NCBI GenBank assembly: GCA_010093605.1
Contig: MU004194.1
Location: 322,908-386,907, forward strand
Source of the DNA: Lophium mytilinum
Taxonomy: Eukaryota > Ascomycota > Dothideomycetes > Mytilinidiales > Mytilinidiaceae
Direction: 5' to 3'
DNA length: 64,000 nucleotides
Notes under the pieces: generated by a model
The model's input: only the letters and a program-made list of their open reading frames with translations
Databases searched by the model: none
Told to the model about the DNA's origin: nothing
Part shown: piece by piece, positions 1-64,000 of the stretch
Position numbering within the stretch: the stretch's first letter is position 1
Layout: every line of letters begins with the position of its first letter
Position numbers and translations under genes: made by a program

Positions 1-644
1 AGCGGTCCGTCCCTACCTTATCACTGAACCTTGACGGCTACAACCGCAAAGGACCAATTTTACGCCCTACCCTGTTTTCCCCAGGTGACACCAAGTTTCA
101 GTACTTGAGACCCCTTGGCGAACACGTACGACAATTCAACGTCAAATTTGGCGATGGAGTGGGCATTTTCAAGAATCAGGGCCGCCATCTGTTTGCGACG
201 CTCAATACCATGAAGAATCTCGAGAAAGTCACCATTCAGACTCTCCGGGGTGTCATGAGCACTAAGCCTTTTGAAGCTTTACTGAACAATTTGAGGCTGC
301 CGGAGCTACATATGTTCGCACTCGATAGGCTTGAACTTCAGGCTTCTGACCTGCTGAAGTTCCTGGTCCGTCATAAGAATACCCTTCGCTGGCTTTTCCT
401 GCGGAACTGCACTATATCCCAATCCGAATATCCAGACTCACTCGGAGTCTGGACCGGTATTTGCGATTACCTGCGACGTAAACACATTCTGTACGAGGCT
501 TGCCGGTTCGAAAACTGTTTTACACGGTCTCCGAAGCATTATTACGACCAGAGAGGCTTAAGTAGGCGTCAAAGCGCTCGCGATAACGCCGGGAATCTAA
601 CTACCGGTCCGCTCGAGGATTTCGACCAGTGGGCCTTTGAATAG
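1..644 (+). CDS. F-box/LRR-like protein, 3' end only (5' partial)
   Basis: The reading frame is open to the left edge of the window and ends with TAG at 642-644, giving 213 residues of C-terminal sequence. It has the leucine-spaced pattern of fungal F-box-associated leucine-rich proteins, for example LEKVTIQTLRG, LRLPELHMFALDRLEL and KNTLRWLFLRNC, in which short strands alternate with helices. The last 40 residues are polar and look disordered. No F-box is visible because the N-terminus lies outside the window, so the family call rests on the repeat pattern alone. Fungal proteins of this kind are often in expanded, poorly conserved families. If the F-box is present upstream it would be a substrate adaptor of an SCF ubiquitin ligase; this is inference. 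Confidence 0.5.
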   Translation, partial: RSVPTLSLNLDGYNRKGPILRPTLFSPGDTKFQYLRPLGEHVRQFNVKFGDGVGIFKNQGRHLFATLNTMKNLEKVTIQTLRGVMSTKPFEALLNNLRLPELHMFALDRLELQASDLLKFLVRHKNTLRWLFLRNCTISQSEYPDSLGVWTGICDYLRRKHILYEACRFENCFTRSPKHYYDQRGLSRRQSARDNAGNLTTGPLEDFDQWAFE

Positions 645-798
645 CGAAGCGTAGAACTGGGGGATCAGTGACGGAGGAGCGGCAGATTACGCCGCCTGAA
701 GGGGCCTAACGAGGTGTTGGCCGTGCAGAATCGAAAGCATACAAAACCCCTCGAGTGTGAAAATCGCCGTAGGCAGTGATGGACACACATAGAAAGAT

Positions 799-1746
799 CT
801 ACGACGAAGTGTCTTCCTTACTTCCCCCATTAACCTCACCATTAATTAGTCTCCGATTCCACTCCTCCTCCATCGCCTCCACCCTCTCCCACCCATCCGT
901 ACCACCCTCTTGCCCCCTTCCACCACCCTTCCCCAACCCCTCTGTCCCCTTCTTTCCAAACTCCGCCGCCATCCCGGCCAGCCCTTGAGCCCTCTCTCTA
1001 TTCACCGCCACCTCTCCCTTCCTAAACAGCTCATCCCTCTCCCGCTTCCACACCACATACGGCCTCTTCTCCACATCCTCCACTACGTTCCCCAACGCAC
1101 TAGTCAGCGACCCAGACCCTGGCACCACAACTTCATACTCACAAAAACCCCAAATCCGGAGCTGTTTCTCAAACCCTAGATTCGGCGTAATCAGCGCACG
1201 AGACTCGCGCGCTAGGGCAAGGGCCTCGGAGTACGGGAGGCGGCAGGCCCGCATAAGGTAGGCGACGCACAGCGCGCCGGAGCGGGAGATGCCTTGGGTG
1301 CAGTGAACTAGGACGCCGGGCCGCCGCTTAGACGAGTCACTTGCTTGTTCACTACTCGTGGTTTCGGCTTCGGACGCCTCGAGAGCGGCTTGGATCCAGT
1401 CGCAGGCACTTTGGAGGTGGAAGAGGAGGTCGGCGAGGGGGTCATCGTCGATGTCTATGCAGCGGTGGATGATGCCCTGGTCGGGTTTGTAGTTAGGAGT
1501 GTCTTCGGGGCGGGTGATTGAGAGGACGTGGGTGATGTTGTGGGCTTTGAGGATGGGGAGGGAGCGGGCGGCGAAGCGGCTGGTAGTTTAAGTGTGCGTT
1601 ACTTCGAGAGAATATGCTCTTGTTTGTTCATTTTCATTTATTTTTGGCAGGAAGCGGGGAGGGGAATTGGAACGGAGATTGAGAGCTTACTCGGATACGA
1701 ACAGACCTGGAATGGTTTTGACTTCTGAGGCTTGGAGAGGTTCCAT
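799..1746 (-). CDS. Dual-specificity protein phosphatase
   Basis: Two exons (1746-1691 and 1579-799) joined over a 111-bp intron with a GTAAGC donor and a CTACCAG acceptor give 278 residues. The start MEPLQASEVKTIPGLF followed by VSDRFAARSLPILKAHNITH is the classic opening of small dual-specificity phosphatases. The signature HCTQGISRSG at about residues 111-120 supplies the catalytic Cys112 and Arg118, and the acidic DIDDDPLADL stretch (about 61-70) supplies the candidate general-acid Asp. Residues 88-105 are a Ser/Glu-rich insert just before the active site. The tail after about residue 160 is charged and Gly-rich and probably disordered. It should dephosphorylate Ser/Thr/Tyr residues; the substrate is unknown. 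Translation from the internal Met at 1254 alone would miss the catalytic loop, so the spliced model is clearly better. Confidence 0.8.
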
Positions 1747-2047
1747 GTCAGTACAAATGCCGGCGAATTGGAAGCAGGCTTTGTCGCAGCAACGTTTCTA
1801 TTTCCAATCAAAAAAGGGTTATTCCTGGTCAAAGATCTAGAGGCTAATGAGCATGCCCTTGTATTTATGCTGCCACTCTGTTTCGTTGCCTGGATGCCGC
1901 AACGTCAGCTAGGTAGCACTTCAAGTAAGGTCTCACATCATGCACGTGCTGGTGGCGTTGCTCACAAATGTGGCTGTGTAAAACCGCCACAGATTGAACA
2001 CTTCACGGGCAGTCAGCGAGCTCTGAAAATGGGCACATGATTGTAAC

Positions 2048-2275
2048 AAACCCTCATCCTTCCCGAATCTTTCATCCTTCCCGTACTACTCATCCTTTTA
2101 TAATCCTCATCCTTTTCATAACCCTCATCCTTCCCGTATCTTTCATCCTTCCCGTACCTCTCATCCTTTTACAATTCTTATCCTTTTCATATCTCTCATC
2201 CTTTTATAACCCTCATCATTCCTGTATCTCTCATCCCTCCCGTGATATATCATCCTTCTCATGACTCATCCGGCC
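2048..2275. repeat. Degenerate pyrimidine-rich tandem repeat
   Basis: About fourteen imperfect copies of a 15-17 bp unit of the form CTCATCCTTYYCRTAT follow one another, with variants ending TTTTATAAC or CCCGTAC. The plus strand is strongly C+T-rich, so strand asymmetry is extreme. Reading frames through it translate to low-complexity HPS/FIL strings and are not genes. It lies between the phosphatase promoter side and an AT-rich region. Confidence 0.85.
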
Positions 2276-3250
2276 CGCGGGAACGTTGAGAAGTCCGTCC
2301 GTTAGAGGAACCAATGGGTTAACTGGCTATAGGAAGCTTTGATATGTAGATTATTATGTATATATATCCGATCTATATGCTAGACGTTATCATCTGCGTT
2401 CTATATTATAGTTTCGCGTAGCTCTATGTAACTTTATGTGTATGATTACGTAGGTGCGGCGTAGGCTTCTGTTCTATTTAGCTACTGAGCGTTATGTTGC
2501 TCTCCTCTTATTACCTATAAGCCCGCGTAGTCACTTCAATACAATTACATGTCAAGTTAAATCAACCTATTGGATTTTGTAGCGCGTATATTAGTAATCA
2601 ATTATGTGTCTAAGGCACTTCTTCGCGTTGTATTTATTTGGTTGGTTTTCAAATACGGCCCATGCACGTGGTGGCCTTCCTGCCTTATCACGCCCACGGC
2701 CTCTGACCGTCTCTTCCTTCTTGGTTGCTGCCCGATAAGTGATGCTCCATCGCGATCACTCCCCTCTATTGCCTCTACCTCATTACCCTCTCGTTGTTGC
2801 TCGATCATTCAATGCCTTCCTACTCTTGTTGCTGCCTATTGTTCAGCTAGTGGCTCCCTCATTACGCTTACTGCTAACAGCTGGCCTGCTTACAGCTCTT
2901 TTCTTTACTGGTCTCGCTCGGCGGCATCGTCTCCATCTTACCTCCTGCCATTGCACGTCTCACCTCCTGTCGCCTTGCAGCGATTGATCCTTGTCTTGTT
3001 TGTCTCATCTCTGGGTCTTTCCCTGTTATCTAGTAGTTGGACCACTGGCGTCGACAGTAGCAAGTTAGGATGGCGTAGATAACTTGTTATAGCGAGGTCG
3101 CTACAAGAAGGCGAATATATCCCGCATGGCCTATACCAAGCATTGGAACGATTATTTCGCCCGCAGGGACCGAGTACACTATCAACGGTGGCTGCGGAAC
3201 CAGTCCAGCAAGACCACAACATGATTAACTTAATTGGAGACCTGTGGTGT
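2276..3250. other. AT-rich, gene-free stretch; possible decayed mobile element
   Basis: The first part (about 2330-2560) is rich in TA and TATA strings, unlike the flanking genes. The second part holds partial open frames on both strands with no recognisable domain. A minus-strand reading starts with TGTTGTGG near 3223, like a long-terminal-repeat end, but I found no matching second copy, target duplication or reverse transcriptase motif. A decayed retroelement is only a guess. Confidence 0.25.
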
Positions 3251-3307
3251 CAAAAGTGTTAGATATGACTCCTAAATCTGAAACCAGTGTTGGTATAAGT
3301 GTCTTCA

Positions 3308-3385
3308 TCATCATTTGCAGTCACGTTTCAGAGCAAAGTTTTGACTCTTCTCAACGCTTGGCGTGAGTATAAGAACATTTCTCGG
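3308..3385 (+). promoter_or_regulatory. Promoter block shared by the Cys/His-rich array, copy 1
   Basis: The core TTGACTCTTCTCAACGCTTG followed by GCGTGAGTATAAGAAC (3341-3376) recurs in nearly the same form before the two downstream paralogs. It contains a TATA-like GTATAAGAAC about 170 bp before the ATG. Similarity continues some 40 bp past the TATA, into the presumed leader, and upstream into CATTTGCAGTCA. Confidence 0.6.
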
Positions 3386-3544
3386 ACAGCTCTTCATATC
3401 TTCCAAAAACCACTACAGAATATACTCAGCTTAAACATATCAACGAACTACTGTTCATATAGGCGACATTTCATATCCACCACATCTTTTTCCAAATCGA
3501 CATCTCCAATCCACATCATATCTTCCTCCGAAGCCTAGGCCATA

Positions 3545-4462
3545 ATGGGCACCCTAACCGCCATGCTACACTGCGAGCCACCACCCTTCAATATCTCCAT
3601 CGATTACTACGATTACGAGAACAATGTACCCGTGAAGAAAGGGGGAACCTTCAGTTTCGACCAATCTTCCATCCCTATCAAAGCGCGTTGCTCCCATCTC
3701 CTAGGCGATAGCACAACCTGTGCAGATGGTGGTTGCTATAATCTTGTGCCCAAAACACTCCCTATCGAATATGGAGACAGCGCGTTCGAATGCAAAAACA
3801 AGGTCTGCCGGGGCCACAGGAGCGTTTATAGGCGATGCTATACTACGTATGGATTGCTTTTGACCCCCCATAGTAGGAAATTGGAGTCGGACTGGTCGAA
3901 GATCAAGAGAAAATGCATAAGGCACAAGGTTGACGACTATGTGGATATTAAGGGGAAACCCGAGTTGAATAAGACAATAAGGAAGATCAGAGCGGCGAAA
4001 AGAAACACCAAGAAACCCTTCGGCATCCGCATCAACCAGCCCACTCCCGAAGAGCCCACCAAGGAGAGATTCGAGTGGGTCACTGTCAACCAAGCGCACC
4101 TGCCCCTCGATGCCCGCTGCGATCATCTTCAAAGCGTTCATGCAAACTGTACGGTTGGTAAATGTTATCGTTGGCAGCCCGGGACACCCGCGAGCGATTT
4201 CGGTGACTACGTCTACACGTGTGAGAATGAGGCTTGCTGGGGCCATACCACGAAACAAGAGCTCCGGTGCTATGGTGACGCTGGGGTCGTTCCGGTGAAG
4301 TCCCAAGAGGAAGTAGAGACAACGATGGGGACGCAGGCATGGACAACGCATAGTGTTGAGGGGTGGAAAGCCATCGAGGGGAGGATAGGTTTGAATGAGA
4401 AGATGGAGCAGATTGCTGAGTATAGTGACGCCCATTCCCTCGTGGAGCTTTACCGTGGGTAA
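3545..4462 (+). CDS. Cys/His-rich protein of unknown function, paralog 1 (duplicated domain)
   Basis: A 305-residue protein containing two copies of one Cys/His module: first ARCSHL...CADGGCYN...FECKNKVCRGH...RRCY (about residues 48-98), second ARCDHL...CTVGKCYR...YTCENEACWGH...LRCYG (about 192-245). They are separated by a Lys/Arg-rich linker. The spacing C-x-H, C-x4-C, C-x4-C-x-GH and C-Y suggests metal binding, but I do not recognise the family. No signal peptide or membrane segment is seen. It heads a tandem array with two shorter paralogs on the same strand, each preceded by the same promoter block. The C-terminus is odd: the helical tail seen in the paralogs lies in a different frame just downstream, so this copy may be frameshifted or have a mis-predicted 3' end. 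The function is unknown. Confidence 0.7.
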   Translation: MGTLTAMLHCEPPPFNISIDYYDYENNVPVKKGGTFSFDQSSIPIKARCSHLLGDSTTCADGGCYNLVPKTLPIEYGDSAFECKNKVCRGHRSVYRRCYTTYGLLLTPHSRKLESDWSKIKRKCIRHKVDDYVDIKGKPELNKTIRKIRAAKRNTKKPFGIRINQPTPEEPTKERFEWVTVNQAHLPLDARCDHLQSVHANCTVGKCYRWQPGTPASDFGDYVYTCENEACWGHTTKQELRCYGDAGVVPVKSQEEVETTMGTQAWTTHSVEGWKAIEGRIGLNEKMEQIAEYSDAHSLVELYRG

Positions 4463-4577
4463 TCCGGAGTATGAAAGGGAGTGGAAGGTGCGGAAGACGG
4501 TGGAACTTGGTTGGGATGATGAGAGGTGTTTTTATATGAGGATGAGGGAGTTGCAGCAGAGACTGAACAAGTTGTGA
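4463..4577 (+). other. Out-of-frame continuation resembling the paralogs' C-terminal helix
   Basis: Directly after the stop of paralog 1, another plus frame (stop at 4575-4577) encodes a charged helix containing YMRMRELQQRLNKL. The paralogs end with similar helices (RRMRQLTSMLKKR and DKRMEELQKPLEEW). An intron bridging the frames would have to be only 19-37 nt with weak signals, so a one-base indel is the simpler explanation. Confidence 0.4.
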
Positions 4578-5284
4578 GGGGGTAAGTGATAGGGAATCAC
4601 GATGGAATGGAGAGGGGAAGGGAGCAGTTGGACTAGAGCTGCGGCGGGTAAGGGCGTTGGGTAATCTGTTTAAGCTCTTCATTTAAAGGCGGGCTGGATT
4701 CACATGTTAGATTCTTGGTTCGAGTACAGCGTCTAGATTGTTGTGTTTCAATGGGTGTTCAAGAGAGTGTGCTTGTCTTTCATTGCATTTGGCAGCTAGA
4801 CCAGGTTATTGCTTCCTTCTACTTTGAAACCCAAGGTTAGCTCAGTGACTCGTGCTTTGATTCAAATGTCTTATCTAAGGTCTAGGTCTTTTGTGCATGG
4901 CTTCCGTAATGGCCGAGCTAGCCATGAGATCCTACCATCACTGTCATGGATTGCTCCGTTTTGAAAAGGCAAATGAAGGCTGTTAAAGATACAGAGCAGA
5001 CTTCTCCGCAATAGGAAGATGAAAGGGAGAGACGGCGCCTTTCAGAGACTTCAAAGTCGGCCTTGGATGTCTGTACGGGTGTGGAACTACCGAGGCGATC
5101 CGAGGACGGTGTTTGTGACTGCGGTGGATTCAAGCCTGATAGACTTGGCTCCTACGAACGATCTGAGAATGGCTCACTCCACTCAGAGGTCTTTCGGCGA
5201 TGTTTTTGAGTATCGATCGAGTCATCCACTGATACTGTCGACACTGTCTGCTCTGACCTGACGTATTTACATTCATTTAACTCA
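4578..5284. other. Intergenic, paralogs 1-2
   Basis: About 700 bp without a supported gene. The open frames here are under 81 codons and overlap each other on both strands. I see nothing beyond the 3' flank of paralog 1. Confidence 0.5.
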
Positions 5285-5414
5285 CGATCAGTGGCGCGAT
5301 ATGAAAGTCCCTCAATATGAGTGTCCTCACCACTTGCAGTCAAGGAATCGAACCCGACTCCGAGCATAGTCTTGACTCCTCTCTACCCTTGGCGTAGGTA
5401 TAAGAACTTTCTCC
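5285..5414 (+). promoter_or_regulatory. Promoter block shared by the Cys/His-rich array, copy 2
   Basis: About 130 bp alignable by eye with the block before paralog 3: GATATGAAA, then CTCCCTTATC-like, then CACCACT, then CTTGACTCCTCTCTACCCTTG and GTAGGTATAAGAAC. The TATA-like element (5399-5405) is about 190 bp before the chosen ATG. A longer upstream Met at 5321 lies inside this block, which is why it was not used as the start. Confidence 0.65.
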
Positions 5415-5593
5415 CCGAAGAATCTTTTCCTATCTTCAAACACCCACAATTGCAATCACCAATACAGAGTACATTTGCTTCTAAGCTTCTTGAACCCACT
5501 CCCAAACTAGATACCAACGCGCCTCGAGGAGATCTCATCCGAATAACATCATTACCTCCAACATCTCGCATTCATCTCCAACACCTACCAAGC

Positions 5594-6151
5594 ATGCGAA
5601 TGCTACGTTATCAGCCATCCGGAACCGTCGGATTCGTCGTCCGCGTTGGCGAGGGGACCCAAGACATCTACCTCTTCGAAGGCGACACTCATCACACTAC
5701 CTCCCTTCCCATCTGCTCGTGCCGCAGTCCGATGCGACAAGCTTACTGCGACGAGCCCGACGCCCACTACGGCATTCTGGACAACATCCGAACATGCCAT
5801 TACTCCCCTTTTGGTGTCTTTAAGTGCCCGAACAAGTGGTGTGCGGGGCATCCGTGGCCGCAGAACCCTTGTTACGGCGAGGCATGTGTCTTCTTTTGGC
5901 ACGACGGCGATGCTTGGGAAAAGACGGATGAAACGAGGGATAGTGTGCTTCAACAGGCCCCGGAAACAAGGAGAGATAAGTGGATGGAGGATATTGACGA
6001 GATGTGGTCCATTCTTAGGACGGAGGATTGGACGGTTGACGGCCACTACACCGTGAAATTGCATCGGAGAATGCGGCAGTTGACGAGCATGTTGAAGAAG
6101 AGGAAGGAGAATGAGGAGAGAGGGAGAGGAATGAATGATCAGGGTACCTGA
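5594..6151 (+). CDS. Cys/His-rich protein of unknown function, paralog 2
   Basis: A 185-residue protein with one Cys/His module: PICSC...AYCDEPDAHYG...TCHYSPFGVFKCPNKWCAGHPW...PCYGEACVFF, about residues 38-103. The sequence CAGHPWP-x3-CYG is shared with paralog 3 (CAGHPWPEKRCFG). After the module comes a charged, probably helical tail with RRMRQLTSMLKKRKE. The start was placed at ATG 5594 (MRMLRYQPSG) because the in-frame Met at 5321 would translate the conserved promoter and TATA block; Met 5600 is also possible. There is no signal peptide. Repeated Cys and His suggest zinc binding, which is inference. I do not recognise the family. Confidence 0.7.
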   Translation: MRMLRYQPSGTVGFVVRVGEGTQDIYLFEGDTHHTTSLPICSCRSPMRQAYCDEPDAHYGILDNIRTCHYSPFGVFKCPNKWCAGHPWPQNPCYGEACVFFWHDGDAWEKTDETRDSVLQQAPETRRDKWMEDIDEMWSILRTEDWTVDGHYTVKLHRRMRQLTSMLKKRKENEERGRGMNDQGT

Positions 6152-6256
6152 GGAAGGAGGAGAGGCGGGGTTAGGGTCGTACTCAATAGAGTCATATATG
6201 AAACCACGTCAATATGATCCACCCACCTAGGCGAATGAATCTCCCCTTCTATGACT

Positions 6257-6387
6257 GACGATGAGTAACGGGATATGAAACTCCCTTATCATGAGCTCCC
6301 ACCACTCTGAGCCACGATGTAGGAAGCCTTAGCTCCGTGCTCGTTCTGACTCCTCTCTACCCTTGCCGCAGGTATAAGAACGTTTCC
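6257..6387 (+). promoter_or_regulatory. Promoter block shared by the Cys/His-rich array, copy 3
   Basis: Contains GGATATGAAACTCCC, CACCACT, then CTGACTCCTCTCTACCCTTG and GCAGGTATAAGAACG. It is closest to copy 2. The TATA-like element is about 135 bp before the ATG of paralog 3. Conservation outside the coding sequence argues for a recent segmental duplication of gene plus promoter, or for selection on the promoter. Confidence 0.65.
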
Positions 6388-6506
6388 CTAAGCAAGTGCA
6401 TTCCATTTCCCAAACACACAACGGCAGAACAATAGCAGTCAGCCTCACTACTTCCCAAGAACCGAAACCAAAGCCCATCGACAACAAAACATCCAGCACA
6501 CCAACA

Positions 6507-7106
6507 ATGTCCCTCAAATTTCTCGTCCGCCACGGTGAAACTACCCGAGACATCATCCTCCGTCCCCACGACGAAATTTGGGGTGAGAGTATCACCAAGT
6601 GCAGCCACTTCGAAGAGGACGCCTACTTCGAACAGAAAACCTACACCAGCGATACAAAGTATTGCTGCGGCGATATCGAGCATTACGCCACCCTCTCAGA
6701 CATTCCGAGCAGTGATTTTTCCCCCCTAGGCCTCTTCGACTGTGGAAACTGTTATTGTGCGGGACACCCGTGGCCGGAAAAGCGGTGCTTTGGCAAAGAC
6801 TGCTTGTTCTATCAGCTAGACCCTGTTTGGAGTAGTTCAGGGGATACGAAGGCGAGAAATGTGGTATTGGACTGGTATCTTCACTCACAACAGCAGGAGT
6901 ACGAGTTGGATGAGATTGAGTGGGGGCCGGTGATGACAGCGAATTGGATTAAGGGCCAGGATAAGGTGATTGATAAGAGGATGGAGGAGCTGCAGAAGCC
7001 ACTAGAGGAGTGGAGGGAGGGAGAAAAGAAGGCGAGGGAGGAGAAGATGAAGAGGGAGAGCGTCGGAGAAGGAAGCATGGACAAGAAAAGAGGCTGGCTT
7101 TGGTAG
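6507..7106 (+). CDS. Cys/His-rich protein of unknown function, paralog 3
   Basis: A 199-residue protein starting MSLKFLVRHGETTRDI; the upstream in-frame Met at 6396 is in the presumed leader just after the TATA. One Cys/His module is visible: TKCSHFEEDAYF...YCCGDIEHY...FDCGNCYCAGHPW...RCFGKDCLFY, about residues 31-103. The C-terminal third is a long charged helix or coiled coil (DKRMEELQKPLEEWREGEKK) ending in GWLW. Similarity to paralog 2 covers the module, the tail and the promoter. RHGE at the N-terminus resembles the histidine-phosphatase motif, but nothing else of that family is present. The function is unknown. Confidence 0.7.
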   Translation: MSLKFLVRHGETTRDIILRPHDEIWGESITKCSHFEEDAYFEQKTYTSDTKYCCGDIEHYATLSDIPSSDFSPLGLFDCGNCYCAGHPWPEKRCFGKDCLFYQLDPVWSSSGDTKARNVVLDWYLHSQQQEYELDEIEWGPVMTANWIKGQDKVIDKRMEELQKPLEEWREGEKKAREEKMKRESVGEGSMDKKRGWLW

Positions 7107-7285
7107 TGCTGATCTCTTGATTGGAGCTTGGGTATTTAGACGTTGTTTAACGACGGACTGTTGTCTTCCATTTCTTCACAATACTTCCTTCTTTCTTTAA
7201 GTCTAGATTCCATTACGATACCCTAGGGCATAGTCTTTAGACCTGGCATGCAAATCTGGATCACTTTATCGAGTCTACCGGTCAC

Positions 7286-8300
7286 TTACACCCACCCTGG
7301 CACACCTTTTGCATCCATAACCGACATTCCGAGTGGACTTGACAAGTCCAGCTGAATGCTGAACGTTCCCCCTTCACGATGAGTGCGGCGTACTACTCTG
7401 TCGAGATGTTCCTCATCCGTCCGCACGGTGAAGATTCCGTTACACCTCAAGCTATTCAAGGGCACCAGCAACTCCATCTGATCCTCCTCGTCAAACAATT
7501 CTACCAGAAGGTCTATGTGCAGCGTTCTCAGTTTTTCCATTCGTGCAATAGTACTGCACACCCGCTTCCATGTCTCCATCTCCTGGCGCTGCAGCTCTGG
7601 GCTGTAGGATCCGTATTGGGTGAGACGGAGGGAAAGCGCTCGAATATTACCGAACCGCTGCGGCGGAATCGACTGAGACAAGAGAAGAAGACTTGGGTCC
7701 TCTAGAATGAAAGTGTTGCTAGTATATAAGAGGTCGATAGTCTCGAGATAGCTGACTAGCGATCAGTAGAGCTAATAGGGCATAGGAGGTAGGAAGTTCA
7801 TACATTGCACGACAGGTTAACGGGAGAGAGAGAATAGTTCTGTTTGCCTTGACTTGATCTTTGTAGGTCTGCCAGCGCCGCCAGAATATCAAAGGCTCAT
7901 CTTCAAATCTTGCGGCTGTCGTGAACGTGAGCCGCGGCTTGTGGTCTTGTTCTTCCTTGGATGTTGTTTCCCATGTTGGCCTTATATACAGGCCTGGAGT
8001 GTTGGAGAGCGCCTCGCGGTAGATGAGCTCACGCAACTCTGCGGATAATCTTGAGAAGAGCGGAGAAGATGATTGATATAGATGACCAGTGCTTCCTTTG
8101 GCATTGGTGAGTAGGTCTTGTCTGACGGACTCGTCTGATGAGGGCAGCGAAAAGTGTTCTGATAATGCTCGTCTTCTTTGAGGTGGAGAAGCCCACTTTG
8201 CATGATATTCTTCACTCATATGAGTCCGCCAGTCGTGAAAACTTTGTTCATCTCGTTCCCCGCGGACTCCAGTCTGCTCTAATAGTGTAGCCAGTGTCAT
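7286..8300 (-). CDS. DUF7730/2EXR-type fungal protein
   Basis: Two exons (8300-7804 and 7751-7286) with a 52-bp intron (GTATGA donor, GTCAG acceptor) give 320 residues. The signature of this fungal family is clear: SPLFSRLSAELRELIYREAL near residues 78-97, LPLTCRAIYLETIDLLY across the splice, then NTFILEDPSLLLLSQSIPPQ and an Arg/Leu-rich IRALSLRL strand. These proteins resemble degenerate F-box proteins, are extremely numerous in filamentous ascomycetes, and have no established biochemical role. The splice restores the conserved TCR-x-IY-x-E-x-I-x-LLY-x3-NTF motif, which strongly supports the model. It is divergently transcribed from the EBP-like gene. Confidence 0.75.
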
Positions 8301-8665
8301 AATGAGAGGAGTAAACTCCGTAGGCCCGTCAAGTACGTAATAAGGTTGATGGCACTCAGTTATGGGCGATGAGCACGAGAAATCAAGAGGTCAGTATTGA
8401 GCTCGATCAACAAGTTCAGACAACAATCATAATGAAGTTCATGAAGTTCACGATGTCAGCATAAGGTTGCAGCATGTCGGAGTAGCACGTGACGAGGCTG
8501 GTGCGTGGCTGGCCCCTGGATCTCCCCGGACTCAGCGTGCACGGGCCCGGAGCCGAGTGATTTCTCGGTCGCTGTGTCTCAAAGCAGGAAGAACGCGCCG
8601 CGCCTCCTCAACAGAAACCTCATTCCCTTTCCCTTCACGAGTCTGACAAGCTCAATTGCGCCGCC
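8301..8665. promoter_or_regulatory. Divergent promoter region with a CACGTGAC box
   Basis: 365 bp between divergent starts. It holds CACGTGAC at 8486-8493, a Cbf1/bHLH-type E-box, plus a duplicated ATGAAGTTC near 8432-8450. No TATA box is obvious for either gene. Confidence 0.4.
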
Positions 8666-9722
8666 ATGGACTCTATACTCACCCAGATCCGATCCTATCT
8701 TCCAGATTCGCAGCCAATCGCCGAGATGGCTGCGAACGCGACCAAGATCCCCCTTCATCCCTACTACCCTCTCGAGCTCGAGATGGTGGGATACATGGCA
8801 AACCAATGGGACACCCTGACGCTTGTGTCCATGTTTGGCGCTGGATGTGCGGGCATCTTCGCCGTCACATACCTGATCACCACGAGGATCAGGCCACAGA
8901 TGTCGAAGGCGGACCTGTCTACCATTATGTGGTTTGTTCTGTGTATGTATCTTCCTCGTACGACTCAATCGGAACCCTAGCTGATACTTGGCACAGGCGG
9001 ATTCATACACTTGTTCTTTGAAGGTATGCGAACACCTCCTCGACCCCCAACCCCTTCTGACGCGATCAGGCTACTTCTCGTACAACTTCCGTCGTATGTC
9101 TTCCATGCAAGACCTTTTCGGGCAGCTGTGGAAGGAGTACTCGCTTTCGGACTCGCGCTACCAGACCCAGAACGCCTTTGTGCTCTGCATGGAAACGATC
9201 ACGGCAGTAAGCTACTTACCACTCCTCTACAGCCTGAACATCACTGAATATGTCACTACAGGTGTGCTGGGGCCCGCTCTCCTTCGTTGTGGCCGGCATG
9301 ATTGCCAAAGACCATAGTCTCCGCCATCCTCTCCAGGCCCTCGTATCGCTTGGCCAGATATATGGCGATGTTTTGTATTATGCGACCAGCATGTTCGACC
9401 ATTACATTCTTGACATGAGCTATTCGCGCCCGGAGCCGTTCTATTTCTGGGGATACTTTGTACTCATGAATGCATTTTGGATTGTCATTCCAGGGAGTGG
9501 GTCTTCTAGCATACTACGGAGAAGAGATCTGAGCTAACGGTTGCAGAACTTCTGTACGACAGCATCTCGGAAGGCGGTAAAGCATTTGCGGCGTTGGAGA
9601 AGCAAGAGAGGATATTCAAGGCCAATGGAAATGGTAATGGGAAGCTGATCGGGACCCCGAACGGAACACCGAAGGGCAAGTCCAACGGCAAGGCAAAGAA
9701 CGGCTCAATCAGGAAACGGTGA
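8666..9722 (+). CDS. Emopamil-binding-protein family (EXPERA) sterol isomerase-like protein
   Basis: Five exons (8666-8942, 8997-9023, 9070-9206, 9262-9496, 9547-9722) give 283 residues; exon 2 is only 27 bp. The protein is a multi-pass membrane protein with a HPYYPLELEMVGYMANQWDT start, about four hydrophobic segments and the family motif CGFIHLFFEG at 93-102. His97 and Glu101 match the catalytic HxxxE of 3-beta-hydroxysteroid Delta8-Delta7 isomerases. Later conserved parts include VCWGPLSF, GDVLYY, and PFYFWGYF followed by WIVIPG. The tail is Gly/Asn/Lys-rich with several NGNG/NGT repeats and ends in RKR, like an ER-retained cytosolic tail. Known family members act in the ER on sterol intermediates. 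Fungi normally use ERG2 for this step, so the exact substrate here is open. Confidence 0.8.
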
Positions 9723-10696
9723 AAGTGGCCATATAGGGCAGAGGAGGCTTGTTCATCTTCAGCGGCATTTGAGGTCATGGCCGGGCGAGGAGGGCACCGG
9801 AGATAGTGCCCATCGTCAACGGTTGGACGACAACATTTCCGGACCAGTTAGCGTGCATAGTGGGAGGATCCGTGACGATCGCATACCCACGCCTACGTAC
9901 GTGCCTACATTACTATTAATAGATAGAAAGCGAAGTTGTTTTTCACATCGATTCCCTCCCCCCATTTCGCCTGAAGCACATGGGATCTTATGATAGCTGA
10001 ATCTGGGACACGCGGCTGTGCGAGATTCCTGTTGAGCATCCCGGTGCTGCATCTCATATTGGATGTTCATGCGCCACAGCTCCAGGGATGTTGCCGGCGT
10101 GCAGATGGTCGATGCTGGCGCGAAGATGGCATCTGTTGACATGTGAGGCTAGGCCAGAGTAAACAACACATCGATGTGGGCTCCATGTCGAAGCACTTGA
10201 TGTTCAAACATGTTCTCATCTGGAATAATGAATGTAATAGATAGCGACAACCCTCAGCTGATGGCGATAACCATGCAGCGTCTGGCCGCAACGGGATGAT
10301 CTAAGGGGACCGTGCAACCTTGGAAACTGCACGACAGGGTTGCGATCTTGTCCACTGTTGTTGGCCAATCTGAGACCCACACAATCGCCCTCCCTCTTGC
10401 ATGGCACAATTCGCCCACAAGCCCACCGCCGTTTCTCTCGCCCCTTTGCCTCGAACGAACTCACCGCGAGGTGCGCTGCTGATGTGGCGCAGTGCCGACA
10501 CGGCGACTTGGTAGGTAAGAAAAGTCATGTTTACTTTCGCTTCCCCATACAAACAAATCCACCACAACCCACCCCGAATTCCCACCGCTCTCACCCCTCC
10601 GCCGCCCGCAATCGCACACACCGACACATTCCTCTGGCGTGCTCTCCCGCAATGCAATCCAGCTAACGCGCCATCTCGCATTGTAGATATCCCTTC
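9723..10696. other. Intergenic, EBP-like to large GEF-like gene
   Basis: About 970 bp carrying the 3' flank of one gene and the promoter and leader of the next. The last 150 bp are C-rich and end TTGTAG just before the start, so a leader intron is possible. No gene is supported. Confidence 0.4.
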
Positions 10697-13600
10697 ATGC
10701 CGGCGGATTCCCCGGCGACCCGGCGCGCTGCGGCGACCCGCGCCCGCCAGCAAGACGTAACGAAACCCCTCGATTTCGGCAAGGCCATCGGAATCCACAA
10801 GGATGCAGACATTCCCAGCAAGATCAAGAAGTGGCAGACTGAGGGCGGCGGGATAATACCAATCGACGACCCGGCCGCTGGCGCAGACACAGTGGCCGAG
10901 GGGACGGAAGCGGTGGATGCGATTGCGATTGCGACGGCAAAGGGGAAGATGAAGGAGAAAGAGAAGGCGGCGGAATCACCGAAACCGAAGAAAGCAGCAG
11001 CTGCAGAGGCCGCGAGCCCGGCGCGGTCGCCGAAGAAGCTCGCGCATAACAAGCTGGATGAGGATGTGCGGATTGCGAGCGCGCCGAAGAAGAGGGTCGT
11101 GAGTGACTCGAACTGGCGGAAGAACAAGAGTCCGCCGAAGGACGGGGCCGCTACGAGGCCGGATGTGAAACTGCCTGTGGGATGGGTAAGGCCGGCCGTG
11201 AAACATGTCTCGCCCGCGAAGCCGAAGATCGAGGCAAGGCCGCCGCCGATTAAGATCACGCCGAGGGTCATGAGGACGAGGGCTACGGTGAGGAGGAAAT
11301 CTCGGCCTGGGAGTTCTGGGAATGAGGAGAGGCCTAAGACGAGTGGATCGGATAGTGTGATTGCGGAGAAGAGTGATGGATCGGCGACGTCGCCTGGGCT
11401 TGCTGACAAGAAAGAGGCTGTGAGGTTGCGAGGTGGGGATGGGAGAATCAGGTCTCCTAGAATGTACCTGTCTGCTGACGATGAGGCTCCAGTCAAGCGG
11501 AGGTCGAGTCGTCGAGTGGATAGATCGCCGACCGAAGAGACTGTCCACAATGATACACCTCCAGAGAAGTCGCCGGCGTTCGATAGCCCGTTAGCAAGCG
11601 GATCACGACGAAGACGACGTTCAGGTGGACATAAAAGAGAGCAGACGCTAAGAGAGGCCGAGGAGCCAACAGAAGATCTACCATCTACAGAACGTAGACG
11701 ACTACGGAAGAAGTCCTATCAAATAGACGTGCCGGACGTAGCACGACCACCAGAACCAGAAGTAGCACCAGAGACTCCCCCCAAGGTGTATGGAAATCGC
11801 GTCGAGGCATGGCTAACCACGACCCCTGATCCCTTTCTGGATTCCGAGACCAAGTCACGAAAAAGTTCAAGGAGCGCCGCTTCTGCGTCAGACGTGTCAC
11901 GGCCGAAGACTGAAGTCTCCTCGTTCACGGAGAGCTCGATCCCAAGGGAAGAGTCCGTCCTAGAGAAACCAGATCGAGCAAGTAGCAGCAGGAGACGAGC
12001 GCGGACTCGGACTATCACTGTGGATACTCGGGAGATGGATGACAGGACATCGTCCCTCCCTTCGATCGCCCCATCCGAAATCACAGATTCTGCCGCTGGC
12101 GGCGATGGTACTCCAAGCCCCTCCCTAAAACGAAGAGGCGCAAAGCGCAGCTCTCAATCCCCTACCAAGAACAGGTCCAAATCCCTATCGTCTCGAGATG
12201 CCCCGACGGTTATAGACACTGAAGATGAGGTTTCGATCGCTCCTTCATCATCCGTCGACGCTTCCACGTTCCAGCTGCCAGACCTTCCCATCAGATCAAG
12301 ACCGCAAAACACAGCACTCAGGCGCCACTTTCCCACGCGAGGAAAGCGCCTGTCAACCATTGCATCTGTTGAAACATTTGCCACGGAAATGCAAGCTGCA
12401 CCTCCCTCCGAAACCGAAGGCTCAGAAGCCACTGTCCAACCGACGCCCATCTCCGAGGACATGGACGAGTCGGAATCTCGAGATACAGTCGATCTAAACT
12501 CCCTCGCCTCGCTCAATCGACGTGGTACCTCGAGAAGAAAACTGGCCAGCCATGCCGACCTGATCTCTGTACTCTCTCTACCTAGGGGTGGCTCGAAGAG
12601 CATTGTCTCAGCTCGAAGCATCCGAACGAACCGGAGTCGCCTCGCGACTGCCACCATCGGCGACATCATGACCGAGTTGGCTTCAGATGAAGCCAAGTAT
12701 ATGCGCGAACTCCGCACTCTTGTCGACGGTGTGATACCTGTCCTTCTCGCCTGCGTTCTTTCCAAGTCGGACGCCGCGGTCGCAGCAGGCCTTTTCAGTA
12801 AGTCCGCGTTGAAGAATGATCCGAATGTTACAAAACCGATCGTCGACATGGGCGTCTCTCTGGAGCGACTGAAGAGTTTGCACAGACGAATCCCCAAGGA
12901 AGAGCCTGATGCGCTTCTTTCATGGGCCCAAAGCGCCCAGCGAATCTACTCCGACTACGTGAAGGCATGGCGACTTGGGTTCCAGGATGTGGTTGTCAAT
13001 CTAGCTCCCGCTGACGATAGCACGTCATCCGCATCGGGGTCTGGAAAGACACCAGAGGATGCAGTCTGGGACGAAGGCATGCCGCGTAACGAGGAAGGCT
13101 ATGTCGTCAACGGTGACGGCGAGAGGGTTGATGTTGCCTTCTTGTTGAAAAGACCTTTGGTTCGGTTGAAGTATCTGGCCAAGACCTTCAAGGGAATTAA
13201 CCATATCAAGCACTCGCTACAAGCAGAGAAGATGTCCATGGTGTTTCAGGAGCTCGTCAATGACGCTCGGACACGGTCGAACGTAGAGCGAGCGCGACTC
13301 GAAGATGAGGCCGCGTCAAACATTGACCCGACCAGAGCTCGCGATCCACGCAGCTTGGCGCCGTTGGCGGGTGTGAAAATTGATGCGATGCGATGTGTGA
13401 GGGCAAGAGATTACTTCGACATGCATCTACCACACTCTAGCGGCCAAGAGGTGGACTGTCGAGTCGAGCTACTGATTCGAGACGATGCCCCTGGGAGAGG
13501 CACCAGTGGGGATGTGCTTCTCTGCGAGGTCGATGAGTCAGGCCGGTCGCTATTCTTCCCTCCCATTCAACTTGGCCGTATGTCTGCTCGAAATGGAGAC

Positions 13601-16391
13601 CAGAAGGGCGAGATCATAGTGATGATGCGCGGTTTCAATACTGGTGGGCATGAGTGGAGCGAAGTCTTCTCGCTAACCTCCAATGACGAGCAAGCTGGAT
13701 TTGAATGGGTTCAGATGCTTGGGCTTCAGCCGGTTCCCCCTCAAATCACGGAAATTAAGAGGGAGCGAAGTTTCATCAGTAAAGCGCGCCGACCACCAAG
13801 CAGCCATGCCTCATCATCTCTCGTCTCGGCCGCCACCGGATCAACCATTCCTCTCAAGAGTAGAACCCCAAGTCCTCGCGAAGTTGAAGTGCCCTTTGGC
13901 GAGCGAGCTAATCCGACGTCGAAGAGATGGAGTTACAGTACTCCAGATAGGCCGGGTAGCAGGGCGTCTACGGAGGTTTCTCCTGTTACTCCACCAAGCA
14001 GCGAGCATTCAAAACTCAGAAAGCACGCCAAAGCAAGTCCAGTGTCTCCGCCTTCGCCCTTATCCCAACGTCAAGACGCCCAATCAGACCAAGATATACT
14101 CCCCTCCTCCAAACCTCAAACTCGGGACGGTGAAGTCAACCTGGATCGGACACCTAAAAGCCTCAACGATGCGATGATGATGGCTGGAACTGGCTCGCCG
14201 ATTTCTCTTAAGCGAACCAAGGCAAAGAGAATGTCTCGTCATGCTACTCAGTCGCCAAGCTCTCCAAAAGAAATGTTCATTGATCACGAACCTCCTGCGG
14301 CCGAGATCAAGCCATCGAGAAAACCGTCTCGTCGACAGCGAGCAGAGCCACCTTACACGCCAACATCATCTTCCCTGTCACAGAATAGCAAAGGTTTCAG
14401 CGTCTGGATGCCGTCTTCGGAACCAGAGTATTCGGATGAGTCCGATGAAGAAGATATGCATCCAGTCAAGCCTACTCTGGGAGCACCCGTGCGACCCCAA
14501 CCACATCGACGTGCATCTTCGGTGCCCTCCTTGGATTTGCCCACTATCCCCAAACTACGAAAGACTAGTCAACCTAGCACACCAGTCAAGGAGCCAGAAA
14601 TGCGTGGAGGATCCGATTCTCCTCCGGAGGAAGTGCATCAAAAGCGAGTTCCTTCGTCTGCACCGTCAAAATTGCAAAAGAGAGCCCCGGCGCCCATCAA
14701 GGAAGAGAATCTGGAGCCACAAGAAGACAAACCGCCACCAACTCCTCCACATCGGTCACCAAGCCCTGCAACTCCAGTAACATTGAAGGCTTCAAATACA
14801 CCACAATTCGCACCCACGCTGCCTGGTTTCAAGACTCGACGACGATCATCCTCGCCACTGAAGCACGAGTACGAGCCGTCTACCGCTACGGAGTCGTCTG
14901 GGGAGAGTGAAGGAGAGATTGTAGACAATGACTCCCTCACATCAGACTCGTCCGAGGATGAGCTTGAAGACGACATTCCGATGCCGATACTACCAAGGCC
15001 TGAACAGCCCAGCTTTCCCAAAGTTTCTCCACCAGCTTCCATCTACACTCTGCCCAACGGGACGATATCACCGTCTCAATCTGCATCTAACACACCGTAT
15101 CGAGCCGTACCACAAGGCTCAGGGAAGGCATCGAAGGCAATCGCATCCATAACGTCTTGGTCCAATGAAACAGGCAAGTGGGAAAGTCTGTATCCCGATG
15201 AATGCAGCATTGTTGTTACGCCAGGAAAAATCGAAGCGTACGAGCTCACATCGGCGCACTCTAAACCGCTTCTAGCTGATGGAGACGAGATCATCAACGC
15301 GAATAGAAAAGGGCCACTCATCTGCCAAGAAGTCACGCCGTTGGTTATACTCCGAAAAGGTACTGCTATCGACATCACCGTGAAGTCCCTTCCAACCTCC
15401 GATTCGCGTCTGAAGTCCGGAGAACAGATCATGTACAGGAGCCGCAACCCAGAAGAGTGTGATGCACTCTACAACATGATCAACATATCTCGCTGCAACA
15501 ATCCGACATGGCTCGCCCTCCAGCAAGCTAGAGGCTCCTATGGTCAAGGCTCTACCTGGGCTGCCGCAATGGACCGCCAAAACGCAGCTCGCTCAACAAC
15601 TGGCTCGCAAGGCGCCTGGTGGAACCTCAACGGCACGCTCGGTCGCCGCAGCTCCTACCGCGCTTCCAGCACCCGCGCCGCCTCCATTTCCGCAGTATCA
15701 GATTCCTCTGTCGGCACCATGGTTTCCGCCTTCTCGGCACTCAAGCGCTTCAGCGGGAGCAGTCGCTTGTTCAACGTCGCTAAATCTACCATCAGCTCCC
15801 GTGACAGCGGCGGCAGCACAGGTAGTCTCGATTCTGGCTCTGCGGGCTCGGGCTCGGGCACCAACACACCAAATCCAGACGGCACGCCCCGAGCCCCAGG
15901 CGCCCCTCAGGGCATTACGAATACCAAGATTCGCCTCTATGAGCGCGAGAGTCTCAACCAATGGCGCGATATGGGCTCTGCGCGCCTCACGATTATGCTG
16001 CCGGATCCCAACACACCGCGCTCGGAGACGCGGCAGGGGCAGGGTAGCCCTGGGCGTAGGCAGCATGGGAGCGAGAAACGAATTGTGATTGTGGGTAAAT
16101 CAATGGGCGAGACGCTGATGGACGTGACGCTCAGCGAGAGCTGCTTTGAGCGAGTCGCCAGAACGGGCATTGCGATCAGTGTGTGGGAGGATGTGATGGG
16201 ACCGAATGGCGTGGGGACGGTGGGCGCCGTGGGAGGCGTGTCCGGAGCTAGGGCGAGGGTGTATATGGTCCAGGTACGTGTGAAGCTGATTGTTATGTTC
16301 ATGGAAAACATACTAACGCGGTTGGTCGCAGATGAAAACAGAACGCGAGTGCGCGTATTCGTACTCGCTACTTGGCAAATTGAGGTACTGA
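10697..16391 (+). CDS. Very large Dbl-homology-like (RhoGEF) protein
   Basis: One 5,577-bp exon plus a short last exon (16332-16391) after a 58-bp intron (GTACGT...CGCAG) give about 1,878 residues. The first 640 residues are Ser/Arg/Lys/Pro-rich and disordered. A helical domain begins at about 655 (TIGDIMTELASDEAKYMREL) and runs to about 880, including LLKRPLVRLKYLAKTFKGI. This matches the layout of a Dbl-homology exchange-factor domain, followed by a PH-like segment (about 895-1010). A second PH-like segment lies near 1475-1600 (GKWESLYPDECSIVVTPGK), and a C-terminal beta-rich part ends CAYSYSLLGKLRY. Similar giant proteins in filamentous fungi are annotated as DH-domain proteins or, doubtfully, as an SRm160/300 splicing coactivator. 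Activation of a Rho-type GTPase in polarity or septation is inference. Without the splice the frame would run on through unrelated sequence to 16768. Confidence 0.65.
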
Positions 16392-17087
16392 GGACTTCAT
16401 CCAGGCCGGCTACCTACATCTCAACACACCAAGCTCTGTCTCGACAGCTGATAGATTCGCTATATACCCCACTCTACCCAGCAGCAATTTCTCGGAAGCC
16501 ACTCCCACTAGCGTTGCATATACAAACAGCGATACCCCCACGACTGGACCCACGGAAACGATTTTACCGACTTAGCGCCCTTTACTGTACAATCCACCAA
16601 CCACTACCAATCTTCGTTTCCGACATGTTCCCTTGTATCATGCATCCCATATGGGTTCCACTACTCCAGCGTCGGCGCTTCTTACACGGGCTTGTTGTTG
16701 TTTTTCTGTCGATTCCTTTTATCTGCTTCGCTGGTTTTGCTTGGCTTTTCACGGGTTTCTTACACTAACTGCGGATTTCGTGGCTATTATTAGAATAGGG
16801 AATATATGGTTGGGATGGTGGGGTTTGGTCACTTTGGTAGCGTAAGGTGTGCGGAATGGGCTTTTAAGGGGTGTTATGGGTGTATGATTGGTGTTTGCTT
16901 TATTGAGCACGCGAAAGGGATGGGGAGGGGGTGGAGGGTAGAGGGATGGTAAAGTGAGATATGGAGATAATATCTTAATGAAGCTGTTCAAATCAAGTAT
17001 TGTGTTGCTAAGCGCCTGTGAGGCTGTTGCAATTATTTTCTTCTCATCCCTAGATCTCAGAGTCTTCGATGTCGGAGTGATGTGCGG
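16392..17087. other. 3' flank of the large GEF-like gene
   Basis: Pyrimidine- and purine-rich intergenic DNA with no supported gene. Frames here are shadows, including the read-through of the GEF-like frame past its last intron. Confidence 0.4.
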
Positions 17088-17300
17088 CACGTGCAACACG
17101 TGATAGCTTAGTCATCGCCCTTTTCACTGCCTATAAGAGCTTCTCCCGCTCTCTCTCCCTTCCAGGTTCTTAGACAGGAATAACGAGGTGTTTGTATCAA
17201 AACAGGCCATGGACAATGCAATGGTGGTCGAGTCTGGAGTGCAAAACAAGCTGCAGGACAGAGTGCATGGAGTGCTGTGCGGTCGTCGGTGGTGATTTGC
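17088..17300 (+). promoter_or_regulatory. CACGTG/TATA module 1 (rightward)
   Basis: Two CACGTG boxes (17088-17093 and CACGTGA 17097-17103) precede CTATAAGAG (TATA at 17132-17137) and a CTCCCGCTCTCTC initiator-like tract. The first ATG (17210) opens only 28 codons (MDNAMVVESGV...). The same frame stays open for about 55 further codons beyond a TGA. This may be a decayed or non-coding unit. Confidence 0.45.
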
Positions 17301-17633
17301 AAACAGGAGTCAACAAGATCATCATGTGGACTCCGAGTTCAATTGGCCCAACAACTCTGCCGATAGCTTCGAAAATGCGGTTGGTGTGAAGGAAATGGAG
17401 GAGTGCAAAACTGCCAACTTGGATCGCCATGGAGGGGCGGTGGGCGGAGGGAGGTAGCGTTCGAACTCGGGCACGCAATAACAAAATGGAGGGAGGGCGT
17501 CGGAAAAGGCCAATCTCAAATCCGATGGAGGTGAGGAAGAGGGTTTAAAAAGCAGAAGCGACGGCCCTAATGTGGAGGAGGCGGGGATAGTGTGGTGGTG
17601 GTGGGTATTGTTAAGCGAGTATGATGAAGAACG

Positions 17634-17989
17634 TTAAGGGAATCGTTGACGATTGGGAGATTTAGAGGGGACTGGCGGATGGAGGTAGGGAAAATAGGTG
17701 GTGATGTGCAGCGATCTTGTATAGTCGATTCCTGCTGCCAACATCAAGTCGTTCCACATGGTGATGTTGATCACACACACGCGTCCGACAATTCTTTTTC
17801 TTCGATCTACACAACCGGACCACATGGTGTTCTTGGAAACTCGAGTTGATCTGGCCATAACCCCTCGTCTCCTCGTATTTTGAACACACTCCCGAGCCCT
17901 TCTCCTTGAAAGAGACCGACCAACACGGAACGGAGTCCTTTATACCTCCGAAGAAAGGCTCGCTGAAGCTGTGCACGTGAGAAGTCACG
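17634..17989 (-). promoter_or_regulatory. CACGTG/TATA module 2 (leftward) with a 74-codon ORF
   Basis: On the minus strand the dyad CGTGACTTCTCACG (17976-17989), with its CACGTG at 17974-17979, lies about 30 bp upstream of TATAAA (17944-17939). The first ATG after it, 17858, opens a 74-codon frame ending at 17634 (MARSTRVSKNTMWSGC...). The peptide has no recognisable domain and may not be real. Confidence 0.4.
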
Positions 17990-18047
17990 CCTCGCTTTCC
18001 TCAAAAGTTTAAAGGTCTCAGCAACAGAGAGCACTAAGGATGTAGTA

Positions 18048-18344
18048 CACGTGACTGTCACGGAGTCTTCAGTCAGCACCTTTTGGTAGAGGTATATAAG
18101 ATCTCCTACAGCGGATCCATAGACTTCTATCTCTATGGGAAAAGAGTCCAGTATCGGGTCCGTGGTTTGGTCTTTCAGCAAAATACTGCGCTCCTATAAA
18201 TGGAAGAGGGCGTGTGGTGGTATCAAATACTCGTACAATTCGGATTCATGTGAGCTTGGTGTTTGGACAGTCCCAGGACTTTCTTTTGATTTGTGGAGGG
18301 ATTTGAATCAAAAGCAGACGGAAGCGACTATGCAAAGAGACTAA
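18048..18344 (+). promoter_or_regulatory. CACGTG/TATA module 3 (rightward) with a 69-codon ORF
   Basis: CACGTGACTGTCACG (18048-18062) is followed 30 bp on by TATATAAG (18093-18100), and then by an ATG at 18135 that is the first after the TATA. The 69-codon frame (MGKESSIGSVVWSFSK...) ends TAA at 18342-18344. It is the best-placed small ORF of the four modules: TATA-to-ATG is about 40 bp and no earlier ATG intervenes. The product is basic in its middle, lacks any domain I recognise and is unproven. Confidence 0.4.
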
Positions 18345-18384
18345 ACAAAGAGAATGGTGATGTTGAGAATCTAAAGTTGTCTTA

Positions 18385-18867
18385 TTAAAGTCGTACATCA
18401 GCGTTAGCTCCAACTTTCAACGAAATTTGAGGGACGGAGGCGATGCCATTCAGCAGATATGAGCGGAGATGGAGTTCAGTACCATATGATACTGATAAGT
18501 CCTCTCCGGTCCACATGCTTTCCCATCTTCCAGCGTTTGCGATCCACTCCACTACCTGTGTGCCAGTATGCGGTTGCACAGCTGCAGCCAACCCCTCCAT
18601 GGAAGGCTCGTCCTCTATATTTTGACACAACTCCCGCAAACCCACTCCATGCACAACAAGCTCCTTTTGTTTCTAAACACACCAACTCATCGCCGGGCCG
18701 CCTTGACTGTCTCACAGAGCCATAGTAATTGTGCTTCAGATGAGTTGATAACGCAGTCCCATACCAAACCCCCCTCTCCCCTTGACGGAAGACTCTTCAA
18801 GCGGGAGACGCCTGGGTTTTATATGGGAAGAAAGACATGGATGACTCATCGCACGTGATATTTCACG
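18385..18867 (-). promoter_or_regulatory. CACGTG/TATA module 4 (leftward) with short ORFs
   Basis: On the minus strand GGCGTGAAATATCACGTGC (18869-18851) sits about 28 bp upstream of CATATAAAA (18825-18817). The first ATG opens only nine codons. A later frame at 18654-18385 has 89 codons (MHGVGLRELCQNIEDE...). Its start shares the string GTGCATGGAGTG with the module 1 transcript (near 17260). Coding status is unclear. Confidence 0.35.
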
Positions 18868-18899
18868 CCGCTCGAATTACAAGACGGAGCGAAGCACAC

Positions 18900-21800
18900 G
18901 TGAGATGATGATGGAAGCGGCTATTCGGCGTGACCATATGAAGATATGCGGGCGTACATTTTTGCAAGTCTTTGAGATATCTAAGGGCTATGCTGAGGAT
19001 ATGCAGAGATGATTGAGCTCCGGTGTCAGACGTCCAGATTCGCTTAAAGAGGCAATAAAGTTAATATGGAAGGCAGAGTTTCAGGGGCATGGATATATGG
19101 AGGAGTTCTATACCGTAAAAATGACATCTACAGCTGGCTCATGGCCAAGGAAAGAAGAATTCGAAGGGATACGCGCCTTGCCCGCTTCGTTACTCAAGCA
19201 CATGGCCGCGCCTGTTGGATATCAGGCATCCCCGCCCACAAAGGCGACCACATCCCTAGTTTGTGCGACGTATACCGCTAGAAGTGGCGGGCTCGTTCCA
19301 TCGTGTATTACCTCTAGCCCAGCCATGTCTGAGTGCTGTACCACTCCCAGTGGCGTGAGGGTCTGTTGATTTCAATATACGATGCTTCAATCATGACGAT
19401 CGATGGGAATGTGATGAGTTGAGAATTGGATGGTGTAAAATTGGATGGTGCAAGGTCGTGGTTTGATATGTGCGAATTACCTTATTTGGACGACGCGATA
19501 CCAATATTCTACGCAAGGAAATCCTACCAACAGGAATATGGATGCACAGCCAGCTCCATTCGCCATATTTCCGGTGGACTGCGTCCCCTACGTGTTGATT
19601 GCCGCTCCTGCTCTTCGCCAATATCCCAAACGTTGATTAGGACCCCTGTCTTCGTCGTCGCAGACCCCTCTTGCACAACTCTTGAGGTTACATAAAGCTG
19701 TGCAGACCCAGCGGGTCGGGGCTGGTGTCTCGAGGTCTCTGAGACTTTTACCCGGTGGACAGGTTGGTCAAGGGGCGTGACAGCTGTCAGCTGCAGGATG
19801 CCTATGTTGACAGCGGGAGACAGGGTGGTGGCGTAGGGGTGCTGGTACGACAGGACTGATAGATAGATTGATGGCAATATTGTGATTGTGGTTGTGAGAT
19901 GGCACGATAAGAGGTGACGGGAGGCGACACGGAAGGAGACGTAAGAGAATACCGACCTACGAGCTGCAAGTCATGAATCTGGTGACGAATAACCCGCGAA
20001 TCTGGGCGAACGTCACGATGGAGCCTACTAGACGCATCACTCACGTGCCACGCGCTCACATCAACCACCCCATTGCTCTGTAGACCATTATCTTCCTCCC
20101 CTCGATCCAGACCTCGGAAGTCCAGACGCATCTCCAGCTTACCTGGCCCGATGACCAGGCACCAAGCACTCTAGCTGCGGGACCAACCCCCCGGATCTGG
20201 CGCGGGCGCTTACAGCTAGATAGTCCCTCTTTCAGCCCAATTTTGCTTTTTGCGCCCTCGATCCTGCGCGAGCGCGCCCCGCTCCTCCAAGTCCCAGAGC
20301 GGGCTGGTGTGGCTGAATGGTGCATTGGCTAATGGGGACCACAAAAGCAACTTATATGGTGGAGAAGAGGACTAGTGGGTGTGGGTTGGTTGGCTGACGA
20401 CATTTGCAGCTTAATTATGTATGAATCATGGTGCGTTCGGTCGGTGAAGGGCTTGCGGAACTGGTAGAGGACGCTGGAAAGTGTATGGAAAGAACGATGT
20501 TCGAGGTAGTCGCAGCTGAAAGGTTGGTGATAGCTGGAGAGTGTTGGTATACGCATCTGACCACACAAGCCTCCACGATATGAACGAGAGATTGCCCCGT
20601 GCCGGCGGGTGGGGCGGTCGTCTCCCTGGTCTGGGAATCTCTCGGGGAAAAGAAAAAAAAAAGGCGTCGTATTGGCACGACAGTCGCCAAAGGCCTGATT
20701 GGCCCTCCGCTTTGATGCTTGCACCTCTCCCATCCCCAACCTCCCCGTGCCTCCCTTCGGGCATGAGCGCACCCTCGGGCACAGCGACATTGATCCTCCG
20801 ACCGTCGCTTTGCCCTGTCCGTTCCTTTCTTCCATCAATCAGCACCAGCAGCAGAGCAGCCCGGCTGACAAGCAGGAAAACCGCAATACGACCTCAACCC
20901 TCCTCCGCATCCGCGTCTGCAGCTGCAGAATCAGGGAAGCCGGTCACACAACACCTGTTCGGTTCGTCCGCCTTGCCGCCGATCCCACCCCTCCCCCCAC
21001 CGCCTGCCCTTCCAATAATGCGGTGGGCTATTGGCAAGGAGCCGTCCTGGGCCCCGGGTTCAGGATCGGGATGCGGAAAGCGAGCGGCGAGTGGCGAGTG
21101 AGGCTTTCCGGCCCTCTGCCCATCCTCAGCTTGCTGCGCGGGCGCGCACAGTCCAAACGCAGGACTGCAGATGTGACGAGATGGCGGCGATCCGCGGCCC
21201 GGGGCTATGGGATTGGGAATGTTTCTTTTTGCTGCTTCCTGACGCATGCAGGCTTGGTGTTGTGGCTTGCCGTCGCCCTCGCCCCAGCGTCATCGGGAGT
21301 ACTGCATACGGATAGGGTCATTGTCGGCAGTGTCACGTCGGCGACGTGGCTGTGGCTGCCATGTCAGTTGATTACGGAAGTGTTGAATGACAGCTGTGCG
21401 GTTGGGTCGGGGGTTGAGATGCAGGTGTGCAGGTGGTGATGCTGGGCAGACCGGGGGGGAAACCCTGAGCGGATAGGGGGATCGTGAAGCTTGAGGTCGG
21501 TCGTCAGGGCAGCCTCTCTCATTGGCTGCAACACAACATCAAACATCTTGCACCCTGCCTCGCGCACCGCCAGCACAACACGCACTGTTGCAGTCTTAAC
21601 AGCGCCGGAGTAAGTGCCGGAGCGCAGCTAGGGACCGCTTGCGATGCTACCCACCTCCGCTGGGCCTTGGATTGGGCAGCTTGGGCGTCAACACCCGCTT
21701 CACTGCTCGGCTGCCCAGGTACATACGTACTGCCACCAAAGCCTCACCGTCCGCGATCTGCACTGCCGCGCACTCGAGTGGTATATCGACGATCTTGCTC

Positions 21801-22749
21801 GATTTAATCTGACTCTATTGACTGAAGGCGATTGCAGCCCGACATCTCGGCTCCATCCAGCCATCCGAACGTCAGCTGGCCGCTCTGGACTTCTGATAAT
21901 GCCACTCCCACTCCTGTACCAGCCCCTAAGCTCCCCCCGCATACATCCATGCCAGCTCCACGACGCTACGCTCCAAGCCCGAATGTGCAATCCGTAATGA
22001 CAGCCTCCCCTAGCGGTGCCCTCGGAAGGTGAGCCGGCCACCGTCCGAGGCGCTAAAGGGAAGGCCGTAGAGGCCTCGACGGGCCTGAATTCCCTTCTCT
22101 CCATCCGTAAGCGTAGAAAAACAAGAAAATACATGTCGCATGCATGAATAAAGCAATCCAGACCAAGGAAAAAGCAATAGCAAGACAACAAGCAGAAGAA
22201 TCCCAGGGAAAATGCTGAACCCAATGGTACCTAATCCCAATGCTGTGTTTGGTGCCCTATTCCCGACGCCAAGATGCTCCCTGGTTTTACACTGCGCCCC
22301 CAGATACAACAAAAGCAGTTTACATTGTAGCACACGCCGTCATGCTCCCTAGCTCTTTTTCTAAGTCCGGCCCGTCCGACAAAAGGAAAAAAAAGGCAAA
22401 GAAATCACACGGTCCTGAGAGGCTAGCTGGCAGAATGCATTGACGCGATGCCAAGCAAGGTAGTGTCTCGGAATGTTGAAATGTCGATGCTGTTGAATCC
22501 CGTAGCCCCGCGCCACGCCTGCCCCGTTTCCAGCCGTGAAGTTGCCCGTCCGAGGCGCTATGCCGGAGCCAAAGGATGTCCTGAACATCGAAGAGAAAAA
22601 CAAAGGAGATCATGAGTGCTGAGTAGAGATACATGCCGGTCGTGAATCTGGATATCCAAGGTCGGAACAAGATTATTAAAGAACTAGCTGGGTATAGTGC
22701 GTAGAGAGCAAGGAATTGAAGAATCATCCGCGATGAGCGCAAGCGGGCG
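18900..22749. other. Gene-poor region
   Basis: About 3.8 kb with no supported gene. It includes a 15-bp tandem duplication (AATTGGATGGTGYAA at 19424-19438 and 19439-19453), an E-box at 20041-20046, a purine run with ten A near 20650, and GC-rich overlapping frames at 20.4-21.5 kb (the longest 246 codons) that look like non-coding GC-rich shadows. The last several hundred bases may be the 3' untranslated region of the next leftward gene. Confidence 0.4.
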
Positions 22750-24028
22750 TTACCGTCTTCGCGCTGAGGCGGAGAGGGTGCGCTGTGTTGGTCCTGCTGA
22801 GCCGGACATGTTTTCTAGCATATCGAGACATGTCGTGAGCACTGAAATACGTTAGTCTATGGGATGCTGGAGATGTGCGCGCTGGACTCACTGTTAATGA
22901 TCTCCTCTTCCCACACACCCATCTGGTAGTCCACCAGCCCGTGCTTTTCCATATTGTCGCACAGGTGCACGAGCTGCTTGCCCATTTCTTCAAGACTATC
23001 GTACTCGATAATGCTCTGCGGCGGCTGTGGGCGCTGGCCCGTCTCCAGCATGTTCTTCTGCTGCTGCAGCGTCGTCAGCCAGCAAGTGTTGAACTCGTCC
23101 CAGAGCTTGAGACGCTCTGTGTGCATGGCCTCGTCATCGCGAACTAGACCTAGAGTCAATACTCAGCTACACACTCTCCCTGGAGCAGCGGGGGAAAGGG
23201 GTGCAACTCACCAAGCGCCTCGGCGTTGCCCAACAGCCAATTCGAGATATTCATGAGCAGGGTTGCCGCTTCGCCCAGCCGGCCGTCTCGGACGTGCTGG
23301 AAGGTCCTCTTCAGCTCCGTCTGATACTGATTGTAGGCCGTGTCGAACTCAGAGCCTTGAGTGCTGCCGCCAGCCGGCGCATACCCAAAGGAAGCGCTGC
23401 TGGCGCCCTGGCTGGGGTCCGTCATGCCGCCGGCGTAGGAGGGCTGTTGTAGTTGCTGTTCGCGCGGGCTCTGCTGGGTTGTATAGCCCATCTGCGAGTA
23501 GGACGTGACGTTGTGGACGAGGCCCGGCGCGCTAGTCGGCCCGCCTGCACCTGCGCTATGCGTGGCCGCGGCCGCGTCGCCTGCGACGTTGTAGTATTGT
23601 TGTGGCACCCCGAACTGGGATGATAGCACCTCGATCGCCGCGCTCTGGTGCCGCGGCTGGCCTGCATACGGTGCTACAGAGGCATCGTACGGGGACGCGG
23701 GAGTTGCAGCGCCTGCCGCCCCGGTGTTGTACATGAGACCCTGGCCGTACTGTGGGTACTGTCCGGATGGTCGCGCGTGCTGCTGCTGCTCTGACGACGG
23801 ATAGTCGCCCGTATAAGCTGGCTGGATGCCCACAAACTGCGCGCTGCTGTCGCCGTAGGCGGGATAGGCGTAGGCAGAGCGTGCGTTGCCCGACGAGGGC
23901 GCCGATGTGGGCGACTGTCCCGTCAGGGAGCCTGTCCTGCTCGTGTGCGCCGCTGGATTGTAGAGCCCTTGCTGGCCCGCGTAGCCGGGTGCCGTGTTCT
24001 GCCTTTGCCGCCGGTCATTGTTTTCCAT
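22750..24028 (-). CDS. Gln/Ser/Tyr-rich conserved fungal protein, RfeG-like (putative transcription factor)
   Basis: Three exons (24028-23212, 23149-22892, 22841-22750) give 388 residues. The N-terminal two thirds are low-complexity Gly/Gln/Ser/Tyr/Pro, with the conserved-looking island SAAIEVLSSQFGVPQQYYN. The C-terminal third is a helical domain: YNQYQTELKRTFQHVRDGRL, LMNISNWLLGNAEALGLVRD, LWDEFNTCWLTTLQQQK, then HGLVDYQMGVWEEEIINML. It resembles, from memory, fungal proteins annotated as transcription factor RfeG, though no classical DNA-binding domain is visible. An in-frame Met at 24292 would add 88 residues, but that stretch is pyrimidine-rich and reads like a leader, so Met 24028 (MENNDRRQRQ) was chosen. 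Gene-poor DNA on both sides, 4.3 kb of it upstream, would fit a regulator with a long control region. Confidence 0.65.
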
Positions 24029-27000
24029 CCCAGTCGACCGGCCCTTGAGAGAGAAGTTGAAGGGGGGATCGAGGGACGACCGATACGCCAATGGCGAGAG
24101 AGGCGGGGTCCTGTAGGAGGCCAGTTTTTCGGCTTCCCGAAGGCGGTTTCGGAGAGGTTCTGGTGGTGGAGAGTCGAGAGCACTGGGTTGGGCGGGAGGT
24201 GAGAAGTGGTGGGGCTCGGCGGGTGAATTTTTCGCGAGGTGAGTTACGAGGTGAGAGAGTTGAGAATTATAGTCTATGTCTATCTTTTGCAACAGGAAGA
24301 GAAGTGTCAGAAGCCAGCAGATGTGGGTCCGGAAGGATGGGACTCGGGTCGATCGAGGAGTTACGAAAGGGCTGAGATTGACTTACGCAGAGCAGATCCG
24401 AATGGTACGCAGATGATATAAACACAGCCCCCGGCTCATATCCCAGCGGACAGCCAATGGAGGGTGCCGCGAGACCGTTGAAGAGGTGGCGTAGTAGCCT
24501 CACTCACAGGCACAGGGTTACCCCTCGGCGGGCCTGCGACGAGAGAATGGCGCGGTAGCTGAGGCGGTAGCTTCGATGCCAGCAGCCACAGCGCGAAACC
24601 CGGGAAGGGACAGCGCGTCGCCTGGAGCTTTTCTGGAGCAGCAAGGGCCAGCTACAGATGTGGGCCGGCGAGACACGTAGGCCCGCTGCCCGCCTGCGAA
24701 GGGATTGGGAGAGAAAAAACGAAGCGGGGGAGTACCCGGCCGGACGAGGGCGATGGTCGAGTCGACTGGCTTTGAAACACTTGGAGGTTAAGGGTTCCTT
24801 GCTCGACGTCGGAAACGAGAGAAAAAGAGCGTGCCCAAGGCCTAACGACGCCTAATGGACCAAAAGCTTCCAGAAATAACGGCCACGCTTCGGATGAATG
24901 ATGAGGCTTTTCAGAGAGCACAGAATGGTCCAAGCAGCCACGCGAGTGGTGTCAGGGCCAAGTCAGCGTGGGAAGGATGTGGTGAAGCGTGCGGCGGGCC
25001 GACTTTCAAGACAGACGTGCGACACAGGTGCTATATATTTGTAAGTCGGCGACTGGGCACACTAAAGGTCGCGGTGAGGCTTTGCGGGCTCGATTGGGAC
25101 GCACCTGGGAAGAGATGGCACTCGGCGCTTGGTCCCATTGGCATCCAGCGGCGCTCAAGCACGAGAATGGCAGACTGGCCAGCGCTAGAGGCGCAGAGGC
25201 GTATGAGGCTGCTGCTGGGCAATGGCGCCTGGTCGGGTGTAATTGATCCCAGGGCTGGCACGGGGTGGGGGGAGTACGAGGGGGGGAGTTGAGCAGTGAA
25301 GGTCGAGGGCAGCCACATCACGGGCAGCAGACGACGTCGGACTGAATCAGGGCACGCTGGAGCACAACCGGCGCCACCGCTCAGACAACCTCTCGAATTG
25401 GGGGTCCAGCGAGCGGGCCAGTGGGCAGGATGCGGAAAGGGCAGCCAGCCGTGCGCGGACGGGTGTAGGGAATGAGGGCGTGGTGGCTTTGCGGCGGGAG
25501 AGAGACGAGATGGATGACGGCGTACCTTGGGAGAAGTCTCCGATATCCGACCACCATATCGAAGGAGCGGGGGCCTCAGGGCCTGGCAGCCAGGTGCTAG
25601 CATGAGGCCGTCGCTCGCCACGTTACAGATCGTCGAGATCGCAGCCTGCATGCCATGGCGGCCGAGTCGAGTCGCCTGCCAGGCCATTCACCAGTCCCCA
25701 TTCACCACCCGTGGCCTCACCCATCACTGACGCTCCACGCACGCAACTGTGGCCACGGCCGCCCCAAGCCTGGCCATCTGGTTGCCACACCCGTGGAGCT
25801 CTCCCGCCGCGCAGCATTCGCCAGGCTGAGCTCTGCCGCGAGCTGGGGCGGTTCACTGGGGTCACGGCGTGGGTGCAGTGAATGCCTTGGTCCCCCCTCC
25901 TCGAGTCCCGGCTAGCGCAGCCACACGCTCACAGGAGGCGTCACGGTGGGAGCTTTGGGAGAGCTTCTCGGACCTGCTCCTCTGCTGCTGCTGGAGCAGT
26001 TGCTGGTCACTGCTGGTCACTGTTGGGGCGGCATTGCGGAGGGTGGCCGAGCAGCGCAATGCCCTCAGGAGTCTCGCGCTGGTCGCAGATTGCGTTTCAC
26101 GCGCTCCAGGACATCAGGCGTGGACGAGTGCGGGGCGTGCGGGAGCATCTGATTCGTTTCATGGGCGCGCTGCTGGTCAAACAGTGGAGGCCGCTGAGCT
26201 GGAGGCCTCCAGGGAGCGTCAGGGGCAATTTCGGCTTCTTGCAGCCAGTCCCTCAATGCGTGCGCAGGGACCCCGGCCGGACGATCAGCATGCCTGCGTC
26301 TCCACCGAACACGCGAGCAGCCTCATCGCGAGCCCTACGACGATCACCTCGGGCAGGGCGAGGCAGGGCGACGGCCATGGCGCACCCGCGAGTCGCCGAA
26401 GGATGCTGCTGCAGCGGCGAGGGTCCGTCTAGCGAATGTCGACGTCAGCTCATGGATGACTTCAGAGAGCACTGGGCACCGTGTTACGCTGCTAGTTCAT
26501 GAGAGCAGCGAGCAGACGGACCATGGCGAACGGGCGGCGCAGAGGGCTGCAGACACCTGTTTTGCTGCCCTTGTCGGAGGCCTGCCCGGCGCTGTGAGTG
26601 GCCCCAGGACTGCCTCCGCGCAGCGCTATGGGATGCAGCGTGCCGAGTGCTCCAGGGCTGGGAACTGCCGCTGTCACTTCGTCCTGCGCCGTCGCGACTC
26701 GATCCTCGGCCCATGTTGGGCTCGCCGACTTGACGACGGTCCAAAGCGGCATCCCGAATCGCCCCTCACGGCGAGGGTGCCGGCCGGGCGGTGCTCGCCT
26801 TCACGTGGCATGAACGAGCGTGGTGAAACCGACAGCCAGATATATTTAGACGCCTCGCGACTCTGTGTCCCAGGCCGTTGCCGTGTTTCTCAGGTATTAG
26901 TGGTTTCTTGCGCCCCCCGCTGGGCACCGTCATCACGAGTTCACGATCGCCGTTTGATCGCCCTGCGGCCCTTTGCACATCATCCGATGTGCTCCGCCGC

Positions 27001-28364
27001 TGAAATTGCAGGAGGCGCTCGGCCACGCCTCTGCTCGCCTTCGAGAAGGTTTCATTCCCTTCGTCAGATCCTTCTCGAGCTCCAGCGCCGCTTCTAGCGC
27101 TCGCCGAGATTGCACTCCCTCACGCGCCCACCACTCGCTGCGCGCCCTCTGCTGCCCTCTGCTGTCCTGCCCCCAGGGCCCCAGACGGCCTCCTCATGAT
27201 GTGCCCGCTCGAAATCACGCATTCTAGGCGGACCTGGCGGAGATCGGCTCGAAACGAGGCCTTCCCCGCGCCCGCGCTTGACTCGTGTGCGTCGCCTTGC
27301 CTTGCTCTCGATTTTGAGTTCGCGCCAGCGGCGATCAGGAACAAATCGTGCCATTCACAACGGCGCGGACGACCGTTGCGCTGCTCGTCCGAGATGCAAC
27401 GTCGATTTCCTCCCTAGCCGGCGCCGTTGGGGGATCGTGCATTCCGCTTGTGCCGAAACGGCTGACTCCATCTCCTCGCGTCCTGCGCCGCAGATGCAAA
27501 TAACCACATGAGGTCCACATCACCACCACCACCACCACCAGCCGCAGGAGCCGCTCAGCAATGTCACAACTGCGGGGCACCGTCCGACATGCGGGGCGGG
27601 GCGAGGCGGCCAGAAGCTTTGGTGGCCCAGCGTCTCAGCCTGAAACGCCGTTGGACTTCTTCAGCTTCTGGAATCTCATCTGGCCCCCATGCCCAGGTGG
27701 ACGCTCCCGCAACACCGATCTGGCAGCCCATCTCTGCCCTCTTTCGGCCACATCGCAATATGCCATGCACGTGCTGCTGCTGTATGTTTGATCTGTTAGC
27801 CCCATCTGGCCTCCTCCGTCAATCTGACAATCGAGCCATCATGACGTCCACAATCACTTACCAAGACAGCCACCGCATGCATCGCGGGCACCGGCTCAAC
27901 ACCACAGCTCGGACACGGCACGAGCAACGCGTTGGTGCAGCCGCAACATCCGGACATTCTTACCAGCTGCGGTCTCGTTGCACGGCCGGTGGATCTCGTA
28001 GCGTTCGACTGACCTCGTTTGACAGCTGACCGGGGCGATAGGGACGATTTCGGTATGAATGGGCAGCATGACTGGTGGCAGAGGCATGACCTGACGTGCT
28101 GAGTCTGACCGTGGTCGGGCGTGATAGAAAAGCCGCCTCATTGGAGACCACTTCGTCGGGTCCATGCCACTTCAACGGCCGAGGCGAGCGTTTAGGTTTC
28201 AATCCACAGTGACAGGCACCAACACAGCGCATTCTGCTCACAATAATATATCTCCGACAAATCCGGAACCGCAGGGCGGACTTGAAACTGACAAATAGTG
28301 TACAGCCACACAGCCATTGGCCGGCAGCGATATATACAGGACATACATACATGCGGCCGCAGCC
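24029..28364. other. Long GC-rich region without a recognisable gene
   Basis: About 4.3 kb upstream of the RfeG-like gene. Many overlapping frames of 150-218 codons occur on both strands (for example 25031-25687 minus and 26456-27097 plus), but all are Ala/Arg/Gly/Ser-rich, lack domains, and compete with each other, as expected of GC-rich non-coding DNA. Near 24262-24386 a TATAGTCTATGTC stretch followed by GTGAGT-less sequence may be leader or intron. I see no RNA gene. Confidence 0.45.
27521..27540. repeat. (CAC)n microsatellite
   Basis: Six to seven uninterrupted CAC triplets within the GC-rich gene-free region. Confidence 0.9.
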
Positions 28365-29656
28365 TCATCGCTTGACCCACGTAGGCATCTTGCGCGCCTT
28401 GATGCGCCCAGGCTTCTTCCTCTCGACTTTCCTTGGATCGCGAGTCACGACGCCCGCTGTTGCACACAGCTTGATTAGCATTCGTTTAAGCCAGTAGGGT
28501 GGTCGGAGCGTGCATATGCAAAGGTGGAGCGACATTGCGGCTGTACCCGCCTGAGGAAGGCAGCTCCGCGGCTCCAGGCGTCGCAGAAGCCATCTGCCCA
28601 GCGCAATGGAAGGAAAGAATAGAAGGAACACGGGGGTGGCTTACCTCGCCTCAAAGCCGGTTTCAATGCCGGTTCTTGAACGAGCAGCGCCTTCGCAACG
28701 GCCAGCGCCATCGCTTCGGCTTGACCAGTAACTCCTCCACCTTTGACAAGCCCAAAGATGTTGTACTTGTCGAGTCTCTGCGTAGACTTCAACGCCCACA
28801 CTGCGCTCTCTCGGTCGTGCAGCCTACCGAACTTCTGTGCCAGCGTCTGCCCGTTGATCAGCACCTCGCCCTCGCCCTCCACTAACCATGCCACTGCCGA
28901 TGATGTTTTCCTCCGTCCAACTCCTTTTGATCTCCCCCATTCATCAATGACCGAGGGCCTTGGCTTAATATCGTGCGGATTGATGTCCCTCTTGAACCTC
29001 GCCATTGCCGTTGTGACCTCCTCTGGCATCAAGGCCGGATGGATGTGATTCAGCCGATGTAGAATAGCAACAATCCTGGCATATCTTGCCGGCCCGATGG
29101 GCTCGTTGACCTTGACTTTGTAGTGATGGAGGCCCTTCCACGCCACTCGCGGTGCATGCCCCGCTGGCACAACTGGCAGCGTCGAGTATTTCCGTAAGAG
29201 TGTGTCGAGGGTGACGAAGTCGTCCGTGGCCTCGGGCTTTGCACTGAAGTAACTAGCGGACGCAGGCACAACACGAAGTCGTTTTAAGAGCTTTTGGGCT
29301 TGCTCTTCGGCTTTTTCTCTGGCGGCTTCGACTTGTTTTGGATCCATAGAACGGATATCTTGGGCATCCTCGGAAAAGGAAATAGGCGGCGCGGCAATGT
29401 TGCTACGAGGTACCTCATCAATGGTTTCGGCTCGCCGGATTGCGCCTGTTGAGAAGTATTTTGGGGTGGACTGATTGAGGCCTCTCCTGGAAGATGGTAT
29501 CGAGCGTAGTTGGGACCGTGGAAAGCCCCCGAGCGAGGCGAAAGCCCGCAGGAGGCTCTTTGGGAGCTCACCTCCACTCATCTCGCGGCCGAATGAGATG
29601 GTGAGTGTCGCGAGAGGCGTCCTGGGTGGGAGACTGATGGCTTTGTGGACTGTCAA
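28365..29656 (-). CDS. MRPS9: Mitochondrial small-subunit ribosomal protein uS9m (37S S9)
   Basis: Two exons (29656-28645 and 28456-28365) with a 188-bp intron give 367 residues. The S9 core is unmistakable: [20 protein letters not shown] at about 245, [32 protein letters not shown] and [17 protein letters not shown]. The second exon supplies the basic end [20 protein letters not shown] followed by the C-terminal KR, which in S9 proteins reaches toward the P-site tRNA. The N-terminal 60 residues are Arg/Ser-rich with few acidic residues, consistent with a mitochondrial targeting sequence, followed by a long fungal extension. A second in-frame Met at 29581 ([10 protein letters not shown], 342 residues) is an equally likely start. 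It is transcribed divergently from eEF1B gamma. Confidence 0.92.
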
Positions 29657-29847
29657 AGAAAGTTCGAAGCGCTGAGGCTCTAGATGACTCAGCGAAAGCC
29701 AAGGCGCCTATAACTGGAAAATTACTCCTCCCACAAAACTCGACGTCGCCTTCCCCAACCACACCACCACCTTCATCAACACCCACCAGGACTATTCAAT
29801 TAGGCCTGCTTCCTTATACCCCTTCTTTTCTCTAAGCAACCGCCGTC
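29657..29847. promoter_or_regulatory. Short bidirectional promoter, uS9m / eEF1B gamma
   Basis: Only 191 bp (266 bp if uS9m starts at 29581) separate two divergent translation-apparatus genes. The eEF1B gamma side ends in the pyrimidine-rich CCTTCTTTTCTC tract typical of highly expressed fungal genes. Confidence 0.5.
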
Positions 29848-31395
29848 ATGTCTTTCGGAAAGCTGTACAGCTACGCGGTAAGTGAGCACAGCACTGGTTG
29901 CCCCGCGATGACTCCACCTAACAAGCGCAGGAAAACCCGCGAACCACTGCCATCCTCGCCGTGGCCAAGGAGAATGGCCTCGACATAGAGTTTTTCGACA
30001 CCGTGCCTGCCAATGGTCTCTCTGCCGAGTATTTGAAACTCAACAAGCTGGGAAAGGTTCCCACTTTCGAGGGCGCTGATGGCTATGTTCTCTCTGAGTG
30101 CATCGCGATCGCTGTCTACCGTAAGTTTGCCTTTCTGCTACCGTATATCCGAACACAACCGTGCTGCCGGCCATTCGCTTTTATGATGAGACTTTTTATT
30201 CAGTTATCCCTGTCTGAAAAAAACATAACCTGTTGATATATTCACACTCTGAAACGCCTTCAAAACCCCCACCTTTTCAGCCTGTAGACTTGGGCAAGCA
30301 CATGCTGACCTGGACTAGTCACCTCGCAGAACGAGAAGACTACCCTTCTCGGCAAGACCAAGCAAGACTACGCTTCCATCCTGCGATGGATGTCTTACGC
30401 CAACAGCGAGGTCCTCGGCCCTATTGGTAACTGGTTCCGCCCCCTCGTTGGCCGTGACCCGTACAATAAGAAGAACATCGACGACGCACAGAAGGCCGCC
30501 ACCAAGGCAGTGGCCACTTTCGAGGAGCACCTCCATACCCACACATACCTTGTCGGCGAGCGTCTGACTCTGGCTGATCTCTTCGCTGTCGGCATCCTTG
30601 GCCGTGGCTTCCAGTACTTCTACGACAAGGCTTGGCGGGCGGCGAACCCCAACACTACTCGATGGTACGAGACCGTGTACAGCCAGCCCATCTTCACGAG
30701 CGTCGCCGGTGAGCTCAAGTTCATCGACGAGGCCATCAAGAACATTCCACCGAAGAAGGAGGCCGCACCCAAGAAGGAGCAGGCAAAGAAGGAGGCGCCA
30801 AAGCCCAAAGCTAAGGCTGCCGAGGAGGAGGATGACGAGCCACAGGAGGCACCCAAGGCCAAGCACCCGCTTGCGCTTCTGCCGCGCCCCACTTTCGACT
30901 TGGACGAGTGGAAGCGACAATACTCCAACCAGGAGACTCGTGAGGTTGCGCTGCCGTGGTTCTGGGCGAACGCCAACTTCGAGGAGTACTCGATCTGGAA
31001 GCTTGACTACAAGTACAACGACGAGCTGACCATGACCTTCATGACCTCCAACTTGATTAGTAAGTCGTACATCTACCTGTTCTTAGATAGAAGCTAACAA
31101 TTCTTTAGGTGGTTTCTTCACTCGTCTCGAGGCTAGCCGCAAGTTCATCTTCGGCGCGGCGTCCGTGTATGGCGTGACTAACGACTCTGTCGTCCAAGGC
31201 GCCTTTGTCATCCGCGGTAACGAGGCCCTGCCGGCCTTCGACGTCGCTCCCGACTACGAGAGCTACGAGTTCACCAAGCTTGACCCCACCAAGGCCGAGG
31301 ACAAGGAGTTTGTCGACGACCAGTGGTCGTGGGACAAGCCCATCAAGGTCGGTGACAAGACGTACGAGTGGGCTGACGGAAAGGTCTTCAAGTAG
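29848..31395 (+). CDS. Translation elongation factor eEF1B gamma subunit
   Basis: Four exons (29848-29877, 29931-30120, 30319-31059, 31109-31395) give 415 residues, the usual fungal length. It has an N-terminal GST-like domain (MSFGKLYSYA, GKVPTFEGADGYVLSECIAI, residues 1 to about 210), a Lys/Glu/Ala/Pro-rich linker (about 215-255), and the C-terminal EF1G domain (LPRPTFDLDEWKRQYSNQ through YEWADGKVFK). The subunit scaffolds the guanine-nucleotide exchange complex for eEF1A in the cytosol; the GST fold may also bind glutathione. Intron 2 is 198 bp, about four times the other two (53 and 49 bp), and sits early in the gene, where regulatory introns are common. Codon use is strongly C-ending, fitting high expression. 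Confidence 0.93.
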
Positions 31396-32750
31396 AAGAC
31401 TGTCGGGATCCACCTTCTTTTCTTCGTCGTGTTGTAGGGTTGCGGTCTTGGTATGATACCAGTCCTTCATGAGGGATGAGGATGAGCTTTATGCTTGGAA
31501 TGACATGCGTTATGAGCTCCATGGTTGAGACGACGAGAGTGTAGTACGGCGGTATATGTAGCTGGTTCAAGCATCTTGCCTAATTCAATTGAATGCCTGC
31601 TACGAACAACAAACATCTGGGCATCATCAACGCGAAACGTGACTCTTCGGGGCTGTCCTCCTTCCATGTCTAGTCAATGTCTTAGGTACATGTACGATCA
31701 CCATGTTTACCACATTCCACAGCATACCACTGCCCTCGTGTCAAGGAGCCACTCCCGCGTGTCTGCCACGGTTACTAGGGCTTACTATGTAACTGCGCCA
31801 TAATCCCATTTGCTGTATACCTAGGTACCGGAAAAAAGAAGACCGAAACCCTTGTACCAACATACCCAGAAGCTCTAGAAAAATAGTAATAACTACCGTG
31901 AAAGCACGTCTATGACCGTCTCCATCCCCGGCAGATGCCGTAAGGTGGGCAGTGGGTGTTGCAGGTCTAACAAGGCTGGAAATCTAGAGCTGAACTGCCG
32001 ATCCTGTGGCGTCGGGCCAGCCTCTCGCGTGATTGGACAAGGGGGGGTTTAGTGGGCGCGAGGCGGCTCCAACGTCGTCTCTTTCTTCCGCGAAGGCGCT
32101 GAAGGGCTTTCAGGTTCCCCACACCCCAACTTTATACCTAAGACATCCGCTATACGAAAGAGAGAAGAGGTAACCCGCTGAAGAAGGCCCTGTGTTGGTT
32201 AGAAACGCGCAGATTGGAATCTATACTGTAGGAGGAGCGAACGCGCATACGAGAGGAGTGTCTCACGCGACAACGGCTACCCGAGCCAACGAGACGGAAA
32301 GCTGAGGCTGAGAAAAGGATCGAAGCGGATCGCACAGGCAGAGAAGAGGAGGACAGTGAACAGGAGCTCGAGCCTACGCTTCTTGTCCTGCGCTCGGGTT
32401 GGTGAGGCAGCCGGGCGGGTGGGCTTCGATTTCAGCACGGCGGGTGCCTGCATACGCAGCACGTGTGACACAGCGGTGCCGCAGCAAGCAGGGCGAGCGG
32501 GCACGACGACTTGGGTCTCTGAGGAGCAGCTGGGAAAGAGGTGGAGGTATTCAAGAGAATCCAAGCTACAGCAACCAGACGGCCCGCGCCGGCGAGCAGT
32601 CTGGGACATCCCCAATCTCAACCGCTTCGCTTCGTCTGTGTCAGCAGCCGCCCGTGAGGTGCTCCCGTTTCGCCTCGTAGAAGGGCGTCTGTGTCTCGGG
32701 AGGCAGCGGTAGCTTGAGGCGAGGAGGTTGGGTACTAGCAGACCGCCTTC
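31396..32750. other. Intergenic, eEF1B gamma to cAMP phosphodiesterase
   Basis: About 1.35 kb. The first part is the 3' flank of the elongation factor and the rest is the promoter side of the phosphodiesterase. Overlapping short frames at 32.2-32.8 kb have no domain. No gene is supported. Confidence 0.4.
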
Positions 32751-34866
32751 ATGAAAGACGTTGATGGGATAGGAGAGGGTCGGGCACGGCGCGCATCGCA
32801 TCAGCCTGTGGTGGAGCCTGCGATTCAGGTTATTTGTTTGGTGAGTGGCTTTTCTTTTTAGGCTGTTGAGGATCGTAGCCTTAGAGGATGCGCGGGAGTG
32901 GGGTTCTTGATGTGGAGATGGTTACCGTTTGGCGTGTATGGCTTTATGCATGGCGGTTGGCTACGTTTGGCATTCATGTTTCTGAGGAAGGGAGAGTTCC
33001 ATCGGAATTTTGATCCTCCAGCCATGATATTCAATCCACGGCAGGAAGAGCCCATTCTAACGGCATTTACAGGGTGCAGGAGGAGGTCCGTCTGAAGACA
33101 ACGTGACCGGATTTCTAGTTCGGTCAAAGGCATCGAAATGGTCAAAGAACTCAGTGTTGGCAGTCGATGCCGGCTCCCATCTTGCAGCCATTACCCGCAT
33201 CCTCGAACAAGACTTCCCGCTAGTCTCCGGGACAAATCCAGCAGATCTTCCCTTTTCTCGGAACGGTGACCATAAGAATGGCAACGGCAATGGCCATAGC
33301 AATGACGACTCACCCAGCCCGCGCACTGCAGGTGTTTCTGATTTGGATGACGAAGATTCGGACGACACGGCTTCTTCCGCTGGTATCGATCTGCCCCCCA
33401 TCACGACGCTGGAAACTGGTCCTTTCGAAGGCCTTCCCTTTCCACATGCTTCAGCCCGTGCAAATGCGCTCCACGTCGTCCGCGAACATGTATCGACTTA
33501 TCTCATCACGCATCCCCATCTTGACCATGTCTCTGGCTTTGTCATCAACACAGCCGCTTTTCATAATACCTCAAGACCAAAACGACTCGCAGCGCTCCCC
33601 TTCACTGTTAACGCTATCAAAACGCACCTCTTCAACAACGTCATCTGGCCAAATCTCACGGACGAGGACGGCGGCGTTGGCCTAGTAACCTTCCAGCGCC
33701 TCCAAGAAGGTGGTAACATTGCTATCGGCGAGGGCCACGGTCGCGGCTATATCGAGGTCTGCGATGGGCTCAGCGTTCGTGGTTTCAAGGTCAGCCACGG
33801 GCACTGTATGCGTGGTCCTGGCCACGTCCATCGTGGGAGCAACGCCAACCTCCCTGAAGCTCCAGGTTCCGCATCTATCCAGCACTCACACCACCACAGT
33901 GCCAGCATCAACGCAGTCACAGCCGCCGACGCCGCTCGCGAAGGCCGCTCCCACTCCTTTTCTCTCCCCTCCCAACCCGGCACCCCCCTCTTTTCTGGAA
34001 GCACCACCGATGGTTCTCGTGTCAATACCTCGGCGCATATCCAACAGGACCAGTGCGTCATCGACAGCTCCGCCTACTTCATCCGTACCGAAACCCCCTC
34101 AATCTTGCCCACGCACCCCCCTCACGCCCGCGAAGTCCTCATCTTCGGCGACGTCGAGCCCGACTCCCTCTCCCTCTCCCCGCGCACCGCGCAGGTCTGG
34201 GCCGAAGCCGCGCCCAAAATCGCCGCCGGCATCCTCACCGGCGTCTTCATCGAGTGCAGCTACAACAACTCCCAGGGCGACGCCGTGCTCTATGGCCACC
34301 TCGCCCCACGGCATCTGCTCGCAGAGCTGCAGCACCTCGCCGACCTCGTCCGCGACGCCCGCCACGAGCTAACCAAGGCGGCCGAGGAAGCGCGCAAGGG
34401 GCGGAAGCGAAAGAGGACGAGCAACGGCTTCCTCGGCCTCGCGGACGGCGGCGGGCCCGAGCGAGAGAGGAAGGGGAGGGTCTTTAGTGGTAGTATGGCG
34501 CTCGCGCTTGACGCGGCTGCGAATCAGAACCCGCATGCGAATGCGTACACGAGCGGCGATGATACGATGACGGATGCTGCGCCCTCGCCGACGCCGTTCC
34601 CGAATCGTACTGCGACGGCGCCGCAGACGGGCACGGCGACGCCGGTGGGGGCCCACTCGACGCTCGGGGGGTGGCAGGATCCGTCGCCGTTGAGGGGGCT
34701 GAAGGTCGTGATTATGCATGTCAAGGATACGTTGGCTGATGGGCCGTTGGTTGGGGAGAGTATTCAAAGGGAGTTGGAGGAGGGGGAGAGGGTGCTTGCG
34801 GAGGGGGGAAAGGGGTTGGGGTGTCAGTTTGTGGTTAGTAAGGGGGGTGGGAGTTACTGGTTCTAG
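32751..34866 (+). CDS. Low-affinity cAMP phosphodiesterase (class II, PDE1/cpdP type)
   Basis: Two exons (32751-32840 and 33073-34866) with a 232-bp intron give 627 residues. The splice rebuilds VICLGAGGGPSEDNVTGFLV, the family's opening strand. The metal-binding THPHLDHVSG places His177, His179, Asp181 and His182 in the metallo-beta-lactamase-type fold. FIECSYNNSQGDAVLYGHL is the second signature. Class II enzymes hydrolyse cAMP to AMP and act as feedback on PKA signalling. Two low-complexity inserts are unusual in length: residues about 91-135 (NGNGNGHSNDD, acidic) and about 290-340 (His/Ser-rich), and a Lys/Arg-rich, Thr/Pro-rich insert lies at about 470-560. The catalytic residues are intact, so it should be active. 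Confidence 0.9.
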
Positions 34867-35830
34867 AGACGTCGGAATTGGATGTCTGGGTTTCTCGAGC
34901 GTTTTGTGGAAGATCAAGACCAGGACGTACATGGGCACTTGTCTCGGGAAAGATCAAATTGCGAAGGTACGAGGTATGATACATGAGGCGGTCTGACTGG
35001 TTTTGCTAGTTTTGGGGATTGGTTTTTCACAGCAGTCATGTTTGTTCGGCGTTAGAGGACTGTGTTTCTTGGTTTGGTTATGGGCGCGGGCAGCATATCT
35101 AGGAGCACAAAGTGGGTTTAGCACGCATTTGGGCTTTTAGGGTTGCTGGTAGTCGTAGTTGTAGTTTCTAGTGGCGCTGATTGATGTAAGAATAGAGTCG
35201 GGGATTCTTTTCTTGTTGTATATATATTTTCTTTCGAATCGTGGCGTATCTTCCCTGTGTTTGCACGCTGAAATCCTCCATTATTGTAAGATGTTGAGTG
35301 ACGTTGTTAGGTGTGAACAACAGAGCCCCTACCTCTCTGGTAAGTGTCGCCAGGTGCTAGCGATCATCTTCTAATTTGGGGGGAAAGAGGATGATATACT
35401 TTCTCTTCAGAATGGATAATCCGAGTCTGAACCGTTGGAAGCTCATTCCTACTAGCTGTAAGTTGCGCAATAGTTTTACGCGAACACTTACCAAATTACA
35501 TAATAGCTCCCTAGTACGGGCTCAATAAAGGTCGATATTCGGAGGATGGGTTCGTTTCGTAAGTTTTGGCGATGTGATTATTACTTCTAAGAGGAATTAT
35601 CTGAGGATGACGTAAAAGTCTAGACAATATAAGACGGTGTATTTTACCTCTACCTTAGGTAGAGTAAGGCAGGTAGAGTAAGGTAGGCACGGCAGGATAA
35701 CACGATAAAAAGAACGAGAAAGATTTCAGGCATGGTAATTTGTGAAGAACTAATATGTACGTTCTCAGCTCCACGATTTTTGTATGTACATATAGACATT
35801 CAAGGATATATCGCTGGCTATACACAAGAC
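34867..35830. other. AT-rich intergenic region between convergent genes
   Basis: Nearly 1 kb between two 3' ends. It contains a perfect hairpin, CTCTACC-TTA-GGTAGAG (35648-35664), whose right arm begins a 12-bp direct repeat GGTAGAGTAAGG (35658-35669, 35672-35683). It could be an element relic or a 3'-end signal. No gene is seen. Confidence 0.5.
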
Positions 35831-38611
35831 TCAGTAGATGGTCATGGGTGCTTTCTCGGAGTCATCGCCTAAACCCAAGTTGTCTACGAGTTCCCAGAAG
35901 TTGACTTTGGCTCGCCCGCCAGCCGTGCTGACACCATCCTTTGCCAATCCCACTCCATTCTTAACATCCGACACGATCCGGCGAGCTCGTTCCCAATCGC
36001 CAGCTCGAACCAACGCCGTAACAGTGGACATGAGAGCGCTCCACGATGGGTTCTTCCCTTCCCTCGACATCCTCATCAAAATGGTAATCATCTTTCCAAT
36101 ATCGTCGCAACGAGCATAGCCTTCGATCATGCGATCGAACAAGGTTCTGTCTGTGACGCTGCCTGGAGTGTTGATGATGGTGTTCCATAACGAGTCCACT
36201 GCGTCGATGGCAGGAGGGTCGTGCTCGAAGTAGTGGGTGATGAGGCTGGTGTATATCTGCGCAGACGGGATTATGGATCGCTGAGACATGTGATCGAGGA
36301 CTGCCCGCGCGGCAACAAAATTGTTGTGCTTTTTTAACAGTTGATCGACGATGGTGGAGTACATGACTGCGTTGGGTTTGACGCCGTTAGCTTCAATGTT
36401 CTCCAGAAAGTCGATCATGGATTGCCGTTGTTCGTCCTCCGAGAGGTCGCCGCGCTTGTTTTGCAGTGAGGCATTTATAAGAATAGTATATGTGGCAATG
36501 TCGGGCTGAATCTGGTCGGCCTTCATGGAGGCAATGATCTTCGATACGAGATCTCTATTGCCTTCTTGCAATGCTTGGCGAAGGAGTACATTGTAAGTGA
36601 TGTTGTTAGGCTCGATTTGAAACGATGAGGCCCATCTGAGAACTTTGTCCATCGCATCTCGCTTCCGCGTGGGCGGTACCGGTAGTCTTGCCAAAGCAGT
36701 CAATACCGCGTTTATGGTCGTAACATCTGGCTTGGGTCGATTCGCCGGTTTCTCGGTGGCTTTGACTTTGCTCTTTGTCTTGATCGGTGTCTTCACATTC
36801 TGCGCGTCCTTCCATGCTTTACCCATTTCACTCAACGCAGCGAGACCTTCGTCACGTGCCCCCAAGGAGATCAAGCCAAAGAGGCGTGCGTTCCAAGCAG
36901 CGCTGTCAGGCTGGATACCAGAAGCAACCATGCGTGCCCAAACTTGCTCGAGGCCATTCAAATCTCTGCCCTTTCCACAACCCGCAAGCATGGAAGTCCA
37001 TGTTATCACAGTCGGTGTCGCCCCGTGTGAAACCATTTCATTCCAGGCCTTCATAGCAAGGTCAGCTCTCTTGAGTGACATGAGACCAGACACCAACGTA
37101 TCATATATTTTGCTGGGAATGAGGAATCCTGTCTTGGAGTTGGGAACGGCGAAGACCGAACGAGCTTCCTCCCAAAGCTGGTTGATAATTCTTATATCTT
37201 GTCTTTCGAATCCCCTCATTAGTCGCTTGATTAGAAATTCCATCAGTTCCTGCCTCAAGCGAGGGTCTTCCTGTGCTGTTGCCATTGCCGAGGCAAATCG
37301 CTTTGCGCCAATCACTTTCAAAGCTTGAGTAGGAATAGACTCAATCGCTTCTGAGAGAAAATCTGCAGATTGTTGAGAAAGTGTATCGGCGTTCTTCAAG
37401 TTCTCGATTTCTCGGAGGAACTGCGCCATGTTCGCAGCGGGTATGATATGCGCTACGAACCGCACGAACGGAAGAGCTTCTCCCCTTAGGCTTGAGGGAA
37501 TACCGGCAGAGTATTCTCCGCGGGTGAAAAAGAGAAAGGTGGCTATGAGAGGGAGACAAATTTCTGGAGTCATGTTGTATTTTGGTACAAATTGATTAAG
37601 GCGTTCTCTAAAGTCAGTGCTCAGGTGACTTCCTGTAGTGACCCTGTCTAGCTGGGCGGGATGTGGCAGACATGACCATTGGCTGGTATAATGGGACGAA
37701 GAAGACGGCCTAGACTGTACCCTTCTTGATGTTGAAACTAGCTCCGGGCTGTTGGTGTGGAATTTCTCGAAGAATTCGCGCCAAAGGTCCACGAGCTGAC
37801 CTAGAAGAATTGACTGGGTTTCAACAGAAGTGCCCTCGGTTGGTTGCCTGAGCGTGTGAGAAACAAGGAGCCACAACGAGTCTACCCAAAATTCGTTGCG
37901 CATTATTCCCGCCTCCTCGAATGCCCGAATTACGCCGAGAGGCGACGGGCATTGACTGGAATGAGGGGCCGAGCACCACTCTGTTATGAGAGCTTTGAGA
38001 AGCTGTCGAAAGACCTGACCACTAGCTACTAAGTAAACATCCTTCGCAGATGGATTCACTAGAGCAGGCGAGCCTTTCCAGAAATGTTCCAAGTAATAAG
38101 GCCAAGTATCGGAAGGGAGTAGTCCCGGTTTCTGCAGCAGCTTCATCAGATAGGTCCCATGATTACCGACAATTATACGTCGGATTGTTGGGCCGTTCGT
38201 TGTATCGGATCCGGCAATTTGCTCCTCCTCGAACGTGTCCACAGTAGTTTGTTCATCCTGTTCCTCCTCGAGTATGTTGAGGTTCTCCGTGAGGCGTTTC
38301 GAGTACCGGCCTCGCCCAGCACGTTCGCCAGGAGAACGCGCTGGGAAAAGGTCTGGGAAGAGCAATTCGAAGGGTTTGTTGGCACTAGATGTCTTCTCGG
38401 GAAGAGCTTCTTGCGCGGATAGCGATTCGGGAGAGGCATTGAGGTCCAAAGTTTCTTGGCTCTGATTTTGGGGATCATTCGCGGGAGGCGGAGGTCCGGG
38501 ATTTGCAAAGGAGAGAAAGGTTCGTTGCGAGTGCCATTGAGGCTGGCGCAGGTGCGTTGCGCGTCGGATAAGGCGGTGGCGACACGCTGTGCAGACGTAT
38601 GAGGCACTCAT
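35831..38611 (-). CDS. Mitochondrial pentatricopeptide-repeat protein
   Basis: One uninterrupted frame. From ATG 38611 it encodes 926 residues starting MSASYVCTACRHRLIRRAT; this CxxCRxRL opening is typical of mitochondrial proteins of filamentous ascomycetes, so it was preferred to Met 38722, which would add 37 residues. The C-terminal half carries helical PPR repeats: ALMAYNTL-like units such as DTLVSGLMSLKRADLAMKAW, TVITWTSMLAGCGKGRDLNG, NITYNVLLRQALQEGNRDLV, DIATYTILINASLQNKRGDL and NAVMYSTIVDQLLKKHNNFV. PPR proteins bind organellar RNA and act in its processing, stability or translation. The target transcript cannot be read from the sequence. It diverges from the acid phosphatase gene over about 230 bp. 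Confidence 0.85.
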   Translation of the reverse strand: MSASYVCTACRHRLIRRATHLRQPQWHSQRTFLSFANPGPPPPANDPQNQSQETLDLNASPESLSAQEALPEKTSSANKPFELLFPDLFPARSPGERAGRGRYSKRLTENLNILEEEQDEQTTVDTFEEEQIAGSDTTNGPTIRRIIVGNHGTYLMKLLQKPGLLPSDTWPYYLEHFWKGSPALVNPSAKDVYLVASGQVFRQLLKALITEWCSAPHSSQCPSPLGVIRAFEEAGIMRNEFWVDSLWLLVSHTLRQPTEGTSVETQSILLGQLVDLWREFFEKFHTNSPELVSTSRRVQSRPSSSSHYTSQWSCLPHPAQLDRVTTGSHLSTDFRERLNQFVPKYNMTPEICLPLIATFLFFTRGEYSAGIPSSLRGEALPFVRFVAHIIPAANMAQFLREIENLKNADTLSQQSADFLSEAIESIPTQALKVIGAKRFASAMATAQEDPRLRQELMEFLIKRLMRGFERQDIRIINQLWEEARSVFAVPNSKTGFLIPSKIYDTLVSGLMSLKRADLAMKAWNEMVSHGATPTVITWTSMLAGCGKGRDLNGLEQVWARMVASGIQPDSAAWNARLFGLISLGARDEGLAALSEMGKAWKDAQNVKTPIKTKSKVKATEKPANRPKPDVTTINAVLTALARLPVPPTRKRDAMDKVLRWASSFQIEPNNITYNVLLRQALQEGNRDLVSKIIASMKADQIQPDIATYTILINASLQNKRGDLSEDEQRQSMIDFLENIEANGVKPNAVMYSTIVDQLLKKHNNFVAARAVLDHMSQRSIIPSAQIYTSLITHYFEHDPPAIDAVDSLWNTIINTPGSVTDRTLFDRMIEGYARCDDIGKMITILMRMSREGKNPSWSALMSTVTALVRAGDWERARRIVSDVKNGVGLAKDGVSTAGGRAKVNFWELVDNLGLGDDSEKAPMTIY

Positions 38612-38838
38612 GGCCCTCGAAACGCCGCGGGGCTGCGTGTTCGGGATATGCAGCTGGCAGAAAGTCGCGATAAAGCTGTGGTGGTGGAACCATGAGGTTG
38701 GAGATGACACGCTAAACCGCAAAGAGCAGCCCGAAACGCACGTCGACCTCTATGCTCGCCGGTGACTGTCATGCCCATCGTCTATCTTCACCAACGACCT
38801 CGAAACCGAACCTCTCCCCCCACTACATTTATTAGACC

Positions 38839-40672
38839 ATGACTACACTCGTACCCCGAGAGCCATATACCGAAGAAGAGCTCACCCGCCTGTATCCAAA
38901 GCATCTCAAGCTCCAGCTCGTGCAAGTTGTAAGACGAACTCCCAAATTTTATATACGCGATTCCCCGGCTAAGACTTCGAATGATAGCTTCTACGTCATG
39001 GTAACGCCTGTTCACATCTTTACTGAGGCGATTGGCTCACATAATAAGGCGAACGCACGCCAGTCTCGGCACGGTTCCAGAATGCCGGTCTAGCACCAAG
39101 TATGTACATCAACTGCAGTAATAGTAATTCGGGATGGTACCACTGACTAACCGCAGACTGGCCCTACTGCAATGCCGCAAAACAGCTTAAAGCCTCTATC
39201 TTAGCCACGCCAGATCTGACCAAATGGGACGGACTCACGTACCGCCGGCGCATAGAGACGTTCGGCGACGATGATGGGCCTATTGTTGCGACGGGCCCAA
39301 GCGGGGAATTCGACAGCATCTGGTGGGTGTTAATTCCGTAACTGTTTCCTGCACTGTACTAAAGAGTTAACAACAGCAAGCCTGGAGAATTAACAGATGT
39401 TGGTCGTCAGACCACCCTTGCGCTTGGACAGCGGTTAAGGCATTTATATGTTGACCAACTAGCCTTCATGCCAAAGCTCATTTCTGATTCAGATATGATA
39501 TATTTGCGAGCTACACCCATCCCTAGGGCTTTAGAATCCTTGCAGCAAGCATTTTGGGGCTTTTACCCGCCATCAGCGCGAACAGCAGATTTTCCCACCC
39601 CTACAATTCTCACGCGGGCTCCGCAAGATGAGACTCTATACCCCAATGACGGCAATTGTAGAAGATATGCCCATCTTTCACGAGCATTTGCTCAAAGGGC
39701 TGCTGACCACTGGAACGATTCCGACGACATGGCCTATTTGAACAAGATTCTCGCCAAATGGATGCCCGACAAGAAAGTGGCCGTAGACTCACATCCCCGG
39801 CTCTCTGGGCTTATGGACACCATAAACGCAACGTTGGCACATGGACCCGCGACGCGCCTACCTAAAGAATTCTATGACTCGAAAGCTCGTGCTATCATTG
39901 ACAAGATCGGGGTAGAAGAATGGTACGCGGGGTATTTAGAGTCCGCAGAATATCGCATGCTTGGCGTGGGCGCCTTAGCAGGCGACATCGTCACTCGTAT
40001 GACAGGAAGCGTGGAGCAGAACGGAACCGATGGCTTGATAGCGGTCGGCGGCGAAGATGGACGTCTTGGCACAGGCCGTGGAGGCGAGAAGAATATCAAA
40101 CTTGCCCTTTCAGGATGCCACGACACTACTCTTGCTGGCCTGCTCTCTGCCCTGGGTGCATTCGAAGGTGAGAAGTGGCCGCCGTTTACCAGCCATATCG
40201 CCTTCGAGTTATTTACAGGCGGTACACTCGACTGCCCAAGCGGCGCAGCTTCACCAACGCCACCGAGCTCGCAAGGCTGGTTGTCATCGTTGTTTGGGCT
40301 CAGCAACTCCATAAATGGGCCCGCTCCCAAATCCGATGCCATTGCTCGAAAGCCCATAGACGAGCTGAGTGAAGAGCAGAAGAAAACACTTCGAGGTCAT
40401 TACGTCCGCATCCGCTATAATGATAAAATTATGCAAGTTCCCGGATGCAAGGCTGAAGGCAAGCATCTCGAAGGAGACACTAGTTTTTGTACCCTCGTGA
40501 GTGAATACCTCATTTACTTTCGCTGATGAAATGAAGCCCTCGTCTGATCCGCGTATAGGAAGCGTTCAAGTCTATCGTAGACAAGTTCACGCCTAAGAAC
40601 TGGAAGCATGCCTGTTCTTCTAATCTAGACTCACCAACATTCCCCGCCCGACCAGAGCCTGCAGGCTACTAG
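38839..40672 (+). CDS. Histidine acid phosphatase family protein
   Basis: Six exons (38839-38928, 38988-39000, 39049-39099, 39157-39322, 39377-40496, 40559-40672) give 517 residues. Exon 2 is a 13-nt microexon; with its neighbours it rebuilds LVQVLLRHGERTPVSARFQN, the catalytic motif of the family (Arg33, His34, Arg37). The C-terminal SGCHDTTLAG holds the second catalytic His355-Asp356. Residues 137-150 (MPKLISDSDMIYLRAT) and PGELTDVGRQTTLALGQRL match the branch 2 histidine phosphatase fold. No signal peptide is seen, so an intracellular enzyme, as in the PXYLP1-like/mitochondrial branch, is more likely than a secreted phytase. A Ser/Pro/Gly-rich insert lies before the last strand (about 395-420). 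The substrate is unknown. Confidence 0.85.
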
Positions 40673-41255
40673 ATCATATATAGATGTTCATATGATACCT
40701 CTAGAGTGGATAGGATCCAGGAATCGCCCCCACAAACTTTTGGGCGTTCTAACACATGCACATAGATAGGAAAGCAATAGACTGACATGCCCCCTGATAC
40801 TACTCTAACCTCCTCTTGGTTCACCGTGTAGGTAGCAGCTTCGTGTTACAATGTTGGAATATACATGGACGTGCTTAGCAGATTGGAAACTTAGTCGCGG
40901 AGATTTCTGGGAAGCTAGATAAAATTCACCGCATACTTGACACTGCTAGGAGCATTTTATGCCTTCTGTAGGTAAAACCTCGTCCTGAGGCCCGCGCGTA
41001 ACGCTTCCAAGGTGTCGGCTTTACGAGGGCTTCTGAAGCGCTCCTGACCATGTCAGGCGGGTGGACGCATTTGTGGGAAGGCACGTCGGTTTCCGGTGCC
41101 CGGTTTAACGTCATCCCTTCTCTCTATGTGAGGGTGTCTTTCCTACGACATCAAAACAGTCAGCACTTCATCTTCTCATCTCCTTTGCCATCGGCCTCAT
41201 CCCTTTGCCATCGATCCCCATCCAATTGCACCGCACACTTACCTCCGCAGCTCCG
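40673..41255. other. Intergenic, acid phosphatase to large unknown gene
   Basis: About 580 bp containing the 3' flank of one gene and the promoter of the next. The last 100 bases form a CATCTCCTTTGCCATCG pyrimidine-rich leader with an imperfect tandem (CTTTGCCATCG repeated at about 41185 and 41211). No gene is seen. Confidence 0.4.
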
Positions 41256-44200
41256 ATGGCATATCTACAGAACTCTGGAAGAATACCATTGGACAGCTTC
41301 TATCCAGCCGATTGGCGACCTCAAGCTCGGCCGGGTCTCCTGCCAGAGACCCCCAGCGCTTTGTTGCCATCCCAACTTGGGCCAACTGCCGTGACAGAAG
41401 ACCTTTCTATCCCCCGTCTCACGGCTGTTGCAGCATGGATCCGCGATCACCTTGACCCTCGGGTCGCCCGTGAAGGCGCCGAGATCTTGGATTCAGAAGA
41501 CGTCTTGATCCTACACGACATCTTCATCGCGCTACAGTACACTGAGCTGAGTGCCAATACTCTTCGCGCAACGAGAATCCACAAAGCAGTCCTAGAGATC
41601 TCAGGAAAGGCAACGCGTTGGCCGGGTCGGCTGGCAGACGAGTGCGACAAGATTATCGCGCTTTGGAGACGTAGGTTTGGCCCATTGGAGGGGTTGAGGC
41701 CATTTCTTTATGGGAGAGGGGGGAGACTACATGGCATTACCAGTGTGACTGACATATCGAGGGCTGTGAGTGTCGGCTCCCAGTCAATTGAATGCCCAAC
41801 CTTTCGCTGATATCCGAATTAGGCTGTATTGAAACGATGGACGGAAACTGTGCCAGACCTTGTCTCGCCTAGAAACTCCAGAAAAGTAGGAGATTTAGGC
41901 TTCCAAGCAGGCGAGTAAGCTTGACTCTGTTTCTAGCACATATGGTTTTGCAAAGACTGACGCACGTCAGTTGGTGGCTCAACTCTCTATTTGCATTCCG
42001 CGCTGGCATCATCGACTTTGAAACGACCGAGGGCGGCATTTGTTTCGACTCCCAAGGAGCATATGCAGTCCTTCTTCGAGACTCTGATGAAGTTGATGGA
42101 AGCTCTCCCTCGGCGTTCACATATCGCTGCCGGAAGAACAATCCGGGCCGTTTCCGCCTGACGTCTGCAGACTACAAGAGTCGCTATCCAGTGAGGGTGC
42201 TACGCAGTCACAACCTCACAAGCCTATGGGCTCCTAGGGCTGGGGTTCGATATGAAGGCCTGTAAGTGACCCTACTCTTCTCCTCTGTCTAATCAGGTCA
42301 TACTGAAAATTGTATAGTCACAAAATTTCAGGTTGGACGATCCGCGCCGCCACAGCTACTGAAGCTACGAGGACTAGTTTCACACGTGGTGAGCTCTTGT
42401 TCGAAGTCAAATTTGAACGCGTGGAAGAAGGGCAGAAGTCAATGGAAGAGGCCATGAAGTTCCCATCTGCTGCTGATATCGATGACTATGCGGAGTTCAA
42501 GCGGCTTCGCCGTCTTCTTCAACATCCGTCCCATGATGAGTCGGTAATCGAAGATGTGAGCGTCAGATCGGATCTCGAAACGCCTACCGAGACGCCTCTC
42601 GGAATTACATCCATACCGGGGGGCCTGGGGCTCGCCAGTACGATTCCACTGGTTCCCGCACGCGTTGTCCGTGCCGAGTCCATGATAAGTAGGAACAACA
42701 CGCTGAGGGACGCTACTACACCTCAAGCTCCAAGTTATGGTCGGAGCGCCCCAGAAAGCGGGTCAGCACGCTCTATCATAGAGCACGGTCTCATAGGCGC
42801 TGATGAACCATTCCGCCGAAGGTCTCCTGTGCGCCTCATTACGTCGAACTCGCTCCATCTAGCGTCGCCCAAAGCTATAAATACTGCATTGTTCACTCAT
42901 CCTGGATTTCCTATTTCTCTCCCCGAGGACTTGATTTCACCTATGGATATTTCGAGCCCGAGCGGTGTGCAAACAGCGACCAATAGCCGTACGTCGTCGA
43001 ATGCGATGTCGTCTTCGACCGCGGAACGCATGCAAGATGCGCATGATACTTCTCAGACCGGCAGTCTAGCACCAAGACTTCTTTCACAGGCGGGTCGAAT
43101 ATCTCCAAGCGCTGTGCTCCGAAAACCAGACAGCCCGGCCAGGGCTTACGTAGATTCTACTGGCCTGCCTCTGACAGAGGTAGCTCCGTGGGCTGATTTG
43201 GAGCCTCGTCTAGATCATGATCGATCTGGATTGCTTTTCGCCAAAGAAGTTCGAGGCACTTCACCATCGCATGAAGCCGAACCTGGGGTGGATTCGAACT
43301 GGCCAAGTAAGGATACGTTTGTATATCCACCAGCACGGCCACACAGCCCTCTGCAGGGCTTGCTTAGCCGCACAGCATCTGGAAACAGCAGAACTGGAAC
43401 TCAACTTCAAGGTTCTACGCTCACCCATATGCAGCGCGAAGACCGACGGGCCCGGAGGAAGAAACAAGACAAGAGAACAGCAGATAAAGAAACGGAGAAA
43501 AGTGACGAGAGGCGGCAGCGAAGCCAGCCACGAATGAGCATGAATATGTTCAACCGGAAAGGAAACATGGCCCGACTTCTAGACGGTAGCACTGACTTCG
43601 AAAAGGATGTATCGCCTCTTCCCTTCGGATTCACTCCGATTCTTCGGAAATTGCCTCCGATCACAGATGAGGAATGGACTGCCGTACTTAACTCTGCGCC
43701 TAAAACGCCTCCCCGCCTCAATTTACAGCCAATGAAGCTCGAGGACGATGTTATGTCGCCATGTGCGCTCCCGCCCGCTAAAATCTGCAGTAGGTCGCGC
43801 TCCTCCGAGCACGTCTTTGCTTCCGTTAGACCTGCTTCATCGTATCGCCTGGCGCCTCTAAAGGTGCAGAGTGACCACCAGATTTCCGACCTTGACGGAG
43901 CTGTAACCGACGAGGCGCCCATTGCTAGCCCGTTCGAATCCACCGGAAGTGCTGTCAGAGATGACGATGAGGGGCCTAGGCACTCCTCCGAGGTCATCGC
44001 AGCAGAGCAGAAGGTGAAGGTACTTGAAGCTTTCCTCGAATTTCAGGCAATCAAGAGCTGGTTCACGAACGCCTACACTGATGGCCCACACTCATCTGAC
44101 AACCCGCCCATATCTCCCCCTCCCTCTGATGTTGGCCGGAAGCGTACAGTGCCCTCCTCGATAGCCCTAGGTCACGCTCTTAGACGCAGCGACCGCGAGT

Positions 44201-44682
44201 CGTCACATACTTCCCGTGCCTCAAGTGGGGACACGGCGCCTCTTAGTCTTCTAACGCATCCAAAGACTCAAGGCGAGAAGGCAAACAAGATGGAAAAAGA
44301 CATGGCGGCGTTGAAGAAATGGCAACGGGAGCAGAGGGATAAGGCGTATGAAGAGTCGGCCAGGACTGAAAAGCCGGCGAGGGGCATGATGAGGAACGAC
44401 AGCCCTGATGGACAGGACATAGAGGGGAGGGTAATGTTCACCGACCCGTTCGAGGAGCCAGCGAGTTTGAGTGGCGCTGCGGATGTGGGTAAGACTCAGG
44501 AGATGGAGAGGGGGCTCATGGGTTTGGGAGATGGAGAGCGCATGAAGAGGATGTGGAAGACCCCGAGTGATGGTAGTACGACGTCGGCGGAGCAGCCTAA
44601 GAGGACATGGAAGAAGCCAAGTGTGGATATCACGCCAAGCGAGCAGACTGATGGGGAAGGGTTGTTTGAGCCTGGAAATTGA
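41256..44682 (+). CDS. Conserved uncharacterised fungal protein, disordered C-terminal half
   Basis: Four exons (41256-41765, 41823-41914, 41971-42261, 42318-44682) give 1,085 residues. The N-terminal 300 residues look folded and conserved: AAWIRDHLDPRVAREGAEIL, ALQYTELSANTLRATRIHKA, ISGKATRWPGRLADECDKII, then LRPFLYGRGGRLHGI and, after the introns, SLFAFRAGIIDFETTEGGIC. The rest is Ser/Pro/Arg-rich with a strongly basic segment (about 680-720, RRARRKKQDKRTADKETEKS). Exon 3's acceptor is chosen at CACGTCAG (41970) because the nearer TTCTAG gives an early stop. I do not recognise a named domain. Intracellular location is likely, as there is no signal peptide or membrane segment. Confidence 0.7.
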
Positions 44683-45129
44683 GTGAGTATTACGGTGGTT
44701 ATGATAGTAAGTATCGACCGAGGACGCGTCTCGAAGGGTTGCATGGGTCAATATTACACACCACTCAATTAGCATGATTAGAACATAGGAATCGAATAAG
44801 AAAAGTTATATGATTACCACTTCTTTACACCCATTTGCCATTGTCACGGGTGCTACAGCGGGTCGTCAGAGACGTGCAAGTGTCATATGGCTCGGGGCGC
44901 GAACTGGGCCAGTCTCTGTGCGATTCTATTGATGTGTCAGAGCCCTCTTGATGCCCTAAAACAGTAACACAAGCGACATAATAGAGCATGAATCAATATG
45001 GCAGCACTGCCGTATTCTTTCGACTTAGTTTGAATGCGTGTCGAGATCCTCACTTCCATACCACTGTTTGAGCCACCTCAAGCAACTAGCGGAAAGAAGA
45101 TCGAAACCTAACATGTTCCAGACCCCGAA
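44683..45129. other. Convergent 3' flanks
   Basis: About 450 bp between two convergent genes. No gene or RNA is recognised. Confidence 0.4.
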
Positions 45130-46225
45130 TCAGATCGGTGTATCTGATATCTTCAACACTGCGCGAAATCTTGGCTTCCCTGCCATCATGTCTTCCATTG
45201 CTTGGTTGACCTTCTCAAGAGGATACGACTCGACCATGCAGTCAACGCCGTGATTTTCGCAAAACTTCAAAGCTTCCTCAGAGTCGATACTGTGCCCACT
45301 AGGCCAGCCATGGATAGAGAGGCCCTTGAAGAGCATCGGTAAAGTATTGAAGGTGACCTCGCCAGCAGCTAGGACAACTCAAATCAGCATCGGCTCGACC
45401 CGCATAACTAGAGGACTCAGACTTACCGCCTAGAATCAGTAGCTTTCCCCCATGCATCAGACCCCCCAACAGTGGCGCAATAACACTTCCACTCGGCGCC
45501 GTCGTCAATATCAAGGCCGCACCTCCAAGTGCCTGCAACTCCACCACTCCCCCGCTCTCGCTCTTTTCTGTATCGATGTAATGGCTAGCACCCAGCTGCC
45601 TCGCAAACGCCTCCTTCTCCGGCCCTCGACTCAATACCACCACTTGGTGGCCCATCTTCGCAGCATATTGGATCGCTAGGTGACCAAGTCCCCCAATACC
45701 CTGCACGGCTACTAAACTCCCTGGCCCAATCTGCATCTTCCGCAGGCCGTTGAAAACCGTCACGCCCGCACAGAGCACCGGGCAGTACTTCACCGGATCG
45801 AGGGCCTCAGGGACATGCACGACGGCTTCGCGGCGCAGGAGAATGTACTCCGCGAAGCCGCCGTCGCGCGAGACGCCGTTGATGATCTGAGTGGTGCACA
45901 TTTGAAAGACGCCGTGTTTGCATTGGCGGCAGAAGCCGCAGTGGCCGCCGTGCCATGGAGCACCCACACGCTGGCCGACGGTAAAATGGTCCTCGTTTTC
46001 TGGGACTGCGGCGATGGCGCCGATGGTTTCGTGGCCGAGGACGAGGGGCAGGGGGGTGGGGATTTGACCGTGTTGGACTGCGTGGTCGCCGGCGCAGACG
46101 CCGGTGGCTATGACTTTGACGAGGATTTCACCGGGGGAGGGGAGTTTGAGGGGGAGGTCTTTCATTACGAAGGGAGAGCCGAAGGTTTCGAGGACGGCGG
46201 CGCGGTAGGTGGTGGGGAGGGACAT
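45130..46225 (-). CDS. Zinc-dependent alcohol dehydrogenase
   Basis: Two exons (46225-45427 and 45368-45130) with a 58-bp intron give 345 residues. All medium-chain zinc ADH features are present: catalytic zinc ligands Cys44 (TGVCAGDHAV), His65-Glu66 (LGHE) and Cys152; structural zinc ligands Cys96, Cys99, Cys102 and Cys110 (CGFCRQCKHGVFQMC); and the nucleotide-binding GIGGLGHLA at 176-184. The C-terminal part LPMLFKGLSIHGWPSGHSID followed by FCENHGVDC is typical of the AdhP/propanol-preferring branch. It should interconvert an alcohol and an aldehyde with NAD(P)H in the cytosol. There is no targeting signal. The catalytic-loop residue after Cys44 is Ala-Gly-Asp rather than His-Ser-Asp, so substrate preference may differ from yeast ADH1. 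Confidence 0.9.
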
Positions 46226-47600
46226 GGTGGGTGGTGGGCTGGGTGGGAGTGTTTAGATGTGTTCAGATATGTGAGTGATGGGAATGGAGCTGGTTCTCTA
46301 GAGAGCCAAAGAGAAGAACCAGGACAGAAATATATATACTATGAAGGCTTACATGAGATTCCGATATCTCCGAACGATGTATCTTGAGTCGCCTTTCCGG
46401 TCTCGGTAAACCGATGCCACCAGCGAAGCTGTTCATCAAGTCTCGTCCTAGATGCGGGACATAGAGACGTTCTCGAGATAATGTTCTCGAGATAATGTAA
46501 ACACCTCTAATCCCATAGCTCACTAGTCCGGTGTGAGGCAGCATATCGCACGTTCATACCATCTTGAACGGATTTGTTGTACAGTGTCACATATCTCCCT
46601 TGCCAAGCCGTTACCGATTACTCAACTGTAGGTAGACGGCCTGGAAAGTTAGGATCCGTCCCTAAGATTGACGGACCTACTCTTCTCGTCCGGCGCAGTG
46701 TTTCGTGTACTAGGGATTGCATGGAGATAAGTTTACAGCAGTGATGGTTCCAGCGTTTTTTGTTGCTTAATGCCGGTAACCCCGCGCTAGACCGGCCAAA
46801 GGTGCTCTCTAGTAGGTACTCAATCCCCACTGAGATCATAGGAGGAAAGTTAACAAAGCTTAGTCCGTCGATGGTCCTGTCTGTTTGATGATCGGAATGC
46901 GGAGTGGATGCCATAAGATCACGTAAATGCAAGTGATTCGAGTGAAAGAGTACAAAGGCAGACAGTAAAGGACCATCTGGCAACGTTTCCAACCTCCCTT
47001 TTCTATGTTTCCTTCTATATTTCTTGTATATGATTGTGAGGAGAACAGTACTTTAGATTGTGTTCTAGGCCAGGAGTCATGCCTCGAGTCTTACTGGTGT
47101 TCGTCAACTGCTTCGTCTCCTAGGGCCCTCAGGACGAGTACCTTGAAGGCATATCCTCGTAAGGGGCCACAGTCTGAGGCAAGGGTTAGCAAGTCGATGG
47201 CCTTGCTTCGCAGTGGTAGATGACCCCGTCGGAGGTAGCCAGGTGACCTTACATATAGCCCGAACTAGCAGTATGATGGATATAGGTTTATTAAATTGCG
47301 TTGAATCGCTCTAGACAGCAGTAGAAAGTTGTGCAGAAAGTAATGTACTGGTACTGTTCATTGCCTCCACCTGAACAAGTCATCTCGAAGGTCAATAGAG
47401 AGGAAGGCTGATGGTGCTGTGGTGATAGACAGAGTTGGTCCTCGGCAACACATGCCTGCACTTTAGTGGCTGGGAACAACAAACCATCCGCCATCATCAC
47501 ATCGCCAGCCTTCTGACCTACCACCGCCCTCAACCTCTGTTCACGCCGCCCAGAATCACTCAGAGACGGCGGAGGAGTGAAGAATGTGAAGCTCGCCAAC
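46226..47600. other. Intergenic, ADH to Pex22-like gene
   Basis: About 1.4 kb between divergent genes. A perfect 14-bp tandem duplication, GTTCTCGAGATAAT, occurs at 46469-46482 and 46483-46496. A 124-codon minus frame at 46992-46618 has no recognisable domain and is not called. The ADH start is preceded by a leader with TATATATACT (46330-46339). Confidence 0.45.
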
Positions 47601-48977
47601 ATGTCCTTCTCATACGACCGCTACGACCGCCGCCAGTCCTCGAGCCGCCGCACCACCTTCGGCTACTGGGTGCCCCTTGTGTTCACCGTCACCGTCGCAA
47701 CCGCTGGAGTCGCCGCCTGGATCTGGAGCCAACGCGAGGAAGACGAGGACGAATCGGACGATGCCGACCTTAGCTATGGCGAAGACGGAGACAGAGCGCA
47801 CCCAATTCCTGGGCCAAGAGACGTGGCGGGCTCAGCGTCGCAGGGCGTCGCGCACGAAGAGGAGGGCTTTCTGGGACGCGTCCAGGGCGCGATCCGGCGC
47901 ACACCGAGTCCACAGCAGGCGTTCGATCTAGTCAGCAAGAAGGCCGTCGCGGGCGTCGCGGCAGCGGGCGCAGCTGTGGGTGGGGTGTTGTCGTCGATTC
48001 GCGAGGAGGACAAAGACGCCTTCGACGAGTCTTCGCGATGGTCTGAGGAGCAGCTCATTCGGCGAAGCGTTGAGGCACAGTCTTCTCAAAGTGCGTCTGC
48101 TGTCGCGACGCATACCTCCTCTTTCGGCGCATCGGTACGCGGAGGACCTCAATCAACTGGCGTGCGGAGGAAAACCGTGGTTATTGTGGTATCTGCAGAA
48201 GCTACACTAGAGAACATGCATGAAGAGGAGGAGCAAGGCGCATATCACACTGAGCATGCCGTAAGCTCCCATTTTACCCCTTAGACTTGCTCGACTAACG
48301 ACCTCCAGTCTATTCTCTCTCACATTCCCGAAATCGACGCTTCCAAGGCCCGTGTCTTCGTCCTCATCTATTCTCCCTCCCTGACCTCCCAACGCACTGG
48401 ATCGTCCGGCTCCTATGCCGCTCCTCCGTCTCTTGGATCTTCGTACTCTGCCCTCTCTACCCCCGCCGTAACTCCCGGCGAGGAACTCACACAAATCGCA
48501 CCTCACCCCGAATCGCCCTACACCCCCGCTCAGACCGCAACCACTCCCGCGCTCTCTGCCCGTGATTCCGACCATTCCCTCTGGAACAGCCTCCACGTTC
48601 AAGCGCTCCGCCTCGTCGAGAATCCAAGCATGGTCATGCCATTTACAACTCCGACTGGACATGTACACATGCTGCGGCATTTGGCGCCCGACGTTGTCTA
48701 CATAGTAGACGCTCTTAGTGGGGACAACGGCGCCAATGTTGAGCAGGTCAAGTCGTGGGTTGGGCAAGTCATTGTCGTCGTTGGTGCCGATGGCGCGGGC
48801 TTGGGAGGGCTGGTGGATACAGATGATGAGGGCACTGGTGGCGAGGGAAGGGCATACTCGCGGGGTCACAAATGGTGGGAAAGCGCTGAGATGGTTGGGC
48901 TTGGGAAGGGCGTTGAGGTTGTGGACGGTGCGCGGATTCGTGAAGACGTCGAAAAGAGAGTAGGAGATAGGGATTAG
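47601..48977 (+). CDS. Peroxin-22-like protein
   Basis: Two exons (47601-48260 and 48309-48977) with a 48-bp intron give 442 residues. It starts MSFSYDRYDR at the first ATG. A membrane segment follows (about 21-42, GYWVPLVFTVTVATAGVAAW) with a basic N-terminal flank, then an acidic linker. After that comes an alpha/beta domain: RKTVVIVVSAEAT, ARVFVLIYSP, VVYIVDALSGDNGANVEQVK and QVIVVVGADGAGL. This layout, one N-terminal anchor plus a Rossmann-like cytosolic domain, matches fungal Pex22-like proteins, which tether the ubiquitin-conjugating enzyme Pex4 to peroxisomes for receptor recycling. Sequence conservation in that family is weak, so the name rests on architecture and on a recalled resemblance. 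Confidence 0.6.
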
Positions 48978-49561
48978 AAGATTGGACAAGTACCCTTTTG
49001 TGCGATTTACGCGTTGAACCTCGCAGGGCGTGGATCGGAAGTATGCTTTGGACGCGTTATGACGGATGGTTGGTTGGGAAAGCGATTGGCTACATGTAAC
49101 TCAGTTGCGTATATATCTTGAATTAAATCCAGTACCAAACAGCCCCCGGAGCCATGGACGACACTCCAAAAGATAGATTTCCTCGGTTTAATCATCCTAC
49201 AATATCGCGGGACCAACCAGACGATAGCTGTCTATTGTCGCCAGCTATACGCCCGTACATTTCCTTCTTGTTTCTCATGATACCTCCTTCACAACAATAA
49301 CACGTCGTTTCTTCGTTATTGACAATAGTATTGTACACTCCACCTTCACTTTCCACACATGCCAACGAATGCCCTCAAGAGATTCCTTTCCAGCACTTAA
49401 ATGTGTTCTATTATTACTCCGTATTCACATGAACATCCCTTTCGTATCGCAGTCACTGACAGCTGTTGGATAGCAAGGTATTCCCCGCTTCTACGGCCAA
49501 ACACGAGAAAGGAAACCGTTCAAGAAACAATCACGTAATACATAGCTTTGCGACTAAAGAG
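48978..49561. other. Intergenic, Pex22-like to small Cys-rich ORF
   Basis: About 580 bp. The last part may hold leader or an upstream exon of the next small gene. Nothing else is recognised. Confidence 0.4.
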
Positions 49562-49759
49562 ATGGGCTGGATTTGCTGCGTCTGCCGCACGCGAAATTCT
49601 CGCAGAGAAGGCCCGCGGTGTAGCGAGTGTGAACATTATCCTTGCTGGGTGTGTGGTCACTTTAGGAGGGCGGTTCCTTCAGGAACAGGCTACCCAGCAT
49701 CATCAGATGGAACTGAGCATACGGGGCATCGGCGCCATGAACCTAGTGGCCAGAGCTGA
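49562..49759 (+). CDS. Small Cys-rich protein with zinc-ribbon-like spacing
   Basis: A 65-residue frame from the first ATG: MGWICCVCRTRNSRREGPRC, then SECEHYPCWVCGH. The Cys pattern W-x-CCxC...CxxC...CxxC resembles the short zinc-ribbon proteins of filamentous ascomycetes that begin W-x-C-x2-C and contain a second C-x2-C-x4-C-x2-C. The frame is open 96 bp upstream without a Met, and an AAAG precedes the ATG, so the true gene may have an upstream exon. There is no signal peptide. It lies alone between the Pex22-like and SPT20 genes. The function is unknown and it may be a fragment. Confidence 0.45.
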   Translation: MGWICCVCRTRNSRREGPRCSECEHYPCWVCGHFRRAVPSGTGYPASSDGTEHTGHRRHEPSGQS

Positions 49760-50437
49760 ATGCTCCGTCAAGTAGCTTCTCTGCGAGGAGTGAGCTGGGG
49801 TATAGGCTAGACATCTGTTTGAACGGCAAATGCTAGAAAGATCTGAATCGTTTGCGTTCTACTTGGTAATGTTTGCTCCAAGTGATCGATTCTCTAGATC
49901 ATGACAGCCCTGAATCCAGGGCGCGTTTATCCCCAATTGCAATCTCTCTTCAGTCTATAACTATACCTCCATAGGTAGCTTGTGTAGTTTCAACTGTGTG
50001 AGGACTGAATACCCTACTCTGCCCCATTCCTTGTGACACAAAGAACTCGTAACACTTATGGGCCTTGTGCAAGGGCTAGATGACAGATTTCCATGGCAAT
50101 CGTCCTCAGCCCTATACTTGGAGTTTGTGGGGCGTCACGTGACACAGAGACGGCTAATCTGGGGAAGCGCTTCACCGATTTCCGATTTTAGCCTCATGCG
50201 CAACTTCAGTCCATCAACCCCAACGCCAAGTCCGTCCGCAACGTTCACCGCTTCCTCTCGCAGACCTCCCGAGCACTGGATAACCCGTCGCCGCTCTCCG
50301 TAGAGTGTGTGACACGCCAGAACCCCGAACGCGCGCGGCGCTGCCGTGTTGCGCATACCCCTCTGCAAGCTACCTCGTCACACATCCATTCGCGAACCGC
50401 CGTCCTTACATCCTCCTGAACCACTTCTTCGCCCAGC
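49760..50437. promoter_or_regulatory. SPT20 upstream region with a TCACGTGAC box
   Basis: The palindrome TCACGTGA (50135-50142, followed by C), about 300 bp before the ATG, matches a Cbf1/bHLH-type site. A poly-pyrimidine leader follows. Confidence 0.4.
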
Positions 50438-53400
50438 ATGTCTAGCGTTATTACTGCTACGAGGCCGTCGCAGGCCTTGCGCCAGCGTCGCGAGTCCCAG
50501 CGACCGGCTCTCGCGCGGACCAACACTGCGAAGGCTAATGCCATGGACCAAACGACTCTTGTGAAGGACGAGCCGAAGCCCTATGGTAATTTGACTCCGA
50601 CTTCTAGCATGGCTTGTTGAGCTAATGTTTATATAGTTATCGACCAACCCTACATTCTCCGGAAGTACAATGGCTGCCGCCCTTCCATGGTCATACACCT
50701 CTACAAGCAAAACTTCCGAATCAACGATTCCCAGGATCCCTTTTCATATACTTCGCCCATGAAAGGGCTGTTGGAGCATGTGAGGAAGCAGACTGTTCCT
50801 CATGATATACTGGAGGAGTTATATCAGTATAACGTGCAGTTCTACGACGGTATGTACCGTGCCCTCTTCTGGAAGGCTCCGTTCTGACAAGTATAACTGT
50901 AGGTTGCCTCATCATTGAAGTCCATGACCATTACTCAACTGCCGAGGTGGCCCGTCCTAGCAGCTCGACAGGTCCGTCTGGTGTCCAAGAGAAAGCCTTC
51001 TCTATCCACAACTACAACAGCTTCATTACCCCGTCACCCTTTGTTCCATATCCCGAGAAGACTAAGCCGGCTCCTTCACGTCAAGATGGCCAGACTAAAG
51101 CTCATTTAGGGACTGGGACCGAAGCAGCCGCTGGTGAGGCTGAGATAGACAAGGAGAATATGCCTGCACCTGGCCAGCCCGCAAGTGCAACTCAGAAACA
51201 GCCTACCAAGGGAACAGTGTCCACCATTGTCCTCTTCCCGACCCCATTGTCACACGATGCGGACATTCGAATGCTAGCCAACACTGCTTTGCCGGACATG
51301 CAGACGTATCGGCGGAATCAGTCGCTGGCATCCAGAGGTGGTGCAACTCCAACGATGGCCCACCCTCCGACTCCACTAACATCGGTACCCCCAACTCCCT
51401 TGCTGCCTAGCGGCCGAAGCCCTAAACGGCAAAAAATGGTCTTGGACGAGACTAATGTCCACGAGTTTGAGTCTGAACTCATCAATGCAACGGCGCCAAA
51501 GCTCTACCTTGGGCTTACAGCAAGTCTTGAAGAGTCGTGTGCCCTGATCGACAAAATGACCCCCGCGCACTACAAATGCCCGCCGCCAGCACCCAAGGTT
51601 CGGAAGCGGACGACCGCGGAATTAGCCGCAGACGAAGCTGAGGCAGCTGACATGCAACGATTTATGCTGGCTGGTGACGAAAGGAAAGCCAGCACGTCTG
51701 GTACTGCAACTAACGCCGATGAGGGTCAATCTGGTATGCGTGGTGGAAATTCTTTCGAGCCTAGATTCTCCAGATTCAAGACTTTGGAGTCTATCAAGAT
51801 GCTGCAGGAAGACAAGCAGAGGCGCGCTAAAGAAGTGGAGGCCATGAAGGCTCAACAAAAAGCTCAGGAGCGAGTTGAAGCAGAAGCCCAAAAGAGGCAG
51901 GCTGAAGTCAACGCGCGACAGGAATCACAAAATCAGCAAAACCAAGCTATCATGCAACAGCGCCGGGAACAGATGCTCCAGCAACAGCAGGAGCAGCAAC
52001 AGGCGCAGCAAGCAAGGCTTTTGCAGCAGCAACAGCAGCAGGAAGCACACCGAGCTGCATCCCAAGCACAGCAGATGCCAAACGTTCAATCAGCACAGTT
52101 CAATCAAATGGCACATCAACAACCTCAACACTCTTCGCCCGTTGTTCGCCAGCAGACTCCACTTGCTTCTTCTCCTGCGATGAACGCGCATAATATGGCC
52201 TCTCACGCCATGGCAAGCGCACCGATGGCTCCAACCTCGTCAAGTCATGGAGCCGGTAGTCCTCCTAGGCCAGCTTCCGCAATCTCGCACCACCCGCTGC
52301 CAATGGCGCGCAACATGAGCCAGCAGCACAGCGGCCAAGGCGTCAGTCGCAACGGCACTCCGCAGATGGTTCAAGGTACCCCCATTATGAACGCAGCAAT
52401 GCCGGCACGGAACATGACTCCACAGCCTCGAGTACAAGGAAGCCCGAATGCAGGCATGCAAGGCACTCCGACGATGATGCATACGCCTTCAGGTCAGGCC
52501 TACACTCCGGAACAGATGCAACTGCTGCAACGCCGCCAGCAGATGGCACGCATGAACGCCCAGCAGCAGGCGCAGATGGCCGGAATGCAAGGTTCGCCGA
52601 ACCCAAGTGCGGACATACAGCAGATGGCTCTGATGCGCGCTCAACAACAAATTCAACAGCAAGGCGGCGTCCCCGCTGGCCAAGATCCACAAATGTACCG
52701 CCAAAATCTCGCGCAGCGTATGTTGATCCAACTCCAGGAACGCAACAGAGCTATGGCAGCCAGCTCGCCTCAGAACGGCGCGCAGATGCGTCCCACAGCG
52801 TCCCAACCTGGCGGCGTCCTCATCCCAGGTCTACCGCCCAACGTGACCTCGCTCGACTCGGCAACCCTTCGCCAAGAATACGCTCGCCGCAAACGCGGAA
52901 TCCAGGAGCAGTACGGCCAGCAAGTCCCGCAAAACGTCGTCAGCCAGATGCGCCAACTCGAAAGCATAATCCGAAACGCCGAGATGCGCGAAGGCCAGGC
53001 AGGTATCGGCGGTGTTGGCGGTGGGAATCCCGGTGGACAGCCTGGTATGAATGCTCAGGCTATGCACGCCATGGGCATCAACGTCCCAGGGGGAGCAAAT
53101 GCATCACAGCAACAGATGCAGCAGGCGATGATGCTGCGCCGCCAGCAGATGCAGCAGCAACAGCATCTGATCCGCATGCAGAACGCGCAAAACGCCCAGC
53201 ACACCCAGCAACTCGGACAGCAACAGGGCGGCGGGCAGATGAACATGGGCGGTATGGGTAACAACATGAACGCCATGATCAACGGCGGCAACATGAGCGG
53301 CGGCATGGGCGGTATGCAGGGCATGGGCCAGATGAACATGGGCCAGATGGGCGGGATGCAGGGCATGCAGGGAATGGGAATGGGAGCAGCTGGCGGCGGT

Positions 53401-53520
53401 GGTATGTCGATGCAACAGATGCAGCAGATTCGCATGCAGCAGGCGATGGCACGACAGCAGCAACAACAGCAGAGGCCTCAGCAGCCTGGGCAGGATGGAG
53501 GCATGGAGTGGAATGGCTAG
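50438..53520 (+). CDS. SPT20: SAGA complex subunit Spt20
   Basis: Three exons (50438-50585, 50637-50849, 50903-53520) with introns of 51 and 53 bp give 992 residues. The conserved Spt20 domain spans about 50-230: YVIDQPYILRKYNGCRPSMV, IHLYKQNFRINDSQDPFSY, then EELYQYNVQFYDGCLIIEVH, and later NVHEFESELINATAPKLYLG. From about 330 on it is a Gln-rich region with QQQQ runs (MLQQQQEQQQAQQARLLQQQ), followed by Met/Gly/Gln-rich repeats such as GGMQGMGQMNMGQMGGMQGM and a final MARQQQQQQRPQQPGQDGG. In yeast, Spt20 holds the SAGA coactivator core together; Q-rich tails serve transcription-factor contacts. Without intron removal the N-terminal exons would be missed. Confidence 0.92.
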
Positions 53521-54680
53521 CTGACCTCAGGACCGTCTTGAGCGAGTTTCGACGTTTCATCGGTGTTCAAAGCTACGAGTGGGGATGGTATTACGATTCG
53601 GATTATACCCCGGCGTTCTTCTTCTTTTCGGATTCGGGGGTTGCATGGTATGAGGCGGAGTGCTGGTTTGCATTGGGAGGCGTATCTAGTAGATCCACAG
53701 GAAAGGGGAACGGTTGCGGGCGGTTTTTATTACTAGGTGGCATACTCTGCTGCCACTGTCTCGATATCACTGGGTGGTAGATCCATCGGAGTTTAGGACA
53801 TTACTGAGACTATATCGAATCCAAGTTTCTTCGTCACTCTATACCTTTTCCATCCATCATCTCAACACTGCATTTTATTTCTGATAGACAGCTGCAATGT
53901 TTTTGAACGCCTTCACCCCGCTCAAAATAACCCGAAGCCGACTCCAAAAGACGTTCAAGTCCCCAGACGAGAGATAAAGTGGCTTTTAGGAGTCTACGCG
54001 CCACTGCTTTGCCACTTCGAATGCCCCTATTGAGTCCTACAATCAAGACAGGATGTAGAAACTGGCTATCAAAAGCTCCTGATTTGTCGGCTATCCAACA
54101 TAGGTAACCTCTAACAGTGGTGTCTGGCTACCATTCGCACTCTAGTTTCAAGATATTTACGTCCGGGTGCCGAGAATTGCCGCTTTCGGACCGTCTAGGG
54201 CGATGGCGTGGGAAGCAGTGGCGCTCCTGGTCTCATACTTCTTAAGATTAGAGAGGTTGGAGTGAATGTAAAGCTCCGTAGGCTGTGAACTGGACTGCTG
54301 TTGTGGTGGTGTCGTCTTGGACCCTGATCTTCATGGAGCTGTAGTTGATGCCGGCGCCTGCGGCTTGTTCTTGTTAGCATCGTCCATGTGTCCTAGAGAT
54401 GAAAGGATTCCGGCTTTGGCTCCACATCCTCCCTTTCGTATACTTGAGGTTGAGGTCCTCCTTTAGTCGTGTGTTTCCGCTTCTTTGCAACTGTGTGTGG
54501 TCTTCCAATGCATTGCCTGAAGCACGCGCTTGGTGTAAAGTTCTCGACTCTTCGAGTAAAGCTGCCGTTTCTGCATATTCACAAGCTCTTCGAGGCCCTC
54601 TAAGGATTATAGTCCAGATCGTTTAATACCGAAGTCTCGGGTAGGTATAGTTCTCTTCAGACGCGAGTCAGACCCAAGCT
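53521..54680. other. Convergent intergenic region
   Basis: About 1.16 kb between the SPT20 3' end and the next minus-strand gene. No supported gene; only short frames in unrelated sequence. Confidence 0.4.
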
Positions 54681-55825
54681 TTATTCGTCGGCCCCCGTGA
54701 GTGTATACGAAGAGGATGGTCTTCGTGATGTCATATCTCCAGTATAATCCTGATATCCGCGGTGAAACTGATGCCCATCGTGTACGTTCGCGGTAGAATT
54801 AGGGCATTGCAAGAATTCATCATCGCACTCCTTGTATAGTGGCGCAGGAGTGGAACCATGTTGAAGCTCATCGTTGTTGGATTTCGTTGGTACGGCATGA
54901 GGCTTCTTGCCTTCTTGGACTGAAACGGCTTGAGGTTCGTTCGCCTGGAAGTTTGATGGAGCCCAGCGGTCGAAATTTCTCCGTCTCCTTGAGTGTTTTG
55001 AACTGTGGGTACCGTTCGATCTCAGTTGCGGAAGCTGTTCAGTGCTACTCATACGCTCTTCGTCCATTTCGGAAAATGCGGAGCGCTCAGAAATTGCCGA
55101 TAGATTCCTTTGATGCGTCGAACGAGACCTCATGAGCGCGTTCAAGGGTCCTTTATGGGGGTTGGAAGGGGTTCTGTCGCTTTTCAAATGGACACTGGAC
55201 ATGGAAATAGCGGAGTCAGGTCGACTTGTACTAGGTCTCGGCTTTCCAGAAAACACTACAGCGTCATCGCAGGCTTTTGTCAAAATGTCTGTGCTTTCTT
55301 GGCTCCGGAGGGTCGCCGCTTGATCGATTGGCGATTGACTGAGAAGAATTAGACATTAGTAGAGCTTAAAGTGATATGAAGAATTGGTACGTACAGCTGA
55401 GTCGCGCGGATGAAGACGCTGAGGGATTGTAGCTGACTGTCTAGTTGTCTCTGATGCTCCTTCACTGTTCCTTCATCCCACAGATGCTTCCGTTTTCTGC
55501 CAAACTTGAAGAGTTTAGGGGTGGAATTCGACATGGCTCGAGCAACTTGGTTCTGTATCGTCTCGATGACTAGGTCGCAGGCTTCCAAAGAAGATCGGAA
55601 TTGATTCTCTAATTCGAATGTCTTGACAGCGCCTTTCTCTAGCCGCTGACTCAATCGATTTATCATGGCCCGAATGTTACCCAGATGGCTGGTCAGTAAT
55701 GTGATGCCGACCTCGACATCAGCATAGCGTTTTTCTAGGTCTTTAAGATCGACAAGTATCCATCCGACCCGGTGAGCGATTGCAGTGCAGCCGCTGACGA
55801 GGCTCTTGATGGTTGTAGGGTCCAT
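54681..55825 (-). CDS. Fungal N-terminal-domain protein (hypothetical)
   Basis: Two exons (55825-55395 and 55338-54681) with a 56-bp intron give 362 residues. The opening MDPTTIKSLVSGCTAIAHRV followed by the helical LKDLEKRYADVEVGITLL and RRKRKHLWDEGTVKEHQRQL is the widespread fungal N-terminal domain of unknown function. It often precedes ankyrin repeats or NACHT-like modules and is thought to be a helical bundle. Here it is followed only by a polar, disordered tail (SRRPSSSYTLTGADE end), so this is a short stand-alone member. No signal peptide. The second exon restores RATQLQSPIDQAATLRSQES, typical of the family, which supports the splice. Confidence 0.7.
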
Positions 55826-56157
55826 GGTGATGATGATTAAATATTATGTGTTGATCAAAGTTGGTGGTGTACCTGAAAACCCAAGCTTGAAAGCGGGCGG
55901 CTGAAGTATTAATGGCCTGAACGCCAGTTTCCAAGGAGGACAAACCCTGGCATATGAGCTTGAAGGCACTCTAGGCCTGCGGATTGCAAAAGGCAATATT
56001 ATTGGTGGCGCCGTTGGGCGCTTCAGCTGGCAAGGGAGCCCTGGAGGGTGTTCGGCGTCGTCACATGATGACGAGATTGGGCGAATAGGGATGAGCGATT
56101 ATTTTGATTGGTTGCGCAAAATACGGTTCATTCTGCCGTCTAGTTTACCTAGTCTAC
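55826..56157. other. Short intergenic region
   Basis: 332 bp separating two leftward genes. A CAAT-like string near 55990 and an AT-rich tract are present. No gene. Confidence 0.4.
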
Positions 56158-57393
56158 CTATGGAATTGCATCAACCGAATTGATTTGCCGACTTGTGCTA
56201 GCATTAAGATGGTCTCTGCTCTTCTGGCTTTGCTGGTACACCGCCTTTCTTAATCTGTTGATGCTACCCAAAGGTCTGTGAGCAGCGAGACCACGCCAAG
56301 GACTCAAGGACATATGGTCCTCCCAAAAGACGCGTCGCGCTGGGGACAGTGGGTCCTGCGGCGGGAACTCGAGAATCCCGAGGGTTTGGTAAGGTGCTGT
56401 AGATTCTTGCCAGACTACGGACGCGTCTTCAGTTGGGTGGTGGGCAGGGTCGGTCCCAAGCTGGATCTAGGCTGCCGTCAGCGGCGCAACTAAAATCCAA
56501 ATCCAAGAATGAGTACCTTGAATTCATACTTCGCCCCTCTTTCCGTGAAGTATTCCCTCAACCATTCGCTGAGAATCTCTCGACTCTGGTTACTCTGTAC
56601 CTTCTCCGAACCCTTCTTGCTCATCTCGTCATCCGCTGGAAACAGTGCAATGTGGCCATAGTAATCCCCAAATCGGAAGGCGCTCTGTGTATAGAAGTTC
56701 ATTGAGATAATGTTGGTGTTCGGTAACATAGTGGGGGCAGTCTGCTTGAGAGCATCTGTTCTCAGCGCCGTTTTGGCCTGAAGAGTAACCGGATCGTCGA
56801 AATGTCTCTCTCTCAGCCTCATGATATCTAGGCAGGTATCAATATCCGTGAGCTCTATCATGGGCGCGTTGTTGAAGAAGAAATCCTGTGTAGTATCAGA
56901 TTCATTGGCCCCTTCGAGAGGCTCGCCATTAACTCCAAAGATTTTGAGTGAGAGACCTCGCGGCCCCGGAGACTGATCTGGTTGCAAAAACACTGGCTCG
57001 TTGGCGAAGCGACCAGCTACGTCGTAGACTCGGCCTGCCTCAGCGAAGATCCCTTGGCGAAGGTGGATCGGGAGGTCAGAATTCACTATCAACTTCCCTT
57101 TCACAATCCCTTGAGTTTTAACATGCGTGGCTCGGAATGCGTGGCGGTGCTAGAAGGGCTCAGACATGCTATGAGCCATTCTGATGAGAGGAACGGCGGA
57201 CCTGATCGAAGTTGTGCTTTTGCATATTTTTCATAATTTCTGCTATTTCTCTTGTCGTTTGCTCTTCTGTTGGTTTGACCTCTTCGACACCTGGAGCATC
57301 CCATCTCATATAGGCATCGTTTGGTGGAGCCGACGACACAGCTCGCTTTGCGGCCTGATAGCCTTCGCTGAGCTTGTTGGTAATGGAAGACAT
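56158..57393 (-). CDS. Catalase-like (heme-dependent catalase superfamily) protein
   Basis: Three exons (57393-57202, 57149-56517, 56466-56158) with introns of 52 and 50 bp give 377 residues. Reading frames alone miss the third exon. The catalase-fold signatures are present: FDQHRHAFRATHVKTQGIVK, in which the His after Thr occupies the distal heme position, DLPIHLRQGIFAEAGRVYDV, RGLSLKIFGVNGE, TQDFFFNNAPMIELTDIDTC, and RFGDYYGHIALFPAD. The third exon supplies ILEFPPQDPLSPARRVFWED followed by HMSLSPWRGLAAHRPLGSIN, the family's conserved end. It belongs with small catalase-related proteins rather than full catalases; activity on peroxide or lipid peroxide is possible but not shown. An in-frame Met at 57495 would add 34 residues of leader-like sequence. 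Divergent from the OGFr gene. Confidence 0.8.
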
Positions 57394-58032
57394 GTTGCGA
57401 TGATGCTTGAGATCTTTCACGGCGCATAGAGAAGATATATTGAGAGCGAAACAAACATTACACGTACTCAGCTCAACATCCGAGGAGGCTTTCATTTATA
57501 GACGTCATCCCTTGTTCAACGAAGCACTAGTGGGCGGATAAGGCCGGCATCGGTAATCTAGACGGTGTGTGCAAGTGATACATGGTCTTAAGCCAAAGCT
57601 TAAGAGTATTTTCAAGATTTCGAAGGTATACGGAAAGAGATGGAAGCTATGCTGGAGGTGTTGCAAAGAGGGAGGTCAGCCCTAGCGGCTTGGCCTTGAC
57701 CTGCAGGGGTTTATTCTGCTTTCCACCACACACCCACGTGTTCGTCAACATCACGAAGTACTCCAACTCTATATCACCCTCAGGTACGGCTTTCTCATAG
57801 CGTCTTGGTCGTATCGTGGCATTTTTATGAATCTGTACGCGAGGGCTTGCACAGAGCGATCAGGCTCAGAATCAGCCTTGCAGCTGCCTAATCACTAGTT
57901 CTACAGCCTGGCGGGCATCTCAGTGATCGTCCCGCGTCTTTCCTGTACTTCTATTGCTGTCAATTCACCTCAAAGACATTCACTTCGTGCGCTTTACCTT
58001 CGCTTCTCTTTCCCTTCCCTCGAACTTCCCTG
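57394..58032. promoter_or_regulatory. Divergent promoter, catalase-like / OGFr-domain gene
   Basis: About 640 bp containing CACGTG at 57735-57740 and pyrimidine-rich leaders on both sides. No gene. Confidence 0.35.
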
Positions 58033-59421
58033 ATGGACCGCACAGACCGCACTTTTCGGGACAGCGTACGTCAATTGATAAAGCGCCAACGCACCTCCAA
58101 GTCCGCAAAGCCAGGCTCTGTTCCTTCACAACCATACTCCACCACCACCGCATCGGAAATCCCTGGCCCATTTCACCCCAGACCCAGAAGAACCCCCGAT
58201 AGCGATTCTGAAGACATGGGTGGGACCGAGTCCAAGAAGGGCGGCGACGCACCTAAAGTCCCCCTGTTAATCCGCTTCTTCGATCCGGAAATCCACTCTC
58301 CTGACGCACGAGGTCGGACACTCGACGACATCATTGAGCACGGCGACAATTGGTTTGAACAGTGTCACGACTATGTCCAGATGTTGTTCCCGCTTCCCGA
58401 AGGCTCGCCATTTAACTTCGCAGCCCCAGTCATCACGCGAGCTGTGTTTGACGCGTTTAGAGCGAGACCGGAACTACAAGCTGAGCTCAGGAGGGCCTGG
58501 GTCCGGATGATGAAGTTCTACGGCTTCGATGTTGTTCAAGAGGCCGCTGAGGAAGGCAAGAGCAAGGAAGAAGCCGACAGTGAGGTCGAGGCTGAGGCTG
58601 AGGCTGGAGCGGAGTCCAAGGCTGGCACCCCGAGCATTGAAGAAGCCAACGTTTCTAAGCACGACGGACAAGCTCAAGAGACGAAGGAATCCCCGGACGC
58701 TGTCCAGTCGAACGAGATCACCGCTACTGAACCTGCTATGATTGAAAGCGGCACTGAAGTCGCCATTCCAGCCCCAGAGAAGCGAATCAAACTTGTTCCA
58801 GCGTCCAATCATCTGAAGGCGTTCCAGAACTGGGTTACTCGCTTCGATCACAACCATCTCCGCATCACTCGCGTCCTGCGTTCTCTGCGCGTCCTCGGCC
58901 TTCAAGAAGAATGCGATGTCTACTTCAGCATGCTCGTCACGGTCTATGAACAGTACGGGCGTATCAATGAGCGCAGTCTGATCTACTGGAAGCGCGCTGT
59001 TGAGCGGCCGCTCTGGATTGCGCCGGATGATGACAAGGTGCCTTGGCTCAGGGTGGCGTGTAAAGAATTAGAAGAGGCGAAAGAGCTGGCCGAGAAAAAG
59101 AGCAAGGAGGTCGCTGAGAAGGACGCCGTGGATGGGCACGTGGACGGAGCAACTGATGGGAAGCCCCCTTCATACAACGCTTCAGCGACGACGCCATGTA
59201 AACCAGAATCGGCCCAGAGCGAATTTATTGAGGAAGCTAAGGATGACTTCCTGGTAGAAGCTGACAAGGCACCTAAGAAAAGCGAAGAGACCACCAGATC
59301 CCCAGAAGATGGAAAGTGGGAGAACGTTCAGAAGGGCGATACGGATAAGTGGGACACGATTGGCAAGACAGATGGAGAGAGGGAGAAGTGGAGCCGCGTT
59401 GAAGGCTCTACCACAAGCTGA
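58033..59421 (+). CDS. OGFr-domain protein
   Basis: A single-exon 462-residue protein. Residues about 78-165 (LLIRFFDPEIHSPDARGRTL, then HGDNWFEQCHDYVQMLFPLP and EGSPFNFAAPVITRAVFDAF) and a second part at about 256-330 (LVPASNHLKAFQNWVTRFDH, LITRVLRSLRVLGL, YFSMLVTVYEQYG) match the opioid growth factor receptor conserved region, split here by an acidic insert (about 175-250). The C-terminus is charged with KWENVQKG-like repeats (PEDGKWENVQKGDTDKWDTI). In animals the domain is in a growth-regulating receptor; fungal members are uncharacterised and clearly not opioid receptors. No membrane segment or signal is seen. A later Met at residue 63 is also possible. Confidence 0.8.
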   Translation: MDRTDRTFRDSVRQLIKRQRTSKSAKPGSVPSQPYSTTTASEIPGPFHPRPRRTPDSDSEDMGGTESKKGGDAPKVPLLIRFFDPEIHSPDARGRTLDDIIEHGDNWFEQCHDYVQMLFPLPEGSPFNFAAPVITRAVFDAFRARPELQAELRRAWVRMMKFYGFDVVQEAAEEGKSKEEADSEVEAEAEAGAESKAGTPSIEEANVSKHDGQAQETKESPDAVQSNEITATEPAMIESGTEVAIPAPEKRIKLVPASNHLKAFQNWVTRFDHNHLRITRVLRSLRVLGLQEECDVYFSMLVTVYEQYGRINERSLIYWKRAVERPLWIAPDDDKVPWLRVACKELEEAKELAEKKSKEVAEKDAVDGHVDGATDGKPPSYNASATTPCKPESAQSEFIEEAKDDFLVEADKAPKKSEETTRSPEDGKWENVQKGDTDKWDTIGKTDGEREKWSRVEGSTTS

Positions 59422-60191
59422 GCTGGCTCATGGTGGGTAGTAGCGGCCTCCTTTCTCTGCGCTGGGTGTGCATACATACACCCTTCAGAATAGACGTGCT
59501 TGGATGGTTCCGTGTGCAGTATGGGCTTTCTTAGACGGCTTATAATGATTCAGTACCCTTCATATTTGGCTATATACGCTGCTGTGATGAGTCTACGATG
59601 CTGCTCTGATACTGCTTGCATAACTCCAATTGATGAGCTTCTGGAGCGACAGGCGGTATGCCTAGTCTGAGCACACCCCTCCTGCCACCGCCTGCGATAG
59701 CCCAGGGCAATATCAGGGTTGCCAACATGACAGGCCTGCAAATCCTTCGAATTAGAGTCCGTCGAGTGATCATCCTTTGGTTTGGAAATATACTAATGAA
59801 GCATTCTAATCGTCCAGGGAAAGCCAAGACACTACTTACGCGTCAAAGTCAATGCAAGAAGTCCGGCGATAGTTCCCCTCGAGCTTGGAGACGAGCAGTT
59901 CTCGTAGAACGCGTGGAAGTCTGCGCCTTTGTCGTCGTCAACTCTTGTCGTGAGCTATGGTAGTTCGGGGGGCTGTGTCTCTAACTCCAGCCGCGCCGTG
60001 CACCCCTCCAAGATCCACACCACGTACTCGGCGGCACGCCAGGACGACCCCGATATAAACATCGTTTCATCTCTGCTACCTCGAGACAGCTCCGACGACC
60101 ACGCCCGCTGGCCTGAGGACACTGCTGTCACGTCGTCTTTCAGTACACCGCATCACCGCCGCATCCCCGATACTCTCACTAGGCTACCACC
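59422..60191. other. Intergenic, OGFr to Lsb5-like gene
   Basis: About 770 bp of 3' flank and promoter. Frames here are short and overlap. No gene. Confidence 0.4.
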
Positions 60192-61997
60192 ATGGTTCTC
60201 AAACGCTTCCAGAGCATGCTAAACAAGCGCCCGGGTAAGCTACGTATGGTGTCTTTCCTGGCAAAAGGACTGACATTGTGACTCAGGCGGCGCCCCGGAC
60301 GACAGCCTTGCATCCGACTCAGATACACCAGAAGCAAATGCAGCGCGAGGCGTGGTATGGAGCTCTCTGCACATCACAAGCAGTATACGAATGCTGATAT
60401 ACTGTGCCGCAGCGATTGTTCTGCGAGTCTGGATCCGCGAACACAGTGAGTACCGTATGACTTCTATAAAATCTACAACCAGCTAAATATAAAGGGTCAG
60501 GGAGAAGAGGTCCTGCACCTTCCCATCATCGTCGAATCCGCCGTCGCGAGCCCCAATGCCGCCGCCGCAGCCTGTTCCCAGATCAAGAAGTTCCTTTCCA
60601 AGGAGAACTACACGCGTCCGCATGTCCAGTACAATGCCATTATGCTCATCCGGATTCTGGCCGACAATCCGGGCCAGTCCTTCACCAAGAACATGGACAA
60701 GAGCTTCGCCGACACCATAAAGCACCTTCTACGCAATGGCCGGGACCCCAGCGTGGGCCAGATAGTCCGCGAGACACTGGACGCTCTCGAACGGGACAAG
60801 GCCTACGACACAAATCTGAATGCTCTCTTTGCGATGTGGAGGAAGGAGAAGGGCCTCATGGCCAGCGCAGGCCACCCCACACAGTCGTTTGGACCTCGGA
60901 CTCTGAACGCTCCTGCGTGGAATGGTGGCGGTGCACCACCTGGAGTCCAGTCTGAATCCTATGGCCGTAATACGAGGCCAGAACGTGCTCTTCCCCCGCC
61001 TACCGAACTCTCTGCTCGTGTCGAAGAAGCCCGCACATCAGCTAAACTCCTCCTTCAACTCGTCCAGTCCACTCCGCCCAATGAACTACTTGGGAACGAG
61101 CTCGTCAAGGAGTTTGCTGATCGCTGTCTAGCCGCTCAGAGGAGCATACAAAACTACATCAACTGCGACAATCCGCCTCCGGACGATGACACCATGCTTA
61201 CTCTCATCGAAACCAACGAGCAGCTCTCTCTCGCAGCTTCCAAGCACCAACGCGCAGTGCTCCAAGCCCGAAAGACTCTCGGACCCTCTCCAGTTCCTAC
61301 TCCTCCAATTTCAACAGCCATGAACGACTACCCGCTCCCCCCAATCCCCCAATCAAGCGCCCCACAACTACCACCCCTCACGCAAACCAATTCGATGAGC
61401 CCCCGCGAGTCGAACCCCATGTCTGCATACACCGCTCCATCTCCTGTCCCGCTCGCCCTCCAAGCCGCTCCCCACCGCACACGGACGGCCTCACCAACTT
61501 CTAACTATCCGGACGACCCCTTCTCAGACCACGGCTCTAACGCCTACGACCATCCCGCTCCGCCTAACAACGCGCCTCCACCACCGCCGCCGCCTCGTGA
61601 AGCCATCCGCCGCCTCAGTGAGCGCGAGCAGGACTTCCACAACAGTGCCGGCCTCGGCATAGGCACCTCCGGTTCGCCAAATAACTACCACCCGGGCTAC
61701 GCGACCACTCCCAGCTATCTGCAGCGTCAGGAGAGCGCGGGCAACAACGTGACGATGCATGGCGGCGCTTCGCCACCAAACGGAGGCTTGGGCATGCGTG
61801 GCGGGCGGATGACGGAAGAGGAGGAGTACGCGCGGGACTACCCCATTGGCGGTGCGCTGCAGGGGCAGAGAGAGCAGGAGGCGTGGAACAGTGAGCCGCG
61901 GACGCCGGAGCAGGGGGGACGGAGGCCGGTGGGAAGGCGGGAGAGCGAGGATGTGAGTCCAGTTGCGGAGAGAGGACAGGTCTCGTATAGGTACTAG
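60192..61997 (+). CDS. VHS/GAT-domain protein (Lsb5-like)
   Basis: Four exons (60192-60234, 60287-60354, 60413-60445, 60495-61997), two of them under 70 bp and one only 33 bp, give 548 residues. The N-terminal VHS-type helical domain follows MVLKRFQSMLNKRPG: EEVLHLPIIVESAVASPNAA, NYTRPHVQYNAIMLIRILAD and TIKHLLRNGRDPSVGQIVRE. A GAT-like helical bundle follows (about 195-300): VEEARTSAKLLLQLVQSTPP, EFADRCLAAQRSIQNYINCD and LTLIETNEQLSLAASKHQRA. The rest is Pro/Ser-rich with NNAPPPPPPPREAIRRLSER and an Arg/Glu-rich end. VHS-GAT proteins bind ubiquitin and cargo at endosomes or endocytic sites; yeast Lsb5 links Las17 and ubiquitin. The small exons are supported by unbroken phase and by the ARGVRLFCESGSANTGQGEE continuity. 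Confidence 0.78.
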
Positions 61998-64000
61998 TTC
62001 CGACGATGATCACGGTCCGCTAGAATGGGGTTTGAGCGATATGCTTCAGGTGTGAATGGGGTTTCTTGTGATGGGTGCCTTTTGAGGGTTTTGCTTTGGG
62101 CGACGGCGATATACCACGGTCGTTTGGAATGCATCCTTTAGCGTTTTCAAGGGAGGTGTTGGAGTCATCTGCGTGCTGCGTGCTGCGTACTGCTTGCTGT
62201 TGTGACTGTTGGGGTGAGGATAGGAGTGAGCGCGACTCAAGGCTAAGATCAGGTAGGGACGGCAAGCTTCATTTCCATATCACATCACAGTGCAGTAGCA
62301 ATCAAGTCATTCAGAAGATCATCAAAATTTTAAATCATGTCATTGAAACAGGCAAACACTATCTACTCAGAGCCCCCAGAACCCCACTGAATCTGAAAAA
62401 TCTGTCGGCACACCTCAGAAATCTTTGCTCTCACCCCTAGGCCTTGGATTCGAACCAGTCACCATGATAGGGGCGGGACACCGCACATGAGCTCGGAATC
62501 TTTGGTGCGTCTGTGGAATTCAATCTTAGCAAGCCCGGATGGGCATATGCTTTGCCAACCGTGTGCAGGCTCCCTGGGCAATGCAATGAAGGATGCAAGG
62601 CAGCCCGCAGGCCAGGAGGATGCGGTTGGGTCGTGTACAAGCTGGCAGAACTTCGACGGGACGCAGTCGAGCCAAGAGCAATAAAACATCGACGGGAGAC
62701 AATGAACGTGCAGGTAAGGACCCGCAATCCGCAACCTAGGACTTGTTAGTGAGGAAGAGGTGAAGAGGAGGGAAGAGACTTACTGGACAATGAGCACCGG
62801 TCGACAACTTGCAGGTGGTGCCAGATCATCCCTCCATAAAGACAACTCGCACAGGACGTGGTCAACTCTTGCTAGGGCCAAAGAAGACGAGGAGAGAAAG
62901 AGGTTCGGAGGGCGGGCGGCCTTATATAGCTGGAGAAAGTGAGAGGGAAATTGCGCGCTAAGCCGGATTGGGACGCCTCCAGCGGCCAGTTGTGAGCCAG
63001 TTATGACGTAGATTGTGTCGGCCAGTTTCCACGACATTCCACAGGAGGCCAGGCACCAGTGCGGTGACTGGGAAGAAATTCTGGTGGCGCTCGTGGACTG
63101 GGGAGGGTCGCCTGGGGATCGTCACGTGATAAAACGCTGGAACTACTCGGGGGAGGTCAATGCCCCAGCACAAACACATGAACGACAAACTACTATGGCG
63201 CGCATCTTGAATTGGGTAGAAATGAGTTGGGATACACGACGAAGTTGCTGTTGGTTTCGCTGTAACACCCAAGGCCACTGACGGCCGCTGCGCAGCTTCA
63301 TTCACTCACACTGTGTTCAGAGACATGGAATGAACGTCAAGGCAGGAAATGTACGCAAGCAGATTGAGCTCATAGTATCTCAGCACCATTGAAGTCCTCA
63401 AGAAGTATGCTCAATAGTTGTTGAGTTTGACGTTAACAACAGGCTGCAGGAGCACTCCTCGATTCGTCCCCATAACAGTACGGTCTCTCAAGGATCTTAC
63501 TCTCTTTCTATATCTCTCCTCCTGAAAAAGCACGCACTTGCCTAGTTCAGCTTGAGGTTTTCTAGTACATTGTTAGAACTTTCAAGGCGATAAGTTTGGC
63601 AAGCATCTCAGATGGTGTTGGACTACCACCTTTTCTTTAGGGAAGGCTGAGTGGGACGACCGTCTCCAGATCTGATCCCAGAACAGCACCTATATGCATG
63701 GTTTATGCGCTCTCTAAGACTGTGCCCATTTTCTTAGCACTACTTCGGGTCTTTCAAGCTCTGGCTGCTTCAGACCGCAAGCAGTGCTACTTCCACGTCG
63801 CTCTGAAGACGACGAGGTTCATTGAGTGTCGTCTGAGCTAGACTCATTAACTCAACGCTTAATCCAAATCAAGTCTCCAAGTTGCTCTCATGTCCTACAC
63901 GCAGCGGCCAAAAGGCATTAGTGGACCTTGATCCTTTGATAATGCATGCTTGAGACTCGGCGTTCACTTTAGCTTCCTGATTCGTGACTTCAACCAGCAG
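61998..64000. other. 3' flank and gene-free end of window
   Basis: 2 kb without a supported gene. It includes GTGCTGCGTGCTGCGTACTGC (three imperfect GTGCTGC copies at about 62172-62192) and the palindrome TCACGTGA at 63122-63129. A TTCGAACC string near 62450 recalls a tRNA T-loop but has no cloverleaf. Confidence 0.4.

Follow-up and report, generated by a model that had tools for sequence, protein, structure and literature searches.

In the genome of Lophium mytilinum, four paralogous genes were found that together hold five copies of a conserved Cys/His module and share a promoter element that occurs almost nowhere else in the genome. The pattern of residues and promoter elements suggests, with somewhat better than even confidence, an apparently undescribed family of intracellular, probably zinc-binding proteins with a family-specific TATA promoter carrying a CpcA/Gcn4-like TGACTC element. 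A more far-reaching reading is offered only tentatively, as one that may well not hold: the genes would represent a new binuclear zinc module family with a dedicated core promoter that marks almost only itself genome-wide, a private switch for rapidly diversifying intracellular adaptors, the element having been kept while protein identity fell to about 30%.

The gene family and its Cys/His module

Three of the genes are located on the forward strand of the window, the 64-kb stretch of DNA that was analysed. Gene 1 (305 aa, 3545..4462) is an uninterrupted ORF with an uncertain C-terminus and holds two modules, 1a (about 3545-4021) and 1b (about 4022-4459). Gene 2 (185 aa, 5594..6151) and gene 3 (199 aa, 6507..7106) each consist of one module followed by a charged amphipathic C-terminal tail. 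The three-gene array of the original prediction was retained as to its three same-strand genes, and its module count was raised to four, as gene 1 holds two. That array was also incomplete, with a fourth, single-module paralog (gene 4) sitting on the same contig about 420 kb away, outside the window. A continuation of gene 1 in the +1 frame to 4577, which by eye looks like the tails of genes 2 and 3, was rejected; it scored 32 against the gene 2 tail (500 shuffles: mean 25.7, maximum 44) and 33 against the gene 3 tail (500 shuffles: mean 27.8, maximum 51), and no CTRAY branch-point match was present in the 26 candidate introns listed for this C-terminus.

The alignment of the three proteins, proposed with the original prediction as a check, was performed using BLASTP and confirmed that the genes are paralogs. 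Genes 2 and 3 aligned at 31% identity (E 1e-23), and the module duplicated within gene 1 at 28% (E 1e-18). Gene 1 gave short local matches only, with a best E of 0.009 to gene 3 and 0.003 to gene 2, and was linked to the others by hhalign, in which a profile of 1a, 1b, and gene 4 was matched to a profile of genes 2 and 3 at 87.6% (single-pair E 3.5e-6, 49 columns). Single proteins were weakly similar across these groups, the score being reached by 1 of 500 shuffles in three of six pairs. Identity between genes 2 and 3 by codon position was 0.53/0.57/0.42, lowest at the third, as in a coding frame. The predicted fast evolution is consistent with a dN of 0.57-0.88 and a dS of 1.0-1.7 between paralogs (NG86); positive selection cannot be claimed, because dS is near saturation.

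In the alignment of the five modules (A4), 8 of 62 ungapped columns are invariant (C, Y, C-x-N-x2-C-x-G-H, C). Cys or His occupies five of these, and three further columns are Cys or His in four or five of the five modules. Eight Cys/His positions recur in all, and at one or two of them Cys and His are swapped; in column 35, genes 2 and 3 have His where 1a, 1b, and gene 4 have Cys. Conserved Cys/His positions with such interchange are what is generally expected of a zinc module, and zinc is favoured over disulfides because of the swap. Gene 2 fits the ligand scheme only if ligands 2 and 3 are shifted slightly; its aligned residues there are S and D, and a Cys lies one or two residues away. All six Cys of gene 4 are inside its module. 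The shared features that had been listed at the outset needed some revision: gene 2 reads C-S-C in place of C-x-H; C-(Y/F)-G is present in modules 1b, 2, and 3 and is replaced in 1a (CYT) and gene 4 (CDT); and the charged C-terminal helix is a clear amphipathic tail in gene 2 (42% charge, moment 1.38) and gene 3 (56%, 1.57) and is weak after module 1b (32%, 0.92).

A search for C-x-N-x2-C-x-G-H in all frames of the 43.2 Mb genome returned eight places, the five modules and three that were judged non-family; the reversed control returned three. Of the non-family places, one (L021), in a 125-aa open frame antisense to a 346-aa ORF and missed by the protein searches, was ascribed to chance, another (L022) contains an in-frame stop, and the last (L028) is overlapped by no ORF of 40 aa or more.

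From these patterns we infer that eight ligands (C-x-[H/C], C-x4/5-[C/H]-Y, C-x-N-x2-C-x-G-H, C) probably hold two structural zinc ions around which the module, some 50-65 residues long, is folded, and that the variable surface and helical tail would make the protein a protein-interaction adaptor.

The promoter core and its genomic distribution

Upstream blocks on the forward strand were delimited at 3305..3413 for gene 1 (TGACTC at 3342, TATAA at 3368), 5280..5415 for gene 2 (TGACTC 5373, TATAA 5399), and 6254..6388 for gene 3 (TGACTC 6347, TATAA 6373). Their 36-bp core, which in gene 1 extends from TGACTC to a point 10 bp from the TATAA start, matched without gaps at 30/36, 33/36, and 28/36 positions in the three pairs. 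Local scores of the blocks were 72 (genes 1 and 2), 43 (genes 1 and 3), and 93 (genes 2 and 3); the highest values reached in 500 dinucleotide shuffles per pair were 34, 26, and 30. The promoter similarity therefore withstood the statistical alignment that had been proposed for it. The expected alignment of about 130 bp between the gene 2 and gene 3 promoters was recovered as a gapped match of 5280-5415 with 6254-6388. Retention of the promoter core alongside strong protein divergence was likewise borne out, at 28-33 of 36 bases against the protein identity of genes 2 and 3 given above.

A 35-base pattern with up to three mismatches was found only in the promoters of genes 1-3 (control 0), the gene 1 block being its zero-mismatch place. 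Upstream of gene 4, little is kept apart from TGACTCTTCT and TATAA; 20 of 31 aligned bases match the gene 1 promoter, with 4 of 12 between the two elements, and the whole upstream region scored 28, 20, and 18 against genes 1-3, within the shuffle range. Across the 43.2 Mb, the pair of TGACTCTTCT and TATAA has five occurrences, of which four precede the four family genes, and its reversed control has 1-2; the bipartite pattern was written after the gene 4 upstream sequence had been seen, and the genome count is therefore not a blind test. The fifth place (C16, L014) falls within an ORF of 278 aa read from the opposite strand, which we take to resemble homoaconitase, and was regarded as chance.

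In all four promoters TGACTCYTCT starts 22-26 bp upstream of TATAA. In Aspergillus nidulans, TGACTC is named as the CpcA consensus (PMC10817288); the full CpcA/Gcn4 site is given as TGA(C/G)TCA (PMC3199737). The TGACTC core of such targets is common to the four family promoters; unlike them, the family site reads TGACTCC or TGACTCT (4/4), falls short of the full TGASTCA palindrome, and takes the form TGACTC(C/T)TCT just upstream of TATA. On this reading a separate TATA promoter carrying a CpcA/Gcn4-like half-site serves each gene, and joint induction is probable. Co-expression of the four genes is moderately favoured by these elements, and the case for co-regulation is strengthened because the distant gene 4 retains both of them. 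That CpcA itself is the regulator is rather unlikely.

The promoter resemblance might instead be a mere relic of tandem duplication, or of later gene conversion in the array, without shared regulation. Genes 1-3 are neighbours that share a strand, gapped similarity exceeds the core (about 135 bp upstream for genes 2 and 3, to 5280, and some 45 bp past TATA for genes 1 and 2, to 3413), and promoter similarity tracks location rather than protein kinship. However, ungapped identity peaks in the core and drops almost to chance over the following 20 bp (7/20, 8/20, and 7/20) despite the high dS, and gene 4 keeps both elements at its distant location. We consider a relic improbable, at about one chance in four, and prefer a conserved regulatory core.

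Relation to known families

No significant match for the family proteins was obtained in Pfam, including any zinc family, in NCBIfam, or among PDB sequences (best E 0.069); the best PHROGs match (E 0.014) has unknown function. Among the papers listed in literature searches for such a family or motif, none was judged to concern it; one search brought up mainly A20/AN1 stress proteins or similar plant families. A horizontal origin was set aside, no relative being detected among viral contigs (alignment A2; genes 1, 4, and 2), prokaryote genomes (gene 3 only), plasmids (genes 1 and 2), or phages (gene 1), in sets that cover no fungi and with contig scans by single proteins that reveal close relatives only.

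Among the closest known patterns is that of the AN1 finger, given in PMC3111467 as CX2CX9-12CX1-2CX4CX2HX5HXC and in PMC5035049 as Cys6His2 with two zinc ions, and the family could be such a known finger diverged past recognition. Modules 1a, 1b, and gene 4 have the same Cys6His2 ligand count, the stretch C-x4-C-x2-H-x5/6-C, with an aromatic residue two positions ahead of its first Cys, is similar to the AN1 second half, and hhalign places the two together on exactly that stretch. The common spacing, however, is limited to CX4CX2HX5-6 before the last Cys, which follows at x6 or x7; the first half reads C-x-H ... C-x4-C where AN1 has C-x2-C ... C-x1-2-C, and the H-x-C end is absent. Alignment by hhalign to three AN1 domains of this genome reached 1.2% (E 0.043) and 0.1% (E 0.47), PF01428 gave four matches in the genome (three over the cut-off), located on C3, C17, and C19 with none in the family, and it found no match on the five module cores at a limit of E 10. 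Descent from AN1 or a similar family is accordingly judged improbable. PMC4999995 lists RING-like, PHD, FYVE, MYND, HIT, and AN1 domains as binuclear cross-braced treble clefs; the module resembles these in having eight Cys/His in its length, sufficient for two zinc ions, and differs in giving no Pfam match to those families at a limit of E 10, most weak matches being dropped by the HMMER filters.

Tandem paralogs that are small, rich in Cys, and fast-diverging, as in this family, are typical of secreted fungal proteins, and the Cys could be disulfide-bonded in effector-like proteins. Yet by hydropathy, the only measure used, an N-terminal hydrophobic stretch is missing in all four proteins (mean Kyte-Doolittle in 19-residue windows never above 0.83), the tails are charged, and the invariant His and the Cys/His swap are ill-suited to disulfides, which makes secretion very unlikely. 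The intracellular zinc module is preferred to both alternatives.

With these genes, the many fungal proteins that lack a name would gain a zinc-module family whose members can be found by the simple motif C-x-N-x2-C-x-G-H. They also provide a compact test case in which regulation outlasts the protein sequence, a promoter core kept between paralogs with nearly saturated synonymous sites pointing to regulatory elements without experiment.

Gene family and sequence divergence

The window (C14:322908-386907 of a 24-contig fungal assembly totalling 43.18 Mb) carries three plus-strand Cys/His-rich ORFs: gene 1 (3545-4462, 305 aa), gene 2 (5594-6151, 185 aa), and gene 3 (6507-7106, 199 aa). Whole-genome protein searches were performed using gene 3, gene 1, gene 2, gene 4, and module 1b as queries, and yielded one further member, gene 4 (C14:751756-752229, 158 aa), which lies ~420 kb from the array. 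A GNAT-like ORF and a ubiquitin-activating enzyme E1 are among its neighbours, which do not include a second array. Genes 2 and 3 were 31% identical (E 1e-23). The identity between the two halves of gene 1, modules 1a and 1b (28%, E 1e-18), shows that the module is duplicated in tandem within this gene, a point absent from the original prediction. Gene 4 shared 35% identity with module 1a and 25% with module 1b.

The modules formed two groups, 1a/1b/4 and genes 2/3, for which hhalign gave 87.6% with a single-pair E of 3.5e-6. Between the groups, single-protein scores were weak, with z values of 4.0-6.9; for 3 of the 6 pairs, 1 of 500 shuffles reached the score. By motif and protein searches the family consists of four genes in this genome, and more distant members could be missed. 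The original finding is real and somewhat stronger than had been claimed.

Identity at codon positions 1, 2, and 3 was 0.53, 0.57, and 0.42 for genes 2/3, 0.54, 0.53, and 0.48 for 1a/1b, 0.55, 0.63, and 0.47 for 1a/4, and 0.42, 0.53, and 0.47 for 1b/4, where position 1 was the lowest. The corresponding NG86 dN/dS values were 0.68/1.75, 0.69/1.28, 0.57/1.44, and 0.88/1.02. Silent sites are near saturation, so that the earlier description of the paralogs as fast-evolving is fair but does not extend to positive selection.

Surroundings of the array

An 18-bp minisatellite unit, CTCATCCTTCCCGTATCT, is repeated ~11.6 times upstream of the array (2049-2278). A low-GC stretch (2331-2568), diverged partial copies of which occur on C13 (71%) and C24 (79%), is perhaps a repeat remnant next to the array. 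A dual-specificity phosphatase exon (799-1587, minus strand; DSPc E 1.4e-20) was also annotated, and the gene downstream of the array (7286-8300, minus strand) matched DUF7730 weakly, in two segments that each fell below the cut-off. Farther along, an uninterrupted 2023-aa ORF (10697-16768, plus strand) encodes a Rho GEF-like protein with DH_2, PH_23, and PH_24 domains. The C/D box snoRNA snoR38 (30175-30259, plus strand; RF00213, 50.6 bits) is perhaps intronic, because an exon of elongation factor 1-gamma follows it directly. For the ORF of mitochondrial uS9m, the top PDB hit was the Neurospora crassa structure 6yw5 (E 2.7e-70), which makes a filamentous ascomycete the likely source of the DNA.

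Cys/His module

Across the five modules, 62 columns were ungapped, of which eight were invariant (C, Y, C, N, C, G, H, C). Three more were mostly Cys/His: column 10 is H except in gene 2, which has S there but could draw a nearby Cys from its C-S-C; column 30 is C except in gene 2, where a D directly follows a Cys; and column 35 is C in the first group (1a/1b/4) and H in the second. In the first group the putative ligand set is Cys6His2; the complete gene 4 protein contains six cysteines. Such Cys/His exchange between paralogs is typical of metal sites and unexpected for disulfides; judged from sequence, these positions are putative metal ligands. No hydrophobic N-terminus or membrane span was detected by hydropathy. 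The proteins probably act inside the cell as interaction modules that zinc holds together and whose surface varies.

The motif C-x-N-x2-C-x-G-H, searched as DNA in all frames of the whole genome, occurred at 8 places (reversed control, 3), namely the five modules and three others judged to be non-members.

Genes 1-4 had no Pfam match at E up to 1; the sole Pfam match of the five cores at a limit of E 10, gpUL132 (E 0.1), was taken as chance. The best NCBIfam match (0.068) was confined to the tail of gene 3, and the best PHROGs match (0.014) was to a family of unknown function. Both best PDB matches were to C1r, at E 0.069 for alignment profile A1 and 0.19 for the five-module profile A4, the latter alignment depending on the short stretch CAGHPS. 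Among patterns familiar to us, that of AN1 comes closest, but its profile gave hhalign values of 1.2% and 0.1% against the module. On these searches of Pfam, NCBIfam, PHROGs, and PDB, the module is therefore assigned to no named family.

Promoter core

Local alignment of upstream regions scored 72 (genes 1-2), 43 (1-3), and 93 (2-3), above the respective maxima of 34, 26, and 30 from 500 dinucleotide shuffles per pair; the predicted promoter similarity of genes 1-3 thus survives statistical alignment. Gene 4 scored 28, 20, and 18 against genes 1, 2, and 3, within the shuffle range. The 36-bp core, which begins at TGACTC and ends 10 bp from the TATAA start, matched without gaps at 30/36 (1-2), 33/36 (2-3), and 28/36 (1-3) positions, and the following 20 bp at 7/20, 8/20, and 7/20. 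Allowing gaps extends the similarity of genes 1/2 by ~45 bp downstream and that of genes 2/3 by ~95 bp upstream, so the core boundary is sharp in the ungapped count only. The gene 4 promoter keeps little beyond TGACTCTTCT and TATAA, with 20 of 31 aligned bases matching gene 1, and 4 of 12 between the two elements. Promoter similarity follows location (1, 2, 3 versus 4; window 3342-6382 and, for the gene 4 upstream piece, L007:1249-1277) and protein similarity follows (1,4) versus (2,3); the two groupings differ.

Allowing up to 3 mismatches, a genome scan for a 35-base promoter pattern returned 3 places, against 0 in the control. The bipartite pattern TGACTCYTCTN{10,20}TATAARA, written after the gene 4 upstream region had been seen and therefore not blind, was found at 5 (control 1), four of them the family promoters; plain TATAA returned the identical 5 (control 2). 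In 20,000 dinucleotide shuffles of the 400-bp upstream region of gene 4 the bipartite pattern occurred in 0 and the 10-mer alone in 101; within the 64-kb window the 10-mer occurs in the three promoters only.

On the best reading, the family genes would be co-transcribed by way of a TATA promoter that includes a bZIP-like TGACTC site. TGACTC is termed the CpcA consensus in A. nidulans (PMC10817288), the full element is given as TGA(C/G)TCA (PMC3199737), and yeast Gcn4-like bZIP and VHR proteins are described as binding TGAC half-sites (PMC3334620). The distance from TGACTC to TATAA is 26, 26, and 26 in genes 1-3 and 22 in gene 4, and that from TATAA to ATG is 177, 195, 134, and 206; this nearly constant spacing to TATA would fit an unknown factor equally well.

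Fungal genomes commonly carry paralog arrays that have no Pfam entry; the unusual part of the finding is the family-specific promoter core.
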